The translations under genes were made by a program, and so were the position numbers. The notes under the pieces were generated by a model. The model did not search any database, had not been told where the DNA came from, and worked only from the letters and a program-made list of their open reading frames with translations. Positions 1 through 64,000 of a stretch of 64,000 nucleotides of DNA are shown in pieces. The DNA is from Alphaproteobacteria bacterium (GTDB taxonomy: Bacteria; Pseudomonadota; Alphaproteobacteria; UBA6615), in contig PBMH01000041.1 in assembly GCA_002722515.1 (NCBI GenBank), forward strand, positions 1 through 64,000, in the 5' to 3' direction. Every line of letters starts with the position of its first letter. The first letter of the stretch is position 1.

Positions 1-1071
1 GAGGCGGAGCCGAACCGCAGGGGCAACGCTGCGGCACTAGACGGTATCGAGATGCTTCCGCGCTATGGGGTCGAGAACTATCGCGCCGACACCTCGGTCA
101 ATCTGTTTGGAAAGTGTTACGCAGCTCCTTTTGCTATCGCGCCTATGGGATTGCCAGGGCTCGTTCTGCCCGGGGGCGAAAAGGTTTTTGCCCGCGCCGC
201 CGCGGCCAACGAGATACCGTTCACACTGGGCACCTCGGCGATGGCTACGATCGAGGATGTTGCGGCTCTCGCCGAGGGGTTCGTTTGGTTCCAAATGTAC
301 CGAATGCCGCGCGACGATCTCGCCATTAATATGGACTGGATCGCCCGAGCCACAGTTGCGGAAGTGGCCGCGCTCGTGGTGACCGTCGACGTACCGGCGC
401 GCACCAAGCGCCCGCGCGAGCTGCGGAACCGGTTGGTGCTGCCCTATCGGATCGGCCCGCGCACGATCGCCGACGTCGTGACTCGGCCAGCTTGGTTACG
501 TGCCTATTTTCGCCACGGCCAGCAACTTTTCGCGAATATGCAGAAATATGTGTCGGACAACCCGACGCCGGCTGAAGCTGCAGAATTTGCGCGCGGTGAG
601 GGCGGTGGTTCTTTCGCTTGGGACGAGATCGCACGTTTCCGTGACGTCTGGAAAGGCCCGCTGATTGTAAAGGGCATTCTGCATCCGGGTGATGCCGAGC
701 GGGCGGTGGCTCTGGGGGCGGACGGCATCGTAGTCTCTAATCATGGAGGTCGGCAGTTTGAGGCTGCGCCAGCCTCGGTGGACATGCTGCCAGCGATTGT
801 TGCTGCGACCGGGGCGCAGACGAATGTCTTATTCGATGGTGGGATCCGCAGTGGAGCAGACTTGGTGCGCACTAGCGCACTGGGAGCTCGCTTCAACCTG
901 ATTGGTCGGGCCTTTATGTACGGACTGGCGGCTTTGGGCGACGAGGGGCCGGATTTCGTTGCTGACTTTTTTATCGAGGAGCTGCGTGAGGCTCTGCGCC
1001 AGCTCGGCGCACGCGATTTGGTAGAGGCCCGTGAGCTGGAATTACGGCATCCGACGGCATGGGCGTTTTAG
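1..1071 (+). CDS. FMN-dependent alpha-hydroxy-acid dehydrogenase (lactate dehydrogenase/glycolate oxidase family), 5' end outside window
   Basis: Frame is open from base 1 (EAEPNRRGNAAALDGIEMLPRYG...). Family motifs seen: PFAIAPMGLPGL, IVKGILHPGDAERAVALGADGIVVSNHGGRQ, LFDGGIRSGADLVR. Confidence 0.88.
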   Translation, partial: EAEPNRRGNAAALDGIEMLPRYGVENYRADTSVNLFGKCYAAPFAIAPMGLPGLVLPGGEKVFARAAAANEIPFTLGTSAMATIEDVAALAEGFVWFQMYRMPRDDLAINMDWIARATVAEVAALVVTVDVPARTKRPRELRNRLVLPYRIGPRTIADVVTRPAWLRAYFRHGQQLFANMQKYVSDNPTPAEAAEFARGEGGGSFAWDEIARFRDVWKGPLIVKGILHPGDAERAVALGADGIVVSNHGGRQFEAAPASVDMLPAIVAATGAQTNVLFDGGIRSGADLVRTSALGARFNLIGRAFMYGLAALGDEGPDFVADFFIEELREALRQLGARDLVEARELELRHPTAWAF

Positions 1072-1266
1072 TCCGCGTCTCGTGGAACACTTTAGCGAGG
1101 TTCAGGACCGCATCGATAAACGCCGAATACTATTTGTCCGATAGTAGGACGGATACGAAGGGATGCTTTGTTGAATTCGTGATTGTTGGATGGACTATTG
1201 CAGGTGGGGCTGGCCGCCGGATCATAGCATTTTAGATTCGAGCATTCGAAACGCGGAGATGATGGC

Positions 1267-2130
1267 ATGAACTACGAAACCTTGAAAATTTCGCGCGATG
1301 GCGCAATCGTGACCCTAACCCTAAATCGGCCTGATTGCCTGAATGCGTTCACCGTGCAAATGGCGCGCGAGCTTATAGTGGCGTTTGATGAGCTAGATGC
1401 CGATGACGCTGTGCGTGCGGTTATCGTAACTGGCGCCGGGCGAGCGTTCTGCGCTGGGATGGACCTGTCAGGGGAAGGAAATGTCTTCGGCCTAGACGAG
1501 AATGTCGACCCGTACGGGCCGGATGCGCAAAGAATTCGCGATACGGGTGGTGAGGTTGTGCTGCGCATTTATCGCATGAACAAGCCGGTGATTGCGGCAA
1601 TCAACGGAGTAGCGGTAGGTGTTGGGGCAACAATGACGCTGGCGATGGATGCCCGTATTTTATCCAACGAGGCAAAAATCGGTTTTGTGTTCTCTAAGAT
1701 TGGAATTTCCTTGGAATCCTGTGCGAGCTGGTTTCTGCCGCGGCTCGTAGGAATTGAAACAGCTCTTGATTGGACGCTATCCGCCGAAATTATAGAGGCC
1801 CAGGCGGCGCACGCCGCAGGTTTAGCGCGTGCGGTAGTATCAGGCGGCGAACTTCTGCAGGCTGCGCGCAGTGTCGCGCAACGATTTACTGCCGCAACGT
1901 CTCCGGTGTCTGTGGCAGTTAACCGGCAACTACTCTGGCGTATGGCGGGTGCGACCCATCCGATGGAGGCGCACAAAGTCGAAACGCGAACGATGTTTGA
2001 TCTCAGTCAGGCTGATGGGCGCGAAGGTGTGAACGCTTTCAAGGAAGGGCGTAACCCTGAATTTGGTACCGCTATCCGTCAACGAATGCCCCGAGGCCTC
2101 GACTGGGACGGTGAACCAGACTTCGCCTAG
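1267..2130 (+). CDS. Enoyl-CoA hydratase/isomerase (crotonase) family protein
   Basis: Crotonase pattern: LTLNRPDCLNAF, VIVTGAGRAFCAGMDLSG, KPVIAAINGVAVGVGATMTLAMDARI. Confidence 0.9.
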   Translation: MNYETLKISRDGAIVTLTLNRPDCLNAFTVQMARELIVAFDELDADDAVRAVIVTGAGRAFCAGMDLSGEGNVFGLDENVDPYGPDAQRIRDTGGEVVLRIYRMNKPVIAAINGVAVGVGATMTLAMDARILSNEAKIGFVFSKIGISLESCASWFLPRLVGIETALDWTLSAEIIEAQAAHAAGLARAVVSGGELLQAARSVAQRFTAATSPVSVAVNRQLLWRMAGATHPMEAHKVETRTMFDLSQADGREGVNAFKEGRNPEFGTAIRQRMPRGLDWDGEPDFA

Positions 2131-2195
2131 GTCCGAACCGAGGATCTTTGGGGCACTTAAAATTCCAGCCAGATTGACGTATGAGTTAGTACAAG

Positions 2196-3203
2196 ATGTC
2201 AGAGGATCCCATATACAGGCGTTTGTCTGTCGCCCCTATGATGGACTGGACAGACCGTCACGAGCGGTTCTTTCTGCGCCAGATCAGCGCACATGTACGG
2301 CTCTATACAGAGATGGTTACAACGGGTGCGATCCTACATGGCCGGCGCGATCGGCTGCTGGCGAATGATTCGGCTGAGCACCCAGTAGCACTACAACTCG
2401 GTGGATCAGAACCCGCGGACCTAGCCGAATGTGCCCGGATTGGGGCCGATTTCGGATTTGACGAGATCAATCTTAACGTTGGTTGCCCCTCCGATCGGGT
2501 GCAGTCGGGCCAGTTTGGTGCGTGCCTGATGGCTGAGCCAGACTTGGTGGCTGACGGCGTTACGGCGATGCGTGCCGCAGTCGATATACCTGTGACCGTT
2601 AAGCACCGGATCGCAATTGACGATATGCCGGAATGGGAGACGTTGATTGGGTTCGTTGACCGGGTTGCGGACGCGGGTTGTGAGCACTTCATCGTGCACG
2701 CCCGTAAAGCGCTGCTTCAGGGGTTGAGTCCCAAAGAAAACCGGGAGGTGCCGCCGCTGCACTATGACCTTGTCCATCGCCTGAGAGCTGAATGCCCCAG
2801 TCTGCACATTACCATTAACGGCGGGATAGAGACTTTGGATGATGCGATGGTGCATCTCAAGCATGTGGACGGGGTGATGCTCGGCCGTGCAGCATATCAT
2901 AACCCGTATGTTCTGGCGGCTGCGGACCGGCTGGTATTCGGATCGGACACGCCTGTAACGACCCGGCACGAGGTCATCAGAGCCTATTGTGCGTATATCG
3001 AACGCGAAATCGCTGCTGGAACCCAGCTGACGGCGATGACTCGGCATATTCTTGGTCTGTTCAATGGTGTACCTGGCGCTCGTGCGTTTCGTCGCTATCT
3101 GTCAGAGAATGCACCGGGCTTCGAGGGAACGCCAGGAGAGGGCGTTGCGCTGGTCCGCACGGCGGTGAGCTTCGTTTCTGAAGACCGTTGTGCCGCAGCC
3201 TGA
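2196..3203 (+). CDS. dusA: tRNA-dihydrouridine synthase A
   Basis: RLSVAPMMDWTDRHERFFLRQIS, FDEINLNVGCPSDRVQSGQFGACLM, VTVKHRIAIDD. Confidence 0.93.
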   Translation: MSEDPIYRRLSVAPMMDWTDRHERFFLRQISAHVRLYTEMVTTGAILHGRRDRLLANDSAEHPVALQLGGSEPADLAECARIGADFGFDEINLNVGCPSDRVQSGQFGACLMAEPDLVADGVTAMRAAVDIPVTVKHRIAIDDMPEWETLIGFVDRVADAGCEHFIVHARKALLQGLSPKENREVPPLHYDLVHRLRAECPSLHITINGGIETLDDAMVHLKHVDGVMLGRAAYHNPYVLAAADRLVFGSDTPVTTRHEVIRAYCAYIEREIAAGTQLTAMTRHILGLFNGVPGARAFRRYLSENAPGFEGTPGEGVALVRTAVSFVSEDRCAAA

Positions 3204-3220
3204 TCCCTCCATCATCTTCC

Positions 3221-4147
3221 TCAAACTTGTTTTGTATTCTCTTCCTCTCTTCGACTATTGGACAGGGTTGCCAGCGCGGTTCGTAGATTGCCATCGTGTG
3301 CTTCCAGCAGCGCAACGGCATCAGTCATTTTTTGACCGTGTGCGACAAGAATCGCGGGCTTGACGGCGTTACCGCTTGCGTTGAGAGCAGCTCGGGCGGC
3401 GGCTTCATCGACGCCAGAAGCCGCCATGACGATCCGCGCAGCTCGGTCGTGAAGTTTTTGGCTCGAAGCAATAACATCGACCATCATCCCGCGATAAATC
3501 CGGTTGAGGCGGATCATGATCAGGGTTGATAGCAGGTTGAGCGTTACTTTCTGCGCAGTGCCCGCCGTCATGCGGGTCGATCCGCGGATCGGTTCCGGCC
3601 CGGAATCGAGAAGGATTGGGTATTCGGCCGCTGCTAGCAGAGGCGCATCGGGATTATTGGCAATCCCGATGCATATCGCGCCGGCCGTTCGGGCGGCCTC
3701 GCAAGCGCCAAGCGCATAGGGTGTGCTGCCGCTTGCAGACAGAGAAATGCAAATGTCTGCCGATCCGATCTTGATCGCCTTGGCGTCGCGTCCCGCCTGT
3801 GCAGCGTCGTCCTCTGCACCTTCCATCGTTTGGGTAAGGGCATTCGCGCCGCCGGCGATAAGGTAGCCTAGGCGAGCATGTGTCCAGCCGAATGTAGGAA
3901 CGAGTTCCACTCCGTCCTGTACTCCGAGGCGGATTGACGTACCCGCACCAGCGTAGATAATTCGTCCGTCCGAGTTTTTCTGTAGACGTGCGGCGGAGGC
4001 CTGTGCGGCAGCAGTCAGACAAGGTAACGCAGCGCGGACGGCAGCAAGGCCATCGTCCTGAGCATTGAGGATTAGCGTGGCTATCTCGGTGTCACTTCGG
4101 ATCTCGAGATCGCGATATATCTCTGCGAATTCTTCAGTTTTACGCAT
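3221..4147 (-). CDS. murQ: N-acetylmuramic acid 6-phosphate etherase (SIS domain)
   Basis: YAGAGTSIRLGVQDGVELVPTFG and AGGANALTQTMEGAEDD, in which both conserved Glu positions of the family are retained; SIS segment SLSASGSTPYALGAC. Confidence 0.88.
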   Translation of the reverse strand: MRKTEEFAEIYRDLEIRSDTEIATLILNAQDDGLAAVRAALPCLTAAAQASAARLQKNSDGRIIYAGAGTSIRLGVQDGVELVPTFGWTHARLGYLIAGGANALTQTMEGAEDDAAQAGRDAKAIKIGSADICISLSASGSTPYALGACEAARTAGAICIGIANNPDAPLLAAAEYPILLDSGPEPIRGSTRMTAGTAQKVTLNLLSTLIMIRLNRIYRGMMVDVIASSQKLHDRAARIVMAASGVDEAAARAALNASGNAVKPAILVAHGQKMTDAVALLEAHDGNLRTALATLSNSRREEENTKQV

Positions 4148-4285
4148 CTGTCACTTTGCCTGAGATCACGAATCCTCCATAGCATATGCGACCGCGTCGC
4201 TATTTCCTAAACATGGAGCTTGATAGCTAATGTAGAATAGGGGCTGGCGGTGGAACGACGCGGGAACGAACAACAGCGGTAGGCT

Positions 4286-5191
4286 ATGAGTGAGCGTTTG
4301 TATTGTTGCGTTGACGGCGGTGCCAGTAACACGCGGGTGGCATTGTTTGATGAAGCAGGTCACCGACTTGGCTTGACCGTGACGGGACCAACGAGCCTCA
4401 CCGTGCGCGGTACTGACGCATGGATAGAAATTCTTGCCGCCTTGGAAAATCTCTCTCGGGCGGTCGCGCTTGACGCTGCGTATCTATCTAGGACCCACTT
4501 CGGCATCGGTCTGGCTGGGGCCAACAATGGTGCGCAGCGTCAAAAATTTCTGGACGCAGCACCAGATAACTGTGCGCTACGGGTGTCGACGGATGCGTAT
4601 ATTGCAGCGCTTGCCGCCCATGGCGGTAGTCCTGGCGCGGTAATCATCATTGGGACCGGCAGCGTTGGTTACCGGATTGAGGCAGCGGGTCGTTGCCGGA
4701 TAGTCGGCGGTTGGGGATTCCCCATTGGAGACGAAGGTAGCGGCGCCTGGATCGGGCGGCGTGCGGTGGCGCAGATCGCGCAGATTGTTGACACCCGTTT
4801 TCGTAAGCGGGTCACGGATATGCACCGTGCGGTTATGGCCGTAACGGGCAATTCGCGCGACGTTTTGCTCGACTGGCTGCTCGCGGCTCCGCCAGCACGT
4901 TTCGCTGAGCTGGCGCCACTTGTCGTCGAGCATGCTGGGCGGGGCGATACGGCCGCACTCGAGATTGTTAGCGAGGCCGGACGGGAGATTGATGCTCTTG
5001 CTGACGCGCTGGACTCGAGTCGGCGTATACCCTTGGCACTTTCCGGTGGGCTTGCCGCGCCGCTGGACGCATTCCTGCCGGACCGCTTGCGAAGTTGGAT
5101 TCGAATGCCGCAGGAGGATCCGATAAGCGGCGCTCTGATGCTGGCCAGGGGGCGTGCGCCGGATGAAACAATCATGTTGCAGAACCGATGA
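4286..5191 (+). CDS. BadF/BadG/BcrA/BcrD-type ATPase, probable N-acetylglucosamine (amino sugar) kinase
   Basis: CVDGGASNTRVALFDEAG, GIGLAGANN, IIIGTGSVGYR, GWGFPIGDEGSGAWIGRRAV. Overlaps nagA by 4 nt (ATGA). Confidence 0.85.
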   Translation: MSERLYCCVDGGASNTRVALFDEAGHRLGLTVTGPTSLTVRGTDAWIEILAALENLSRAVALDAAYLSRTHFGIGLAGANNGAQRQKFLDAAPDNCALRVSTDAYIAALAAHGGSPGAVIIIGTGSVGYRIEAAGRCRIVGGWGFPIGDEGSGAWIGRRAVAQIAQIVDTRFRKRVTDMHRAVMAVTGNSRDVLLDWLLAAPPARFAELAPLVVEHAGRGDTAALEIVSEAGREIDALADALDSSRRIPLALSGGLAAPLDAFLPDRLRSWIRMPQEDPISGALMLARGRAPDETIMLQNR

Positions 5192-6285
5192 CCCAATCCG
5201 ATCGCAATGGTTGCATTTTAACCCCCGATGGCTGGGTCGAAGGGCGAATAGAATTTGACAGTCATGTCCTTGCCATTGTTGAGGACGAACCTAAGCGGGA
5301 TACGTCCTACATCATTCCCGGTTTTGTCGATCTACACGTGCCCGGTGGCGGTGGTGCCGATGTGATGCAGGGGGCTGATGCTGTGCGCACAACTGCCCGC
5401 CTCCACGCTAGACATGGCACAACGTCATTCCTTCCGGCCACGGTCACTGCGCCCGAGCAAGAACTCGTCGTCGCACTCACCAATATTGGCAAGGTACAAA
5501 CGGATCGGCGGCTCGGCGAAGCGCGGGTCCTCGGGGCTCATATGGAGGGGCCGTATATCAATGCAGCGCGGCTCGGTGCGCAGCCACCATTTGCTCGCAA
5601 GCCGGATCCAAGTTTCCTTGCGGCAGTTATCGGCGACGGCGTCGTAAAACTCGTCACCTTGGCCCCCGAGATTGAAGGTGGGCTTGATATGGTTCGACAG
5701 ATGACGGCGGCAGGCATCGTAGTCCAGATAGGTCATTCGGACGCCGACTATGAGACGGCTAATGCAGCTCTTAAAGCGGGTGCGCGTGGCTTTACGCATC
5801 TATTCAATGCAATGTCGGAGCTTCATCACCGTGCGCCTGGTGTTGTTGGCGCCGCTCTTGCACACGCGGAGTATGCTGCCATGATACCCGATGGAATTCA
5901 TGTGGCACCCGGTGCGATGAATGTGGCGTTGCGGGCGATCCCGAAGCTATTCTGTGTAACGGATGCGACGGCGGCGGCGGGCATGGACGACGGCGAGTAC
6001 CCACTCGGTGACCATATGGTTACTAAGCGGGGCGACAGGGTTGTCCTTGATGACGAGACCATCGCTGGTAGCACACTGACAATGGACCGGGCGCTGGCAA
6101 ACTTGATGGCGATGGGATTGTCGCTAGCTGAGGCGAGCGACCGATTGTCCGTTTATCCGGCTGACTTTATAGGGCTAGATGATCGCGGTCGTATCCAGCC
6201 TGGCGCCTGGGCCGACTTTGTTGTTCTGGATCCGGAACACAGGTTGGTCGAGGTTTTTGTCGAGGGTCAGCCCGTCTGCGCTTAA
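5188..6285 (+). CDS. nagA: N-acetylglucosamine-6-phosphate deacetylase
   Basis: IIPGFVDLHVPGGGGADVMQG, HMEGPYIN, GHSDADY, GFTHLFNAMSELHHRAPGVVGAAL, VTDATAAAGM. Confidence 0.92.
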   Translation: MTQSDRNGCILTPDGWVEGRIEFDSHVLAIVEDEPKRDTSYIIPGFVDLHVPGGGGADVMQGADAVRTTARLHARHGTTSFLPATVTAPEQELVVALTNIGKVQTDRRLGEARVLGAHMEGPYINAARLGAQPPFARKPDPSFLAAVIGDGVVKLVTLAPEIEGGLDMVRQMTAAGIVVQIGHSDADYETANAALKAGARGFTHLFNAMSELHHRAPGVVGAALAHAEYAAMIPDGIHVAPGAMNVALRAIPKLFCVTDATAAAGMDDGEYPLGDHMVTKRGDRVVLDDETIAGSTLTMDRALANLMAMGLSLAEASDRLSVYPADFIGLDDRGRIQPGAWADFVVLDPEHRLVEVFVEGQPVCA

Positions 6286-6286
6286 C

Positions 6287-7417
6287 TTAGTCTCGCCAGC
6301 TACCCAGTATGTCGTCGCCTGATGCGCCGGCATCGAGCTGTGTCCTCAAATCGGAATGGCCGAACAGATTGTCGATTGCGAACCCGCCTTCGCTAGATGG
6401 CAGCCATTTAAAATCGGGGTAATGTGCTATCAGCCAGGCCAGCAGGTGTATCCCGAATGCCAGCGGCTTCTGAGGTAATCCCTTGGAGGTCCAGATCACG
6501 ACTCCGGGAAGGCTTTTTCCTGCGTATGGCGGGCGGGTGAAAAAGATATCTTTCGGCGCGGCGCCGAACCCTGTCATCCATTGATTGATGTGCTTCGAGA
6601 GTAGCTCGTTTTTTAGCCCCGGTACGGCGACTGCGCGGAAGGAAAAGGATGTGCCACGGCACTCGCTTACATTCGTTGCTTCGAGAAGCACTAGGCCCGC
6701 GTACGCAGTTACCGCATCCGGATGCGGAAGCGCTGGTGATGGTGGTGTCCAGCCCAAAGGGGGCTTAAGTGATACATCGGCGGGATATACCGTGAAGCGC
6801 GCTTGCTTGGCCAATTCGGCAACATCTAGGGTAATAAGATCACCGATGGTTAGGCCATGCACGAAGGGCACGTCGAAATAGGCAAGCAGAGACTGGCGTT
6901 CGGGTTGTGGTCGGGGACCTGCCGTAGTGGGCCCCAATGGGTTGGCACGGTCACAGACGATCACTTCGATATCACGTTCGATTGCTGCGGTGGCGAGCTT
7001 CGCCGCAGTTGCGGCGTATGTGTAACAGCGAACGCCGACATCACGGAGATCGATGATCAGTGTGTCCAGATCCTCAGGAATATTGGCCGCATAGCCTTGG
7101 GAACCTTGGTACAAGCTCAAGACCGAAAGCCCGGTCAGCTGGTCTTCGGTGTCCTTGACGACCGCGCCAGCCTTTTCCGCTAACCGAATCCCATGTTCGG
7201 GTGTGAACAAGCGCAAAAGTTTTCCGCCACATGTATCGAGGTTGCGTTGCACTGCGAGGCTGGCTGGTACCTGTTCAATGGTTGTCGCCGCGTGGTTGGT
7301 CAGCATGCCGATTTGCGTGCCTGCTAAGCGGCGAATCATTGGCTCGTCAGCGATGAAGCGGTCGATCCCGGACAAGGCACGCGTTTCCGTTACAGCACTT
7401 TCTTCAGCCTCGGTCAT
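6287..7417 (-). CDS. DUF1343 family protein (NamZ-like exo-beta-N-acetylmuramidase)
   Basis: IGMLTNHAATT, LRLFTPEHGIR, LIIDLRDVGVRCYTYAATAA, CDRANPLG, SECRGTSFSF: the DUF1343 motif set. Confidence 0.85.
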   Translation of the reverse strand: MTEAEESAVTETRALSGIDRFIADEPMIRRLAGTQIGMLTNHAATTIEQVPASLAVQRNLDTCGGKLLRLFTPEHGIRLAEKAGAVVKDTEDQLTGLSVLSLYQGSQGYAANIPEDLDTLIIDLRDVGVRCYTYAATAAKLATAAIERDIEVIVCDRANPLGPTTAGPRPQPERQSLLAYFDVPFVHGLTIGDLITLDVAELAKQARFTVYPADVSLKPPLGWTPPSPALPHPDAVTAYAGLVLLEATNVSECRGTSFSFRAVAVPGLKNELLSKHINQWMTGFGAAPKDIFFTRPPYAGKSLPGVVIWTSKGLPQKPLAFGIHLLAWLIAHYPDFKWLPSSEGGFAIDNLFGHSDLRTQLDAGASGDDILGSWRD

Positions 7418-7669
7418 TACCGTAGCCTAGCAGCGGGCCGGATGCCGTATAACGGCGGGAGAGATTTTCTCAGTCCACATACTTAACCAATGCGGTAACT
7501 TGTCCGATCGTGTAGGAATGCAAGTTATTATATCCCAAGAAAACCCGCAGTACTTAGTCTACTTAGGGATCGGATCGCGTTTTCGGATTTTTAAGTGTGA
7601 AGCCCGTTTCCGCTGAATGTGGCCTGTATTTTTCGTGACTTGCACGGCTAATTCGTATTAGCCAGCATG

Positions 7670-8026
7670 TTAACCAATACTGCGTAAGCGCGGGCGGCTT
7701 TTAATGGCCGCCAGAACGGTGTTGAGGTTTTCACTCTGTTTCAGGCACTGCGGTCCGCGTGAAACGGCAAATACCTCGGGGCGTCCGCTCTTGCTAGGAA
7801 ATTTCTCGATGGCATAGAGTGCATGTTCGGCGGTATGTCGGAAAACTGAGAAGACGGCGCGGTCGCGCGTGAAGTCCATCGCGTAGTCTCGCCATTCGCC
7901 GGTTGCGACGCGTCGGCTGTATTCGTTGAGAAGTATTCGGAGTTCGTTGCGGTTGAATGTGACCTTACCTGCCTTGCTCTTCGACTTGTGCCGGGTCTGA
8001 TTAGAACTCATGAGAAGAGTACTCAT
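7670..8026 (-). CDS. DUF2794 family protein
   Basis: VTFNRNELRILLNEYSRRVATGEWRDYAMDFTRDRAVFSVFRHTAEHALYAIEK pattern typical of this small alphaproteobacterial family. Confidence 0.78.
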   Translation of the reverse strand: MSTLLMSSNQTRHKSKSKAGKVTFNRNELRILLNEYSRRVATGEWRDYAMDFTRDRAVFSVFRHTAEHALYAIEKFPSKSGRPEVFAVSRGPQCLKQSENLNTVLAAIKSRPRLRSIG

Positions 8027-8506
8027 CTATGATAGTTGGTCCATCGCAAAGAGTTTTCCCGATTTTAGGAGGTGTGTCCAGCGTGGCCCGGTCGTTTGTG
8101 CAGGGATCTCGGTTTCAGACTGGTGGGGGCTTTGCAGCGGGTCACCTAGGCGCTCGAGTGACAATAGACAATGTGTGACTGGTCTGCGTTATCCTCAGGG
8201 AGTTGTTGGCTAACAAGAGGCCGCACGGAGAACGTAATGACATAAGCGATATTTGTTGCCGGTGGCACTTGATGTCGTCTGGACTAACAAGTTTTTCGGT
8301 TCGGTCACCGTCATGGCACTGGTACCGCGCGGTTCATGCGAGGGGATGTCTGTGGAACGGCTTTCGTAGAGCAGTACAGTCGCAAAAATGGTTTTGATGC
8401 ACGTGTGCATAGCTGGATTTGCCGTGAATCTTTCGTGATTGTGTCTTCGCCGGGCTAAAAAATGGTGTGGCCCCTTATTCGCTTAGATCAAAACGCCTTT
8501 AAACGG

Positions 8507-8550
8507 TTGATTTCGGTGCCCCGGACGGCGATATAGCAACGTGCTATGCT
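8507..8550 (+). promoter_or_regulatory. Candidate sigma70-like promoter for yfgM-bamB-der with an ATAGCA-ACG-TGCTAT inverted repeat
   Basis: TTGATT at 8507-8512 and TATAGC near 8532, with a perfect 6-bp inverted repeat at 8533-8547 shortly before the start codon. Pattern only. Confidence 0.3.
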
Positions 8551-8581
8551 CACGCGAAGTTCTTGAAAAGGAATTGTTTTC

Positions 8582-9226
8582 GTGTCGGACCAACTGTTCC
8601 GCGAAGTGGACGAAGAAGTACGCCAGGACCGCCTCCAGAACCTCTGGAAGCGTTACGGCATATATGCGGCGATTGCAGCGGTAGCAATTGTTGTTGGCAC
8701 GGTTGCGTTCGTGCTTTGGCAGGACGCTCAGAAAAGCGCGCGTGACGCCGACAGCGCCCGATTCCTGAATGCCGTCGTTCAGGAAAGTACGGCAGCTGAT
8801 TCGGCACTGCTTGAACTGCGCGAGCTGGGGAACGAGGGCACGGTGGCTTATCGGTTCTTGGCGAAGCTGCGCGAAGGTCGCCTGTTAGCCGACCAAGGTG
8901 ACAGGGCTCAGGCCCTGGTTATATTTGATTCAATCTCGGCAGATTCCGGTCTTGGCGACACCTATCGTGACCTAGCAAGGTTGTTGGCCGTTGCAAACGG
9001 CTTGGATGTGTTGTCGCAGAATGAAGTTGAAGAACGTATTGGTTCGTTAAATTCCCCAGACAATCCGTTTTGCGTTACTGCGCGCGAGTTTCTGGCGTTA
9101 GCTGCGATGCAGGTCGGGGATAATGCGCGCGCGGAAGAGCTATTGCGAGCTAATCTGTCTGACGCATCGGCGCCGGTCGCCTCGCGTGCTCGGGCCTCCG
9201 AAATTCTGACTGCGATCGGGCGCTGA
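8582..9226 (+). CDS. YfgM-like TPR/ancillary SecYEG translocon subunit
   Basis: FREVDEEVRQDRLQNLWKRYGIYAAIAAVAIVVGTVAFVLWQ: N-terminal amphipathic segment plus TM helix. Directly precedes bamB and der, as in the conserved order. Confidence 0.82.
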   Translation: MSDQLFREVDEEVRQDRLQNLWKRYGIYAAIAAVAIVVGTVAFVLWQDAQKSARDADSARFLNAVVQESTAADSALLELRELGNEGTVAYRFLAKLREGRLLADQGDRAQALVIFDSISADSGLGDTYRDLARLLAVANGLDVLSQNEVEERIGSLNSPDNPFCVTAREFLALAAMQVGDNARAEELLRANLSDASAPVASRARASEILTAIGR

Positions 9227-9228
9227 AG

Positions 9229-10572
9229 ATGACTGTGCGTCAGTTCGTATCAATCCCCAGGGTCTGGTTCCTGTCGGTTGCCCTGGTGGCCCTAGCTTCT
9301 TGCGATACGTTCGAGTTTCTCGGTGGCAGCGGTGACGTGCCATTGCCGGGCGAAAGGATATCGATACTCCAAGGACAGAACAGGATCGCACCCTCGGCCC
9401 AAGTTCAGAATCTATCGATACAATTGCCTCGTCCGCAGGTGAATGAGGATTGGCCGCAGCAGGGTGGTTTCGCCAATCACGCTATGCATCACCTTTCGCT
9501 AGCGGACGCACCGCAAGAGGTCTGGTCGAAGAACCTCGGTTCGGGCGGTGATGATGATGAGCCTATTCTGTCTGGGCCGGTTGTCGCTAATGGTTTCGTT
9601 TTCACCATGGATTCAGAGGCCGTGGTGTCTGCGAGGCGTGCATCGGACGGCGTAACTGTCTGGACCGCAGATATTGCACCCAAAGACGAGGATGACGGCA
9701 ATTGGGGAGGCGGCCTCGCCTATAGCTCCGGCCGCATCTATGCCGGTACAGGTTTTGCACAGGTCGTTGCCCTTGACTCCGCGACCGGGTCCGAGCTCTG
9801 GCGTACTTCCGTTTCCGGGCCGATGCGTTCGGCACCGACGGCTTTCGACAGGAAGGTCTATGCCATTACTAAGGACAATCAGCTGTTCGCTATAGATGCC
9901 GAACGCGGGGTCGTGGACTGGACCCATACGGGTATTGAGGAAGGCGCAGGCCTGATCGGTTCGGCGAGCGCCGCGGTGGATGGAGATGTCGTCATCGTTC
10001 CCTATTCCTCGGGTGAGATTTTCGCTCTGCGGGCTGAGAATGGCCGTCAGTTATGGAGTGACAATCTCGCCGCCATTCGTCGAGTTGACGCCGTTTCTGC
10101 ATTAGCCGATATCCGCGGGCGTCCGGTCGCCGATCGGGGAAGAGTTTATGCTATTAGCCACTCCGGCCGCATGGTTGCCATAGACCAAGTGAGTGGTCGC
10201 AGGGTGTGGGAAACTGAGGTCGGCGGTGTCAATCAGCCGTGGATCGCAGGCAACTTCCTGTTTGTGGTCAGCACAGAGGGTGATGTGGTTGCGCTGGTGG
10301 CCGAAAATGGTCTGGTGCGTTGGGTGACGTCGCTGGGGCGTTATGAGGATCCTGAGGATCGGGAAGGGTTGATCAACTGGTCTGGTCCGGTACTAGCCAG
10401 CGATCGCCTGATCGTCGCGGGTAGCCACGGTGTTGCGGTGGCGTTGTCACCCTATACGGGGGATATTCTCGGAGAAATCAATATGCCCGGTGACGTTTCT
10501 GTGCCGCCGATCCTCGCTAATGAAACCTTGTATTTCCAGACCGACGGCGCGCGCTTGATAGCGTATCGCTAG
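9229..10572 (+). CDS. bamB: Outer membrane protein assembly factor BamB (PQQ-like beta-propeller lipoprotein)
   Basis: Lipobox-like VALASCDTFE; repeated propeller blades (RIYAGTGFAQVVALDSATGSELWRTSVSG, ...VVALVAENGLVRW); flanked by yfgM and der. Confidence 0.87.
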   Translation: MTVRQFVSIPRVWFLSVALVALASCDTFEFLGGSGDVPLPGERISILQGQNRIAPSAQVQNLSIQLPRPQVNEDWPQQGGFANHAMHHLSLADAPQEVWSKNLGSGGDDDEPILSGPVVANGFVFTMDSEAVVSARRASDGVTVWTADIAPKDEDDGNWGGGLAYSSGRIYAGTGFAQVVALDSATGSELWRTSVSGPMRSAPTAFDRKVYAITKDNQLFAIDAERGVVDWTHTGIEEGAGLIGSASAAVDGDVVIVPYSSGEIFALRAENGRQLWSDNLAAIRRVDAVSALADIRGRPVADRGRVYAISHSGRMVAIDQVSGRRVWETEVGGVNQPWIAGNFLFVVSTEGDVVALVAENGLVRWVTSLGRYEDPEDREGLINWSGPVLASDRLIVAGSHGVAVALSPYTGDILGEINMPGDVSVPPILANETLYFQTDGARLIAYR

Positions 10573-10589
10573 GTCTTGGGAGTTTTTCC

Positions 10590-11954
10590 ATGAAGCCGAC
10601 CGTAGTGATCGTCGGGCGTCCGAATGTTGGAAAGTCGACCCTTTTCAACCGCTTGGTCGGCCGCCGTGAGGCGCTAGTCGACGACAGTCCCGGCGTGACG
10701 CGTGATCGCCGAGAGGGTGACGGTGTCCTCGGCGATCTCGAGTTCCGTATCGTCGATACGGCGGGGCTCGAAGAAACGTTCGATGACAGCTTGCCTGCCC
10801 GGATGCGCCGCCAAACCGAACAAGCGCTCGATGAGGCGGAGGTTGTCTTTATGGTGTTTGATGGGCGTGCCGGGATTACGCCGTTGGATGAACAGTTCGC
10901 CAACTGGCTGCGCAGCCGCGGTACGAATGTGTTCCTGGTTGCCAACAAATGCGAAGGGCGCGCGGGTGAAAGCGGGGTACTTGAATCGTATGCACTCGGT
11001 CTCGGCGAGCCGATCGCGATTTCCGCGGAACATGGGGAGGGTATACACCTGCTTTTCGAGCCGATCGCCGCCGTTGCCCCGTCCCGGGACGATGCATGGG
11101 AGAGTAATCAGAGCAGAGGAGGCTCCGAGGAGGACGACCGTGTCCTGCGCCTCGCTATTGTCGGTCGCCCAAATGTGGGAAAATCGACGCTGATTAACGC
11201 GCTATTAGAACAGGACCGGCTCCTTACCGGGCCGGAAGCTGGTATCACGCGTGATGCGATAACGGTAGAATGGATGTTCGAGGATCGACGCATTGCGCTT
11301 GTCGATACTGCTGGCATGCGCCGTAAGGCGCGGATCGATCAAAAGCTCGAAAAGATGTCGGTTGGAAACTCATTGCATGCGATCCAGTATGCTCATGTCG
11401 TTGCATTGGTGCTCGACAGTAAACAGATGCTGGAACGCCAGGATTTATCAATCGCCCGGCACGTGATCGACGAAGGTCGTGCCTTCGTGATTGTCGTCAA
11501 CAAATGGGATCTGATTACCGATCACAAGACGGCACTCAAGATATTGTGTGACCGCATTCAGGTGTCTCTGCCACAGGCTAACGGAACACCCATCGTCACC
11601 CTATCAGCTGAGACTGGTCGTGGGCTGGACACTCTGATGCCCGCCGCCCTTGAGGGCTATGCCGACTGGAACCGTCGCGTGCCGACCGCCGAACTCAATG
11701 AGTGGCTGAAGGATGCCATCGAGCGCCACCCACCGCCACTTGCCACGAACAAGCGTCCGATCCGTCTGAGGTATGCGACCCAGTCCAAGGCCCGGCCACC
11801 GACTGTGGTGTTATTTGGCAACCGCCCCGAGGATCTCCCGACCAGCTACCTGCGTTACTTAGAGAACAGCTTCCGGGACCGTTTCCGATTGTCTGGTACT
11901 CCCATTCGGATGCTAACCCGCAAGGGCGACAACCCGTATCACGACAAAAAATAG
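10590..11954 (+). CDS. der: Ribosome biogenesis GTPase Der (EngA)
   Basis: Two G domains, each with GRPNVGKST; DTAGL/DTAGMRRKARI; NKCE and NKWD motifs. Confidence 0.97.
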   Translation: MKPTVVIVGRPNVGKSTLFNRLVGRREALVDDSPGVTRDRREGDGVLGDLEFRIVDTAGLEETFDDSLPARMRRQTEQALDEAEVVFMVFDGRAGITPLDEQFANWLRSRGTNVFLVANKCEGRAGESGVLESYALGLGEPIAISAEHGEGIHLLFEPIAAVAPSRDDAWESNQSRGGSEEDDRVLRLAIVGRPNVGKSTLINALLEQDRLLTGPEAGITRDAITVEWMFEDRRIALVDTAGMRRKARIDQKLEKMSVGNSLHAIQYAHVVALVLDSKQMLERQDLSIARHVIDEGRAFVIVVNKWDLITDHKTALKILCDRIQVSLPQANGTPIVTLSAETGRGLDTLMPAALEGYADWNRRVPTAELNEWLKDAIERHPPPLATNKRPIRLRYATQSKARPPTVVLFGNRPEDLPTSYLRYLENSFRDRFRLSGTPIRMLTRKGDNPYHDKK

Positions 11955-11973
11955 GGATCGGCAGCCTAGCCGT

Positions 11974-12687
11974 TCAGGCGAGGTCGATCACTTCACCGTG
12001 ACGTGTGCAGTTCGCTGATGCAAGCCCAACAAAAGTGCCGGTGATGTCGTCCGGAGCTTTGAGGGTTTCCGGATCCTCACCTGGGAATGCTGCGGCCCGC
12101 ATTCCCGTACGTGTTGGTCCTGGGTTTACAAGATTGACCCGCACGTTGGTCTCGGCCAGTTCGGCCGACCAGACATGCACGATGGTCTCGAGAGCAGCCT
12201 TCGTCACTGCATACGCTCCCCAGAAGGCACGCGGGTTTGTGGCGGCACCGCTGGTCACCATAATAGCGCGACCCGTGTCAGACCGGCGCAGAACTGGATC
12301 TAGAGTTCGAATCAGTCGCCAGTTCGCATGCACGTTGACGTCGAAGACATGATGCCAAGCCGTGGCGTCATAGTGGGTTAGCGGGGTTATGTCTCCAAGA
12401 GCACCAGCATTTCCCACCAGTATGTCTAGTTTGTCGAAACGTTCTAGAAGTGCTGGTCCAAGGGTGTCAATCCGCTCGAACTCCGTTAGGTCGCAGGGCA
12501 CCAGAGTAGACTGTCCACCTGCTGCCTTGATTGCGTCGTCGACCTCTTCGAGCCCGCCGACCGTGCGGGCTAACAGGACTACATGAGCGCCCTCTGTGGC
12601 GAACCTCTTGGCCACGGCTGCACCGATACCGCGCGAGGCACCAGTGATTAACGCGACACGTCCGGCGAGCGTACCTTTGTTCGACAT
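11974..12687 (-). CDS. SDR family NAD(P)-dependent oxidoreductase
   Basis: GRVALITGASRGIGAAVAKRFA, LVGNAGALGD, YAVTKAALE, NLVNPGPTRTGMR. Confidence 0.9.
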   Translation of the reverse strand: MSNKGTLAGRVALITGASRGIGAAVAKRFATEGAHVVLLARTVGGLEEVDDAIKAAGGQSTLVPCDLTEFERIDTLGPALLERFDKLDILVGNAGALGDITPLTHYDATAWHHVFDVNVHANWRLIRTLDPVLRRSDTGRAIMVTSGAATNPRAFWGAYAVTKAALETIVHVWSAELAETNVRVNLVNPGPTRTGMRAAAFPGEDPETLKAPDDITGTFVGLASANCTRHGEVIDLA

Positions 12688-12694
12688 CGCTTGG

Positions 12695-13249
12695 TTAGGC
12701 CAGTTCAGCTAGGAGCGACATTTGCGAAGTGTTGTTGGTGAGCGTGATTGGGTATTCACCGCTGAAGCAGGCATCGCAATATTGCGGCATGTCCGCGTCG
12801 CGGGTCTGTCCGCCCATGGCGCGGTAAAGGCCGTCCATGGAGGCATCGGCCAGGCTGTCAGCACCAATCAGTTTTTGGATTCCATCGACGTCATTTTTGG
12901 CAGCGGGAAGCTCCGAGGCTAGCGGGGTGTCTATACCGTAGAAGCAAGGGCTTTTGGTCGGTGGGCTGGCGATGCGAACATGCACCTCTGCAGCGCCGGC
13001 ATTGCGGACCATTTCTATGATCTTCTGCGAGGTGGTACCGCGCACGACGCTATCGTTAACTAGAATCACCCGCTTGCCGTCATAAAAAACGATATCGGCA
13101 GCTTCTTGGCGGCGATGTTGCAGCGCGTGCAGACCGAGTGCCGTGAAAGCGGCCGCGTCTTCAGTGCCTAACACGCCGAAGACACCGCATTCCTCATGAA
13201 ACTTGTCTGGGTTATCCTTAAACGGGTTCGTGGTGTGTGTATGAGTCAC
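12695..13249 (-). pseudogene. purF: Amidophosphoribosyltransferase remnant with large internal in-frame deletion
   Basis: Residues 1-47 match the PurF N-terminus (EECGVFGVLG...GLHALQHRRQEAA). The next residues match the C-terminal PRPP region (GKRVILVNDSVVRGTTSQKI...) through to the PurF C-terminus. 184 aa against about 480-500 aa for normal PurF. Located after cvpA as expected. Confidence 0.85.
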
Positions 13250-13911
13250 TGGTTCTGCCGTATCAAATCTTCGAGGCTGTCACGCTCGCGCTCGTTATAC
13301 CCTTCCTGGGTGCGTGGCGCAGACTTTTCGGGCGGGCGCGATAGTCGCTCTAGGGCTTTACTTGCGGCATCAAGATTGATGGCCCGGTCCTTTGCGCTCT
13401 TAAGTGTGGCGCCCGTCTCGCCGATGACGTCAGCCGGCAGGATTTCCTTCACCAGAAGCGCGCCCCGTTCCACTGCTGGGCGCGTCCGTGCCGCCTCCAC
13501 CCAGGGCGGCGGGTCATCCAGAAAGATGTCGCTCAGGAACAAGAACGCGACGGAGATAACGGCACTTGCGGTTGCCAGCCCCGCGAGTAGGCCGAGCGAG
13601 CGGTCGAGAGCATTGAGGCGGCCGGCCCGCACCCAGCCACTGAGTATATGGCTGAACAGGTGAAGCACGATCAGTGAGACGATGAAAAGAGCAGCACCTG
13701 CTGCGAGTTCGGCGAGCCATTCCGGCTGAATATAATTACTGGAAATTGGCGACACATAGACTAGCGCGTAGATCGTTGTCAGGCCGGCGCCGACCCACGA
13801 GGCGACAAAAAGTCCGCCTCGCACGAAGCCCGTAACGAGTCCGAAGAGCCCACCTAGAGAGATGATCGTCAGGACCACGATATCGAAAAAGCTGAAGCCG
13901 CCGAACTCCAT
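13246..13911 (-). CDS. cvpA: CvpA family membrane protein
   Basis: FSFFDIVVLTIISLGGLFGLVTGFVRGGLFVASWVGA, multiple TM segments, overlaps purF by 4 nt as in the usual cvpA-purF arrangement. Confidence 0.85.
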   Translation of the reverse strand: MEFGGFSFFDIVVLTIISLGGLFGLVTGFVRGGLFVASWVGAGLTTIYALVYVSPISSNYIQPEWLAELAAGAALFIVSLIVLHLFSHILSGWVRAGRLNALDRSLGLLAGLATASAVISVAFLFLSDIFLDDPPPWVEAARTRPAVERGALLVKEILPADVIGETGATLKSAKDRAINLDAASKALERLSRPPEKSAPRTQEGYNERERDSLEDLIRQNQ

Positions 13912-13914
13912 GGG

Positions 13915-15321
13915 TCAGGCGCTCACCATATCGCCACGCTGCGGCGTCGTTTCGAACCCGTCGAACACCTCGCGCAGCTTTTGGACCTCGGTGATTTTAA
14001 GGCTAGTTATGGCCCTTTTGCGGCTCTGTTGGCGCCCGGTGCTCAATGGCGGCGTGAGGGCGCATTTGAAGCCTAACTTCTCTGCTTCGCGAAGGCGGGC
14101 ATCGGCCTGCCCTACGCTACGGATCTCGCCGCCAAGGCCAATTTCGCCGAAAACTACTGTGCGCGGCGGCAGGGGTCGTTCCAAATGGGCGGACACTAGG
14201 GCCGCAGCTACGGCGAGATCTGCGGCTGGTTCGCCGACGCGCAGGCCGCCAGCCACGTTTAGATAGACGTCGTGGGAACCCAGGGTCATGCTGCAGCGAG
14301 TCTGGAGAACCGCTATTATCATCGCTAGCCGGCTTGAATCCCACCCCACAACTGCGCGCCGCGGGGATCCGGCTGGTGCCGGGGCCACCAACGCCTGGAT
14401 TTCTACCAGTAGCGGACGAGTTCCCTCGATGCCGGCGAACACTGCCGAGCCACTCGTCGTGTCGTTGTGGCCGGAGATAAACAGTCCCGAGGGATTTTCA
14501 ACCTCGGTCAGCCCGGCATCAGTCATTTCAAAGACGCCTATCTCGTCGGTGGCACCGAAGCGATTCTTGACTGCGCGAAGCAGGCGGAATTGGTTCGCCC
14601 GTTCACCCTCAAAATATAGAACTGTATCGACCATGTGCTCGAGTACGCGGGGGCCGGCTATTGCTCCTTCCTTGGTGACATGACCGACCAAGATTATCGT
14701 TACGCCGCGGCGCTTCGCTACCCGAATAAGTTCTTGGGCACAGGTTCGTACCTGGGCGACGGTACCCGGTGCTGAATCGAGATTGTCAGCATACATCGTC
14801 TGGATGGAATCGATGATGGCGACCTCGGCGCCACCGACCTTGTCGAGGGTAGCGAGAATGTCGCGAATATTTGTTGCTGAGGCTAGGTTGACCGGCGTGT
14901 TAGCAAGTTTTAGCCGGGAGGCGCGTAGGCGAATCTGGTCGACGGCCTCCTCGCCGGAAATATAAGCTACGGAAACTCCAGCGCAGGCTAGCATTGCGGC
15001 GGCTTGCAGCAGGAGCGTTGACTTGCCAATACCTGGATCACCACCAACGAGAAGCGCCGAGCCGGTGACTAGGCCGCCGCCACATACACGGTCGAACTCG
15101 GCCAAGCCCGTCATGCGCCGGGGCCGTTCTTCTGGTGCACCGTCTAGGGAGGTAAACGCGACGGGCTTGCCCCCCGCTTTGCTAACGCCCTTGGGGACGA
15201 TTATATCGTCCGACTCCTCTGCGATCGTGTTCCACTCGCCGCAGCTGTCGCATTTACCGCTCCACTTGCGGTGCACGGTGGCACAGGTCTTGCAGACGAA
15301 CTGATTTGTAACGCGCGCCAT
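13915..15321 (-). CDS. radA: DNA repair protein RadA/Sms
   Basis: Zn finger FVCKTCATVHRKWSGKCDSCGEWNT, Walker A GGDPGIGKSTLLLQ, KNRFG motif, Lon-like C-terminal domain. Start trimmed to MARVTNQFVC; the longer ORF in the track runs into mlaF. Confidence 0.95.
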   Translation of the reverse strand: MARVTNQFVCKTCATVHRKWSGKCDSCGEWNTIAEESDDIIVPKGVSKAGGKPVAFTSLDGAPEERPRRMTGLAEFDRVCGGGLVTGSALLVGGDPGIGKSTLLLQAAAMLACAGVSVAYISGEEAVDQIRLRASRLKLANTPVNLASATNIRDILATLDKVGGAEVAIIDSIQTMYADNLDSAPGTVAQVRTCAQELIRVAKRRGVTIILVGHVTKEGAIAGPRVLEHMVDTVLYFEGERANQFRLLRAVKNRFGATDEIGVFEMTDAGLTEVENPSGLFISGHNDTTSGSAVFAGIEGTRPLLVEIQALVAPAPAGSPRRAVVGWDSSRLAMIIAVLQTRCSMTLGSHDVYLNVAGGLRVGEPAADLAVAAALVSAHLERPLPPRTVVFGEIGLGGEIRSVGQADARLREAEKLGFKCALTPPLSTGRQQSRKRAITSLKITEVQKLREVFDGFETTPQRGDMVSA

Positions 15322-15323
15322 CG

Positions 15324-16106
15324 CTAGGTTGCGCCCTGCAACTGGATTGGCCCGATGGAACGTCCATTGATGAATTGGTCGACCATGTCGTTTCCGGAGT
15401 GATCGATATCGCCAACCGGACCGTGCCATACGATCCGACCTTGGTGGATCAAGGCAACATTGTCGGCGATTCGGCGTGCACTTGCCATGTCGTGTGTAAT
15501 GGTCAGCGCCGTGGCTCCAAGTTCATGTACGGATTTCAAGATTAAGTTGTCGATGACGCTACCCATTATCGGGTCGAGGCCCGTTGTCGGCTCATCGAAG
15601 AACAAGATTTCGGGCCGGGTCGCGATGGCCCGGGCGAGGCCCACACGTTTCTGCATACCGCCTGATAATTCAGCCGGTGCACGGTCGGCAATATCGTCAT
15701 CGAGACCGACGATGTTCATCGCGTCTAACGCTGCATCGCGGGCATCGCTGCGTACCATATTTCGGGCCTGTGTTAAGCCGAAGGCGACATTTTCCCAGAC
15801 TGGCAGACTATCGAAAAGAGCAGCGCCTTGGAACAGCATACCGAACTTTCGCGTAATCCGTTCGCGTCTGTCTGGTGACATACCGACCGTTTCGTCCCCA
15901 TCCACGCGGATGGATCCTGAATTCGGTTCTAGTAAGCCGATGATGCTCTTTATAAGAACGGATTTACCTGTTCCCGAGCCTCCAATTACGGCAAGCGATT
16001 TTCCGGCGGGTAGATCGAGATCGATTCCGCGCAGTACACGGTTCTCGCCGAAGGCCTTATGCAGCTCCCGGATCACAATTTTCGGGGTATCGCCGAGGCT
16101 GCTCAT
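15324..16106 (-). CDS. MlaF-like ABC transporter ATP-binding protein
   Basis: Walker A GGSGTGKSVLIKSI, signature LSGGMQKRVGLARAIA, Walker B EILFFDEPTTGLDPI; coupled to an MlaE permease. Confidence 0.9.
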   Translation of the reverse strand: MSSLGDTPKIVIRELHKAFGENRVLRGIDLDLPAGKSLAVIGGSGTGKSVLIKSIIGLLEPNSGSIRVDGDETVGMSPDRRERITRKFGMLFQGAALFDSLPVWENVAFGLTQARNMVRSDARDAALDAMNIVGLDDDIADRAPAELSGGMQKRVGLARAIATRPEILFFDEPTTGLDPIMGSVIDNLILKSVHELGATALTITHDMASARRIADNVALIHQGRIVWHGPVGDIDHSGNDMVDQFINGRSIGPIQLQGAT

Positions 16107-16873
16107 GTGGCGAAGAACATGGCGGTGATAATGAAATTGAACAGCAGCAGCAGGATTGAAGCTGACACGACAGCATTGGTTGTCGCTTGGCCAACGCCTT
16201 GGGCCCCACCCTTGGAATGGTATCCGTGATAGGTACCCATTAGTGCGACGACGAATCCGAACACGGCCGCTTTCACGAGCCCTGAGATAAAGCCGGGGGC
16301 GTCAATACTGTCCCAGGTGCTCTTCAGGTACGTCGTCGGGTTAAATCCGAAGTCGTAGATTGATACTAGGAAACCCCCTAGCACGCCGATCACGTCGGCG
16401 ATTAGCACCAGGAGCGGCAACGTGGCGATAGCGGCGATTAGGCGCGGCGCGATGAGATACTTGTACGGGTTGGTTGACAGCGTGGTCAGGGCATCGATCT
16501 GCTCGGTAACCCGCATGGTACCGATCTCTGCGGCCATCGCTGCGCCTATGCGACCGGCTACCATAAGGCCGGCCAGAACGGGTCCGAGTTCGCGGGTAAT
16601 GCCCCAGACTACGACGTTGGCAATCGTGGCTTCGCCTGCAAATCCGAAGCCGCTGAAGCTCTGTAGGGCCAGCACCGCGCCGGTGAAGATCGCTGTGAGA
16701 CCGACGACGGGTAACGAGTAGTAGCCAATCTCTATAATCTGGTGAAGAATCAGGCGTGGGTAGAAGGGCGGACGAACACAGTGGGACAGGCTGATTGCTG
16801 CGAAGGCGGTAATGTATCCTATCGTTGCGAAGATGCTTATCGTACCGCGCCCGATGGATGCCAGGAAGCCCAT
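16103..16873 (-). CDS. MlaE family lipid ABC transporter permease
   Basis: GLTAIFTGAVLALQSFSGF, RELGPVLAGLMVAGRIGAAMAAEIGTMRVTEQIDAL. Confidence 0.92.
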   Translation of the reverse strand: MGFLASIGRGTISIFATIGYITAFAAISLSHCVRPPFYPRLILHQIIEIGYYSLPVVGLTAIFTGAVLALQSFSGFGFAGEATIANVVVWGITRELGPVLAGLMVAGRIGAAMAAEIGTMRVTEQIDALTTLSTNPYKYLIAPRLIAAIATLPLLVLIADVIGVLGGFLVSIYDFGFNPTTYLKSTWDSIDAPGFISGLVKAAVFGFVVALMGTYHGYHSKGGAQGVGQATTNAVVSASILLLLFNFIITAMFFAT

Positions 16874-16875
16874 AC

Positions 16876-18027
16876 TCAGACAGCCCCGCCGCGATATTCG
16901 ACCCGCAGGCGCGGCCCTAGACGGCTCAAGACCTCATACGCGATGGTCCCCGAAGCCTCGGCGAGTGAGTCGGCGTTGACATTAGGGCCCAGAAGCTCGA
17001 CCGTTTGGCCGGGCTGGCAATACTCTGTCGGGATGTCGGTCACGTCGATGGTGATTAGGTCCATGGATACCCGGCCGACCAAGGGCGCCGCCTTTCCATT
17101 GATATAGGCGCACATGCTGCTACTCTCCATGTAGCCGGTGGTCTCTCCTGCGGCTCGTGGATAGCCGTCGGCGTAACCTGCGGCGAGTGTTGCGATCCGG
17201 CGCGGACCACCGACCCGATGAATGGCACCGTATCCAACGGTCATTGGGGTGTCAACGTCACGGACTTGTAGTATTTTCGTATAAATATCAATGACTTGAA
17301 CCATCGGATTCGGGCCCTGAGCTGATGGCCGAACCCCGTATAATGCGGCGCCGGGCCGCACCATATCGTAGTGAAAACTTGGTCCAAGAAATATGCCTGG
17401 GGAATTCGCCAAGCTTGCACTCACCGCGCCCGTCAGCGGTGCCATGCGCGCCCGCAGAGTATCAAACGTGGCGCGCTGCAGCTCGTTCATCGGATGATTG
17501 GGAGTATCTGCACAGGCGAGATGGCTGAGTATTGCCATTACGTCAATGCCGTCCATGCGCGCAGGATCTGCGCAGAGGGCGTCCACATCGTGGGCGTTAA
17601 GACCGAGTCTGTTCATGCCAGTGTCCAAATGCAACCAAGCGCGGGCAGGCTCATTGCCTCCGTTTTTGCTTAGAATATCAATCTGGGCGAGACTGTTGAG
17701 TGTGGGGGTCAGGCGTGCGTTGCGCATCGTGTCCAGACTCCTGACTTCGGGCCCATTGAGTACGATGATCTTGGCCTGTCCGTTGGTCTTCCGTAGTTGG
17801 ATACCCTCGCAAATGGTAGCTACGAAGAACGTATCGCATCCTGCAGCGGCCAGCGTCCTGGTTACCGCGCCGGCGCCGAGTCCATAGGCATTTGCCTTGA
17901 CTGCGGCGCCCACGCATGTGTCGGTACAAACGCTTTTAATACGGCGAAAATTCTCTGCGATAGCATCTAGGTCGACGATCAGAAGCGCGCCGGCATCGGC
18001 TGGGATGACGATATCGCGCGCCGCCAA
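16876..18027 (-). CDS. alr: Alanine racemase
   Basis: PLP-Lys region GAAVKANAYGLGA, ARAWLHLDTGMNRLG, MTVGYGAIHRVGGPRRIATLAAGYADGYPR. TTG start inferred at 18025-18027, just after the dnaB stop. Confidence 0.9.
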   Translation of the reverse strand: MAARDIVIPADAGALLIVDLDAIAENFRRIKSVCTDTCVGAAVKANAYGLGAGAVTRTLAAAGCDTFFVATICEGIQLRKTNGQAKIIVLNGPEVRSLDTMRNARLTPTLNSLAQIDILSKNGGNEPARAWLHLDTGMNRLGLNAHDVDALCADPARMDGIDVMAILSHLACADTPNHPMNELQRATFDTLRARMAPLTGAVSASLANSPGIFLGPSFHYDMVRPGAALYGVRPSAQGPNPMVQVIDIYTKILQVRDVDTPMTVGYGAIHRVGGPRRIATLAAGYADGYPRAAGETTGYMESSSMCAYINGKAAPLVGRVSMDLITIDVTDIPTEYCQPGQTVELLGPNVNADSLAEASGTIAYEVLSRLGPRLRVEYRGGAV

Positions 18028-18031
18028 GGCT

Positions 18032-19582
18032 CTAGTACCGGTCCTCGGGTAGATAGTCGTCGGGCGACAGGTTGGCGAACTGGGTGTAGTTACCGTTGAA
18101 CTGGAGAACCACTGTTCCGATCGGCCCATGCCGTTGTTTGGCGACAATTCCCTCTGCTTTGCCCCGGCATTTTTCCATGAGTTCCATGTAGCGCTGCTCG
18201 CGCTCGAGGTAGGTTTCCTGTTTTTCGCTATCGCGCGGGGTTGGCTTCTCGCGCTCACGATAATATTCCTCGCGAAAAATGAATGTTACGACATCGGCAT
18301 CCTGCTCGATCGAGCCTGATTCACGTAGATCCGATAGCTGCGGGCGCTTGTCCTCCCGTTGTTCGACCGCGCGTGAGAGCTGACTGAGTGCAATCACGGG
18401 CACGTTAAGCTCTTTCGCGAGCGCCTTCAGTCCGCGTGTGATTTGTGAGACCTCCTGGACGCGGTTATCGCCACGGCTGTTAGTCGGCGGATTTATGAGT
18501 TGCAGATAGTCTACGATAATCAAGCTCAGGCCATGCTGACGCTTGAGACGTCGCGAACGGGTGCGAATCTGTGCCATTGTCAGTGCCGGTGTGTCGTCGA
18601 TAAATATTTTTAGGCCATGTAGGGCCTGAGACACTGCAAAAACCCGATTATACTCTTCCTCACGCACGTCGCCGCGGCGGATCGAGTCCGATCGTACGTG
18701 AGCTTGCTCGGAAATGATGCGGGTGGCGAGTTGTTCCGCCGACATCTCGAGGGAGAAGAAGGCGACACTCTCAGTTTCCTCGATGTCGGTGTCGTCAGGC
18801 CCGTCCTGCACCTGCTTGGACGAGGCTGCGTGATAGGCAATGTTGGTCGCCAGCGCCGTCTTACCCATGGAGGGGCGGGCTGCCACGATCACGAGGTCGG
18901 ATTCGTGCAGGCCGCCGAGGAGTTTGTCTAGGTCGGTGAAACCGGTCGGCACGCCGACCAACTGCCCATCGCGCTTGTAGGCGGCGGCGGCCATATTAAT
19001 AGCGCCTGTCACCGCGCTCTTGAAATCGCGAAAGCCGGTTTCGGTCGAGCCTTCCTCGGCGAGCTGGAACAGCAGCTCCTCGGCGTGCTCGATCTGCTCC
19101 GGCGCCGGGGTTTCCAGTTCATACTCGTAGGCGCTATTGACGACTTGGCTGCCAATGTCAATCAGCTCGCGTCGCAGAAAGCAGTCATAGACCTCGCGCC
19201 CCAGGTCGAATGCGTTCTGGACGGTGGTGACGGCGTTAGCGAGCTCGGCTATGTAGGCTTGGCCACCGATCGCATTTAAGTCGGCATCGTCCTTGAAGTA
19301 ATTTTTCAGCGTGACGGGGTCAGCGATTTGTCCATGCTCTATCAGATGGGCGCAGGCGGCGTAGACGCTGGCATGAGCCGGGTCTGCGAAATGCTCGGCC
19401 AAGAGGAACTCCTGCACCCGCTCGAATGAACGATTATTTACGAGAATTGCTCCCAAAAGTCCCATCTCCGCCTCGAAATTATGGGGCGGAGACCGGAATC
19501 CAATGCTACCTTCCTCGCCGTGGAGGGGCGTGATATTGACGGCTTCGTCGGTCATTGGGTCAGTCATGTCGCTCGTAGTCAT
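18032..19582 (-). CDS. dnaB: Replicative DNA helicase DnaB
   Basis: PPHNFEAEMGLLGAIL, LVIVAARPSMGKTALATNIA, VDYLQLI, SQLSRAVEQREDKRPQLSDLRESGSIEQDADVV. Confidence 0.97.
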   Translation of the reverse strand: MTTSDMTDPMTDEAVNITPLHGEEGSIGFRSPPHNFEAEMGLLGAILVNNRSFERVQEFLLAEHFADPAHASVYAACAHLIEHGQIADPVTLKNYFKDDADLNAIGGQAYIAELANAVTTVQNAFDLGREVYDCFLRRELIDIGSQVVNSAYEYELETPAPEQIEHAEELLFQLAEEGSTETGFRDFKSAVTGAINMAAAAYKRDGQLVGVPTGFTDLDKLLGGLHESDLVIVAARPSMGKTALATNIAYHAASSKQVQDGPDDTDIEETESVAFFSLEMSAEQLATRIISEQAHVRSDSIRRGDVREEEYNRVFAVSQALHGLKIFIDDTPALTMAQIRTRSRRLKRQHGLSLIIVDYLQLINPPTNSRGDNRVQEVSQITRGLKALAKELNVPVIALSQLSRAVEQREDKRPQLSDLRESGSIEQDADVVTFIFREEYYREREKPTPRDSEKQETYLEREQRYMELMEKCRGKAEGIVAKQRHGPIGTVVLQFNGNYTQFANLSPDDYLPEDRY

Positions 19583-19785
19583 AGTCCTGCACCCTAATGA
19601 TGCTTGCGTCCTTGCGGTGCATTCATCTGCGGTGAGTTCAGTGAAACATGAGGATAAGCTGATTCGTGGTGACTGTATTTTCGCTTGCAGTGAACCGTGA
19701 TCTGGTCATAGCGAACGTTTTCGCGGTTAGTCCGTGGACCATTTAGGCCTATATTTTTGTTCGGTAATTCATCAAGGAGATATCA

Positions 19786-20769
19786 ATGCGTGCAGCCTGG
19801 TATGCGGAATTCGGATCCGCAAAGGATGTTTTTGAGGTCGGTGAGCAGAACACACCGACCGCCGGCGATGGCGAAGTTCTGGTGCGGATCCATGCTTCGG
19901 GGATAAACCCGCTTGATGTGAAGCGTCGCGCGGGCGAACGCGGTCCCATGGTAGGAAACCGAATGGTTCCGCATTTTGATGGGGCGGGAGTGATTGTAGC
20001 AGTTGGTACCGGTGTGGATTCAGCCCGGATCGGCGAACGGGTATGGGTCTTTGAAGGGCATTGGATGCGCGGCGACGGCACGGCGGCGGAGTATGTCAGT
20101 TTGCCTGAATCCCGCGCAAACCCGCTGCCGGATGATCAGAGTTTCTCCGAGGGGGCCTGCTTGGGTATACCGGCGATGACGGCGCATCCGCTGGTCTTTA
20201 CTGATGGTGCGGTTGACGGCCAGACGGTACTGGTGACTGGCGCGGCGGGTGCTGTGGGCAACTATGCCGTTCAGATGGCGCGAAACGGCGGCGCTACCGT
20301 AATCGGCACCGTTAGCTCCGAGGAGAAGGCCCTGCTGGCGATCGAGGCCGGCGCCAAGCACGCTATCAACTACAAAACCGAGGACGTTGCGGCCCGGGTG
20401 AAGGAACTGACCGGCGGCAAGGGTGTGGACCGGGTTATTGAGGTGGAACTCGGCGGCAACATCGAGACGACGGTCAAGATTCTAAAGACTGGCGGTGTCA
20501 TTGCAGCCTACGCATCGATGGCCCAGCCGGTTGTACCTTTCTCTTTCTACGGATTCCTTATGAAGTCCCCAACCCTGCGCATTATCGGTTGTTTTACCAT
20601 GCCGGATGCCTTTAAGGCCCAGAGTGTGGCGGATATTTCACGATGGATGGCCGAAGGGAAGCTTGCCAGCAGCGTTGCTACCGAGTTTCCGCTGGCCGAA
20701 ATTGCTGCAGCCCATGAGATGGTTGAGGGGGGCCGCCAGGTCGGCGGTGTAGTTGTGACGATTGACTAG
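19786..20769 (+). CDS. Quinone oxidoreductase / zinc-binding-type alcohol dehydrogenase family protein (MDR)
   Basis: GSAKDVFEVGEQ, GDGEVLVRIHASGINPLDVKRR, VTGAAGAVGNYAVQMAR. Confidence 0.87.
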   Translation: MRAAWYAEFGSAKDVFEVGEQNTPTAGDGEVLVRIHASGINPLDVKRRAGERGPMVGNRMVPHFDGAGVIVAVGTGVDSARIGERVWVFEGHWMRGDGTAAEYVSLPESRANPLPDDQSFSEGACLGIPAMTAHPLVFTDGAVDGQTVLVTGAAGAVGNYAVQMARNGGATVIGTVSSEEKALLAIEAGAKHAINYKTEDVAARVKELTGGKGVDRVIEVELGGNIETTVKILKTGGVIAAYASMAQPVVPFSFYGFLMKSPTLRIIGCFTMPDAFKAQSVADISRWMAEGKLASSVATEFPLAEIAAAHEMVEGGRQVGGVVVTID

Positions 20770-21218
20770 GTGTTCTTGATCGCTTGGATGATCGTCTCAA
20801 GCGCCTGCAGAAATTTTGACCGGTCACTTTTGGTAAATGTGGGCGGGCCACCGGTAATTTCGCCGGTTGATCGGAGGTCGGTCATCAAGTTGCGGGTCGC
20901 CAGTGCCATACCGATAGAGGCCTGATCCAGTTGCTTGCCGTTGGGCCTAAGGGCTCGGGCATTTTTCTTGATACAACGGTCGGCTAGCGGGATATCTTGA
21001 GTTACCACGATATCGCCCGGTCCGATGCGCTCGGCGATCCAGTCGTCTGCGATGTCTGAGCCGCAAGCTACGACTGTTTGGGTAACGAGCGGGTGCCTGC
21101 TAAATCCGAACATGCCGCTGTTTGACACGAGTTGGACTGAAATTTGGTGGCGTTCTGCGACCCGGACGATCTCGTCCTTCACGGGGCAGGCGTCTGCGTC
21201 AACGTAGATTTCGAGCAT
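20766..21218 (-). CDS. YaiI/YqxD family protein (DUF188)
   Basis: Trimmed start MLEIYVDADACPVKDEI; DDWIAERIGPGDIVVTQDIPLADRCI; RNLMTDLRSTGEITGGPPTFTKSDRSKFLQ. Confidence 0.9.
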   Translation of the reverse strand: MLEIYVDADACPVKDEIVRVAERHQISVQLVSNSGMFGFSRHPLVTQTVVACGSDIADDWIAERIGPGDIVVTQDIPLADRCIKKNARALRPNGKQLDQASIGMALATRNLMTDLRSTGEITGGPPTFTKSDRSKFLQALETIIQAIKNT

Positions 21219-21241
21219 CGATTTTGCTGACGCGCGCGGGC

Positions 21242-22474
21242 TCACTCCGCCGCTTTCTTCTCCACCTGGGATAGCCGGCGCTCCCAGTCCGTAATGTAGT
21301 CGCGTGTGAGGGGCACGGCATCCTGCCGCTTCGCAATCTGAATCTGGAAGACCATCTGACCCATGTAGCGGAAAGAAATTTCGCAGCCGATGAGATAGAA
21401 CTCCCACATACGGCAGAACCGTTCGTCGTACAGTTCAACTGCCTTTTCGCGCTGGGCCATGAAGCGTTCATACCAGTGATGTAGTGTTTCGGCGTAGTGC
21501 AGGCGCAGAATTTCGATGTCCGTGACCCATAGGCCGGCTTTTTCGATCGCCGAAAGGGTCTCGGAAAGGGCGGGGGTGTAGCCACCCGGGAAAATATATT
21601 TACGCAGCCACTGATTGGTTGTTCCGGGTGGCTCCATGCGTCCGATCGAGTGCAAAAGAAAAATACCGTCTTCGGCCAGGAGCTGCTTTGCCTTGCGGAA
21701 ATATTCGAGATGGTGGCCCGTGCCAACGTGTTCAAACATTCCCACCGAGACGATGCGATCGAAAATTTCCGGCTCGTCACGATAATCCTGCAGTTTGAAC
21801 CGAACTTGATCGGATAGGCCTTCGTTAGCTGCGCGCTGCTGGCTCACCTTATGCTGCTCTTTCGAAAGGGTCACGCCGGTGACGTCGGCACCCGTTGTCT
21901 TTGCGAGGTAAAGCGCTAGGCCGCCCCAACCCGAACCTATGTCGAGGACTTTCTTTCCCGGTTCATCAAGAAGCAGCTTGGCCGCAATGTGGCGCTTCTT
22001 GTTGTCCTGGGCCCGATCAAGATCGTTATGGCTGCCGTCGAAATAGGCGCAGGAATATTGTCGGTCAGGGTCTAGGAATAGATCGTATAGATCGTCCGAC
22101 AAGTCATAATGATGAGCAACATTCTTCTGCGCCTTGCCGACCGGATTATATTGTTGGATTCGGCGGAAGAGGTGGCTGAGGTTTGCTGTAAGATCGGAGA
22201 ACCAGTGACCCTCGAAGGATTCGATGTTGCGTCCTACAAGGTCTATCAGGTCGAAGAGTGCACCCTCCTCGATCGTCAGTGTCCCATCCATATACGCTTC
22301 GCCTAGGGCCAGTCTAGGATTTAGAAGTAAACGTTGTTCCGTGGCGCGATCGTGAATCCGGACTGCGACGTGCGGGGGTTCACCGTTGCCGAAACGGTGT
22401 GTCTTTCCACCAGCATCGATCAGGACGAAGTTGCCCTCGTCGATGATTCTATCGAGAAATCGAGCAAGAAGCAT
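21242..22474 (-). CDS. cfa: Cyclopropane-fatty-acyl-phospholipid synthase family protein
   Basis: AHHYDLSDDLYDLFLDPDRQYSCAYF, VLDIGSGWGGLALYLAKTTGADVTGVTLS, SVGMFEHVG, FPGGYTPALSE. Confidence 0.93.
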   Translation of the reverse strand: MLLARFLDRIIDEGNFVLIDAGGKTHRFGNGEPPHVAVRIHDRATEQRLLLNPRLALGEAYMDGTLTIEEGALFDLIDLVGRNIESFEGHWFSDLTANLSHLFRRIQQYNPVGKAQKNVAHHYDLSDDLYDLFLDPDRQYSCAYFDGSHNDLDRAQDNKKRHIAAKLLLDEPGKKVLDIGSGWGGLALYLAKTTGADVTGVTLSKEQHKVSQQRAANEGLSDQVRFKLQDYRDEPEIFDRIVSVGMFEHVGTGHHLEYFRKAKQLLAEDGIFLLHSIGRMEPPGTTNQWLRKYIFPGGYTPALSETLSAIEKAGLWVTDIEILRLHYAETLHHWYERFMAQREKAVELYDERFCRMWEFYLIGCEISFRYMGQMVFQIQIAKRQDAVPLTRDYITDWERRLSQVEKKAAE

Positions 22475-22559
22475 CGTATCCCCCGTGTCTAATTAATGTT
22501 CACGACGCCACGGCAAAGTTAGCAAAACTAGCGCGAACGGGCAAAACACGGAATCGCAT

Positions 22560-23279
22560 TCAGTTTTTCCCGGTCTCGGCGTCCTTGGATGTGTCCGATG
22601 CCTCGGAAATCGGGACATCGGTATCACTGGCGTCTGCAGTGTCTTCGGCTTCATTGGCGACGCGCTCGGCAACTTCTTCCTCGACCATGCCTTCGATCGC
22701 TTCGACCTCGGCAGTCTTATCATCTGCTACAGCGAGTGCTTCGTCAGCCAAAGCAATTGCATTTTCCGCTGCTTCGGCCTCTTCGGCAATCTGGGTGATT
22801 GACTGGCCATGCTCTCGCTGGGTCACCGCTTCGTCATCGGTGCGCGCGACATTGATAGTTAGCTCGACTGATACCTCAGGGTGTAGCGAAATCCGTATCG
22901 GATGTAGGCCCAACTCCTTGATTGCCCGGTCCAACAGCACTTGGCCACGGCCAACGGAGACCCCGCGTTCCGCGACGGAGTCGGAAATGTCCCGTGCGCT
23001 GACAGAACCGTATAGCTGGCCGCCATCGCCGGCCTGGCGGATCAGCACGACATCGAGGTCTTCAATCTTGCCAGCTACCGCTTCGGCTTCCTCGCGTCGC
23101 TTAAGGTTTTCGGCCTCAAGCTGCGTCCGCTGGGATTCGAAATGCGTTCGGTTGTCGTCGGTCGCGCGAAGTGCCTTTTTCTGTGGCAACAGAAAATTGC
23201 GCGCATAGCCCGACTTGACTGTGACTACGTCTCCCATCTGTCCTAGTTTTTCGATACGTTCGAGAAGAATTACGTCCAT
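22560..23279 (-). CDS. rplI: 50S ribosomal protein L9 with an acidic C-terminal extension
   Basis: MDVILLERIEKLGQMGDVVTVKSGYARNFLLPQKKAL; C-terminal ~85 residues are Ala/Glu/Asp-rich. Confidence 0.95.
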   Translation of the reverse strand: MDVILLERIEKLGQMGDVVTVKSGYARNFLLPQKKALRATDDNRTHFESQRTQLEAENLKRREEAEAVAGKIEDLDVVLIRQAGDGGQLYGSVSARDISDSVAERGVSVGRGQVLLDRAIKELGLHPIRISLHPEVSVELTINVARTDDEAVTQREHGQSITQIAEEAEAAENAIALADEALAVADDKTAEVEAIEGMVEEEVAERVANEAEDTADASDTDVPISEASDTSKDAETGKN

Positions 23280-23280
23280 T

Positions 23281-23475
23281 TCATACCTCCTGGCCGGATC
23301 GCAATAATCCGGTCGCTATCAGCGGGATGCCGGTCTGGTGCAGGTGCGTGGCCGCACCGATGCCGAACGCGAACGGAACCGCAAAGAACAGTTCCAACAG
23401 CGCATCTGCGCTGAGCGTAAAGGCATATGATTTGACCGGGTTCATCATAGTTTCATGTCGCACCGGCGTATCCAC
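23281..23475 (-). CDS. Short hypothetical (possibly membrane) protein between rpsR and rplI; possible remnant of the DUF2232 gene usual at this position
   Basis: 64-aa ORF filling the rpsR-rplI gap, hydrophobic centre LLELFFAVPFAFGIGAATHLHQTGIPLIATGLL. Homology not demonstrable by eye. Confidence 0.35.
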   Translation of the reverse strand: MDTPVRHETMMNPVKSYAFTLSADALLELFFAVPFAFGIGAATHLHQTGIPLIATGLLRSGQEV

Positions 23476-23487
23476 GTGCCGGGGCCG

Positions 23488-23760
23488 TCAGTCGACGACG
23501 TAGGGTAGCAGGGCCATGAACCGGGCGCGCTTGATCGCTCGCGACAGCTCGCGCTGCTTCTTGGCCGAGACTGCGGTAATCCGGCTCGGTACGATTTTGC
23601 CACGCTCGGAGATGTATCGAGACAGCAATTTTGTGTCCTTATAGTCGATCTGTGGCGCGTTCGCGCCGGAGAAAGGACATGTCTTACGACGACGGAAAAA
23701 CGGACGCCGTCCGCCGCCGTTTCCGCCGCCGTTTCCGCCACCGCGAGGTCCCATAGACAT
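23488..23760 (-). CDS. rpsR: 30S ribosomal protein S18
   Basis: [15 protein letters not shown]...[51 protein letters not shown]. Confidence 0.97.
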
Positions 23761-24260
23761 TATTCAGTCTCCCCTTTGTGAGTCGCCGCTGATGTTTCGC
23801 CGTCCGGGGTTTCGGTTTCCGGGGCGGCCTCGGCAGGTGCGTCGCCGTCCGGGGTTTCGGTTTCCGGGGCGGCCTCTATCGGCGTAGTTGGCTTATCTCT
23901 GTCGCCATCTTCATCGTCACGTCGTGGGCCGCGGTCTTTGCGGCCTTGCATCATGATTGAGGGGCCTTCTTCATGTTCGTCGACCCGCAGTGTTAGGTAA
24001 CGAAGAATGTCGTCATGGATACGCTGTTGGCGCTCTAGCTCGAGGATAGCGTCTGGCGGCGCGTCAAGATTCATCATGACATAGTGGCCCTTTCGGTTTT
24101 TCTTGATCCGGTAGGCGAGATTGCGAAGACCCCAGGACTCGGTGCCTACGACCTTCCCGCCTCCTGTCTCAACGACACCGGCAAAGGCTTCGACCATCTG
24201 GTCGACCTGCGTGCCAGAAATATCCTGACGTGCAATAAATACATGCTCATAGAGTGGCAT
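23760..24260 (-). CDS. rpsF: 30S ribosomal protein S6 with repetitive C-terminal tail
   Basis: [15 protein letters not shown]...[28 protein letters not shown]. Start trimmed to MPLYEH. Confidence 0.96.
23797..23876 (-). repeat. Two identical 35-bp direct repeat copies (period 45 bp) in the rpsF 3' end
   Basis: tcgccgtccggggtttcggtttccggggcggcctc at 23797-23831 and again at 23842-23876. Encodes [11 protein letters not shown] twice. Confidence 0.93.
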
Positions 24261-24333
24261 ATTCTGCGACTCCCCTTGGCTGTTAATTGACAACCGACGA
24301 TCGCCCCTTTTGGGCCGCGTCCGCATTGTCATA

Positions 24334-24357
24334 GCCGGTCCGTCGGTACGGTCCGGC
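24334..24357 (-). promoter_or_regulatory. Hairpin in rpsF-rpsR leader (candidate S6:S18-type autoregulatory leader)
   Basis: GCCGGTCCGT-CGGT-ACGGTCCGGC: 10-position stem with one central mismatch, about 75-100 nt upstream of the rpsF start. Family assignment untested. Confidence 0.35.
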
Positions 24358-24551
24358 AAGGAGTTGACGCCGGATGTCTCCCGGCCCCGTTTAAGGCGCG
24401 GGAATACAGCACAAGCATTCAAGCGGCGCAAGGGCTACCTGATCATGATTCTTAGCGATGTCGACGTGCGTTGCTTGCGGCTTGGCGACGGCGACGATAA
24501 GAAGGTTATGACGTATTGACGTCGTCACGGTAGACAAGGAAATTTTGAGAG

Positions 24552-25493
24552 ATGACACGCGCATTCGTCTTTCCCGGACAGGGAAGCCAGGAAGTTGGCA
24601 TGGGGCAGGCACTAGCATCGGCTTTCCCGGACGCTCGGCTTGTTTTTGAGGAGGTCGACGACGCACTCGATAGCCACCTAAGTCGGATTATTTTTGATGG
24701 GCCACAGGAAGAACTTACGCTTACGCGAAATGCCCAACCGGCATTGATGGCGGTCAGCATGGCCGTTGTGCGCGTTCTCGAAGGAGAGGGCGGGCTCAAG
24801 GTCGCGGATGTGGCATCTCATGTGGCCGGCCACAGCTTGGGCGAATACTCGGCGCTGGCGGCGGCTGGCTCCCTGAGCGTGGCTGACACGGCGCGCCTGT
24901 TGCGGACGCGCGGAGAGGCGATGCAAGCAGCGGTGCCTGTTGGCGTTGGCGCCATGGCGGCGATCCTAGGGCCGAGCCTGGATGAGGTCGAGGTGATTGC
25001 TGCCGACGCGGCCGAGGAGCAGGTCTGCGATGTAGCAAACGACAATTCCGAGGGTCAGGTGGTGGTTAGTGGTAGTGCCGGGGCGGTGGAGCGCGCTGTT
25101 GAGATTGCAAAGGAACGCGGAGCGCGCCGCGCGGTTCTTTTGCCGGTCAGCGCTCCGTTTCATTGCTCCCTCTTGGGCCCGGCAGCCGACGTCATGACCT
25201 ATGCCCTCGCTAGCGCCGAAATATCTGTGCCCAACCCGTCCGTCGTTGCTAACGTGACTGCGGCACCGGTGACAGACCCGGATGAAATCCGTAGCCTGCT
25301 GATCGAGCAGGTCACTAGCCGTGTACGTTGGCGTGAGAGTGTTCTGGCGATGCGGGCGCTCGGGGTTGAGGAGCTCTGCGAACTCGGCGCGGGCAAGGTC
25401 CTGTCGGGATTGACCCGGCGGATCGACCGCGAGATGACGAGCCGCGCTATTGGTTCGCCTGAAGACATCGAAGATTTTCTCAGCGCGTGTTAA
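24552..25493 (+). CDS. fabD: Malonyl CoA-acyl carrier protein transacylase
   Basis: FVFPGQGSQEVGMG, VAGHSLGEYSALAAAG, LPVSAPFHCSLL. Confidence 0.96.
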   Translation: MTRAFVFPGQGSQEVGMGQALASAFPDARLVFEEVDDALDSHLSRIIFDGPQEELTLTRNAQPALMAVSMAVVRVLEGEGGLKVADVASHVAGHSLGEYSALAAAGSLSVADTARLLRTRGEAMQAAVPVGVGAMAAILGPSLDEVEVIAADAAEEQVCDVANDNSEGQVVVSGSAGAVERAVEIAKERGARRAVLLPVSAPFHCSLLGPAADVMTYALASAEISVPNPSVVANVTAAPVTDPDEIRSLLIEQVTSRVRWRESVLAMRALGVEELCELGAGKVLSGLTRRIDREMTSRAIGSPEDIEDFLSAC

Positions 25494-25502
25494 GAGGGCG
25501 TT

Positions 25503-26244
25503 ATGTTTAACCTGAACGATAAGGCCGCACTGGTGACTGGTGCTACGGGTGGCATCGGTGACGCGATCACTCGCACTCTGCATGAGCTCGGCGCAAAAGT
25601 AGTGATCAGTGGCACACGGGGGGAACGCTTGGAGGCACTGGCCTCTGATCTGGGCGAGAATTGCTACGTCGCGGCTGCCAACCTTTTGGAAGATGGTGCC
25701 GCGGACAGATTGGTCGCGACTGCGGTGGAAGCCGCCGGCGGGGTCGATATCCTCGTCAACAACGCGGGCCTGACCCGGGACAACCTGGCAATGCGCATGA
25801 AGGACGACGAATGGCAACGAGTGATCGACGTGAACCTGTCGGCATCCTTTCGGCTTAGCCGCGCGGTCCTGCGTGGCATGATGAAGGCGCGATGGGGTCG
25901 TATCGTTACGATCACTTCGGTTGTCGGTTCTACGGGTAATCCGGGCCAAGCAAACTATGCCGCTTCTAAGGCCGGGTTAACGGGCATGAGCAAGGCCCTC
26001 GCGCAGGAGGTTGCGAGCCGAGGAGTTACTGTTAATTGCATTGCCCCTGGCTTTATTGAGACCCCGATGACTGCTGTACTAACCGATGATCAGAAAACCT
26101 CAATGCTGGAACGCATTCCGACTGGACGTCTGGGGTCACCAAAAGAAAGATATTGCTTCTAGTGTTGCCTATCTGGCGAGCGAGGAAGCTGGCTACGTCA
26201 CGGGCCAGACGCTGCATGTTAATGGGGGCATGGCAATGCTATGA
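25503..26244 (+). CDS. fabG: 3-oxoacyl-ACP reductase FabG, reading frame broken by a 1-nt insertion near 26141-26150
   Basis: Track ORF ends after ...[16 protein letters not shown]. Skipping one nt in aaaagaaaga restores ...[36 protein letters not shown], stop at 26242-26244. Confidence 0.93.
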
Positions 26245-26477
26245 GCTGGCATCGGTGGCGTTGTGCGGGAGCCGTGCTTGACGTTACGCGCGAACGCCGG
26301 TAAACGCCGCTCCAATGTTGCGTGGGCTTGGTCGCTATGGCGGGATGCGCGGCGCTGTGATAGGGATGGTTAATTGATTTTCGAGGGCGCTCGGATACCG
26401 AATCGTCTTAAATAAATACTGAACCAAGCGACCCGGCAACGGTCGCGCGAAACCAAAGTAACTAAGGGCAGGCAGAC

Positions 26478-26714
26478 ATGAGCGATATCGCTGACCGGGT
26501 GCAGAAAATTGTTGTTGAACATTTGGGCGTCGACGAGGGGAAAGTTTCCGAGGGTGCAAGCTTTATCGACGATTTGGGGGCCGATAGCCTAGATACAGTT
26601 GAGTTAGTGATGGCTTTCGAAGAAGAATTTGGGTGTGAAATTCCAGATGACGCGGCCGAAAAGATTCTCACGGTCGGCGACGCAGTAAAATTTCTCGAAC
26701 AAGCCTCCGACTAA
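26478..26714 (+). CDS. acpP: Acyl carrier protein
   Basis: [23 protein letters not shown]...[33 protein letters not shown]. Confidence 0.98.
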
Positions 26715-26797
26715 TCCGCTAGCTGATCTCGTCGCATGTTTTAGCGGCGGTGGTCTAGTAAGCTTTGATTGACCGAGCAACAGCGCATCGGAATCCA

Positions 26798-28057
26798 ATG
26801 AGACGTGTCGTCATTACTGGTATGGGACTGGTGACGCCCTTGGGCGTCGGCCTAGACCATAATTGGCGCCGATTGACCAATGGGGATTCGGGAGCCGCTG
26901 TAATTGACAAGTTTGATGTTTCCGACCTGCCGGCGAAGGTCGCTGCGCAGGTACCGCGCGGGGACGGTGCAAATGGCACTTTTAATGCTGACGATTATGT
27001 TTCGGTTAAGGAACAGCGCCGGATAGATGAGTTTATCGTCTACGGTATTGCTGCTGCGGTCGAGGCGGTTGAAGACTCTAACTGGAAGCCGGGGACCGAA
27101 GAGGGTCAGGAACGCACTGGCGTCATGATTGGGTCGGGCATCGGCGGCCTACAGACGATATATGAGGGATCGACGCTTCTTAATGCGGAAAGTCCTCGCA
27201 AGGTCGGGCCCTTCTTCATTCCCTCTGCATTGATTAATCTCGCCTCCGGTCAGATGTCCATCCGATATGGCTTCAAGGGGCCGAATCACGCCGTCGTAAC
27301 GGCTTGTTCGACTGGCGCGCACGCGATCGGTGACGCAGCACGCCTGATCATGTGGGACGATGCCGATGTCATGGTGGCGGGCGGCGCGGAGGCTGCGATT
27401 TGTAGGATTGGTATTGCCGGATTTGCTGCTTGCCGCGCGCTTTCTACAGGTTTCAACGACACGCCCGAGGCGGCTTCGCGGCCGTATGACAAGGGTCGTG
27501 ATGGTTTCGTAATGGGCGAGGGGGCGGGCGTCGTTGTGCTCGAAGAGTATGAGCATGCCAAGGCGCGTGGTGCGAAAATCTATGCTGAGATCATTGGCTA
27601 CGGCATGTCCGGGGATGCGCACCACATCACTGCGCCAGCGGCTGACGGCAGCGGGGGGTTCCGTTCGATGCAGGCGGCCGTCAAGCGGGCTGGAATCAAA
27701 TTGGAAGACATTGATTACGTAAATGCGCACGGCACCTCGACGCCGCTAGGGGACGAGATAGAACTGGGCGCGGTGAAGCGGTTGTTCGGTGATCACGCCT
27801 ATAGCCTTTCAATGTCATCGACTAAGTCGGCGATCGGTCACCTTCTGGGAGCGGCCGGTGCCGTCGAGGCGATATACTCGGTCATGGCGATCAACAATAA
27901 TGTGGTTCCACCGACGATCAATCTTGACGATCCCTCGGATGCCTGCGACATCGACTTGGTACCGCATGCAGCTAAGGAAAGGCCGGTTAGCTGCGCGCTC
28001 AGCAATTCGTTTGGATTTGGTGGGACCAACGCCAGCCTGATTTTCTCCGAAGTTTGA
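26798..28057 (+). CDS. fabF: Beta-ketoacyl-ACP synthase II
   Basis: MRRVVITGMGLVTPLG, active-site VVTACSTGAHAIGDA, VNAHGTSTPLGDEIE, KSAIGHLLGAAG, SNSFGFGGTNASL. Start trimmed from 26765. Confidence 0.96.
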   Translation: MRRVVITGMGLVTPLGVGLDHNWRRLTNGDSGAAVIDKFDVSDLPAKVAAQVPRGDGANGTFNADDYVSVKEQRRIDEFIVYGIAAAVEAVEDSNWKPGTEEGQERTGVMIGSGIGGLQTIYEGSTLLNAESPRKVGPFFIPSALINLASGQMSIRYGFKGPNHAVVTACSTGAHAIGDAARLIMWDDADVMVAGGAEAAICRIGIAGFAACRALSTGFNDTPEAASRPYDKGRDGFVMGEGAGVVVLEEYEHAKARGAKIYAEIIGYGMSGDAHHITAPAADGSGGFRSMQAAVKRAGIKLEDIDYVNAHGTSTPLGDEIELGAVKRLFGDHAYSLSMSSTKSAIGHLLGAAGAVEAIYSVMAINNNVVPPTINLDDPSDACDIDLVPHAAKERPVSCALSNSFGFGGTNASLIFSEV

Positions 28058-28065
28058 TCGTCCGG

Positions 28066-28086
28066 ACCTGCGCGGGTGGCGCAGGT
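28066..28086 (+). terminator. Stable GC-rich hairpin between fabF and mltG (attenuator or partial terminator; no T tract)
   Basis: Perfect inverted repeat ACCTGCGC-GGGTG-GCGCAGGT starting 9 nt after the fabF stop. Confidence 0.4.
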
Positions 28087-28133
28087 AATCGTTTCCGTAC
28101 GACTCCCGCCGCCACGGTTATCATGTAGAAGAA

Positions 28134-29222
28134 ATGGTTGATCAATTTCCAACCAGCCCGAACTCAGGCGACCGGCGGGAACCTCCCGACCTTCGGAGCC
28201 CCGTGCTTTTAGTGTCCGGTCGCCGCCGTTTAGGCAAGTTAGTAATGGCTCTGGCTATTATCTTAATCGCTGGGGCCACCGTGTCAGCGGGTAGCGCGGT
28301 AACACTGTATCGGGCCTATTCGGGCCCTGGGCCCCTCGTCACGGATGTATCGGTGGTTGTGCCCCCTGGTGCCACTGGCAGGGCGATTGGGGTCATCCTC
28401 GAAGATTCCGGGGTCGCGGCGGACTATCGTTTGTTTTTGCTCGCGGTAAGGTTCTTCGTACCGAAACTGCCACTGCGGGCTGGCGAATATGCGTTTTCCA
28501 AGGGTGTCAGCCTGCGCGAAGTGATTGCGGTGCTGCAGTCGGGACAAACCGTCGTACGCCGTGTGACGGTGCCCGAAGGGCTGAACACACGGGAAATTCT
28601 GCGATTGGTTGCGTCGGTGGATGGGCTGTCGGGTTCTGTACCCAATGCTGCGGTTGTACCGGAAGGTGCGTTGTTGCCCGAAACCTATCACTTCAGCTTG
28701 GGTGATCATAGGGAAGGCCTGATCTCGCGGATGGCAGTAGCGCGCGATGCGGCTCTCGCCCGCCTGTGGGCACACCGCAAGGTGAATCTACCCCTAAAAA
28801 CGCCTTACGAGGCACTTATTTTGGCATCTATAGTCGAGCGGGAGACAGCCGTCGCTGAAGAGCGTGCTCGGGTCGCTGCCGTGTTTATCAATCGTCTCAA
28901 TCTAGGGATGCCCCTGCAGTCAGATTCGACTGTGGCATACGGGCTGGGTCCCGCTGGCACCCAGCTTGATCGACCCCTGATTCGCCGTGACCTTGAGGTA
29001 GACCACCCGTACAACACCTATCTGCACCGTGGGCTCCCGCCGGGACCGATCGCAAGTCCCGGAGTTGCCAGCATTGCCGCGGCGCTTGATCCGACCGAAA
29101 CCGATGAACTTTATTTCGTGGCCGACGGCACGGGTGGGCATGCATTCGCGCGGACGCTCGCGGAGCACAATCGTAACGTTGCGCGCTGGCGCAGGATCCA
29201 GCGCCAACAACGTGCGCGTTAG
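28134..29222 (+). CDS. mltG: Endolytic murein transglycosylase MltG (YceG-like)
   Basis: N-terminal TM; EGALLPETYHFSLGD, ILASIVERETAVAEERARVAAVFINRLNLGMPLQSDSTVAYGLG, YNTYLHRGLPPGPIASPG. Confidence 0.94.
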   Translation: MVDQFPTSPNSGDRREPPDLRSPVLLVSGRRRLGKLVMALAIILIAGATVSAGSAVTLYRAYSGPGPLVTDVSVVVPPGATGRAIGVILEDSGVAADYRLFLLAVRFFVPKLPLRAGEYAFSKGVSLREVIAVLQSGQTVVRRVTVPEGLNTREILRLVASVDGLSGSVPNAAVVPEGALLPETYHFSLGDHREGLISRMAVARDAALARLWAHRKVNLPLKTPYEALILASIVERETAVAEERARVAAVFINRLNLGMPLQSDSTVAYGLGPAGTQLDRPLIRRDLEVDHPYNTYLHRGLPPGPIASPGVASIAAALDPTETDELYFVADGTGGHAFARTLAEHNRNVARWRRIQRQQRAR

Positions 29223-29228
29223 ACACGC

Positions 29229-30029
29229 CTAGATGCGCTGGTCCGGCTGCGCCATGACCTGCTTCAGCACGCGCCAGTAACCGCCGATATCCGTGAAACC
29301 ACCATCAACGGCGATGTCGTGACCGGTGATATAGCTGGATTCGTCACAGGCGAGAAAAAGGACCACTCGGGCGACTTCCTCTGATGTCGCGCCGCGTTCC
29401 ATCGGCGTTTGGTCCGCCAGGGCTTTTACGAAATCAACCGATTCTTCGACGAGTGGCGTGTGTACGAGACCCGGATGTACCGCATTTACACGAATTTTCC
29501 AGTCGATAAGCTCCATAGCCGCGCTTTTAGTGATCCCACGCAGTCCCCATTTGCTGGCGCTGTAAGCCGTCGCGAAATGGCCCGTCAGTCCGGCAATGGA
29601 TCCGGTGTTAACGATCGCGCCGCCGTTGCTGTCGCGAATCAGGGGGGATGCCTCACGGATACCCAAGAATGCGCCAGTGAGATTAACTGACATAAGCCGG
29701 TTCCAGTCGGCTAGGCTGGTATTTGTTATGTTGCCTCCTCGCAACGGGATGCCTGCGTTGTTGACTAGGATGTTCAAGCCGCCGAATTCGCTACCAATCT
29801 GCGCTATCACTGAGCGCCAATTGTCTTCGTCGGCGACATCTAGATGCTGGAATCTGGCGTCACCGCCGGCATCGCGAATAGCTTTGGCCAGCTCCTCACC
29901 TGCATCGTCTGCGATGTCGGCAAGTACTACCCGTGCCCCCGACTGGGCGAACAATCTCGCTTCGGCGGCGCCCTGGCCGCTGCTGGCTCCGGTGACGAGT
30001 GCCGTTTTTCCCGAAAGTTTCTGATCCAT
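29229..30029 (-). CDS. SDR family NAD(P)-dependent oxidoreductase
   Basis: MDQKLSGKTALVTGASSGQGAAEARLFA, LVNNAGIPL, YSASKWGLRGITKSAAMEL, GHDIAVDGGFTDIGG. Start trimmed. Confidence 0.9.
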   Translation of the reverse strand: MDQKLSGKTALVTGASSGQGAAEARLFAQSGARVVLADIADDAGEELAKAIRDAGGDARFQHLDVADEDNWRSVIAQIGSEFGGLNILVNNAGIPLRGGNITNTSLADWNRLMSVNLTGAFLGIREASPLIRDSNGGAIVNTGSIAGLTGHFATAYSASKWGLRGITKSAAMELIDWKIRVNAVHPGLVHTPLVEESVDFVKALADQTPMERGATSEEVARVVLFLACDESSYITGHDIAVDGGFTDIGGYWRVLKQVMAQPDQRI

Positions 30030-30122
30030 AACAGGTCTCCTGTTTAGAAGAATGTGAGCATACGAATGCCTAGGTAGAGTGGCCATGGGAACGCGATAAG
30101 TGCCCGCCCGTTCGCCAAGCCT

Positions 30123-30275
30123 TTAACGATGCGTTATGCAGCGCACCCCGTTGCGGCCGCTCAGGCTTAGCTGTCTCCCCGGTGTCGCATAGGCGCGCGC
30201 CAAAGCGGCTCCTGTCCCGCTGGAAGCACCGGTTATCATGATATGACTAGGTGTTTTAAGAAACGACACGTGCTG
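30123..30275 (-). pseudogene. N-terminal fragment of a second SDR-family gene
   Basis: Reverse-strand frame reads ...VSFLKTPSHIMITGASSGTGAALARAYATPGRQLSLSGRNGVRCITHR*: a Rossmann TGxxxGxG start followed by LxLxGRN, then a stop with no remaining SDR core. Confidence 0.7.
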
Positions 30276-30390
30276 TCCTATAGTTGCGTACCGGGTTGTT
30301 GGTGGTCTGGTGCCAAGCTATAAGGCTCGCCATGATAACAGCACTTGGGCGTCCCGTAACTTTCGGTCTCCTCGGCGAAAACTTGGCGCT

Positions 30391-31281
30391 ATGACACTGC
30401 AAAGCATGACTGGTTTCTCCCGTACGGCCGGGCGAGATGATGCATTTTCTTGGGCATGGGAAGGACGCAGCGTGAATGCGCGTGGCCTCGACATCCGGTG
30501 CCGCGTCCCCAACGGTTACGAGGCAGTTGAGCAGGCTATTCGGGGGTTAGCCGAGAAGCAGTTCCAACGCGGCAGTGTGACATTAGGGTTATCACTTGAG
30601 AGCCTAAACGAAGCGCGGACGCAGTTTCGGATCAATCGGGATCTGCTGGCGCAAGTCCAGGCGCTTCGCGACGAGCTGGGCGAGGGAGTTTCCGATTCTC
30701 CACTCACGCTTGAAGGCCTTCTGTCGATCAGGGGTATGCTGGAGGCTGTGGAGGATTGCGGGGATGCCGATGCCCGCGCCGCCCGTGAGACGGCAATGAT
30801 TGATGATGGTCATACGATGTTGGCCGCGTTGTCGAACGCACGCGCGGACGAAGGGCGCAGACTCAATGGTATCATGGCCGAGCATCTCGAAGGACTCGCG
30901 AACCTGACGGCGGCGGCGAGAACATCTGCTGCTGCACAGCCCGAGGCGATCCGGACCCGTTTGGCGAGTCTGGTGGATGAATTGTTGGGTGTGGATGCAA
31001 AGCTTCCCGAGGACCGGCTTTCTCAGGAGGCTGCCATATTGGTGGGGAAGGCGGATATTCGTGAGGAGTTGGACCGTCTCGATGTGCATGTTCAGGGTGC
31101 ACGCGACCTATTGGTCGAGCAACGTGGGGTTGGGCGTCGTCTGGATTTCCTTTGTCAGGAGCTGAACCGGGAAGCCAACACTCTATGTTCGAAATCTGCT
31201 GATGTGGAGCTAACCCAGATCGGATTATCTATTAAAGCGACAATCGAGAAATTCCGAGAGCAAGTTCAGAATGTGGAGTAG
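30391..31281 (+). CDS. YicC family protein (endoribonuclease YicC/YloC family)
   Basis: MTLQSMTGFSRTAG, WEGRSVNARGLDIRCRVP, ERLDVHVQGARDLL-like region and C-terminal GRRLDFLCQELNREANTLCSKSAD. Confidence 0.95.
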   Translation: MTLQSMTGFSRTAGRDDAFSWAWEGRSVNARGLDIRCRVPNGYEAVEQAIRGLAEKQFQRGSVTLGLSLESLNEARTQFRINRDLLAQVQALRDELGEGVSDSPLTLEGLLSIRGMLEAVEDCGDADARAARETAMIDDGHTMLAALSNARADEGRRLNGIMAEHLEGLANLTAAARTSAAAQPEAIRTRLASLVDELLGVDAKLPEDRLSQEAAILVGKADIREELDRLDVHVQGARDLLVEQRGVGRRLDFLCQELNREANTLCSKSADVELTQIGLSIKATIEKFREQVQNVE

Positions 31282-31289
31282 AACTCGTT

Positions 31290-31943
31290 ATGGTCGATGA
31301 CCAAACAAGTGGATTGCAGATCAAACGGCGCGGCTTGATGCTCGTCCTGTCCTCGCCGTCCGGAGCGGGCAAAACATCGATCTCACGCGCAGTTCTGGAT
31401 CGGGATGATGCGATTTCTTTGTCGATATCGGTGACCACGCGGCCGCGCCGGCCCGGCGAAGTAGATGGAGAGCACTATATTTTTCTCGATCGTACCGAGT
31501 TCGACCTAATGGTGAACCGGAAGGAACTACTCGAATATGCGAAAGTCTTCGACCATTACTATGGTACGCCGTGTGCACCGGTAGAGGCCGCGCTCAGCGG
31601 GGGTCGGGATGTGCTCTTCGATATCGACTGGCAGGGAACGCAGCAGGTGGGTGAAAGCGCCCGCGATGACCTGGTGAGCGTATTTATTCTTCCCCCGTCG
31701 ACGTCCGAACTTGAACGTAGGCTCCAAAGCCGGGCTCAGGACAGCCATGAGATCATTGCGGATCGCATGGCTAAAGCGGCCGACGAGATTACCCATTGGT
31801 CTGAATATGACTACGTAGTGGTCAATGAGAGATTCGAGGATAGCGTGGCCAAGGTAATGGCGATTCTGGATGCCGAGCGTCTTCGCCGGGCACGCCAGGA
31901 GGGGATGTCGGACCTCGTCCGCCTGCTGCGGCAAGGACAGTGA
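31290..31943 (+). CDS. gmk: Guanylate kinase
   Basis: GLMLVLSSPSGAGKTSISR, VTTRPRRPGEVDGEHYIFLDRTEF, DVLFDIDWQGTQQV. Confidence 0.97.
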   Translation: MVDDQTSGLQIKRRGLMLVLSSPSGAGKTSISRAVLDRDDAISLSISVTTRPRRPGEVDGEHYIFLDRTEFDLMVNRKELLEYAKVFDHYYGTPCAPVEAALSGGRDVLFDIDWQGTQQVGESARDDLVSVFILPPSTSELERRLQSRAQDSHEIIADRMAKAADEITHWSEYDYVVVNERFEDSVAKVMAILDAERLRRARQEGMSDLVRLLRQGQ

Positions 31944-32176
31944 ATTGGTCCGTTTGATCCGTACTACGAAGCGGTGCTTCTTTATTTGGTAACACTTTGG
32001 TCTTCGAGAGCAGATGCTACCGGCAAAACGGTTGGCTCGGTCGCCCGTATTCGGGGCCGGGGACTTGGTCACAAAATCAAAGGCCTGCGCGTCGGCCCCG
32101 TTGGCTGTGTTTGGCAATAGGGTGCGGCATCGCGCTAGAGGAATCACTGCATCCGTATACAGAACCAGCGTACGGC

Positions 32177-33016
32177 TTAATGCTTAAGTCGATGATCGTG
32201 CAGAATTCGTGCGATAGCGCAGAATTGTTCGATATTAAGTTCTTCGGCCCTCGCGTCCTCGGGCACTTCTGCTGCGGCGAGTATATCTGCGCCACCGATG
32301 GACGAAAGGGAACGGCGCAGCATCTTGCGCCGTTGGCCAAAGGCCGCACGGGTCACGATCTCCAGGTCTTCCCGTCGCGCAGGGGCAAGCGGTGACGGAC
32401 GCATTTCGAGGTTTACGACGCTTGATGTGACATTAGGCGGTGGTACAAAGGCGGAAGCAGGTACATCGAACATCAATCGTGGTTCAGTGAGCCAGCGTGC
32501 GAGCACGGACAGGCGGCCGTACGATTTTCTGCCGGGTGTTGCCGCGATCCGCGCAGCGACTTCTTTCTGGTACATTAGCGTGAACCCGACAAAGTCTTCG
32601 CTTTGCGCCAACCAGTTGATCAGTAGCTGGGTTCCCACATTGTACGGTAGATTAGCGACAACTCGGCGCGGATGCGGGGTTAGTGAAGGTAGGTCGGCCT
32701 CAAGCGCATCGGCAGCGATTACAGTCAACCGCCCGCCTGCATGGTCTGCGAGCTCTTGTAGGGCGGCGACCGCTCTGGAATCACGCTCCACGGCGTAAAC
32801 ATGCTTGGCATCAGATTCGAGTAGGGCGCGGGTCAATCCGCCGGGGCCGGCACCGATTTCTATGACGTTAACGCCCGTGAGGTTGCCGGCAACCGAGACA
32901 ATTCGGCGGGTTAAGTTGAGGTCGAAAAGGAAATGCTGTCCGAGGGATTTCTGGGCGGTGATATCGAACCGCTCGACAGTTTCGCGCAGGGGCGGGAGTG
33001 CGTCGGCGTCAAACAC
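32177..33016 (-). CDS. rsmA: 16S rRNA (adenine1518/1519-N6)-dimethyltransferase
   Basis: AQKSLGQHFLFD, VIEIGAGPGGLTRALLE, VVANLPYNVGTQLL, FVPPPNVTSSVV. Confidence 0.96.
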   Translation of the reverse strand: MFDADALPPLRETVERFDITAQKSLGQHFLFDLNLTRRIVSVAGNLTGVNVIEIGAGPGGLTRALLESDAKHVYAVERDSRAVAALQELADHAGGRLTVIAADALEADLPSLTPHPRRVVANLPYNVGTQLLINWLAQSEDFVGFTLMYQKEVAARIAATPGRKSYGRLSVLARWLTEPRLMFDVPASAFVPPPNVTSSVVNLEMRPSPLAPARREDLEIVTRAAFGQRRKMLRRSLSSIGGADILAAAEVPEDARAEELNIEQFCAIARILHDHRLKH

Positions 33017-34325
33017 GTAGGTCTATGAACGCAGCACGGCGGAGGTCGCGGAGGTAACGCCGCGAAAGCATGTCCACACGTTCGCGCTCTATGGTGCGAC
33101 GAATTTCGTCGCGGCTCGGACCTATATTCTCCTGTCGTTCGCAGATCATAAGCACCTGAACCCCGTTAGGAAGGCGGATTGGTTCGCTGGCCTTGCCAAC
33201 AGCAAGCTGCGCCGCCAACAAGCGCAGCTCGGGGTTTAACTCCTTGAGCTGGAAGCGGGCGGGTTTAGGGGGCTGAGGAACTCCGGCATTGATTGCGGCC
33301 GCTGCGAAGTCATCGCACCCGTCGACGCTCGACACTATCGCTTGGGCAGTTTGAATGTGTGCGTCAATGGTGTCCGGAGAGGAATCGGCGGCTACCTGCA
33401 ACAACATTTGGCGCACGGAAACCGTTCGTTCGTTGGGGTCAGGTGGCGCGTTAGTCCGCTGATCGATCAGGATAACGATTTGGACGCCTTCCGGAACGTT
33501 GATTGGATTTGATATTTCTAAGCGGTCCAGGCTGGTTATGACCCTGTCCACGGCGGCATCGAGCTCTCCGGGTTGAACCCAGCCGATGTCACCACCCGTG
33601 GCCGCGGTAGCACTTTTCGAGAATTGCCTCGCGACGGCTCGGAAGTTGGCGCCGTCTCGCAGCTGTTTTACCAGTCTCTTCGCGAGAGTTTGGATGTCTT
33701 GGGCGTCGGCTGGGTTATCGATTGGTAGAAAAATTTCGCCAACGCGGTATTCCGTCACACCCCTGGTCGCCTGAATTCGCGCGATTACATCGTCAATCTC
33801 TTCGTCGCCTATATCGATCGTTGGAACCACTTTTCGGGCAAGGAGTTTCTGCCATGATAGGTTGGATGTTATTTGGTCTTGCGCGGTATCAAATGAAACC
33901 CCCTGTCGCTCAACGAAGGCTTCGAAGCCGCCCGCGGGTAGGTTGTTTGCTCGCTCGATTTGTTGCATCGCGTCCCCGATCTCGCGCTCCGTGATCCGGA
34001 TGTTAAGGCGCTCGGCTTCCTGGGTCTGCAGGGCTTCGTCTATCAGTTCGCGTAACACCTGCGGGGCAATACGTCGCTGCGTTTCAGCATTGTCTGGCAG
34101 TCTGGCGGATGTGATGAGGAGTTGCATACGCTGCTGCACATCGAATATGGAAATGACCTTCTCGTTTACGACGGCGGCTATGCGTTGCACATCCTGTGCC
34201 GGAGATGGCACTGAAAATGCCAACAAAACCAGGGCGATCACAACGGGGATGTAGGCTAGGCCGCGCTTTTTGGCTGCCCGGTTCGAAGCCGTTCTATTTG
34301 GCATATGTTCGGGTGCGTGTATCAT
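33009..34325 (-). CDS. surA: Peptidylprolyl isomerase SurA
   Basis: Signal-like N-terminus; IAAVVNEKVISIFDVQQRM; parvulin-like YRVGEIFLPIDNPADAQDI...FSKSATAATGGDIGWVQPGELD; next to lptD. Confidence 0.9.
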   Translation of the reverse strand: MIHAPEHMPNRTASNRAAKKRGLAYIPVVIALVLLAFSVPSPAQDVQRIAAVVNEKVISIFDVQQRMQLLITSARLPDNAETQRRIAPQVLRELIDEALQTQEAERLNIRITEREIGDAMQQIERANNLPAGGFEAFVERQGVSFDTAQDQITSNLSWQKLLARKVVPTIDIGDEEIDDVIARIQATRGVTEYRVGEIFLPIDNPADAQDIQTLAKRLVKQLRDGANFRAVARQFSKSATAATGGDIGWVQPGELDAAVDRVITSLDRLEISNPINVPEGVQIVILIDQRTNAPPDPNERTVSVRQMLLQVAADSSPDTIDAHIQTAQAIVSSVDGCDDFAAAAINAGVPQPPKPARFQLKELNPELRLLAAQLAVGKASEPIRLPNGVQVLMICERQENIGPSRDEIRRTIERERVDMLSRRYLRDLRRAAFIDLRV

Positions 34326-36452
34326 TTAGAAGATCGAAGACCCAATCTGACCAAGGCTCTTGAAGGTAACCCGGAGCGTTAGCGATTCAACTCGCGGAAT
34401 GTCGCGGTCCGTTGTGAATGTTCGTGCATATACTAGCTCGAAGTTCATGCAATCGCACTCGTAGACCAGTGATCCACCATAGGAAAGGGTTCCGCCTTCA
34501 GTTGTAAGATCGCGTTGTGTTTGGATTTGGGCGGACCATTGGTTTGTGAGTTTTGACTTTACGGCTGCGGTAACCTCTTCGCGATCGGCAAAGCCGCTGG
34601 TCCGGTCAAAGAAAACATAGTTGAGGTTGAGATTGAGGGCCGGTGGACCTACGGCGGACGATATCTCGGTCCGGCGCGCTCGCAGCGAATCATGATCGAA
34701 GCGCGTCTTGTAGAGCAGGCTCGTAAACCGGTTGGGCTTTATTTGTAAATTGGCCACGATGTCGGAGAGCTGATCTTCAAGCCCTGTGCCTAGCGGGAAT
34801 GGATTGGATTTGCGAAAGCGGAAGGATTGTCCGACCGTGAGAGTTGAATTGCCACCAAGTTCGCCGAAAACGCCTGTCCGCATACCATAAACAATCCGCT
34901 GTCCACCCTCGACGCGATCGGTACCGGAAAAACGGTTTGCGGCGAACAGATTGGTTTCATCGAAAGCGATGCTCTGACTGTCTTCGTCGGGTATTTTATC
35001 TGGGTTTCCGCCGTTGGGTGCTAGCACGAGTGCCAACAGAGGCTCCAACAACTGGCTATTAGGCCCTGAGCGTCGGATCCAGGGATACCGCCAACTAACG
35101 ATCGCTTGGGGGAAGATGCGGCCGACCACGGCATCTTTGAGGCCATTCGGAGTCGAGACATCATTAACGTTGTAAAGGTCGCCTTGCACGGACGTACGGA
35201 AGCTGGTGATTGAGCCGAGGCTGTCCGTGTTGGATATTTGCCAACCTGGGGTGAGGCTGATGCGTTGGCTCGTTGCGCCTTTTTCGCGGGTAAGCGCGCG
35301 TAGGTCCGCATCAAGAGTAGTCATGCCGCCGAAGCTTCCGGGTGGACTTATATAGCTGTACTCAAGGTTCGGAAGGACTACCGGCGTCTCTTCTTGGATG
35401 TCGCTGTTGCGTAACCCCTGGAAATAGAGCCCCTCCGCGACCGCATGCGATCTCGCGCCGAAGCCTTCGACATAGAGATGATTGGTGAGAGTATGCCCGC
35501 TTTTGAAGCCATACCGACCCATATACGTGTCATCGCTGGCCAGCTGAATGTCTGCTCCCCATCGCCAGAGTTCGTCGATAGAGAACCGTGTTTTCGAGTC
35601 GATATGCCCGCGTATCCGGTCTTCTCCGCCTTGTGCATCGTCTTGTGTGAAAGATAGCCTCGTCCTGTTCTCGCCGGCGCTAAAACGGTGCCGGTATTCG
35701 CCCGTGACGACCGGAAATTGATCGGTTGAGATAATTGGATCGAATGTAAGGTCCCGATCGTCAGAGATAGCCCAGAAGTAGGGCACCTGAATGGACGACC
35801 CGAGAAGGCTCGACGCGCCGAAGTTGGGTGTTAGGATACCGGACTTGCGCTCTACCGAAGGGTCGGGGTGGCTTAGGAATGGGGTGTAAGCGACCGGGAC
35901 ACCGAGAACCTCGAGAGAGGCATCGCGGTAGATAATCTCTTGTGCATCTGCGTCGTGCACTGCACGGCGTGCCTTGATTTGCCAGAGTGGCTCTTTGTCG
36001 GAGCCCAGGCAGGTGCGGCAGGGCGAGTACACGGCTCGGCTGAGTTCTGTTTCGATGCCGCCGCGCCGGTGCGCGCTGGCTGCAGCGAGCCGGGAGTCGT
36101 CATCGAGCAGCATCCGGAAGCCGCGGAGGAACCCTTCGCGCATATCAGCGGTAAGTTCCGCGAATTCGGCGAAGAGCACTTCGCCTGTCGGTTCGAGCAA
36201 CACGACGTTGCCCGATGCCGTGACGATGTCGTCGCGTTGATTGTAGGTCACGGTATCCGCATTCAGAATCCGTTCGCCCTTGATAATCTCCACGTTGCCG
36301 CGGGCGGTCGCTGTGCCGAGATCCTCGTCGAATGAAAGATTGTCTGCGGTCATTAGAACCGGCTGGTTGGAATCTATTTCCTGCGCGGTTGCGGACACCA
36401 CGAGCATCAAAGCCGCCGTCAAGCCGAGCGAGAATGTTAGCCTGCGGAGCAC
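34326..36452 (-). CDS. lptD: LPS-assembly protein LptD
   Basis: LMTADNLSFDEDLGTATARGNVEI (OstA domain), PVAYTPFLSHPDPSVERKSGILTPNFGASS, SYGGSLVYECDCMNFEL near the C-terminus. Confidence 0.95.
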   Translation of the reverse strand: MLRRLTFSLGLTAALMLVVSATAQEIDSNQPVLMTADNLSFDEDLGTATARGNVEIIKGERILNADTVTYNQRDDIVTASGNVVLLEPTGEVLFAEFAELTADMREGFLRGFRMLLDDDSRLAAASAHRRGGIETELSRAVYSPCRTCLGSDKEPLWQIKARRAVHDADAQEIIYRDASLEVLGVPVAYTPFLSHPDPSVERKSGILTPNFGASSLLGSSIQVPYFWAISDDRDLTFDPIISTDQFPVVTGEYRHRFSAGENRTRLSFTQDDAQGGEDRIRGHIDSKTRFSIDELWRWGADIQLASDDTYMGRYGFKSGHTLTNHLYVEGFGARSHAVAEGLYFQGLRNSDIQEETPVVLPNLEYSYISPPGSFGGMTTLDADLRALTREKGATSQRISLTPGWQISNTDSLGSITSFRTSVQGDLYNVNDVSTPNGLKDAVVGRIFPQAIVSWRYPWIRRSGPNSQLLEPLLALVLAPNGGNPDKIPDEDSQSIAFDETNLFAANRFSGTDRVEGGQRIVYGMRTGVFGELGGNSTLTVGQSFRFRKSNPFPLGTGLEDQLSDIVANLQIKPNRFTSLLYKTRFDHDSLRARRTEISSAVGPPALNLNLNYVFFDRTSGFADREEVTAAVKSKLTNQWSAQIQTQRDLTTEGGTLSYGGSLVYECDCMNFELVYARTFTTDRDIPRVESLTLRVTFKSLGQIGSSIF

Positions 36453-36454
36453 TG

Positions 36455-37555
36455 TTACCCGTCCTCAAGGTGGAGCAGAGAAGTGATGCCGGCGAGTAGA
36501 CTGACCCCAGCGGGTGTCCACGCGGCGAGTAGCACCGGCACGCTAACGCCGAGCCCGAGAGCTTGGATTACGTTGGTAAGGAGGAACAGAAAAAAACTGA
36601 CAAGTACGCCCGCGCCGACTAGCAGGACAGTCCCGCCGCGTCGCGTCAGACGCAACGAGAAGGTTGCGGCAATCAGTACCATTGCAGCGAGCAGAACAGG
36701 CTCGGCAAGAAGTGTGTGCAGTTGCAACTGGTGTGCCACCGGCGAAAACCCGGTTTCCTCCAGAACCCGGATGAAGCGCGGCAGATTCCATAACGCCACC
36801 GTGTCGGGGCTAGCAAAGCTCTCTTGTATTTTGTCGGGTGTCAGATCGGTCGCTAGGTCTTGTGTTTCGACGAATACGCCGGCGCGTCCCGGGCGGGTGA
36901 GCCATGCATCTGAGAGCTGCCAGCGACCATCCTGAAGAAGCGCAGCCTTGGCATCTATGCGTGCAATGAACTTGTCGCCCTCAGAAAATTCAAAAACGAT
37001 GACTTGCTCGAGGCGAAGCTCGTCGGGTTGCACGCGCGCGGCGTGAATTACTGTTTGTCCATCTCCATTCGCGCTGTTCTGTCGCAACCAGATTCCCTCG
37101 GTCGAAACGGCAAGCAGAGATGAACGGCCTGTAAAATAGCGTCCCTCTAGTTCTTCAAACTGCGATAGGAGTACCGCCGAGAGCGGATTGATTACCGAAA
37201 TGTTGATTATGCCAATGGTGATTGCCGCGATTATCGCGGGTGTTAGGAACTGCCAGACAGATACTCCGGCGGCACGCAGCACCACAAGCTCGTGATTCCG
37301 GGTAAGGCGCAGGAACGTGAAAATACCACCAAACATGACGGCAAACGGCATGGCTTCCTGGGCAAGAAAGGGTGTGCGCAATAGCGCCATGCTGGTGATG
37401 ATGCTGAACGTTGCTTCGCTGCGTCCGCTGCCGCGGCGCAGAAGTTCGACGGCATCGATCAGGACAATTACGGCCACGATCGTCATGAACATGATAGCAA
37501 ACCAAACCAGGAACTGGCGAAGAATATAGAGAGATATGGTCCGCGAGTTGATCAC
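36455..37555 (-). CDS. lptG: LPS export ABC transporter permease LptG
   Basis: YptI/LptF-LptG architecture: ISLYILRQFLVWF, RLTRNHELVVLRAAGVSVWQFL, C-terminal TM bundle. Confidence 0.9.
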   Translation of the reverse strand: MINSRTISLYILRQFLVWFAIMFMTIVAVIVLIDAVELLRRGSGRSEATFSIITSMALLRTPFLAQEAMPFAVMFGGIFTFLRLTRNHELVVLRAAGVSVWQFLTPAIIAAITIGIINISVINPLSAVLLSQFEELEGRYFTGRSSLLAVSTEGIWLRQNSANGDGQTVIHAARVQPDELRLEQVIVFEFSEGDKFIARIDAKAALLQDGRWQLSDAWLTRPGRAGVFVETQDLATDLTPDKIQESFASPDTVALWNLPRFIRVLEETGFSPVAHQLQLHTLLAEPVLLAAMVLIAATFSLRLTRRGGTVLLVGAGVLVSFFLFLLTNVIQALGLGVSVPVLLAAWTPAGVSLLAGITSLLHLEDG

Positions 37556-37567
37556 TTGAACGGTAGC

Positions 37568-38683
37568 CTAGGCATTTGAAGAGGAGATTGCCGGATTGCG
37601 TTGGCGCGGATTGCGTACCAGCCAATATATAGACAAAAGGATGGCGCTGATCGGAAGTCCGTAGCTAAACGGTATGATTGCCAGAAATCTGCGCGAGATA
37701 TTGGACAGGCCAAGCGCCGCGACTTGGATCGCGAAAATCAGTGTGATTGCGAGCAATATTCTGTTCGTCTGACCCCGGCGGTTCAAATCGCCTGATAACA
37801 GCACCGCGACGGCAACCGCAGCAAACGCAAGTATTTGTAGCGGACTGGTCAGCCTTCGATGTCCCTCGGCGATGAGTTGCCCCGAATATGTACGATCATG
37901 CAGCCCATCGCCGGGCCACAAAAGTGTGCTGAGAAAGCGCTCTTCGGGTTCGCGCCAGCGTGTCGAGATGTCTTGGCTGATCAGACTTAGATCCAAGGAG
38001 TACTGGTCAAAGTTGAACAAAGTCAAACGGCCGGATTCGCGATCAACCTCCTGCTGGCTGCCATTAAACAGTACCACCCGAGTTCCCTGTGCATTCTGGC
38101 TGGCGATCCCGCGCTCGGCTGTATAGGTCACCGGGCGCTCAGGCACGCGCGAATCATGGGCAAAAATGCCACGCAACTCACCTTCGCCCGACCGTTCGCG
38201 TACATAGATTGTTAGCCCGTCTACCGGCGCGTTGAAGCGCTGTTCCTGGAGGAGGATACTGCCGTAGCTGTTCCGATAGTTGAATTGTTGCAATTTGAAG
38301 GCGTGGGTGGCTGCTGGCACGAGATAGAGGTGCAGCGCATAGCTGATAAGGACGCCAAGCGCGCCCAGCAGAAGGCCTGGTCTTGCCAACGACATTTGGC
38401 CAATCCCCGCGGCCCGCATGGCGACGAGCTCACTGTCGTTTGTGAGCTTGTTGTAGACCACAAGTACGGCAGCGAAGATCGCGATCGGTAGCACCACCGC
38501 CATGAACTTCGGTAGGTTGAGCGCGCTCATTTCAAATAGGACGGAAATGGGTAGGCCGCGGTTCACGATGAAATCGATCAGCCGAACCGATCCGAACAGG
38601 GAAATCAGAAGGGTTAATGCGCCTGCGACGAATAGGGCCGCTAATGCGAGTTGTCGGAATATATATCCGCTGATCGACGCCAT
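37568..38683 (-). CDS. lptF: LPS export ABC transporter permease LptF
   Basis: YIFRQLALAALFVAGALTLL, VVYNKLTNDSELVAMRAAGIGQMSLARPGLLLG, FAHDSRVPERPVTYTAERG. Confidence 0.9.
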   Translation of the reverse strand: MASISGYIFRQLALAALFVAGALTLLISLFGSVRLIDFIVNRGLPISVLFEMSALNLPKFMAVVLPIAIFAAVLVVYNKLTNDSELVAMRAAGIGQMSLARPGLLLGALGVLISYALHLYLVPAATHAFKLQQFNYRNSYGSILLQEQRFNAPVDGLTIYVRERSGEGELRGIFAHDSRVPERPVTYTAERGIASQNAQGTRVVLFNGSQQEVDRESGRLTLFNFDQYSLDLSLISQDISTRWREPEERFLSTLLWPGDGLHDRTYSGQLIAEGHRRLTSPLQILAFAAVAVAVLLSGDLNRRGQTNRILLAITLIFAIQVAALGLSNISRRFLAIIPFSYGLPISAILLSIYWLVRNPRQRNPAISSSNA

Positions 38684-38698
38684 GGATGCTCCCGGTGT

Positions 38699-38718
38699 GA
38701 CGTTTTCACTGAAACGTC
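38699..38718 (-). promoter_or_regulatory. Inverted repeat in the lptF leader/promoter
   Basis: GACGTTT-TCACTG-AAACGTC, perfect 7-bp arms, about 16 nt upstream of the lptF start codon. Confidence 0.4.
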
Positions 38719-38908
38719 TCCCAAGTTGCTGATTCGTAAAACAAACATCTACTTTACAGTTAGTTTGTAACAGATCGATCGGCGTGGAAAAACACCCGCC
38801 GTGTTTTGAGCTGTCGCCTTGCGCGCGCAGCGTTCGTACTCTAAATCTCGGAGAGTTCTCGACGGCACATCGTAACCGTTCTCCCGCACTTTTATGGAAT
38901 ATAAGGTC

Positions 38909-40399
38909 ATGAAAATTTCGTTTGCCGAACCAAAAATACCCACGAGTGGAGTTGTTGTCTTTCTTATTGATGCAGACGTGCGGTTGGCGGGTATCGCAAA
39001 GGCCGTAGACAGGGCAACGAAGGGGGCACTTTCTCGTGCACTCAATGCTGCGAGTTTCTCTGGAAAAAAAGGCGAAAGTCTGTCGGTTATAGCGCCGCAG
39101 GGGCGGGAGAAGTTGACCGTTTTTTTGGTCGGCGTGGGACAGGCAAATGAACTAAGTACGCTTCGTGCGCAGGAGATCGGCGCACAGGCCTACAAGGTGG
39201 TCAGTGAGGCTGGTGCCTCAGCGGCGACGGTGATTGCGGAAATAATTGGCGCGAACTTGCGCGCCGGCGAGTTGGCGGCGAACCTGGCCCTGGGCGGGCG
39301 TTTGCGCTCCTACAAGTATGATAAGTACCTTACGAAGGCTGGTGGTCGAAGGGGTTCCGGCGGCCCGTCCCGCCTTCAAATCATGGTAAAGGGGACCACA
39401 GGCGCACGGCAGCGCTACGGTTCGCTTGGCGCGCTGGCTGACGGCGTGGACATGGCACGTGACCTAGTGTCGGAGCCGTCGAACATTAAGTCGCCAAAAT
39501 GGATGGCGGCGCAGTGCCGTAAGCTGGCCAACCTTGGCGTGAAGGTGGAGGTCCTAGGCGAGGCGCAGATGCGAAAGCTCGGAATGAATGCTCTGTTGGC
39601 CGTAGGCCAAGGCAGTGCTCGGGAATCCCAGCTCGTGGTTATGCGCTGGAATGGTGGCGGGAAAGATGCGAAGACCGTGTCATTCATTGGCAAGGGTGTA
39701 ACTTTCGACACAGGCGGCATCTCGATCAAGCCGGCCGGCGGTATGGAGGACATGATCTGGGACATGGGCGGCGCGGGCAGCGTGATCGGCGCTATGCGCG
39801 CCATCGCCGGTCGCAAAGCTAAGGCGAATGTTATCGGCGTAGTAGGGCTCGTCGAAAACATGCCCGATGGTAACGCTCAGCGACCCGGTGACATAGTCAC
39901 CTCGATGTCCGGCCAGACGATTGAGGTCATCAACACCGATGCCGAGGGGCGTCTCGTTCTGGCTGATGCGCTTTGGTACACTCAGAAGCGCTTTAAGCCG
40001 GATGCGATGATCGACTTTGCGACCCTAACCGGAGCGATTATGGTGGCGCTTGGTCGAGAGTATGCAGGCCTGTATGCCAACGATGAGCGTCTGGCGAAGA
40101 ATTTTGTCGCGTCGAGCGAAGAGGCAGGTGAGAAGGTCTGGCGCATGCCGCTCGACGGTGCCTATGACCGTCAGATTAACAGTCCACGCGCGGATATGAA
40201 AAATGTTGGCCCGCGCTGGGGCGGCAGCATCACCGCTGCACAATTCCTACAGCGTTACACAAACGACATCCCTTGGGCGCATGTGGATATCGCTGGCGTT
40301 GCCTGGTCTGATAAAGAGCAGCCGCTGATGGCGTCTGGCGCGACGGGCTTCGCCGTTCGCACACTTGATCAGTTTGTTCGCAATCATTACGAGAAATAG
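38909..40399 (+). CDS. pepA: Leucyl aminopeptidase
   Basis: VSFIGKGVTFDTGGISIKPAGGMEDMIWDMGGAGSVIGAM, VINTDAEGRLVLADALWY. An alternative start 15 nt upstream is possible. Confidence 0.95.
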   Translation: MKISFAEPKIPTSGVVVFLIDADVRLAGIAKAVDRATKGALSRALNAASFSGKKGESLSVIAPQGREKLTVFLVGVGQANELSTLRAQEIGAQAYKVVSEAGASAATVIAEIIGANLRAGELAANLALGGRLRSYKYDKYLTKAGGRRGSGGPSRLQIMVKGTTGARQRYGSLGALADGVDMARDLVSEPSNIKSPKWMAAQCRKLANLGVKVEVLGEAQMRKLGMNALLAVGQGSARESQLVVMRWNGGGKDAKTVSFIGKGVTFDTGGISIKPAGGMEDMIWDMGGAGSVIGAMRAIAGRKAKANVIGVVGLVENMPDGNAQRPGDIVTSMSGQTIEVINTDAEGRLVLADALWYTQKRFKPDAMIDFATLTGAIMVALGREYAGLYANDERLAKNFVASSEEAGEKVWRMPLDGAYDRQINSPRADMKNVGPRWGGSITAAQFLQRYTNDIPWAHVDIAGVAWSDKEQPLMASGATGFAVRTLDQFVRNHYEK

Positions 40400-40411
40400 C
40401 CTGAGCGTATC

Positions 40412-40870
40412 GTGACCGAAATTCGCTTCTACCACCTGACACGCCGCACGCTCGGAGAGGTGTTGCCTGTTATGCTGGAGCGGACGGTCATTCGTGACGG
40501 GCGCCGCGCTTTGGTGATCGCGGGTTCTCCGGAGCAGGTAGAGGATTTGAACGCTCACCTTTGGACTTACAACGACCGCGTTTTTCTTCCCCATGGCAGC
40601 AAGGCTGATGGGCACGCTCCACTGCAGCCTATTTGGCTTACCAGCAAGGATGAAAACCCGAACGATGCAAGGGTGTTGTTCCTAGCCGACGGTGCGCCTA
40701 CTGCGGATCCCGGGGCTTTTGATCTGGTCTGTGAATTATTTGATGGCCGTGACGAGGCTGCAGTGATTAAAGCGCGAGAGCGCTGGCTGGCCTACAAGGA
40801 TGCAGGACACGACCTGACCTACTGGCAGCAGACAGAGCGTGGAGGCTGGGATCAGAAGTTGTCGGGTTAA
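40412..40870 (+). CDS. holC: DNA polymerase III subunit chi
   Basis: TEIRFYHLTRRTLGEVLPVMLERTVIRDGRRALVIAGSPEQVEDLNAHLWTYNDRVFLPHGS; located between pepA and ndk. Confidence 0.92.
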   Translation: MTEIRFYHLTRRTLGEVLPVMLERTVIRDGRRALVIAGSPEQVEDLNAHLWTYNDRVFLPHGSKADGHAPLQPIWLTSKDENPNDARVLFLADGAPTADPGAFDLVCELFDGRDEAAVIKARERWLAYKDAGHDLTYWQQTERGGWDQKLSG

Positions 40871-40974
40871 CGGAAGCCCAATTTGGGTAACCGGGGTTCC
40901 GAAGAGCCTCTTGTCGGAGCTGTCCGTGCTGGATATAAGGCGCCAACATTTCCATTGCATACCGGAGAAGACCC

Positions 40975-41397
40975 ATGGCCATCGAGCGCACGTTCTCGAT
41001 CATCAAACCCGACGCGACGAAACGGAATATCACCGGCAGGATCATTGCTAAGTTCGAGGAATCCGGACTGCGTGTGGTAGCCCAGCGCCGAATTCAACTC
41101 TCGCGCGAGCAGGCGGAGTCCTTCTACGGCGTTCACCGCGAGCGCCCCTTCTTCAACGATCTGGTGGCCTTCATGACATCGGGACCGGTAGTGGTTCAAG
41201 TGCTGGAAGGTGAGAATGCCATCGCACGGAACCGCGAGATTATGGGTGCCACGAACCCGGCTGAGGCTGAGGACGGCACGATCCGCAAGGAGTTTGCAGA
41301 ATCTATTGAGGCTAACTCGGTTCATGGTTCTGATGCGCTGGAGACCGCGGCCGAGGAGATAGCGTTTTTCTTTGATGAAAATGAAATCGTCGGCTGA
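40975..41397 (+). CDS. ndk: Nucleoside-diphosphate kinase
   Basis: [51 protein letters not shown]. Confidence 0.98.
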
Positions 41398-41444
41398 CTA
41401 AAGTTCTTTCATCCGCACTTCGATTATGCGCCGTTGGCGGGTTG

Positions 41445-41570
41445 CTATACGAGCGTCCACCACATGATGAGCAAGGCGGCCGCAACGGCGATGCCCCCAT
41501 AGGACATCAGCTTTAAGAAGCCCCCCCATGTTTTCCAGCGGCTTTCGAGATTCATGATTTCGTTGGACAT
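41445..41570 (-). CDS. Short single-TM protein resembling aa3-type cytochrome c oxidase subunit IV (COX4_pro_2)
   Basis: Not in the ORF track. Reverse frame reads MSNEIMNLESRWKTWGGFLKLMSYGGIAVAAALLIMWWTLV*. The W..F.K motif followed by one TM helix fits the family. Confidence 0.6.
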   Translation of the reverse strand: MSNEIMNLESRWKTWGGFLKLMSYGGIAVAAALLIMWWTLV

Positions 41571-41661
41571 GATCACTCGCATCTTTCCAGTTAAGTCTTA
41601 CTGTTTAGTTTTAAACACGAGCATCGGGAGCGTCAAAAAATTTGGTCCTTATAGTTTTCGG

Positions 41662-42315
41662 CTATTCTATTGCGGGATGGATTAGAGTAGCAGCGGTGGA
41701 CCCTGGCGCCTGGTCCTCAGCTCGCTCGCCGACTATCTTCACGCGGCCCTCCGCCAGCAATCGAATGGCGTAAGGGTAGCAGCGATGCTCAGCCGCGAGG
41801 ATCCGTGCGGCGAGGGTGTCTTCGTCGTCATCGGGCATCACGGGGACTGCCGCCTGGACCAGAACCGGGCCCGCATCCATCTCTGGGCGTACGATATGCA
41901 CTGTGCAACCGCTTAGACGAACGCCAGCCGCGATTGCTTGGGCATGCGCATCAATGCCTTTAAAGGCTGGCAACAACGAGGGATGGATGTTCACGACCCG
42001 GTCACGCCATGTCTCGACAAACCAGGTCGAAAGTAGGCGCATGAACCCGGCGAGGCAGACGAGTTCTACGTTCGCTGCCTTCAGTACAGCGTCGATCGCG
42101 CGGTCGAAGCTTTCTCGGTCTGGAAATTTGTCATGTTCTATGACAACCGTGTCGATCCCCGTCGCCTCTGCATGGGCGAGCCCGCGGGCGTCCAGTTTGT
42201 TTGACAGGACAAGATTGATTTCAGCAGGGAAGTCTTCAGCGGCACAGGCGTCAATCAGAGCTCTCAGATTTGAGCCCCGCCCTGAGATCAGGACGCCTAT
42301 TTTCAGTCGGTCCAT
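41662..42315 (-). CDS. purN: Phosphoribosylglycinamide formyltransferase
   Basis: [77 protein letters not shown]. Confidence 0.96.
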
Positions 42316-43379
42316 GACACCTCGCCAAGGGCCGTGTCTAGGTTTGCGAGCTCGATTTCGCTATCAAGTGATTCCGTGATAGTTCCGATGACCCTCGCAT
42401 TTTCGCCTGCCCTTGCAAATACTCCTATGAGTGACTCGGCGTCTTCCGCCGCTGTGACGGCAATCATACCGATGCCACAGTTAAATGTACGAGCCATCTC
42501 CGGCTCGTCGATGCCTCCCGCTTGGCGCATCCAGCCGAACACTGGTGGGGCTGTCCAGCATGTACCATCCAGCGACGCGCCGAGGCCATTGGGCAGTACA
42601 CGCGGGATGTTCTCTAGAAGTCCGCCGCCAGTAATGTGCGCGAAGCCCTTGAGTGCTGGGTGCTTCGCGGCTTCTAGGCAAGCCCTCACGTAGATCTTCG
42701 TAGGGGTGAGTAGAGACGCACCGAGCGTTAAGCTTGCATCAAATGGCGCGGCGGCGGCGAGGTCGCTGCCGGTGTACTCGACGATCTTCCGTACCAGGGA
42801 GTAGCCGTTTGAGTGCACGCCGCTGGACGCGAGTCCGATTACTGTATCACCCGAGGCAATCTGTCGGTCTGGGTTCGGCAGCCCTTTGCCGCGCTCGATA
42901 GCACCAACGGAAAAGCCCGCGAGATCGAACTCGCCACTTGCATAGAGCCCGGGCATCTCAGCCGTTTCGCCGCCGATTAAGGCGGAACCGGCCTGTTTGC
43001 AACCCTCTGCGATGCCCTTTACTACCGCGGCGGCAACCTCCTGATCGAGATCGGCGGTCGCGAAGTAGTCGAGAAAGAAGAGCGGTTCTGCGCCTTGTAC
43101 AACTAGGTCATTAACGCACATGGCGACGAGGTCGATGCCGAGCGTATCGAACTGCCTGGCCTCGAAGGCAAGCTTTAGCTTGGTTCCTACGCCGTCGGTC
43201 GCGGCGACGAGGACGGGGTCCTTGAAACCGGCTGCCTTGAGGTCGAAAAGAGCCCCGAAGCCGCCTAGCCCGTCTATCGAGCCGGCACGTTGTGTTGCCG
43301 CGGCAAGGGGCTTGATGGTTTCGACTAGGGCGTTGCCAGCGGCTATATCGACCCCGGCGTCTTTATAGGAAAGGCCCAG
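42303..43379 (-). CDS. purM: Phosphoribosylformylglycinamidine cyclo-ligase (N-terminus extended beyond the track ORF; probable CTG start)
   Basis: Upstream in-frame DNA translates [92 protein letters not shown], clearly PurM. No ATG/GTG/TTG precedes it in frame. Confidence 0.93.
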
Positions 43380-43510
43380 TTTTCGTCTCCCTCGCGCGCG
43401 CTGCGCATTATTCGTACTATGGCATTGTCACATTCGCGGCGTGGTGTTTTGGTAGACTACGAGCTACGCCCCGAAAGAACGTCAGAATAGGTGTTTGAAA
43501 GTCATTTGCA

Positions 43511-44656
43511 ATGTGTTGTCCGCTGCAAAAATCAGTTCTTAAATTTGCGCTCCTGGTGTTTACTCTCTTGGCTGCTATGGGTGTAGGGCTCTCTGCGACC
43601 GAGGCACAGAAATCTGCGCTTGAGGACATTTTTGTTGTCCGGTCCGTGGCTTTGGACGAACGCGCCGAAACGGCGGCTTTAGCTCGGACCCTTGCGCTCT
43701 CGAAAGGTCAACGCGAAGCATTCAGGCGTCTCGAGGAACGGCTGACGCGAAGCGTACATCGGGGGCTTGCAAACAGGGTAGACCCTGACACGCTGCGCTT
43801 TCTGGTTGATGCTATTCAGATCGACGATGAGAAGACCTCGAATGTGCGCTATCTTGCAAACCTGACGGTTACTTTTAAGCCGGACGCTGTGCGCAATTTG
43901 TTCCGCTTTTCAGGCGTGCCCTTCGCGGAGCTGCGGAGCCGCCCGTTGACCATTATACCGGTTCTTGCGCGCGTTGATCGATATGTTCTGTGGAGTGACC
44001 CTAACCCGTGGCGCGATGCTTGGCGAAACCATCCCGAAGGAAACGGTCTTGTGCCCATTTTGGCACCGATCGGCGACCTAGCCGACTTGGCGCGGCTTTC
44101 AGTCGATCAGGCTATTAGTGGTGATTCGGAAACCCTTTCGAACTTTGCCGCTCGATACGACGCACGTGGCGTTCTGGTTGCCATCGCCAACGTTTTCGAA
44201 AGTGAGCCGGATATCCTGCGCACGGACATCGTCGCCGTGCCGGTCGGGTTGTCCGAGATGGGTTCGTTCGCCATCAGTGTAACTGGACAGGAGGGTGAAG
44301 AGGAACCCGCTATCTTTGCGCGCGCGGTCGGAGAGTTGCGCGATGTAGTTGAGGATGATTGGAAGGCTGCCAACGCTATTGCGTCTTCCGACGTCAGCCG
44401 GTTTCGGGCAGCCGTGCCAATCACGGGGCTTGAGAATTGGGTCGATATTCGGGGACGAATCTCGCGCGTGCCCGCAGTCACCGACGTGCAGGTCGTGGCG
44501 CTTACGGCCACGACTGCGGAGGTCGAGATTGAACATCGCGGCGGCCTTATCCGGTTGACGCGGTCGTTCGAGCGGTTTGACCTCATTCTTGAGGATGCCG
44601 AGTCTAACCAAGTATTTGTGGCACCCACACATGTTGTGCGTCTTGCCGGGTCCTAG
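43511..44656 (+). CDS. DUF2066 domain-containing protein
   Basis: Signal-like N-terminus; FVVRSVALDERAETAALARTLALSKGQREAFRRLEERLT..., KTSNVRYLANLTVTFKPDAVRNLF; sits between purM and hda. Confidence 0.82.
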   Translation: MCCPLQKSVLKFALLVFTLLAAMGVGLSATEAQKSALEDIFVVRSVALDERAETAALARTLALSKGQREAFRRLEERLTRSVHRGLANRVDPDTLRFLVDAIQIDDEKTSNVRYLANLTVTFKPDAVRNLFRFSGVPFAELRSRPLTIIPVLARVDRYVLWSDPNPWRDAWRNHPEGNGLVPILAPIGDLADLARLSVDQAISGDSETLSNFAARYDARGVLVAIANVFESEPDILRTDIVAVPVGLSEMGSFAISVTGQEGEEEPAIFARAVGELRDVVEDDWKAANAIASSDVSRFRAAVPITGLENWVDIRGRISRVPAVTDVQVVALTATTAEVEIEHRGGLIRLTRSFERFDLILEDAESNQVFVAPTHVVRLAGS

Positions 44657-44659
44657 GCA

Positions 44660-45346
44660 GTGCGACCGTTGAGCCGCCAGCTAGTCCTAGATCTTGGGCA
44701 TCGAACCGCGCGGGGTCGCGCTGACTTTCTGGTGTCGCATAGCAACTCGGAAGCCGTAGAGTGGATCGATCGGTGGCCTAAATGGCCGGCGAGCGCGTTT
44801 GCCATATGGGGCCCCGCGGCGTCCGGAAAGACTCATCTCGCGCATGTTTGGTGTGAACTTAGCGGAGGTGTCCTCATCAAGCCCGAGGATGTTCTAAGGG
44901 TCGACGCGCCGAAGCTGCGTGCCCGCAAAGAGTTCTTGTGTGTTGATGATGTGGACCGCCTCACGGGCGACCGGGACGGTGAGGAAGCCCTCCTGCATCT
45001 TTATAATTACGTTCTCGAAACGAATGGTGCGCTGCTATTTGTTGCGACCGAGGCGCCAGCGCGTTGGCCGATGCAGCTGGCTGATCTGGCCTCCCGCATG
45101 AAGGCTTTGACGGGGGTGGGAATCTCTGCGCCGGATGACGATCTTCTCGTGGCGTTGATGATGAAACAATTTCACGATCGCCAGCTCCGGGTTGGTGAGG
45201 ATGTCGTATTTTATCTACTTGCGCGTATGGAGAGATCTTTTGCCGCGGTGGCTGATATTGTGGCGGCGATCGATGCTGCAGCCTTGGAGTGTCATCGTGA
45301 AATTACGGTACCGCTTGCCCGCGAGATTCTCGACGGTATAGCCTGA
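44660..45346 (+). CDS. hda: DnaA-homologous replication regulator Hda/HdaA
   Basis: QLVLDLGHRTARGRADFLVSHSNSEAVEWI, WGPAASGKTHLAHVW, LCVDDVDRL, ASRMKALTGVGISAPDDDLLVALMMKQF; short DnaA-like AAA protein. Confidence 0.88.
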   Translation: MRPLSRQLVLDLGHRTARGRADFLVSHSNSEAVEWIDRWPKWPASAFAIWGPAASGKTHLAHVWCELSGGVLIKPEDVLRVDAPKLRARKEFLCVDDVDRLTGDRDGEEALLHLYNYVLETNGALLFVATEAPARWPMQLADLASRMKALTGVGISAPDDDLLVALMMKQFHDRQLRVGEDVVFYLLARMERSFAAVADIVAAIDAAALECHREITVPLAREILDGIA

Positions 45347-45445
45347 AACAGCATACTAAGTGCCATGGCACAATTTGCGGGCACGGTAGGATTTCGCTAG
45401 ATTCTTGCTTCAACTGGCGATTATGCGCCTGTAATAATTCAAAAA

Positions 45446-47617
45446 ATGGTTTCCGTGGTCGTACAAGAAACTCAAATATTGCCTGAGCCCGTCCCCGGCA
45501 TCAGTCTCGGGTCGCCCGATCGATTCATAAACCGTGAACTCTCCTGGCTCGCGTTCAACGAACGGGTTCTTGAAGAGGCGGAAAATCAAAACCATCCGTT
45601 GCTTGAACGCTTGCGTTTTCTGTCGATCTCCGCGTCAAATCTGGACGAGTTCTATATGGTGCGTGTGGCGGGTCTTAAAGGACAAGTTGACGCCGGGATC
45701 ACCAGCGTCAGTCAAGAAGGGCTGACCCCAGGCGAACAGCTGGCCGCAATAAATGTCCGCGCGGGTGCTCTAATGGCGGCGCAGCAAAAGTCATGGCTCG
45801 GGCTGATCGAAGATCTGCGTGCGGGTGATATTCACGTGGTGGAGCCGGATGAGCTCATACCGGAGGAGGCAGACTGGCTCGAAGAGCGGTTCATGACGAC
45901 TATCTTCCCGGTGTTGACGCCGCTGGCTGTTGATCCAGCACACCCGTTTCCGTTCATCCCTAATTTCGGCCTTGCGAAGGCCCTAGAGCTTTACCGGGCA
46001 AGCGACAACCGGTTGATGATTGGCCTCCTGCCGTTGCCGGGACAAATCGAACGCTTCATCCGCCTGCCCGGCACCAACCCGCGTTTTATCCTTCTGGAGA
46101 AATGCGTGACGATGTATCTGGATCGTATTTTTCCGGGCTTCGAACCGCGCGGCATGGGGGTCTTCCGTGTTATTCGTGACAGCGATATCGATATCCTTGA
46201 GGAAGCAGAGGATCTCGTTCGCCTCTTCGAATCCGCACTCAAGCGCCGCCGCCGTGGTTCGGTCATCCGACTTACTGTAGATTCCCAAATGCCCGAGGAA
46301 TTACGCCGTTTCGTTACCGAAGAAATTGGGGTCGACGCAGACGATGTTTTCGTCCTCGATGGCATGCCCGGTCTCGACCGGACGAATGAACTTATTGTCG
46401 ATGAACGGCGTGATCTCCTGTTCGAATCTTTTAATGCACGATTTCCTGAGCGCATTCGAGACTTTGCGGGCGATTGCTTTGCGGCGATCCGGGCTAAGGA
46501 CATCGTGGTGCACCATCCGTTCGAGTCCTTTGATGTGGTGGTCCAGTTCTTACGTCAGGCCGCGCGCGACCCGCAGGTGGTAGCCATCAAGCAGACCCTT
46601 TATCGTACGTCTGAGAATTCGCCGATCGTTAGCGCTCTGATCGAGGCGGCGGAGGCCGGCAAGTCTGTAACGGCATTGGTTGAGCTCAAGGCTCGGTTCG
46701 ACGAAGAAGCGAATATTCGGTGGGCCCGTGAGCTTGAACGCGCTGGTGTACAAATCGTCTATGGATTTATCGATCTTAAAACCCACGCCAAGATTAGTCT
46801 CGTGCATCGCCGCGAGGGTGGCGATCTACGGACCTATGCCCATTTCGGGACCGGCAACTATCACCCGATTACGGCACGGGTCTATACGGACATCAGCTAC
46901 CTGACTCAGGATCCGAAGCTATGTCAGGATGCCTCGCGCGTGTTCAACTATATGACGGGCTACGCTCGACCGGAGGGCTTGGAGAAGGTCGCGGTTGCGC
47001 CGGTTACTCTGCGCGAGACACTCATGGGGTGCATCACGGAAGAAATCGAATATGCTCGCGCCGGCCGTCCGGCGGAGATCTGGGCTAAGTTTAATAGCTT
47101 AGTTGATGGCGATGTTATTGACGCGCTGTACAGGGCATCGCAGGCTGGGGTTAAAATCCAATTGGTAATTCGTGGAATTTGTTGCCTGCGGCCGGGTGTT
47201 CAAGGGTTAAGCGAGAATATTGAGGTAAAGAGTATAGTTGGGCGGTTCCTTGAGCATTCACGTATCATGGCTTTCGGGGCGGGCGCGGAGCTGCCGTCGC
47301 CGCAAGCTAGGCTGTTCATCTCGTCGGCCGACTGGATGCCGCGCAACCTCGATCGGAGGGTAGAGATTTTGGTACCCATAGAGAGTGGCACGGTCCACCA
47401 GCAGATTCTAGATCAGATCATGGTTGCGAATCTCCTTGATCGGGCCCAAAGCTGGGTCATGGGGCCAGATGGCTCCTACTGTCGGATTGAAACGAGTGGC
47501 GAGCAGGACCCATTCAACGCACACAACTTCTTCATGACCAATCCGAGTCTGTCTGGGCGCGGCAGCGCGCTAAAGAAGCCTGGCAGCGCGCCGCAGCTAC
47601 TGACCCATACGGACTAG
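45446..47617 (+). CDS. ppk1: Polyphosphate kinase 1
   Basis: [71 protein letters not shown]-like region, [24 protein letters not shown]. Confidence 0.96.
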
Positions 47618-47638
47618 TTCACTCTGTCTTTGGCATAG

Positions 47639-49132
47639 TTGATGCCTAGGCGAGCGTCCCCCATTAGCGGCCGGGCAGCGGTCGTGGATATAGGGTCAAA
47701 CTCGATTCGACTGGTAGTGTACCGTGATCGATCCCGAGCTGCTCCCGTCGTGTTCAACGAGCGCGTGACCTGCGGCATTGGCCGGGACGTCGCGGCAACC
47801 GGAAAACTTCATCCCGAGGGTGTTGCGACGGCGTTGGCGAATCTGCCGCGTTTCGCCGCCATTGTGAGGGCTATGGACATTGACGATACGGTGCTGGTTG
47901 CGACCGCGGCATCGCGCGAGGCGACCGACGGAGCTGATTTTCTTGTTCAGGTTGAGGCAATATTCGGGCTCAGGGTTACGCAGCTGGATGGTGAACAGGA
48001 AGCAAGGCTCGCTGCTGTCGGCGTGATAAGCGGCTTACCCTCAGCGCGTGGCATCGCCGCGGACCTCGGCGGTGGTAGCCTGGAATTGGCATGCATTGCG
48101 GATGGCAAAGTGGGCGATCACGGAAGTCTACCACTGGGACCGCTGCGCCTGGCGGCAGTAGACCATCAGGGTATACCCCTTGCGGGCTATATTGATGCCC
48201 AGCTAGGCCAGTTTGACTGGATTGGTGACGCTGTTGCGGACGGCGCAGTCCATGCGGTCGGTGGCGCCTGGCGTGCACTTGCCCGTCTGCACATGGTGCA
48301 GACCAAGTACCCGTTGAGGGTAATCCATAATTATCAGATGTCGGGTCGGGAGGCAGCAGAGTTTTGTCACGTCGTTAGTGGGTTGAGTGCTTCGAGTTTG
48401 TCGCGAATCAGTGTGGTACCGAAGGCACGCGCTCCTATATTATCGACGGCTGCACTGGTTATGGAACATTTGATCATGGCGTCCGGGGCAGAGACTGTCT
48501 CATTTTCCGCCAATGGCATCCGCGAGGGTTCGCAATATGAAGCGCTGGACGCCGACACGCAGGCTGCGGACCCACTGATTGTCGCCTGTGAGCAACTTGC
48601 GGCGCGGGAGAGCCGGTCTCTTGGCTCGGGCACCGCGCTGTTTAACTGGGTCGGTAGGCTATTCGAGGATGAGGATACGGGTCTGTGTCGGCTGCGCCGG
48701 GCGGCCTGCCTTTTGGCCGACATCGGCTGGCATGAGCACCCAGACTATAGGGCGGAGCAGGTTTATTTCCGTATACTACGCCTTCCGCTGATGGCGTTGA
48801 GTCATGTTGAAAAGACAATGATCGCGCTCGCAGTGTTTCGCCGGTACAGCGGTGCGAGGCGCGGCGCGACCCTGCGGGTTGCGAACGCGCTGCTGGGGCA
48901 GGAGGAGACAGACTGGTCGCGCCGGTTGGGGGCGGCGTTACGCTTGGCCGAAACCCTGACGGGTGGCAACTCTGTGTTGCTCCAAGGGACTCAGCTAAGG
49001 CTCGACGCGGAGCGTCTCACACTCAGCTTGGCAGCCGGGCAGGCCGACCTTTGTGGTGATCTCGTGCGTACCCGGTTTGGGGCACTGGCCAAGCTGTTCG
49101 ATGTCACCGGGGTCATCGAGAGCAACGACTAA
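47639..49132 (+). CDS. ppx: Ppx/GppA family exopolyphosphatase
   Basis: AVVDIGSNSIRLVVYRD, VATAASREATDGADFL, IAADLGGGSLELACI; directly follows ppk1. Confidence 0.93.
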   Translation: MMPRRASPISGRAAVVDIGSNSIRLVVYRDRSRAAPVVFNERVTCGIGRDVAATGKLHPEGVATALANLPRFAAIVRAMDIDDTVLVATAASREATDGADFLVQVEAIFGLRVTQLDGEQEARLAAVGVISGLPSARGIAADLGGGSLELACIADGKVGDHGSLPLGPLRLAAVDHQGIPLAGYIDAQLGQFDWIGDAVADGAVHAVGGAWRALARLHMVQTKYPLRVIHNYQMSGREAAEFCHVVSGLSASSLSRISVVPKARAPILSTAALVMEHLIMASGAETVSFSANGIREGSQYEALDADTQAADPLIVACEQLAARESRSLGSGTALFNWVGRLFEDEDTGLCRLRRAACLLADIGWHEHPDYRAEQVYFRILRLPLMALSHVEKTMIALAVFRRYSGARRGATLRVANALLGQEETDWSRRLGAALRLAETLTGGNSVLLQGTQLRLDAERLTLSLAAGQADLCGDLVRTRFGALAKLFDVTGVIESND

Positions 49133-49144
49133 GCGTGATCCGTG

Positions 49145-50329
49145 CTATTCTGCGGCACCCTCCGTCGCGGCCCGTTCGGGCGAGATTTCTATGATCTGAA
49201 CCTTACCATGGTTGGCTGCCAGCGCTATTTCACCCGCTTTTAGGCGCAGTGCGTCGTTGCCAAAGATATCTCGGCGCCATCCCTTTAGGGCGGGCACATC
49301 GGCATCACTGGCCGCCGCGATCGACTCCAGATCTGCGACCGTGGCGACAAGCTTCTGGGCGACCTGTCGAGTGTCGCATTTGAACTTAAGCAGTACCTTC
49401 AAAAGGTCCATCAACGCGCCTGTACCCGGCGGCAGGCTAACCGGTTCAGTAATCGTGGGCGCGCGATCATTGGGCATTGCCCGGCCCTCGGATATAGCTG
49501 CCAGAAGTCCTTGGCCGAGCCGTCCGCTCGCAAAGTTCTTCGGGATGCCGCGCATTCGCTGTAGGGAATGTTCGTCCTCGGGCGGGCGGGCGGCGATTTG
49601 GGCGAGCACGTCGTCGCGCATTAACCGGTTCCGCGGCAGATTACGGTCCATCGCCTCGCGGTCGCGCCACGCCGCGACGGCTTGGAGCATGGCTAGGTAC
49701 TTCGGTTGATTTCGCTTGGGCTTGAGCCGCCGCCAGCTTTCCTCGGGTACAACCTCGTAGATTTTGGGGTCGGCGACCTTGACCATCTCCTCCTCGATCC
49801 ATTCTAGGCGGCCACTCTTCTCTATTTGCCGACGCAGTTTCTCGTAGGCTGGGCGCAGATGTGTAACGTCTGCTAGCGCATATTCGAGCTGCGCATCCGT
49901 GAGTGGTCGCTGGGACCAGTCGGTGAATCGGCTACCTTTGTCCGGGCGCACATTGGTCAGTTTTGAAATCAGCGTCTCATAGCCGACCTGGTCGCCGAAG
50001 CCCGCGACCATCGCGGCTATCTGGGTGTCGAACAAGGGTTTGGGCGTGACCCCGCCCTCGTGATGAAAAATTTCGATGTCTTGCTTCGCCGCGTGCATCA
50101 CCTTGAGCACATTGTCGTTGCCGATTAGATCGTATAGTGGAGACAAATCGATACCGTCGGCCAACGGGTCAATGATCGCCTCGTCATCCGGCCCCGCGAC
50201 TTGGACCAGACAAAGGATTGGCCAGAAAGTGCTCTCGCGCATGAACTCTGTGTCGACGGTGACATAGTCCGCATCTGCCAGCCGACCGCACAGGGCGGCT
50301 AGGGCGTCAGTTTTGTTGATGATGTTCAT
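49145..50329 (-). CDS. rnd: Ribonuclease D
   Basis: YVTVDTEFMRESTFWPILCLVQVAG, KVMHAAKQDIEIF, DWSQRPLTDAQLEYALADVTHLRPAYEKL. Start trimmed to MNIINKT. Confidence 0.96.
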   Translation of the reverse strand: MNIINKTDALAALCGRLADADYVTVDTEFMRESTFWPILCLVQVAGPDDEAIIDPLADGIDLSPLYDLIGNDNVLKVMHAAKQDIEIFHHEGGVTPKPLFDTQIAAMVAGFGDQVGYETLISKLTNVRPDKGSRFTDWSQRPLTDAQLEYALADVTHLRPAYEKLRRQIEKSGRLEWIEEEMVKVADPKIYEVVPEESWRRLKPKRNQPKYLAMLQAVAAWRDREAMDRNLPRNRLMRDDVLAQIAARPPEDEHSLQRMRGIPKNFASGRLGQGLLAAISEGRAMPNDRAPTITEPVSLPPGTGALMDLLKVLLKFKCDTRQVAQKLVATVADLESIAAASDADVPALKGWRRDIFGNDALRLKAGEIALAANHGKVQIIEISPERAATEGAAE

Positions 50330-50478
50330 GGGCGGCTTTTCTACAGGGATTCGTGAGGGTCCGAAAGCACTCGCGAGTCTTGACATGTGTGGGCGATCCG
50401 TGGCCATTGGCGCGAATGGCGGCCCACGAGTTAAAAGGGTCCGATCCCAGCTTTTAACTAGTGTCTTCCGGACTACAC

Positions 50479-52275
50479 ATGCATCCCTATAGAACCCATA
50501 CCTGCGGCGAATTGCGCAATGAAAATGCCGGGGACATCGTTCGCCTGTCGGGCTGGGTCCACCGCAAGCGCGATCATGGCAACCTTCTATTCGTTGACCT
50601 ACGTGACCAGTATGGCATCACCCAGTGCGTGATCGACACCTCCAGCCCGATTTTCGCGACGGTTGAGGGCGCAAGGCTGGAGTCCGTAGTAACGGTTACT
50701 GGTCCAGTGGTGCTCCGTTCTGAGGCGACAGTGAATCCGAGTTTACCAACGGGCGCTGTTGAGGTTGGCATCGATGTTATAAATGTCGAGAACAGCGCTG
50801 ACATGCTCCCGCTACAGGTGAATTCTGACGAGGATACTGGCGAGGATATCCGCCTGCGGTATCGTTACCTTGACCTGCGTCGCGAGAAGGTTGCGCGCAA
50901 CATACTGCTACGCAACGACGTTATCGCGTCGATACGTCGGCGCATGATCGAGGCCAATTTTAAGGAATTCCAGACCCCGATCTTGACGGCGTCGTCACCC
51001 GAGGGTGCGCGCGACTATTTGGTGCCTTCACGTCTGCATCCGGGCAAGTTCTACGCGCTGCCCCAGGCTCCTCAGCAGTTTAAACAGCTGTTGATGGTTG
51101 CCGGATTCGACAAGTATTTTCAAATCGCACCCTGTTTTCGTGACGAAGACGCGCGGGCTGACCGCTCGCCGGGCGAATTCTACCAGCTCGATTTTGAGAT
51201 GGCATATTCCACCCAGGATGACGTTTTCAACGCTATCGAACCGGTGATTGCTGGCGTTTTCGAGGAGTTTGCGGGGTTCGGCCGGGACGAACCCTGGTCG
51301 GTAACTGCGACGCCGTTTCCGCGTATTCCCTACGCCGAATCAATTCTCAAATACGGCAGCGATAAACCCGACTTGCGCAATCCAATTGAGATCGCGGATG
51401 TCGCTGAGGTGTTCGACGGTTCAGATTTCAAGATATTTTCGAAGTTGGTGGGTATGGGTGGCACCGTGCGTGCCATTCCTGCGCCACGCGGTGGGTCGCA
51501 GCCGCGCAGCTGGTATGACAAGCTTAACGATTGGGCCCGCGAAGAAGGGGCGCCGGGACTCGGATACATAATCCTTGAGGACGGCGAGGGAAAGGGACCG
51601 ATCTCCAAATTCGTCGCCGGTGAGCGCCTTGCGAGGCTAAAGGAACTGGCGGGGTTGGAAGACGGTGACGCGGTATTTTTCTCAGCCGGTGAAGCAGGCG
51701 AAGCAGCAGAGCTGGCGGGCAAGGCACGTACCAAGATCGGCGAAGACCTCGATCTAATTCCGACCGGGCGCTACGACTTTTGCTGGATTGTTGATTACCC
51801 GATGTTCGAGAAAGACAAGGACACGGGTAAAATCAAATTCTCGCACAACCCTTTCTCCATGCCCCAGGGCGAGATGGCTGCACTTGATGTCGACGATCCC
51901 CTGGATGTGCTCGCCTACCAGTACGACATAGTTTGTAATGGCGTGGAACTGTCATCAGGTGCGATCCGGAATCACCGACCGGATATTATGCTCAAGGCTT
52001 TCGAGATTGCAGGTTATAATCGGGAGACCGTGGAGCGTGAATTCGCTGGTATGTTCAACGCCTTCCGCTACGGAGCACCTCCACATGGCGGGTCTGCGCC
52101 GGGCATCGATCGCATTGTGATGCTGATAGCCGACGAGCCTAATATTCGTGAGGTCATAGCCTTTCCTATGAACCAGCGCGCCGAAGACTTGATGATGGGT
52201 GCCCCTGCCGAAGTGGATGACACGCGGCTACATGAACTGCACCTAAAGAAGTTGCCAACCAAGGGAGGCAAGTAA
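50479..52275 (+). CDS. aspS: Aspartate--tRNA(Asp/Asn) ligase
   Basis: [86 protein letters not shown]. Confidence 0.97.
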
Positions 52276-52284
52276 CGGGTTTCC

Positions 52285-53088
52285 ATGAAAATTACCCTCA
52301 ACAATATTGATTTTCGCTATGAGCTGGACGGGCCCGAGGGTGCTCCGTGGATCATATTTTCGAACTCTCTGACCACTGATGTGACCATGTGGGACACCGA
52401 GGTGGCGCAGCTTGCCGACCGGTACCGCATTCTGCGCTACGATACTCGAGGCCATGGACAGACGTCTGCACCGGAAGGCCCCTACAGCTTCGAATTGTTG
52501 GTCGGCGATGTCATCGCACTGATGGATGCAGTCGGCGCGGATTGCGCTCATTATGTAGGGCTGTCGCTAGGTGGTATGACCGGGCTTGGTATGGCTATCG
52601 AGCATGGGGACCGTCTGCTTAGCTTGGCGGCGTGTGACGCACGACCGTTTGCGGACCCGGAATGGGCGGCCCCCTGGGTCGATCGCATCGCACTGGCCCA
52701 CGATAAAGGTATGGAGGCCTTGGTGGAGCCCACGGTAGCCCGCTGGTTTACAGAGGCCTTTCAGGCTGAGGCGGCCAATGCTCCGGTGCTGGATCACGTG
52801 CGGCGGATGATCCGAGAGACCTCCGTCGAGGGCTATATGGGTTGCGCCGGTGCACTCCAAGGCCTCAACTATCTACCTCGGTTGGGTGAGATCTTCGTGC
52901 CAAGTCTGTTTATGACTGGCAAGTTTGACGGCAGTACACCGCCGGCGGCCTCTCGGCAGATGCATGCCGCCGTACCGGGCTCGCAATGCGTGATCTTGGA
53001 TCCGGCCTCGCACATCTCTAACCTTGAGAACCCAACCGATTTCGATACGGCGCTGTTTGCCCATATCGAGGCGGCGCAAAACCGGTAA
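52285..53088 (+). CDS. Alpha/beta hydrolase, 3-oxoadipate enol-lactonase-like
   Basis: WIIFSNSLTTDVTMWDTEVAQLADRYRILRYDTRGHGQTSAPEGPYS, nucleophile elbow YVGLSLGGMTGLGMA. Confidence 0.85.
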   Translation: MKITLNNIDFRYELDGPEGAPWIIFSNSLTTDVTMWDTEVAQLADRYRILRYDTRGHGQTSAPEGPYSFELLVGDVIALMDAVGADCAHYVGLSLGGMTGLGMAIEHGDRLLSLAACDARPFADPEWAAPWVDRIALAHDKGMEALVEPTVARWFTEAFQAEAANAPVLDHVRRMIRETSVEGYMGCAGALQGLNYLPRLGEIFVPSLFMTGKFDGSTPPAASRQMHAAVPGSQCVILDPASHISNLENPTDFDTALFAHIEAAQNR

Positions 53089-53101
53089 ACCTTGAGGAGA
53101 G

Positions 53102-53674
53102 GTGAGTATGCCAAGGGAGGTTCCTATGCCCTCAGCCCCCCGCCTGCGTCATGTGGGTGTCTATACGACTGAGCTGGACGCAATGGTTGCGTTTTACACC
53201 GACGTAATGGGCCTGACGGTCACGGACAGGGGCGTGTATGGCGACACGGAGCAGCGCATTGTTTTCCTGTCGAGTAATCCGACTGAGCATCATGAGTTTG
53301 TACTCGCAGACCCGCCAGCCGACGCTGGCGCTACTGCCCAAGTGCAGCAGATGTCCTTCCTGCTCAATGATCTCGACGCCCTGCGCGACCTCCATAGAGA
53401 GCTTGTGGCCAGCGGGGTCGAAATTAACCGGATGATAACCCATGGTAATTCTTGGTCGATATATTTTCAGGACCCGGGTGGCAACCGCTTGGAGTGCTAC
53501 GTCCATACGCCGTGGTACGTTACCCAGCCTCACGCCCACCCGTTCGACTTGTCACAGTCCAACGATGCCATCATGGCTATGACCGAAGCCCATTGCCGCG
53601 ATGTTGCGGGCTTCATGTCAGCTGCGAAATGGGAGGCAAAGATGGTGAAGGCTATGAATGATGGAGGTTCGTAA
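53102..53674 (+). CDS. VOC family (extradiol dioxygenase/glyoxalase fold) protein
   Basis: LRHVGVYTTELDAMVAFYTDVMGLTVTDRG, HHEFVLADPP, SIYFQDPGGNRLECYVHTPWY. Confidence 0.87.
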   Translation: MSMPREVPMPSAPRLRHVGVYTTELDAMVAFYTDVMGLTVTDRGVYGDTEQRIVFLSSNPTEHHEFVLADPPADAGATAQVQQMSFLLNDLDALRDLHRELVASGVEINRMITHGNSWSIYFQDPGGNRLECYVHTPWYVTQPHAHPFDLSQSNDAIMAMTEAHCRDVAGFMSAAKWEAKMVKAMNDGGS

Positions 53675-53787
53675 ACGGTCTTCCGGATGCAGAATGGCAG
53701 GTTCGTTGAATCAATATTGAACCGGTGACCTGTGCCGAGACCGTAGCCGTTCATACATCTGCCGTAATTGGATTTATACTCAGCGCC

Positions 53788-54276
53788 ATGCGAAGGATGT
53801 GGACGAAATTTTTAACTTTGATCGGGGCGTGCATTGCGTTCCTAGGAGCAGCAACGTCGGCTCAGGGACCCGCATTCGTGCAGGCATATCTGCAGCGCCT
53901 CGGCGGGCATATTGATGAGGCGCAGCGCACGCTCTCTGAACTTTCCGGCGGGAGCACTGCACAACTGGTCGGGGACGTAGTCGCGCGCGACCGGCTCGTT
54001 GGCGCCTTTGCAGGTCGTCTGGCTGAGCTGGAGGCCTCGCGTGGCGCTGTTGAGAAAGCCCCGGCGCTATGGCGACCTTTTTCGTTAGTCCTGAATGGGG
54101 ATCGCGAGATTATTGTGGCGACCGCGGGGGACTATACCCCTAACATGCCGCTGGACGCGGGGAGCCTAGTCTACGCCTTAGGCGGTCTGTTCTTTGGTTG
54201 GGCCGTCTGGGCGCTCTTGCAGTGGCCGGCGAGGGCCAGTTTTCGCCACCGACGGTTGCGTTGCAAGGTTGTCTGA
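53788..54276 (+). CDS. DUF2937-like membrane protein
   Basis: N-terminal TM then GPAFVQAYLQRLGGHIDEAQRTL, C-terminal TM YALGGLFFGWAVWALLQWP. Pattern match only. Confidence 0.6.
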   Translation: MRRMWTKFLTLIGACIAFLGAATSAQGPAFVQAYLQRLGGHIDEAQRTLSELSGGSTAQLVGDVVARDRLVGAFAGRLAELEASRGAVEKAPALWRPFSLVLNGDREIIVATAGDYTPNMPLDAGSLVYALGGLFFGWAVWALLQWPARASFRHRRLRCKVV

Positions 54277-54343
54277 ACGCTAGCCACGGCGGATGCCGAG
54301 CCTATATTATGCAGCGAATATAAGCTTGTTCGGGGGGTATTTC

Positions 54344-55327
54344 ATGCGCGCAGCATTCTATGACCGGCTGGGTTCGGCTAACGAAGTCTTAACGGTGGGC
54401 GAGCAGCCTACGCCGGAGCCAGGGCCTGGCGAAGTTCGCGTGCGGCTCGTGACGTCGGGCGTCAACCCGTCTGACTGGAAGGCGCGGCTTCGTGGCCGGG
54501 GCGGAGATATTCCCTTTCCACTAATTATTCCCCACAGCGACGGCGCAGGGATAATCGACGCCGTTGGTGACGGTATAGATGACGGTCGTGTTGGTAGAGA
54601 AGTCTGGCTTATGAACGGACAGTGGCAGCGACCTTTTGGGACGTCGGCGGAATATATCTGTATGCCCGAAAAGTATGTCATTGATCTGCCTGGAGGTACC
54701 GACATGGTCGAGGCGGCGTGCTTCGGCATTCCTTTTCTCACGGCGCATCGAGCAGTGATGTTTGATGGTGATGTAGCGGGTCAGACGATTCTCGTTCAGG
54801 GTGGTGCGGGCGCAGTCGGCGATCATGCGGTTCAAGTGGCCAAGGCCAACGGCGCGCGAGTGATCACTACAGTCAGTTCCGACGAGAAGGATGCCCATGT
54901 GCGCATAGCCGGCGCCGATGAGGTGGTGAATTATCGAACTGAGGATGTGCCATCTCGAATTCTCGAGTTAACCGACGGAAACGGTGTTGATCGAATAGTG
55001 GAGTTGAACCTGTCGGCAAACGCTCCGAGCTATGGTCAGATTCTGGCGCCGCGCGGGACCGTTATCATCTACGGCACAGTTGATATGATGGCTAGCGTTC
55101 CGGCTCAGGACTTCATCGTCAAGGGCGCAAACCTCAAATGGTTTATCGTTTATTCTATCACCGATGCAGAGCGTGATGAAGGCGTCGCGGCACTCAACAA
55201 GATGCTCGCAGAGGGCAGTCTAAAGACATGCATTGCGGCGCGTTTTTCCCTTGAGGAGATCGTTGCGGCTCATGAAATGGTAGAGGCCGCCAAACATATC
55301 GGCAATGTAGTTCTCGATATAGGTTAG
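54344..55327 (+). CDS. Quinone oxidoreductase / MDR family protein (paralog of 19786-20769)
   Basis: MRAAFYDRLGSANEVLTVGEQPTPEPGPGEVRVRL, VQGGAGAVGDHAVQVAK, FSLEEIVAAHEMVEAAKHIGNVVLDI. Confidence 0.87.
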   Translation: MRAAFYDRLGSANEVLTVGEQPTPEPGPGEVRVRLVTSGVNPSDWKARLRGRGGDIPFPLIIPHSDGAGIIDAVGDGIDDGRVGREVWLMNGQWQRPFGTSAEYICMPEKYVIDLPGGTDMVEAACFGIPFLTAHRAVMFDGDVAGQTILVQGGAGAVGDHAVQVAKANGARVITTVSSDEKDAHVRIAGADEVVNYRTEDVPSRILELTDGNGVDRIVELNLSANAPSYGQILAPRGTVIIYGTVDMMASVPAQDFIVKGANLKWFIVYSITDAERDEGVAALNKMLAEGSLKTCIAARFSLEEIVAAHEMVEAAKHIGNVVLDIG

Positions 55328-55423
55328 CTGTTGCCGCCGCCGCTGCCGCAAAAAGTAAGAGTTGAGTGCACATTGGTTTCAAGGGCACCTAGAAGTGGGT
55401 GGTTTATGCGTCGGTGTTGCCTA

Positions 55424-55440
55424 GTTCCCGGACCGGGAAC
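55424..55440. repeat. 17-bp palindrome GTTCCCGG-A-CCGGGAAC
   Basis: Perfect 8-bp inverted arms with a 1-nt centre in the intergenic region upstream of the eipB-like gene. Confidence 0.6.
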
Positions 55441-55563
55441 ATATGGCAGCTATGGGGAATGGCCGATGTCCGCTATGCCAGAGCGGCGGTGTCACAGCTG
55501 ATACCGCTGAACTAGCCCGTTGGCCCGGAGGCCGCGTGGTAAGGCATAACTTGGCGTATTGCA

Positions 55564-55583
55564 AGAATTCGCCGCAGAATTCT
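55564..55583 (+). promoter_or_regulatory. Inverted repeat AGAATTC-GCCGCA-GAATTCT immediately upstream of the eipB-like CDS
   Basis: Perfect 7-bp arms about 19 nt upstream of the start codon. Confidence 0.4.
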
Positions 55584-55601
55584 GTTTAGGATAGACTCAT
55601 C

Positions 55602-56444
55602 ATGGCCTTCGAGATCAAAGCAGTTTGCAACCTGCTTGCAGGGGTGCTGTTTTTAATTTTTCTTTCGACCAAAATTTCTGGGGCGGTGGCGGTTAGCCAT
55701 GCATCCCACCGCGCCTTCTATGCAATAAGTATTAGCCACGTTGCGGTAGAATCAAACATCGTTGACGCGCGCGGTCGAATGGTTGTCGAATGGCGCGATG
55801 ACTGCGACGGTTGGTCATCCAGTCAGCGTCTCGCAGTTAGCATGGCGCCAAGGGATGGTGAACCGGTGACCTCAGAGGTCATGATGACGAGTTTCGAAAC
55901 CTTTGACGGGAAGCTATTCAGTTTCGATTCCGAAACCCGTATCGGTGGCGAGATTGTGGAGGCGGTGAAAGGCTTCGCGGAACGTGACGGACGGGGCAAG
56001 CCGGGGCGCGCTATCTACAAGGTTCCGAATGGAGTGATCGTTGACCTTCCGGCCGATACGGTGTTTCCCTTTGAGCATACGATCGCTGTGATTGAGGCTG
56101 CTAAGCAGGGCCAATCTCGAGCGTTCAGTCACTATTTTGACGGGTCTCAGCCGGAGGATTCGCCGATGGCAGCAAATTCGCTTATTCTTGGCGAGGCGCG
56201 TGATGCATCCGACGGCGGCCAGAACGGTTTTGGCGGAATAAGTCAACACAAGTGGTGGGCGGTTCGTCTTGCGATGTTTGCTAACGACGACGCCAAGCGT
56301 CCGACCGAACAGCCGGAGTTCGAGATGACACAGCTTCTGCAGGACAATGGTGTTGTCCGTCAGTTCGAGTTTGACTATGGAGAATTTTCGTTGGTTGCCG
56401 CGTTGGTCGCTATTGAGAAAATAGATTCGCCGCCTTGTAACTGA
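55602..56444 (+). CDS. EipB/DUF1849 family periplasmic envelope-integrity protein
   Basis: Signal peptide; SHASHRAFYAISI, GRMVVEWRDDCDGWSSSQRLAV, HTIAVIEAAKQGQSRAFSHYFDGSQP, C-terminal PPCN, compatible with the conserved Cys pair of the family. Confidence 0.85.
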   Translation: MAFEIKAVCNLLAGVLFLIFLSTKISGAVAVSHASHRAFYAISISHVAVESNIVDARGRMVVEWRDDCDGWSSSQRLAVSMAPRDGEPVTSEVMMTSFETFDGKLFSFDSETRIGGEIVEAVKGFAERDGRGKPGRAIYKVPNGVIVDLPADTVFPFEHTIAVIEAAKQGQSRAFSHYFDGSQPEDSPMAANSLILGEARDASDGGQNGFGGISQHKWWAVRLAMFANDDAKRPTEQPEFEMTQLLQDNGVVRQFEFDYGEFSLVAALVAIEKIDSPPCN

Positions 56445-56483
56445 GGCATGGCGTATAGCTAAAGCGTCGATAGCGAGGCCATT

Positions 56484-57812
56484 TCAGCGCCTAGTAGATT
56501 TAGTGTTTGCCGGTTTCTTTCGTTTCGGGATTGTTCGGCCCTTAACAATAGCGTCGTTGCCCAGCTTACTGCGCACTTGGTCAATGACAGCCTCAACACG
56601 TTTGCGGTGATAGAAATCCGGATCGGCAAGGTCAGGCGGGTCGGCCTCCAGTGGGTCGGTGAAGTTCGACAAGCCCACACCTATCAGCCGGAACTTGCTT
56701 CCCGCCGGTGCGGCGTCGACCGCTCGGTCGAGCAGAGGGATAGCAGCGCGGAAGAGTGTTTCGGCAAGTTGCGTTGGAGTTGGCAGAGCCTGGGATCGCG
56801 TCAGGGTCTTGAAAGTAGATGACTTTAATTTGATTGTTACCGTACGACCTGCAAGGTCACGCGCTTTTATCCGATCGGTCACCTTTTCGCAAAGTGGCCA
56901 CAATCTCTGGGCCAGAATTTCGCGATCGCCAATATCTTCAAAGAACGTATTTTCGTTCGATAAGCTCTTAGGCCCGGAATGTGGTTTCACTCTGCGATGA
57001 TCTTCACCGCGGCTGAAACGCGCCAGACGTTGCCCGATCGCCCCGTAGCGTTTGACCAGCTGGGCTTCGTCTTGGATCCGTAATTGCCCGATCGTCTGCA
57101 AACCATCGGAAACTAGTTTCCTGTGCAGCGCTTTTCCAACCCCCCAAATTCGCGCTACCGGTAGCGTGTCCAGATAGTCTAACGCCTCATTTTCACCGAT
57201 GACGGCGAAGCCACGCGGCTTGTTAATGTCTGATGCTAGTTTGGCTAAGAATTTATTGTAGCTTAGGCCGATCGAGGCCGTGACACCGATCTCGCGTTCG
57301 ATGCGGTCTACTAAGTGGATCAGGGATTTTGCGGGCGTGGCATTGTGCAGCCGCTCTGTACCAGTGAGATCCAGGAAGGCCTCGTCAATGGATAGCGGCT
57401 CGACGAGGGGCGTCATGCTGTTCATGAGGTGGCGGATTTGCCGCCCGACCGCGCTGTATTTGTCTATGTCTGGTCTGATCACTTTCGCATCGGGGCAGAG
57501 TTGCAGTGCCTTAAACATTGGCATGGCAGAGTGGACCCCTTTTATGCGGGCGACATAGCAGGCCGCCGAAACTACGCCGCGGCGCCCGCCGCCAATAATG
57601 ACTGGCTTGTCGCGAAGGGAAGGGTTGTCACGTTTTTCCACGCTAGCATAGAAAGCATCGCAGTCGATGTGCGCGATCGACAACATGTCGAGTTCTTCAT
57701 GGAAGAGTATGCGAGGGGTAGCGCAGCTTGGGCAGCGGCGTGCCCCCACCGGCACGTCGCCCGCACAGTCACGGCATAAGCCGTCGGGCATGTACCGGGA
57801 TGTAGCATTCAC
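56484..57812 (-). CDS. dinB: DNA polymerase IV (Y family) with N-terminal zinc-ribbon-like extension
   Basis: IAHIDCDAFYASVEKRDNPSLRDKPVIIGGGRRGVVSAACYVAR, SIDEAFLDLTG, ASIGLSYNKFLAKLASDINKP; N-terminal CRDC...CPSC. Confidence 0.96.
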   Translation of the reverse strand: MNATSRYMPDGLCRDCAGDVPVGARRCPSCATPRILFHEELDMLSIAHIDCDAFYASVEKRDNPSLRDKPVIIGGGRRGVVSAACYVARIKGVHSAMPMFKALQLCPDAKVIRPDIDKYSAVGRQIRHLMNSMTPLVEPLSIDEAFLDLTGTERLHNATPAKSLIHLVDRIEREIGVTASIGLSYNKFLAKLASDINKPRGFAVIGENEALDYLDTLPVARIWGVGKALHRKLVSDGLQTIGQLRIQDEAQLVKRYGAIGQRLARFSRGEDHRRVKPHSGPKSLSNENTFFEDIGDREILAQRLWPLCEKVTDRIKARDLAGRTVTIKLKSSTFKTLTRSQALPTPTQLAETLFRAAIPLLDRAVDAAPAGSKFRLIGVGLSNFTDPLEADPPDLADPDFYHRKRVEAVIDQVRSKLGNDAIVKGRTIPKRKKPANTKSTRR

Positions 57813-58732
57813 TCTGCGGCACTCCTGCTATCCGTATTGAGAGGCCAGAGCCAGGCGGCTCCGCGGACACCGCTTGAATCTCCATGTTTAGCCTTGCGTA
57901 CAGATGTCGAGATATTGTCGGAGAAGGTGTAATGGGCGATCCGATCTCGGAGATTTACGTAAAGTTCATCGATATTGGACAGGCCTCCGCCAAGAACTAT
58001 CACGTCGGGATCGATGATATTGATGATCATAGCAAGACCACGTGCAAGGCGATCTCCTAGATCTCTGAGGCAGGCTATGGCGTCACATTCGCCTTCGCCC
58101 GCAGCTTTGGAAATCTCAGCGGCGGACAAGTTTTGTCCAGTTCTCTCCGTAAAATCTCGTGCCACGGCTGGACCTGAAATGAAGGTTTCGATGCAGCCAT
58201 GACGACCGCAGAAGCACTCGGGTCCGGGAAACTCTTCTGCCGTCATCCAAGGAAGGGGCGTGTGCCCCCACTCGCCGGCAATCGCGTTGCCGCCGTCCAT
58301 GATTTGGCCTCGGTTTACCAGCCCTCCGCCGACGCCTGTGCCAACAATCACGCCAAAGACTGATCGTGCGCCTGCACCCGCGCCGTCCGTTGCCTCGGAT
58401 ACGGTGAAGCAATTCGCATCGTTGGCCACCCGTACGCGCCTTCCTAGAAGAGAAGATAAGTCTTGGTCAAAAGGACGCCCGATCAGCCAAGTCGAGTTGG
58501 CGTTCTTTATCAGGCCGGTGGCCGGGGAAATTGTCCCGGGTATGCCAATACCGATTTCGGTCCGCGCCTTGGGGTTGGGGTCGATCTGCGCTATCAGGTC
58601 GGCGATCGCGCGAAGCGATTTCTCATAGTCGCCGTGGGTAGTTGGAACCCGTGCGCGCGCAACTTCCAATCCAGAATCGTTGAGCACGATTCCCTCAATC
58701 TTGCTCCCGCCGAGATCGATTCCGATGCGCAT
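57809..58732 (-). CDS. ROK family sugar kinase
   Basis: RIGIDLGGSKIEGIVLNDSG, VANDANCFTVSEATDGAGAG, GGNAIAGEWGHTPLPW, CFCGRHGCIETFISG (ROK zinc motif). Confidence 0.92.
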   Translation of the reverse strand: MRIGIDLGGSKIEGIVLNDSGLEVARARVPTTHGDYEKSLRAIADLIAQIDPNPKARTEIGIGIPGTISPATGLIKNANSTWLIGRPFDQDLSSLLGRRVRVANDANCFTVSEATDGAGAGARSVFGVIVGTGVGGGLVNRGQIMDGGNAIAGEWGHTPLPWMTAEEFPGPECFCGRHGCIETFISGPAVARDFTERTGQNLSAAEISKAAGEGECDAIACLRDLGDRLARGLAMIINIIDPDVIVLGGGLSNIDELYVNLRDRIAHYTFSDNISTSVRKAKHGDSSGVRGAAWLWPLNTDSRSAAE

Positions 58733-59046
58733 GCCTTAGATATGCATAGGGTTTATGTGAACATTTAGGATATTAGCACTCATTTGGAGTCATGAGTGTG
58801 AGCGAAGCTCCAAGCTTTTCAGCCCGCCCGTAAAAGTCATCTAGGGTGCGCCCTGATAGATATAAAGCTTCCCGATGTCTTGGAACTGTAATCCACCCAA
58901 TGGAACAATTGCGACACGAAGTTACGTGTATGTCATGGGTATCAGCGTGACGACTCTTTATGCGAAGGCCGATGAAGAAAAGATCCGGTAATGTAGCCGC
59001 GTAGCTTTGTGTTTGGGGTTCGAAACTGCGTGAGTAGCCCGAATTG

Positions 59047-59214
59047 CTATTTCATTTTCTCTTCCCTGAACGTCACGTGCTTTCGTACGACTGGATCGTA
59101 TTTGCGCATCTCAAGCTTCTCCGGCTTCTGGCGTGGGTTTTTTTTAGTGACGTAGTAGTAGCCGGTGTCTGCCGAACTCACGAGTTTTACAAGGATGGTA
59201 GCAGGTTTCGCCAT
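59047..59214 (-). CDS. rpmG: 50S ribosomal protein L33
   Basis: Not in the ORF track (55 aa). Reverse frame reads [55 protein letters not shown]. Confidence 0.97.
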
Positions 59215-59288
59215 GGTCGTAGTCCTGTAGGCTGCAATTTGGCCGGGAAGATAGCGTGCAACCGCAGCAAGTCAAGCAGGGATGCCCC

Positions 59289-60887
59289 CTATCGGTGTGC
59301 TAAGGTGGTATCGGACCGCCTAAGTAGAGACGCGTAGAGATCCATATCGCCGATAACCGCCTTCGCCAAGGCCATATCGATATCGGGCAGTCCGTCATCC
59401 GAGGGACAAATACGACGTAAAGCGGCGCGGTCGGCGGTATCGTTGTTTCCAGTGGCCCGCCAATCACTGAGTTGCGCCGCTATTATGTTCTGGTCATCGC
59501 GGACGGCTGGCATTAGAGCGTCGGCAGATTTCAGGCCGCCGCCATGGGTGCATATGTTCGGCAGGATTCCGAGCTCGTGTAACCGATAGCCCGAAGGTGC
59601 AAGGAAGCGTGACCACGTGAGGGTGATTTCACCGCTGTTGGGAAGGCGAAGTACAGACTGGACTGAGCCCTTGCCGAAGGAATTGGTCCCGATAACAACG
59701 GCGCGCCCATGATCTTGGAGCGCGGCGGTGACGATTTCGGATGCGGAGGCAGAATTCCCATTGATAAGGATAATGATCGGTCTCTGTCCAGTCTCATCGC
59801 CACGAGACGCCTTGTACGCTTGGCGACTGCCGGGATGACGTCCTCGCGTAACGGTGATTTCGCCGGAGCCTAAGAAAATGTCGGCAACATCGATTGAGAC
59901 GTCGAGGCGACCGCCGGGATTCGAACGTAGGTCGAGGACGAATCCAGTCGGCTGGCTGTCGGGGTTGTGAATCTGCCGCTTGATGGCGCGCTGTAGTTCC
60001 CTCGCTGAATGGATATTAAAGCCGCTGAGACGCATGATTGCGATATTGCCGTCGCGACGAACCTCAACGGTCTCGGGCACTACATGCTGCCGAGTTATCT
60101 CAATACCGATTGGAGCTGGGATAGCTTTGCGCGTGACCGTAAAGGTGACCATAGAGTTAATAGGGCCGCGTAACGCGTCAACTAGCTGCCGTTGCGTCCA
60201 GTCCGTTATACTGTCGCCCTCGATATGAGTTATACGATCTAGGGGCCGAACCCCAGCTTTGGCGGCGGGGCCGCCTTCGATTACGGACATAATGAGCGCG
60301 TCTTCTTCGTCTTTGGTGATCTTTATGCCAATTCCCCCGAATCCATCGCGATATGCACGCTTTTCGTTGGCGGTTTCGGCATCGTCGTAGCGTGAGAACT
60401 TATCCAGTGGATAGAGAACTCCATCGAATACGGCCTTAAAAAGTATTTCGGCCTGCACCCCTGCTAGGGACGGTGATGTGTTGCGTGCGATCGAAATAGC
60501 GTCGACGGTAGCCTTGCTCCAAGCTTTTGGGGCGTCGTTGCGTGGTGCGGTCAGGCGTCCGACTGTTAGGTTTTGGTAGAGCACCTCGATGTCGCGGCCA
60601 TTTGGGCGAACATCGATCTTGGGATCGATTTTATGGAGGCTGGAAAGGCCGCTGAAGCTTAAGTGACGAAGGGAGACGGGTAAGATGTATCGATCGCTGA
60701 TGAACCGATATCCCGTCTCGAACATTTCGAGTCCGTATTCATTCGAATACTCGGCCTCGATCGTGGGGCCAATCTGATTACAGGCAGTTAGCAATAGCGC
60801 CGTAAACGCGACCGTTGACCCACGTATTAGTGCTAAAACGATCTTCAAACTATGCATATTACTCAAATATCGCGTGAACGTGGCCAA
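59289..60887 (-). CDS. S41 family C-terminal processing peptidase, lipoprotein-like
   Basis: Lipobox-like LLLTACNQ; PDZ segment GGIGIKITKDEEDALIMSVIEGGPAAKAGVRPLDRITHIEG; GFVLDLRSNPGGRLDVSIDVADIFL; NGNSASASEIVTAALQDHGRAVVIGTNSFGKGSVQS. Confidence 0.94.
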   Translation of the reverse strand: MATFTRYLSNMHSLKIVLALIRGSTVAFTALLLTACNQIGPTIEAEYSNEYGLEMFETGYRFISDRYILPVSLRHLSFSGLSSLHKIDPKIDVRPNGRDIEVLYQNLTVGRLTAPRNDAPKAWSKATVDAISIARNTSPSLAGVQAEILFKAVFDGVLYPLDKFSRYDDAETANEKRAYRDGFGGIGIKITKDEEDALIMSVIEGGPAAKAGVRPLDRITHIEGDSITDWTQRQLVDALRGPINSMVTFTVTRKAIPAPIGIEITRQHVVPETVEVRRDGNIAIMRLSGFNIHSARELQRAIKRQIHNPDSQPTGFVLDLRSNPGGRLDVSIDVADIFLGSGEITVTRGRHPGSRQAYKASRGDETGQRPIIILINGNSASASEIVTAALQDHGRAVVIGTNSFGKGSVQSVLRLPNSGEITLTWSRFLAPSGYRLHELGILPNICTHGGGLKSADALMPAVRDDQNIIAAQLSDWRATGNNDTADRAALRRICPSDDGLPDIDMALAKAVIGDMDLYASLLRRSDTTLAHR

Positions 60888-60941
60888 GATAAAGGCCAGA
60901 TGTCGTTGGCATTCTTTGTAAAGGAAACAGGCGACACAAGG

Positions 60942-63200
60942 TTAATGCTGTCGCTTTAGCTTGTTCTTCCGCCTGGCATTGCGCTTGTCTGGGCGCTTGC
61001 GGCCGGATTTGATTTTCTTACTTCTACTGGCCGGGTTTGACGAACCGGAATGCCCACTATCCATCAGATCGAATATGGACGAACCGCTCAGGCCGTCGGC
61101 CTCCGAGACACGGACTTCTACGGGATCGCCGAGGCGATAAGTCCTGCCGCCCGGAGATTCGATAGTCTGGCTGCGGGAATCGAAACGCGGGCGTCCGCCG
61201 GGAAGCTTCGAGGCTGGCACGAAGCCTTCTGCCCCTTTGTCGTCGATGGCAATAAACAGACCTGCACGGGTGACACCGCGAACGGTCCCGGCGAAACTAT
61301 CTCCGATGTGCATTGCGAGGAAGGCCGCAGTGTAGCGGTCATTCGCATCGCGTTCTGCGATGACGGCACGGCGTTCGGTTTTTGAGATATGTTTGCCAAG
61401 CTCTTCGAACTGCTTAGCTTGATCGTCGTCCAGACCGCCGGCACCGAGGCGGTCGCCGCGAATTAACGCGCGATGCACTAGCAGGTCGGCATATCGCCGA
61501 ATCGGCGAGGTGAAATGCGCGTAGTCACGCAGCCCAAGCCCGAAATGACCGAGATTTTTAGGGCTATAGACGGCCTGCATCTGGGATCTGAGGATCAGTT
61601 CGCTCACCATAATCTCTTGAGCCGTGCCGCGAACGCTAGCGAGAATACTATTAAAATCCCTAGGCCGGTTTACGCTGCCCTTTGCGATTTTGATACCGAA
61701 ACCTGCTAGTGCTTCCCGCAGATCCGTGAGCTTTTCGAGCGATGGCTCATCATGGACGCGAAACATCACCGGCTGCCCACGCTTTTGGAGTCTGCGCGCG
61801 GCGGCGACGTTAGCGGTGATCATAAACTCCTCGATTAGGCGATGACTGTCGAGCCGCTGAACGGGCACGATGTCCTTTACTGTACCGTCACCCGCTAGGA
61901 CGACGCGCCGTTCGGGGAGCTCGAGATCAAGCGCACCACGCGATCGTCGCGTGGCAGCGAGAGCCTCGAAAGCCCCATAAAGGTGATCAAAAAGCCCTGG
62001 CATGACCGGGTCAGTACCCGCGTTCCGGGCGGCCTGCACTTCCTCGTAGGTCAGTCGGGCGGCGGAGCGCATTAGGGCGCGCTGGAAGCTGAAGGAACGC
62101 AGATCGCCGCCTGGACCGATCCAGAGATCAGCAGCTATGCAGGCCCGGTCCTCGTTGGGGCGCAGCGAGCAGAGGCCATTCGAGAGGGCCTCGGGCAGCA
62201 TTGGTACAACCCGGTCAGGGAAATAGACGGAATTACCGCGCTTTAAGGCCTCGCGATCGAGTGCGCTGCCGGGCCTGACATAAGCGGCCACGTCGGCTAT
62301 GGCAACCACCAGGTGCCACCCGCCATCGGTGCTCCGGGTCGTGTCGGGTTCAGCGAATACGGCATCATCGAAATCACGTGCATCCGGCCCGTCGATTGTG
62401 ACTAGTGGCAGTTCACGAATATCGACACGATTACCTAGGGTTGGAGGCTGTACGGCATCGGCCGCGTTATTGACGGCGTCGGGAAAATGTTCGGGGATGT
62501 CGGCGCGGTGAATTGCGATACGGCTGATTGCGCCGGGCGCGTCGGCGGCGCCGATGTTGTCTACGATACGCGCTTGCAACAGCCCCTGGCGACGAGTGCT
62601 TAGCACTTCGGCGATGACTAAGTCACCGTCATTGGCGCGGACATCGCTCTTCAGGGTAAGTACCATCTCGTCTCGTCGCCGCCTTTCGAGCGGGACTACG
62701 CGGCCGCCGTCACTACCGTCGCGGAACTGGCCGATTGTAGTTTTAATCTCGCTTTCGGCTGGGCGCAAAGGCTTGGCGGTGTAATGATTTTTGCCCCGCG
62801 GTAATAAGCGCGCTAGGAAACGGTCACCTTCACCGGGTGCGGGCATGCTACGTGGTGCCGGCAGGACATCGATGGCCGGGACTGGTCCCTGCGGCTCTAT
62901 GTCTACTGGCCTGACTTTTAGGTCGCCTTCGGCGTCGATCGACACGACCTCGAGGATTACGACGGGCGGTAAAGCATCGGCTAGGCGCCAGCGCCTGCCT
63001 TGGACGCGTTCAATGCGACCGCGGGCCTCGAGTTCTTTCAGGAGCACACGCAATCCGGTTCGCTGGCTGCCAGTGATGCCGAACACACGGGCGATTTCAC
63101 GGGTTGGCTGTGCGTTGAGTGCGGACCTTAGAAGTTCCACGACCGCATCGCCATTGGGCAATTTGTCCGCTTGTCTGGTTTTGGGTTGGGGCTTTGCCAA
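60942..63200 (-). CDS. rnr: Ribonuclease R
   Basis: RNB motifs TIDGPDARDFDDAVFAEPD, YFPDRVVPMLPEALSNGLCSLRPNEDR, HFTSPIRRYADLLVHR; C-terminal S1 domain and basic tail. Confidence 0.96.
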   Translation of the reverse strand: MAKPQPKTRQADKLPNGDAVVELLRSALNAQPTREIARVFGITGSQRTGLRVLLKELEARGRIERVQGRRWRLADALPPVVILEVVSIDAEGDLKVRPVDIEPQGPVPAIDVLPAPRSMPAPGEGDRFLARLLPRGKNHYTAKPLRPAESEIKTTIGQFRDGSDGGRVVPLERRRRDEMVLTLKSDVRANDGDLVIAEVLSTRRQGLLQARIVDNIGAADAPGAISRIAIHRADIPEHFPDAVNNAADAVQPPTLGNRVDIRELPLVTIDGPDARDFDDAVFAEPDTTRSTDGGWHLVVAIADVAAYVRPGSALDREALKRGNSVYFPDRVVPMLPEALSNGLCSLRPNEDRACIAADLWIGPGGDLRSFSFQRALMRSAARLTYEEVQAARNAGTDPVMPGLFDHLYGAFEALAATRRSRGALDLELPERRVVLAGDGTVKDIVPVQRLDSHRLIEEFMITANVAAARRLQKRGQPVMFRVHDEPSLEKLTDLREALAGFGIKIAKGSVNRPRDFNSILASVRGTAQEIMVSELILRSQMQAVYSPKNLGHFGLGLRDYAHFTSPIRRYADLLVHRALIRGDRLGAGGLDDDQAKQFEELGKHISKTERRAVIAERDANDRYTAAFLAMHIGDSFAGTVRGVTRAGLFIAIDDKGAEGFVPASKLPGGRPRFDSRSQTIESPGGRTYRLGDPVEVRVSEADGLSGSSIFDLMDSGHSGSSNPASRSKKIKSGRKRPDKRNARRKNKLKRQH

Positions 63201-63209
63201 GCTTATCGA

Positions 63210-64000
63210 CTATTCCGCGCTAGGTGCGGTGTTGGCCTTCTTCAAGACTGTCTTTTTCTTTGCAGTCGTCTTTTTCTTGGCCGGTTTCTTCGTTGCCCTT
63301 TTCTTGGTGGGTGAGGCCTTGGACTTGGCTGCACGTGCAGCGATCAGTTCCACGGCCACCTCTAGCGTCATGTCTGCCGGATCGACGTCCTTGGGGATCG
63401 TAGCGTTAGTTTTTCCGTGTTTCACATAGGGGCCGTAACGACCGTCTTGTACGGTAACCGGTTTGTCATCGTCGGGATGATTGCCTAGTTCCTTGAGCGG
63501 CGCGGCACGACCGCGTCGGGCCTTTCCCTTTTCGGCCAGTAACGTGACTGCCCGGTTTAGGCCTGCAGTGAGCACTTCACGTGGGTCGGGGAGGGATGCA
63601 TAGACGGTGCCATGTTTGACATAGGGCCCGTAGCGGCCGAGGCCGGCCTGGATAACGACGCCGTCCTCGGGGTGCGGGCCTATATCCCGCGGTAGCGCCA
63701 GAAGTCCTAACGCAAGCTCAAGGTCGATCTCATCGAGCGTGAAGCCATCGGGAATAGAAGATCGTTTTGGCTTGGTGGCCTTCTTGCCTTCACCTTCAGG
63801 CTCACCTAGCTGAACATACAGGCCATAGGGGCCCTTGCGCAGAGTGATGTCTTGGCCGTTTTCCGGGTCCTTGCCCAGTTCGCGCGGGCCGTTAGCGAGG
63901 TCGGCCGTCTCGTCACTGCCGCCATCAACAGCCAGCTTGCGCGTATATTTGCATTCCGGATAGCCTGAGCACCCGACAAAAGGTCCATGCTTCCCGATGC
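63210..64000 (-). CDS. topA: DNA topoisomerase I, C-terminal part (5' end outside window)
   Basis: Frame is continuous to the window edge: IGKHGPFVGCSGYPECKYTRKL (Zn finger), TLRKGPYGLYVQLGE, GRYGPYVKHGTVYASLP, GRYGPYVKHGKTNATIP, Lys/Ala-rich tail. Confidence 0.93.
   Translation of the reverse strand, partial: IGKHGPFVGCSGYPECKYTRKLAVDGGSDETADLANGPRELGKDPENGQDITLRKGPYGLYVQLGEPEGEGKKATKPKRSSIPDGFTLDEIDLELALGLLALPRDIGPHPEDGVVIQAGLGRYGPYVKHGTVYASLPDPREVLTAGLNRAVTLLAEKGKARRGRAAPLKELGNHPDDDKPVTVQDGRYGPYVKHGKTNATIPKDVDPADMTLEVAVELIAARAAKSKASPTKKRATKKPAKKKTTAKKKTVLKKANTAPSAE

Follow-up and report, generated by a model that had tools for sequence, protein, structure and literature searches.

The window analysed here, a stretch of 64,000 nucleotides from an alphaproteobacterial contig, belongs to a MAG (G000) that is 82.9% complete, consists of 58 contigs and has an estimated contamination of 1.45%. 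It carries a short reading frame of purF, an essential gene of purine synthesis, in a cluster with the gene order radA, cvpA, purF, SDR. The features of this locus are as follows:

11974..12687, minus strand: gene for an SDR-family oxidoreductase, native downstream neighbour of purF
12695..13249, minus strand: native purF remnant of 184 codons, with a GTG start overlapping the cvpA stop
12730..12742, minus strand: site of a second private in-frame deletion, five codons near the C-terminus
13031..13057, minus strand: NDSVVRGTT, an altered PRPP motif (D65N, I68V)
13070..13081, minus strand: deletion scar with a single repeat copy, GACGGCAAGCGG in the minus-strand reading, coding for DGKR
13094..13117, minus strand: HRRQEAAD in place of the invariant HRGQEAAG (G47R, G52D)
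13246..13911, minus strand: cvpA, native upstream neighbour of purF
13915..15429, minus strand: radA, native neighbour

The cvpA–purF order is also found at other alphaproteobacterial loci, and the SDR gene adjoining the remnant is under normal constraint.

The initial annotation had described the 184-aa frame as the two ends of PurF joined together with about 300 residues missing, and alignment to PurF confirmed this. In phmmer searches, residues 21 to ~54 of the remnant matched the start of the mature B. subtilis PurF and residues 55–174 matched B. subtilis residues 335–453. Only the ends of the B. subtilis protein (about 1–34 and 335–453) are covered, and the ~300 central residues are absent. 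Relative to the genes of the six congeners, the junction lacks exactly 900 bp, an in-frame loss of 300 codons. The remnant scores 130 bits against TIGR01134 (NCBIfam), below the curated whole-protein cut-off of 350 bits used here as the threshold for PurF membership. Neither the Ntn glutaminase domain nor the PRPP domain of the family is complete in it, and the invariant HRGQEAAG and DDS.VRGTT motifs of functional PurF are replaced by HRRQEAAD and NDSVVRGTT, both of which read as previously reported.

The two ends of the remnant were aligned separately for a site comparison with 80 PurF sequences. Positions changed by G47R, G52D and D65N are invariant in 80 of 80 PurFs, and S55F, L115P and Y135D fall at sites invariant in 11 relatives. 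In all, 11 sites invariant in these relatives carry a private change in the remnant, compared with 0–3 in each relative, an excess for which the longer remnant branch accounts in part. The five-codon deletion has turned LTDMNDTDN of the relatives into LTNN. The dN/dS comparison proposed earlier gave a higher value on the remnant branch (0.056 against a background of 0.035) in a two-rate codon model, and the difference was not significant (LRT 1.86). Such a result is expected if purF was functional for most of this branch; it fits recent loss and does not prove relaxation. In that case the absence of stop codons from the remnant, whose frame remains open after two indels, is not informative. 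Taken together, the changes show that constraint on the remnant has been lost, recently.

The 900 bp deletion is bounded by short direct repeats. Both breakpoints in the congeners carry GACGGCAAGCG or a close variant, coding in the same phase for DGKR (or NGKR, RGKR and similar). The string common to both breakpoints is 10 bp long in the congener gene L009, 12 bp in L010 and 11 bp in L013, and as much homology arose in no more than 3 of 100,000 random joins within these genes; in the remaining three congeners it is only 5–7 bp. One repeat copy is retained at the remnant junction, as in a short-homology deletion. Deletions between repeats shorter than ~30 bp are usually ascribed to replication slippage or short-homology illegitimate recombination (PMC2884548), and one of these processes, acting between the DGKR repeats, probably removed the 900 bp. 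The phase shared by the two repeats explains the open frame without any need for selection.

A functional purF elsewhere in the genome, which the initial annotation had offered as one possible implication, is predicted on another contig, C9:

C9:2002-3450: second purF, intact, 482 aa
C9:3662-4771 (L118): FAD-dependent oxidoreductase gene adjoining the imported purF

The C9 protein scores 492 bits against the TIGR01134 cut-off of 350, and its HRGQEAAG and DDSIVRGTT motifs are normal. Each of the 23 other genomes in the family, the six congeners among them, encodes a single full-length native-type PurF, 60–64% identical to the C9 type; none of them has a C9-type PurF, and the G000 assembly has no intact purF of the native type.

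The C9 purF lies between livF and groES in a patch of ~3.3 kb whose GC content is low, 0.38–0.49 in a contig of ~57% GC; the GC3 of purF is 0.37 against ~0.63–0.68 in native genes. The genes livF, groES and groEL are collinear between C9 and the congeners, and the C9 GroEL is 92–97% identical to full-length congener GroELs. The livF–groEL gap, however, measures 3,761 bp in G000 compared with ~560–930 bp in the congeners, which have only a short spacer at the site of the patch; the alignment of C9 to the congeners stops at 1743 and resumes near 5020. Judged by gene order and sequence identity, the contig outside the patch is native chromosome. No tRNA or long repeats were found at the borders of the patch.

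In a quick LG+G4 tree of 80 rows, the C9 PurF is sister, with a support of 100, to the PurF of genome G126 (family f104), in a clade whose remaining members come from f19 and f50, so that it is placed among other families of alphaproteobacteria. Forcing it among the native PurFs of the family was rejected (249 log-likelihood units worse, p-AU 2e-7). By phylogeny and composition, the C9 PurF is foreign to G000. The neighbouring oxidoreductase resembles L-2-hydroxyglutarate oxidase, scoring below the cut-off of that family, and its relatives, ~50–52% identical, occur in only two other genomes of the family. A phage or plasmid was considered as the vector of the imported purF and rejected: the best matches in phages and viral contigs are only ~45–51% identical, and those on large alphaproteobacterial replicons, at 59–68% identity, identified no vector.

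Beyond purF, purine synthesis looks to be present in the genome. The window contains two of them:

41662-42315: purN, intact
43377-43379, minus strand: apparent CTG start of purM

The earlier statement that both genes are intact holds for purN and for the length of purM, which is over its cut-off and has no stops; the start of purM needs qualification. There is no in-frame ATG, GTG or TTG at the expected start, and the CTG, with AGGAGA or GGGAGA upstream, stands at the same place in G000 and four congeners, which suggests a conserved CUG start codon. Standard ORF calling shortens purM by ~86 codons. Full-length purE/K genes are on contig C9, and purL, at a contig end, is at least partly encoded. 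Separately, a livF-like ABC ATPase match at G000:C47:37363-38016 contains an in-frame TAA and is possibly another decaying gene.

The genome thus holds a second purF ortholog with incongruent phylogeny (tree and AU test), in a compositionally anomalous patch at a site unoccupied in relatives, and the ancestral ortholog is inactivated in this lineage only. This pattern fits xenologous gene displacement as defined in PMC1274311, and we consider it very probable that such a displacement has been caught part-way, with the foreign purF in place and its native counterpart in decay following a slippage deletion. An ancestor of the species would have gained the foreign purF and the neighbouring oxidoreductase gene between livF and groES, which would have made the original copy in the radA-cvpA-purF-SDR cluster redundant. 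The resident gene would then have lost 900 bp through slippage or short-homology recombination between two direct repeats coding for DGKR, and the remnant, open yet apparently catalytically dead, would now be drifting toward loss. We infer this order of events, in which the middle of the native purF was most likely lost because an intact imported copy exists elsewhere in the genome and the C9 enzyme presumably supplies all PurF activity. The initial annotation gave neither the strand nor the five-codon loss, and it did not include the import of the replacement or slippage at the DGKR repeats.

Three other explanations, each raised at least in part by the initial annotation, were weighed against displacement. 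The 184-aa product might be kept for a new role, such as binding or regulating PurF, and its open frame, its intact start with the cvpA overlap, the low overall dN/dS of its branch and the retained C-terminal end of the phosphoribosyltransferase part would all suit such a protein. Nothing speaks for it positively, however: the short form occurs in only one of 24 family genomes, the motif glycines and the PRPP aspartate are gone, the frame needs no selection to stay open after a recent slippage deletion in phase, and the low dN/dS is dominated by a long functional past. We regard retention for a new role as very unlikely; the remnant is most likely an ordinary dead gene early in decay and not a new kind of protein.

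Less likely still is an assembly error, in which the sequence was collapsed or wrongly joined at the DGKR repeats while the organism itself carries a complete native purF. With a direct repeat at the breakpoint, a short-read assembler could in principle err, but 10–12 bp is far below usual assembly word sizes. This explanation also finds no support because the remnant has its own damaging substitutions in the retained ends, a second deletion and breakpoints at natural short repeats, and because no intact native copy is found; the earlier argument from the motif substitutions against an artificial join is upheld. The genome also has an intact replacement PurF, as real loss would predict. Least likely of the three is that C9 is a binning contaminant or a chimera and the organism a purine auxotroph. 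The genome is a MAG with some estimated contamination and the purF patch deviates in GC, but the contig outside the patch matches the congeners in gene order and in GroEL, and two misjoins would have to be assumed for a chimera. Nor does auxotrophy find support, since the genome encodes PurF, PurM, PurN and PurE/K in full length and PurL at least in part.

The situation in G000 has a parallel in G126. The radA-cvpA-SDR cluster of that genome (L199, G126:C1, ~3919-5368) has no purF between cvpA and SDR, with a few ambiguous bases in the spacer, and its sole PurF, 80% identical to the C9 PurF, lies at a non-canonical site (L197); three other f104 members retain purF near radA. One PurF clade could have displaced resident purF genes at least twice, at different stages, a proposal to which we give slightly less than an even chance. 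Direct transfer between the G000 and G126 lineages is conceivable as well. If recurrent displacement is true, purF would be a core gene that is replaced again and again, and stages of its replacement can be seen.

When a foreign ortholog replaces a core biosynthetic gene, this is as a rule inferred only once the old gene has gone, and here one genome shows the donor-type gene, the insertion site and the decaying native copy together. In the literature searched, no previous account of such a purF displacement was found. We judge the finding to be real and ordinary in kind, its value being a readable intermediate. That an in-frame 'mini-gene' can arise without selection for the frame also calls for caution in annotating shortened core genes.

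With PurF, amidophosphoribosyltransferase (TIGR01134; structures 1gph and 1ao0), the remnant shares homology at both of its ends; unlike PurF, it lacks ~300 central residues, has changed motif residues and falls short of the family cut-off. The deletion resembles those made by short-homology illegitimate recombination or slippage (PMC2884548) in having direct repeats of <30 bp and one copy left, and differs from the general case in that both repeats code in phase for one and the same peptide, leaving the frame open. As in xenologous displacement (PMC1274311), the genome has a foreign ortholog and is losing the native one; here, however, the dead native purF is still visible at its old site, and the transition stage can be read.
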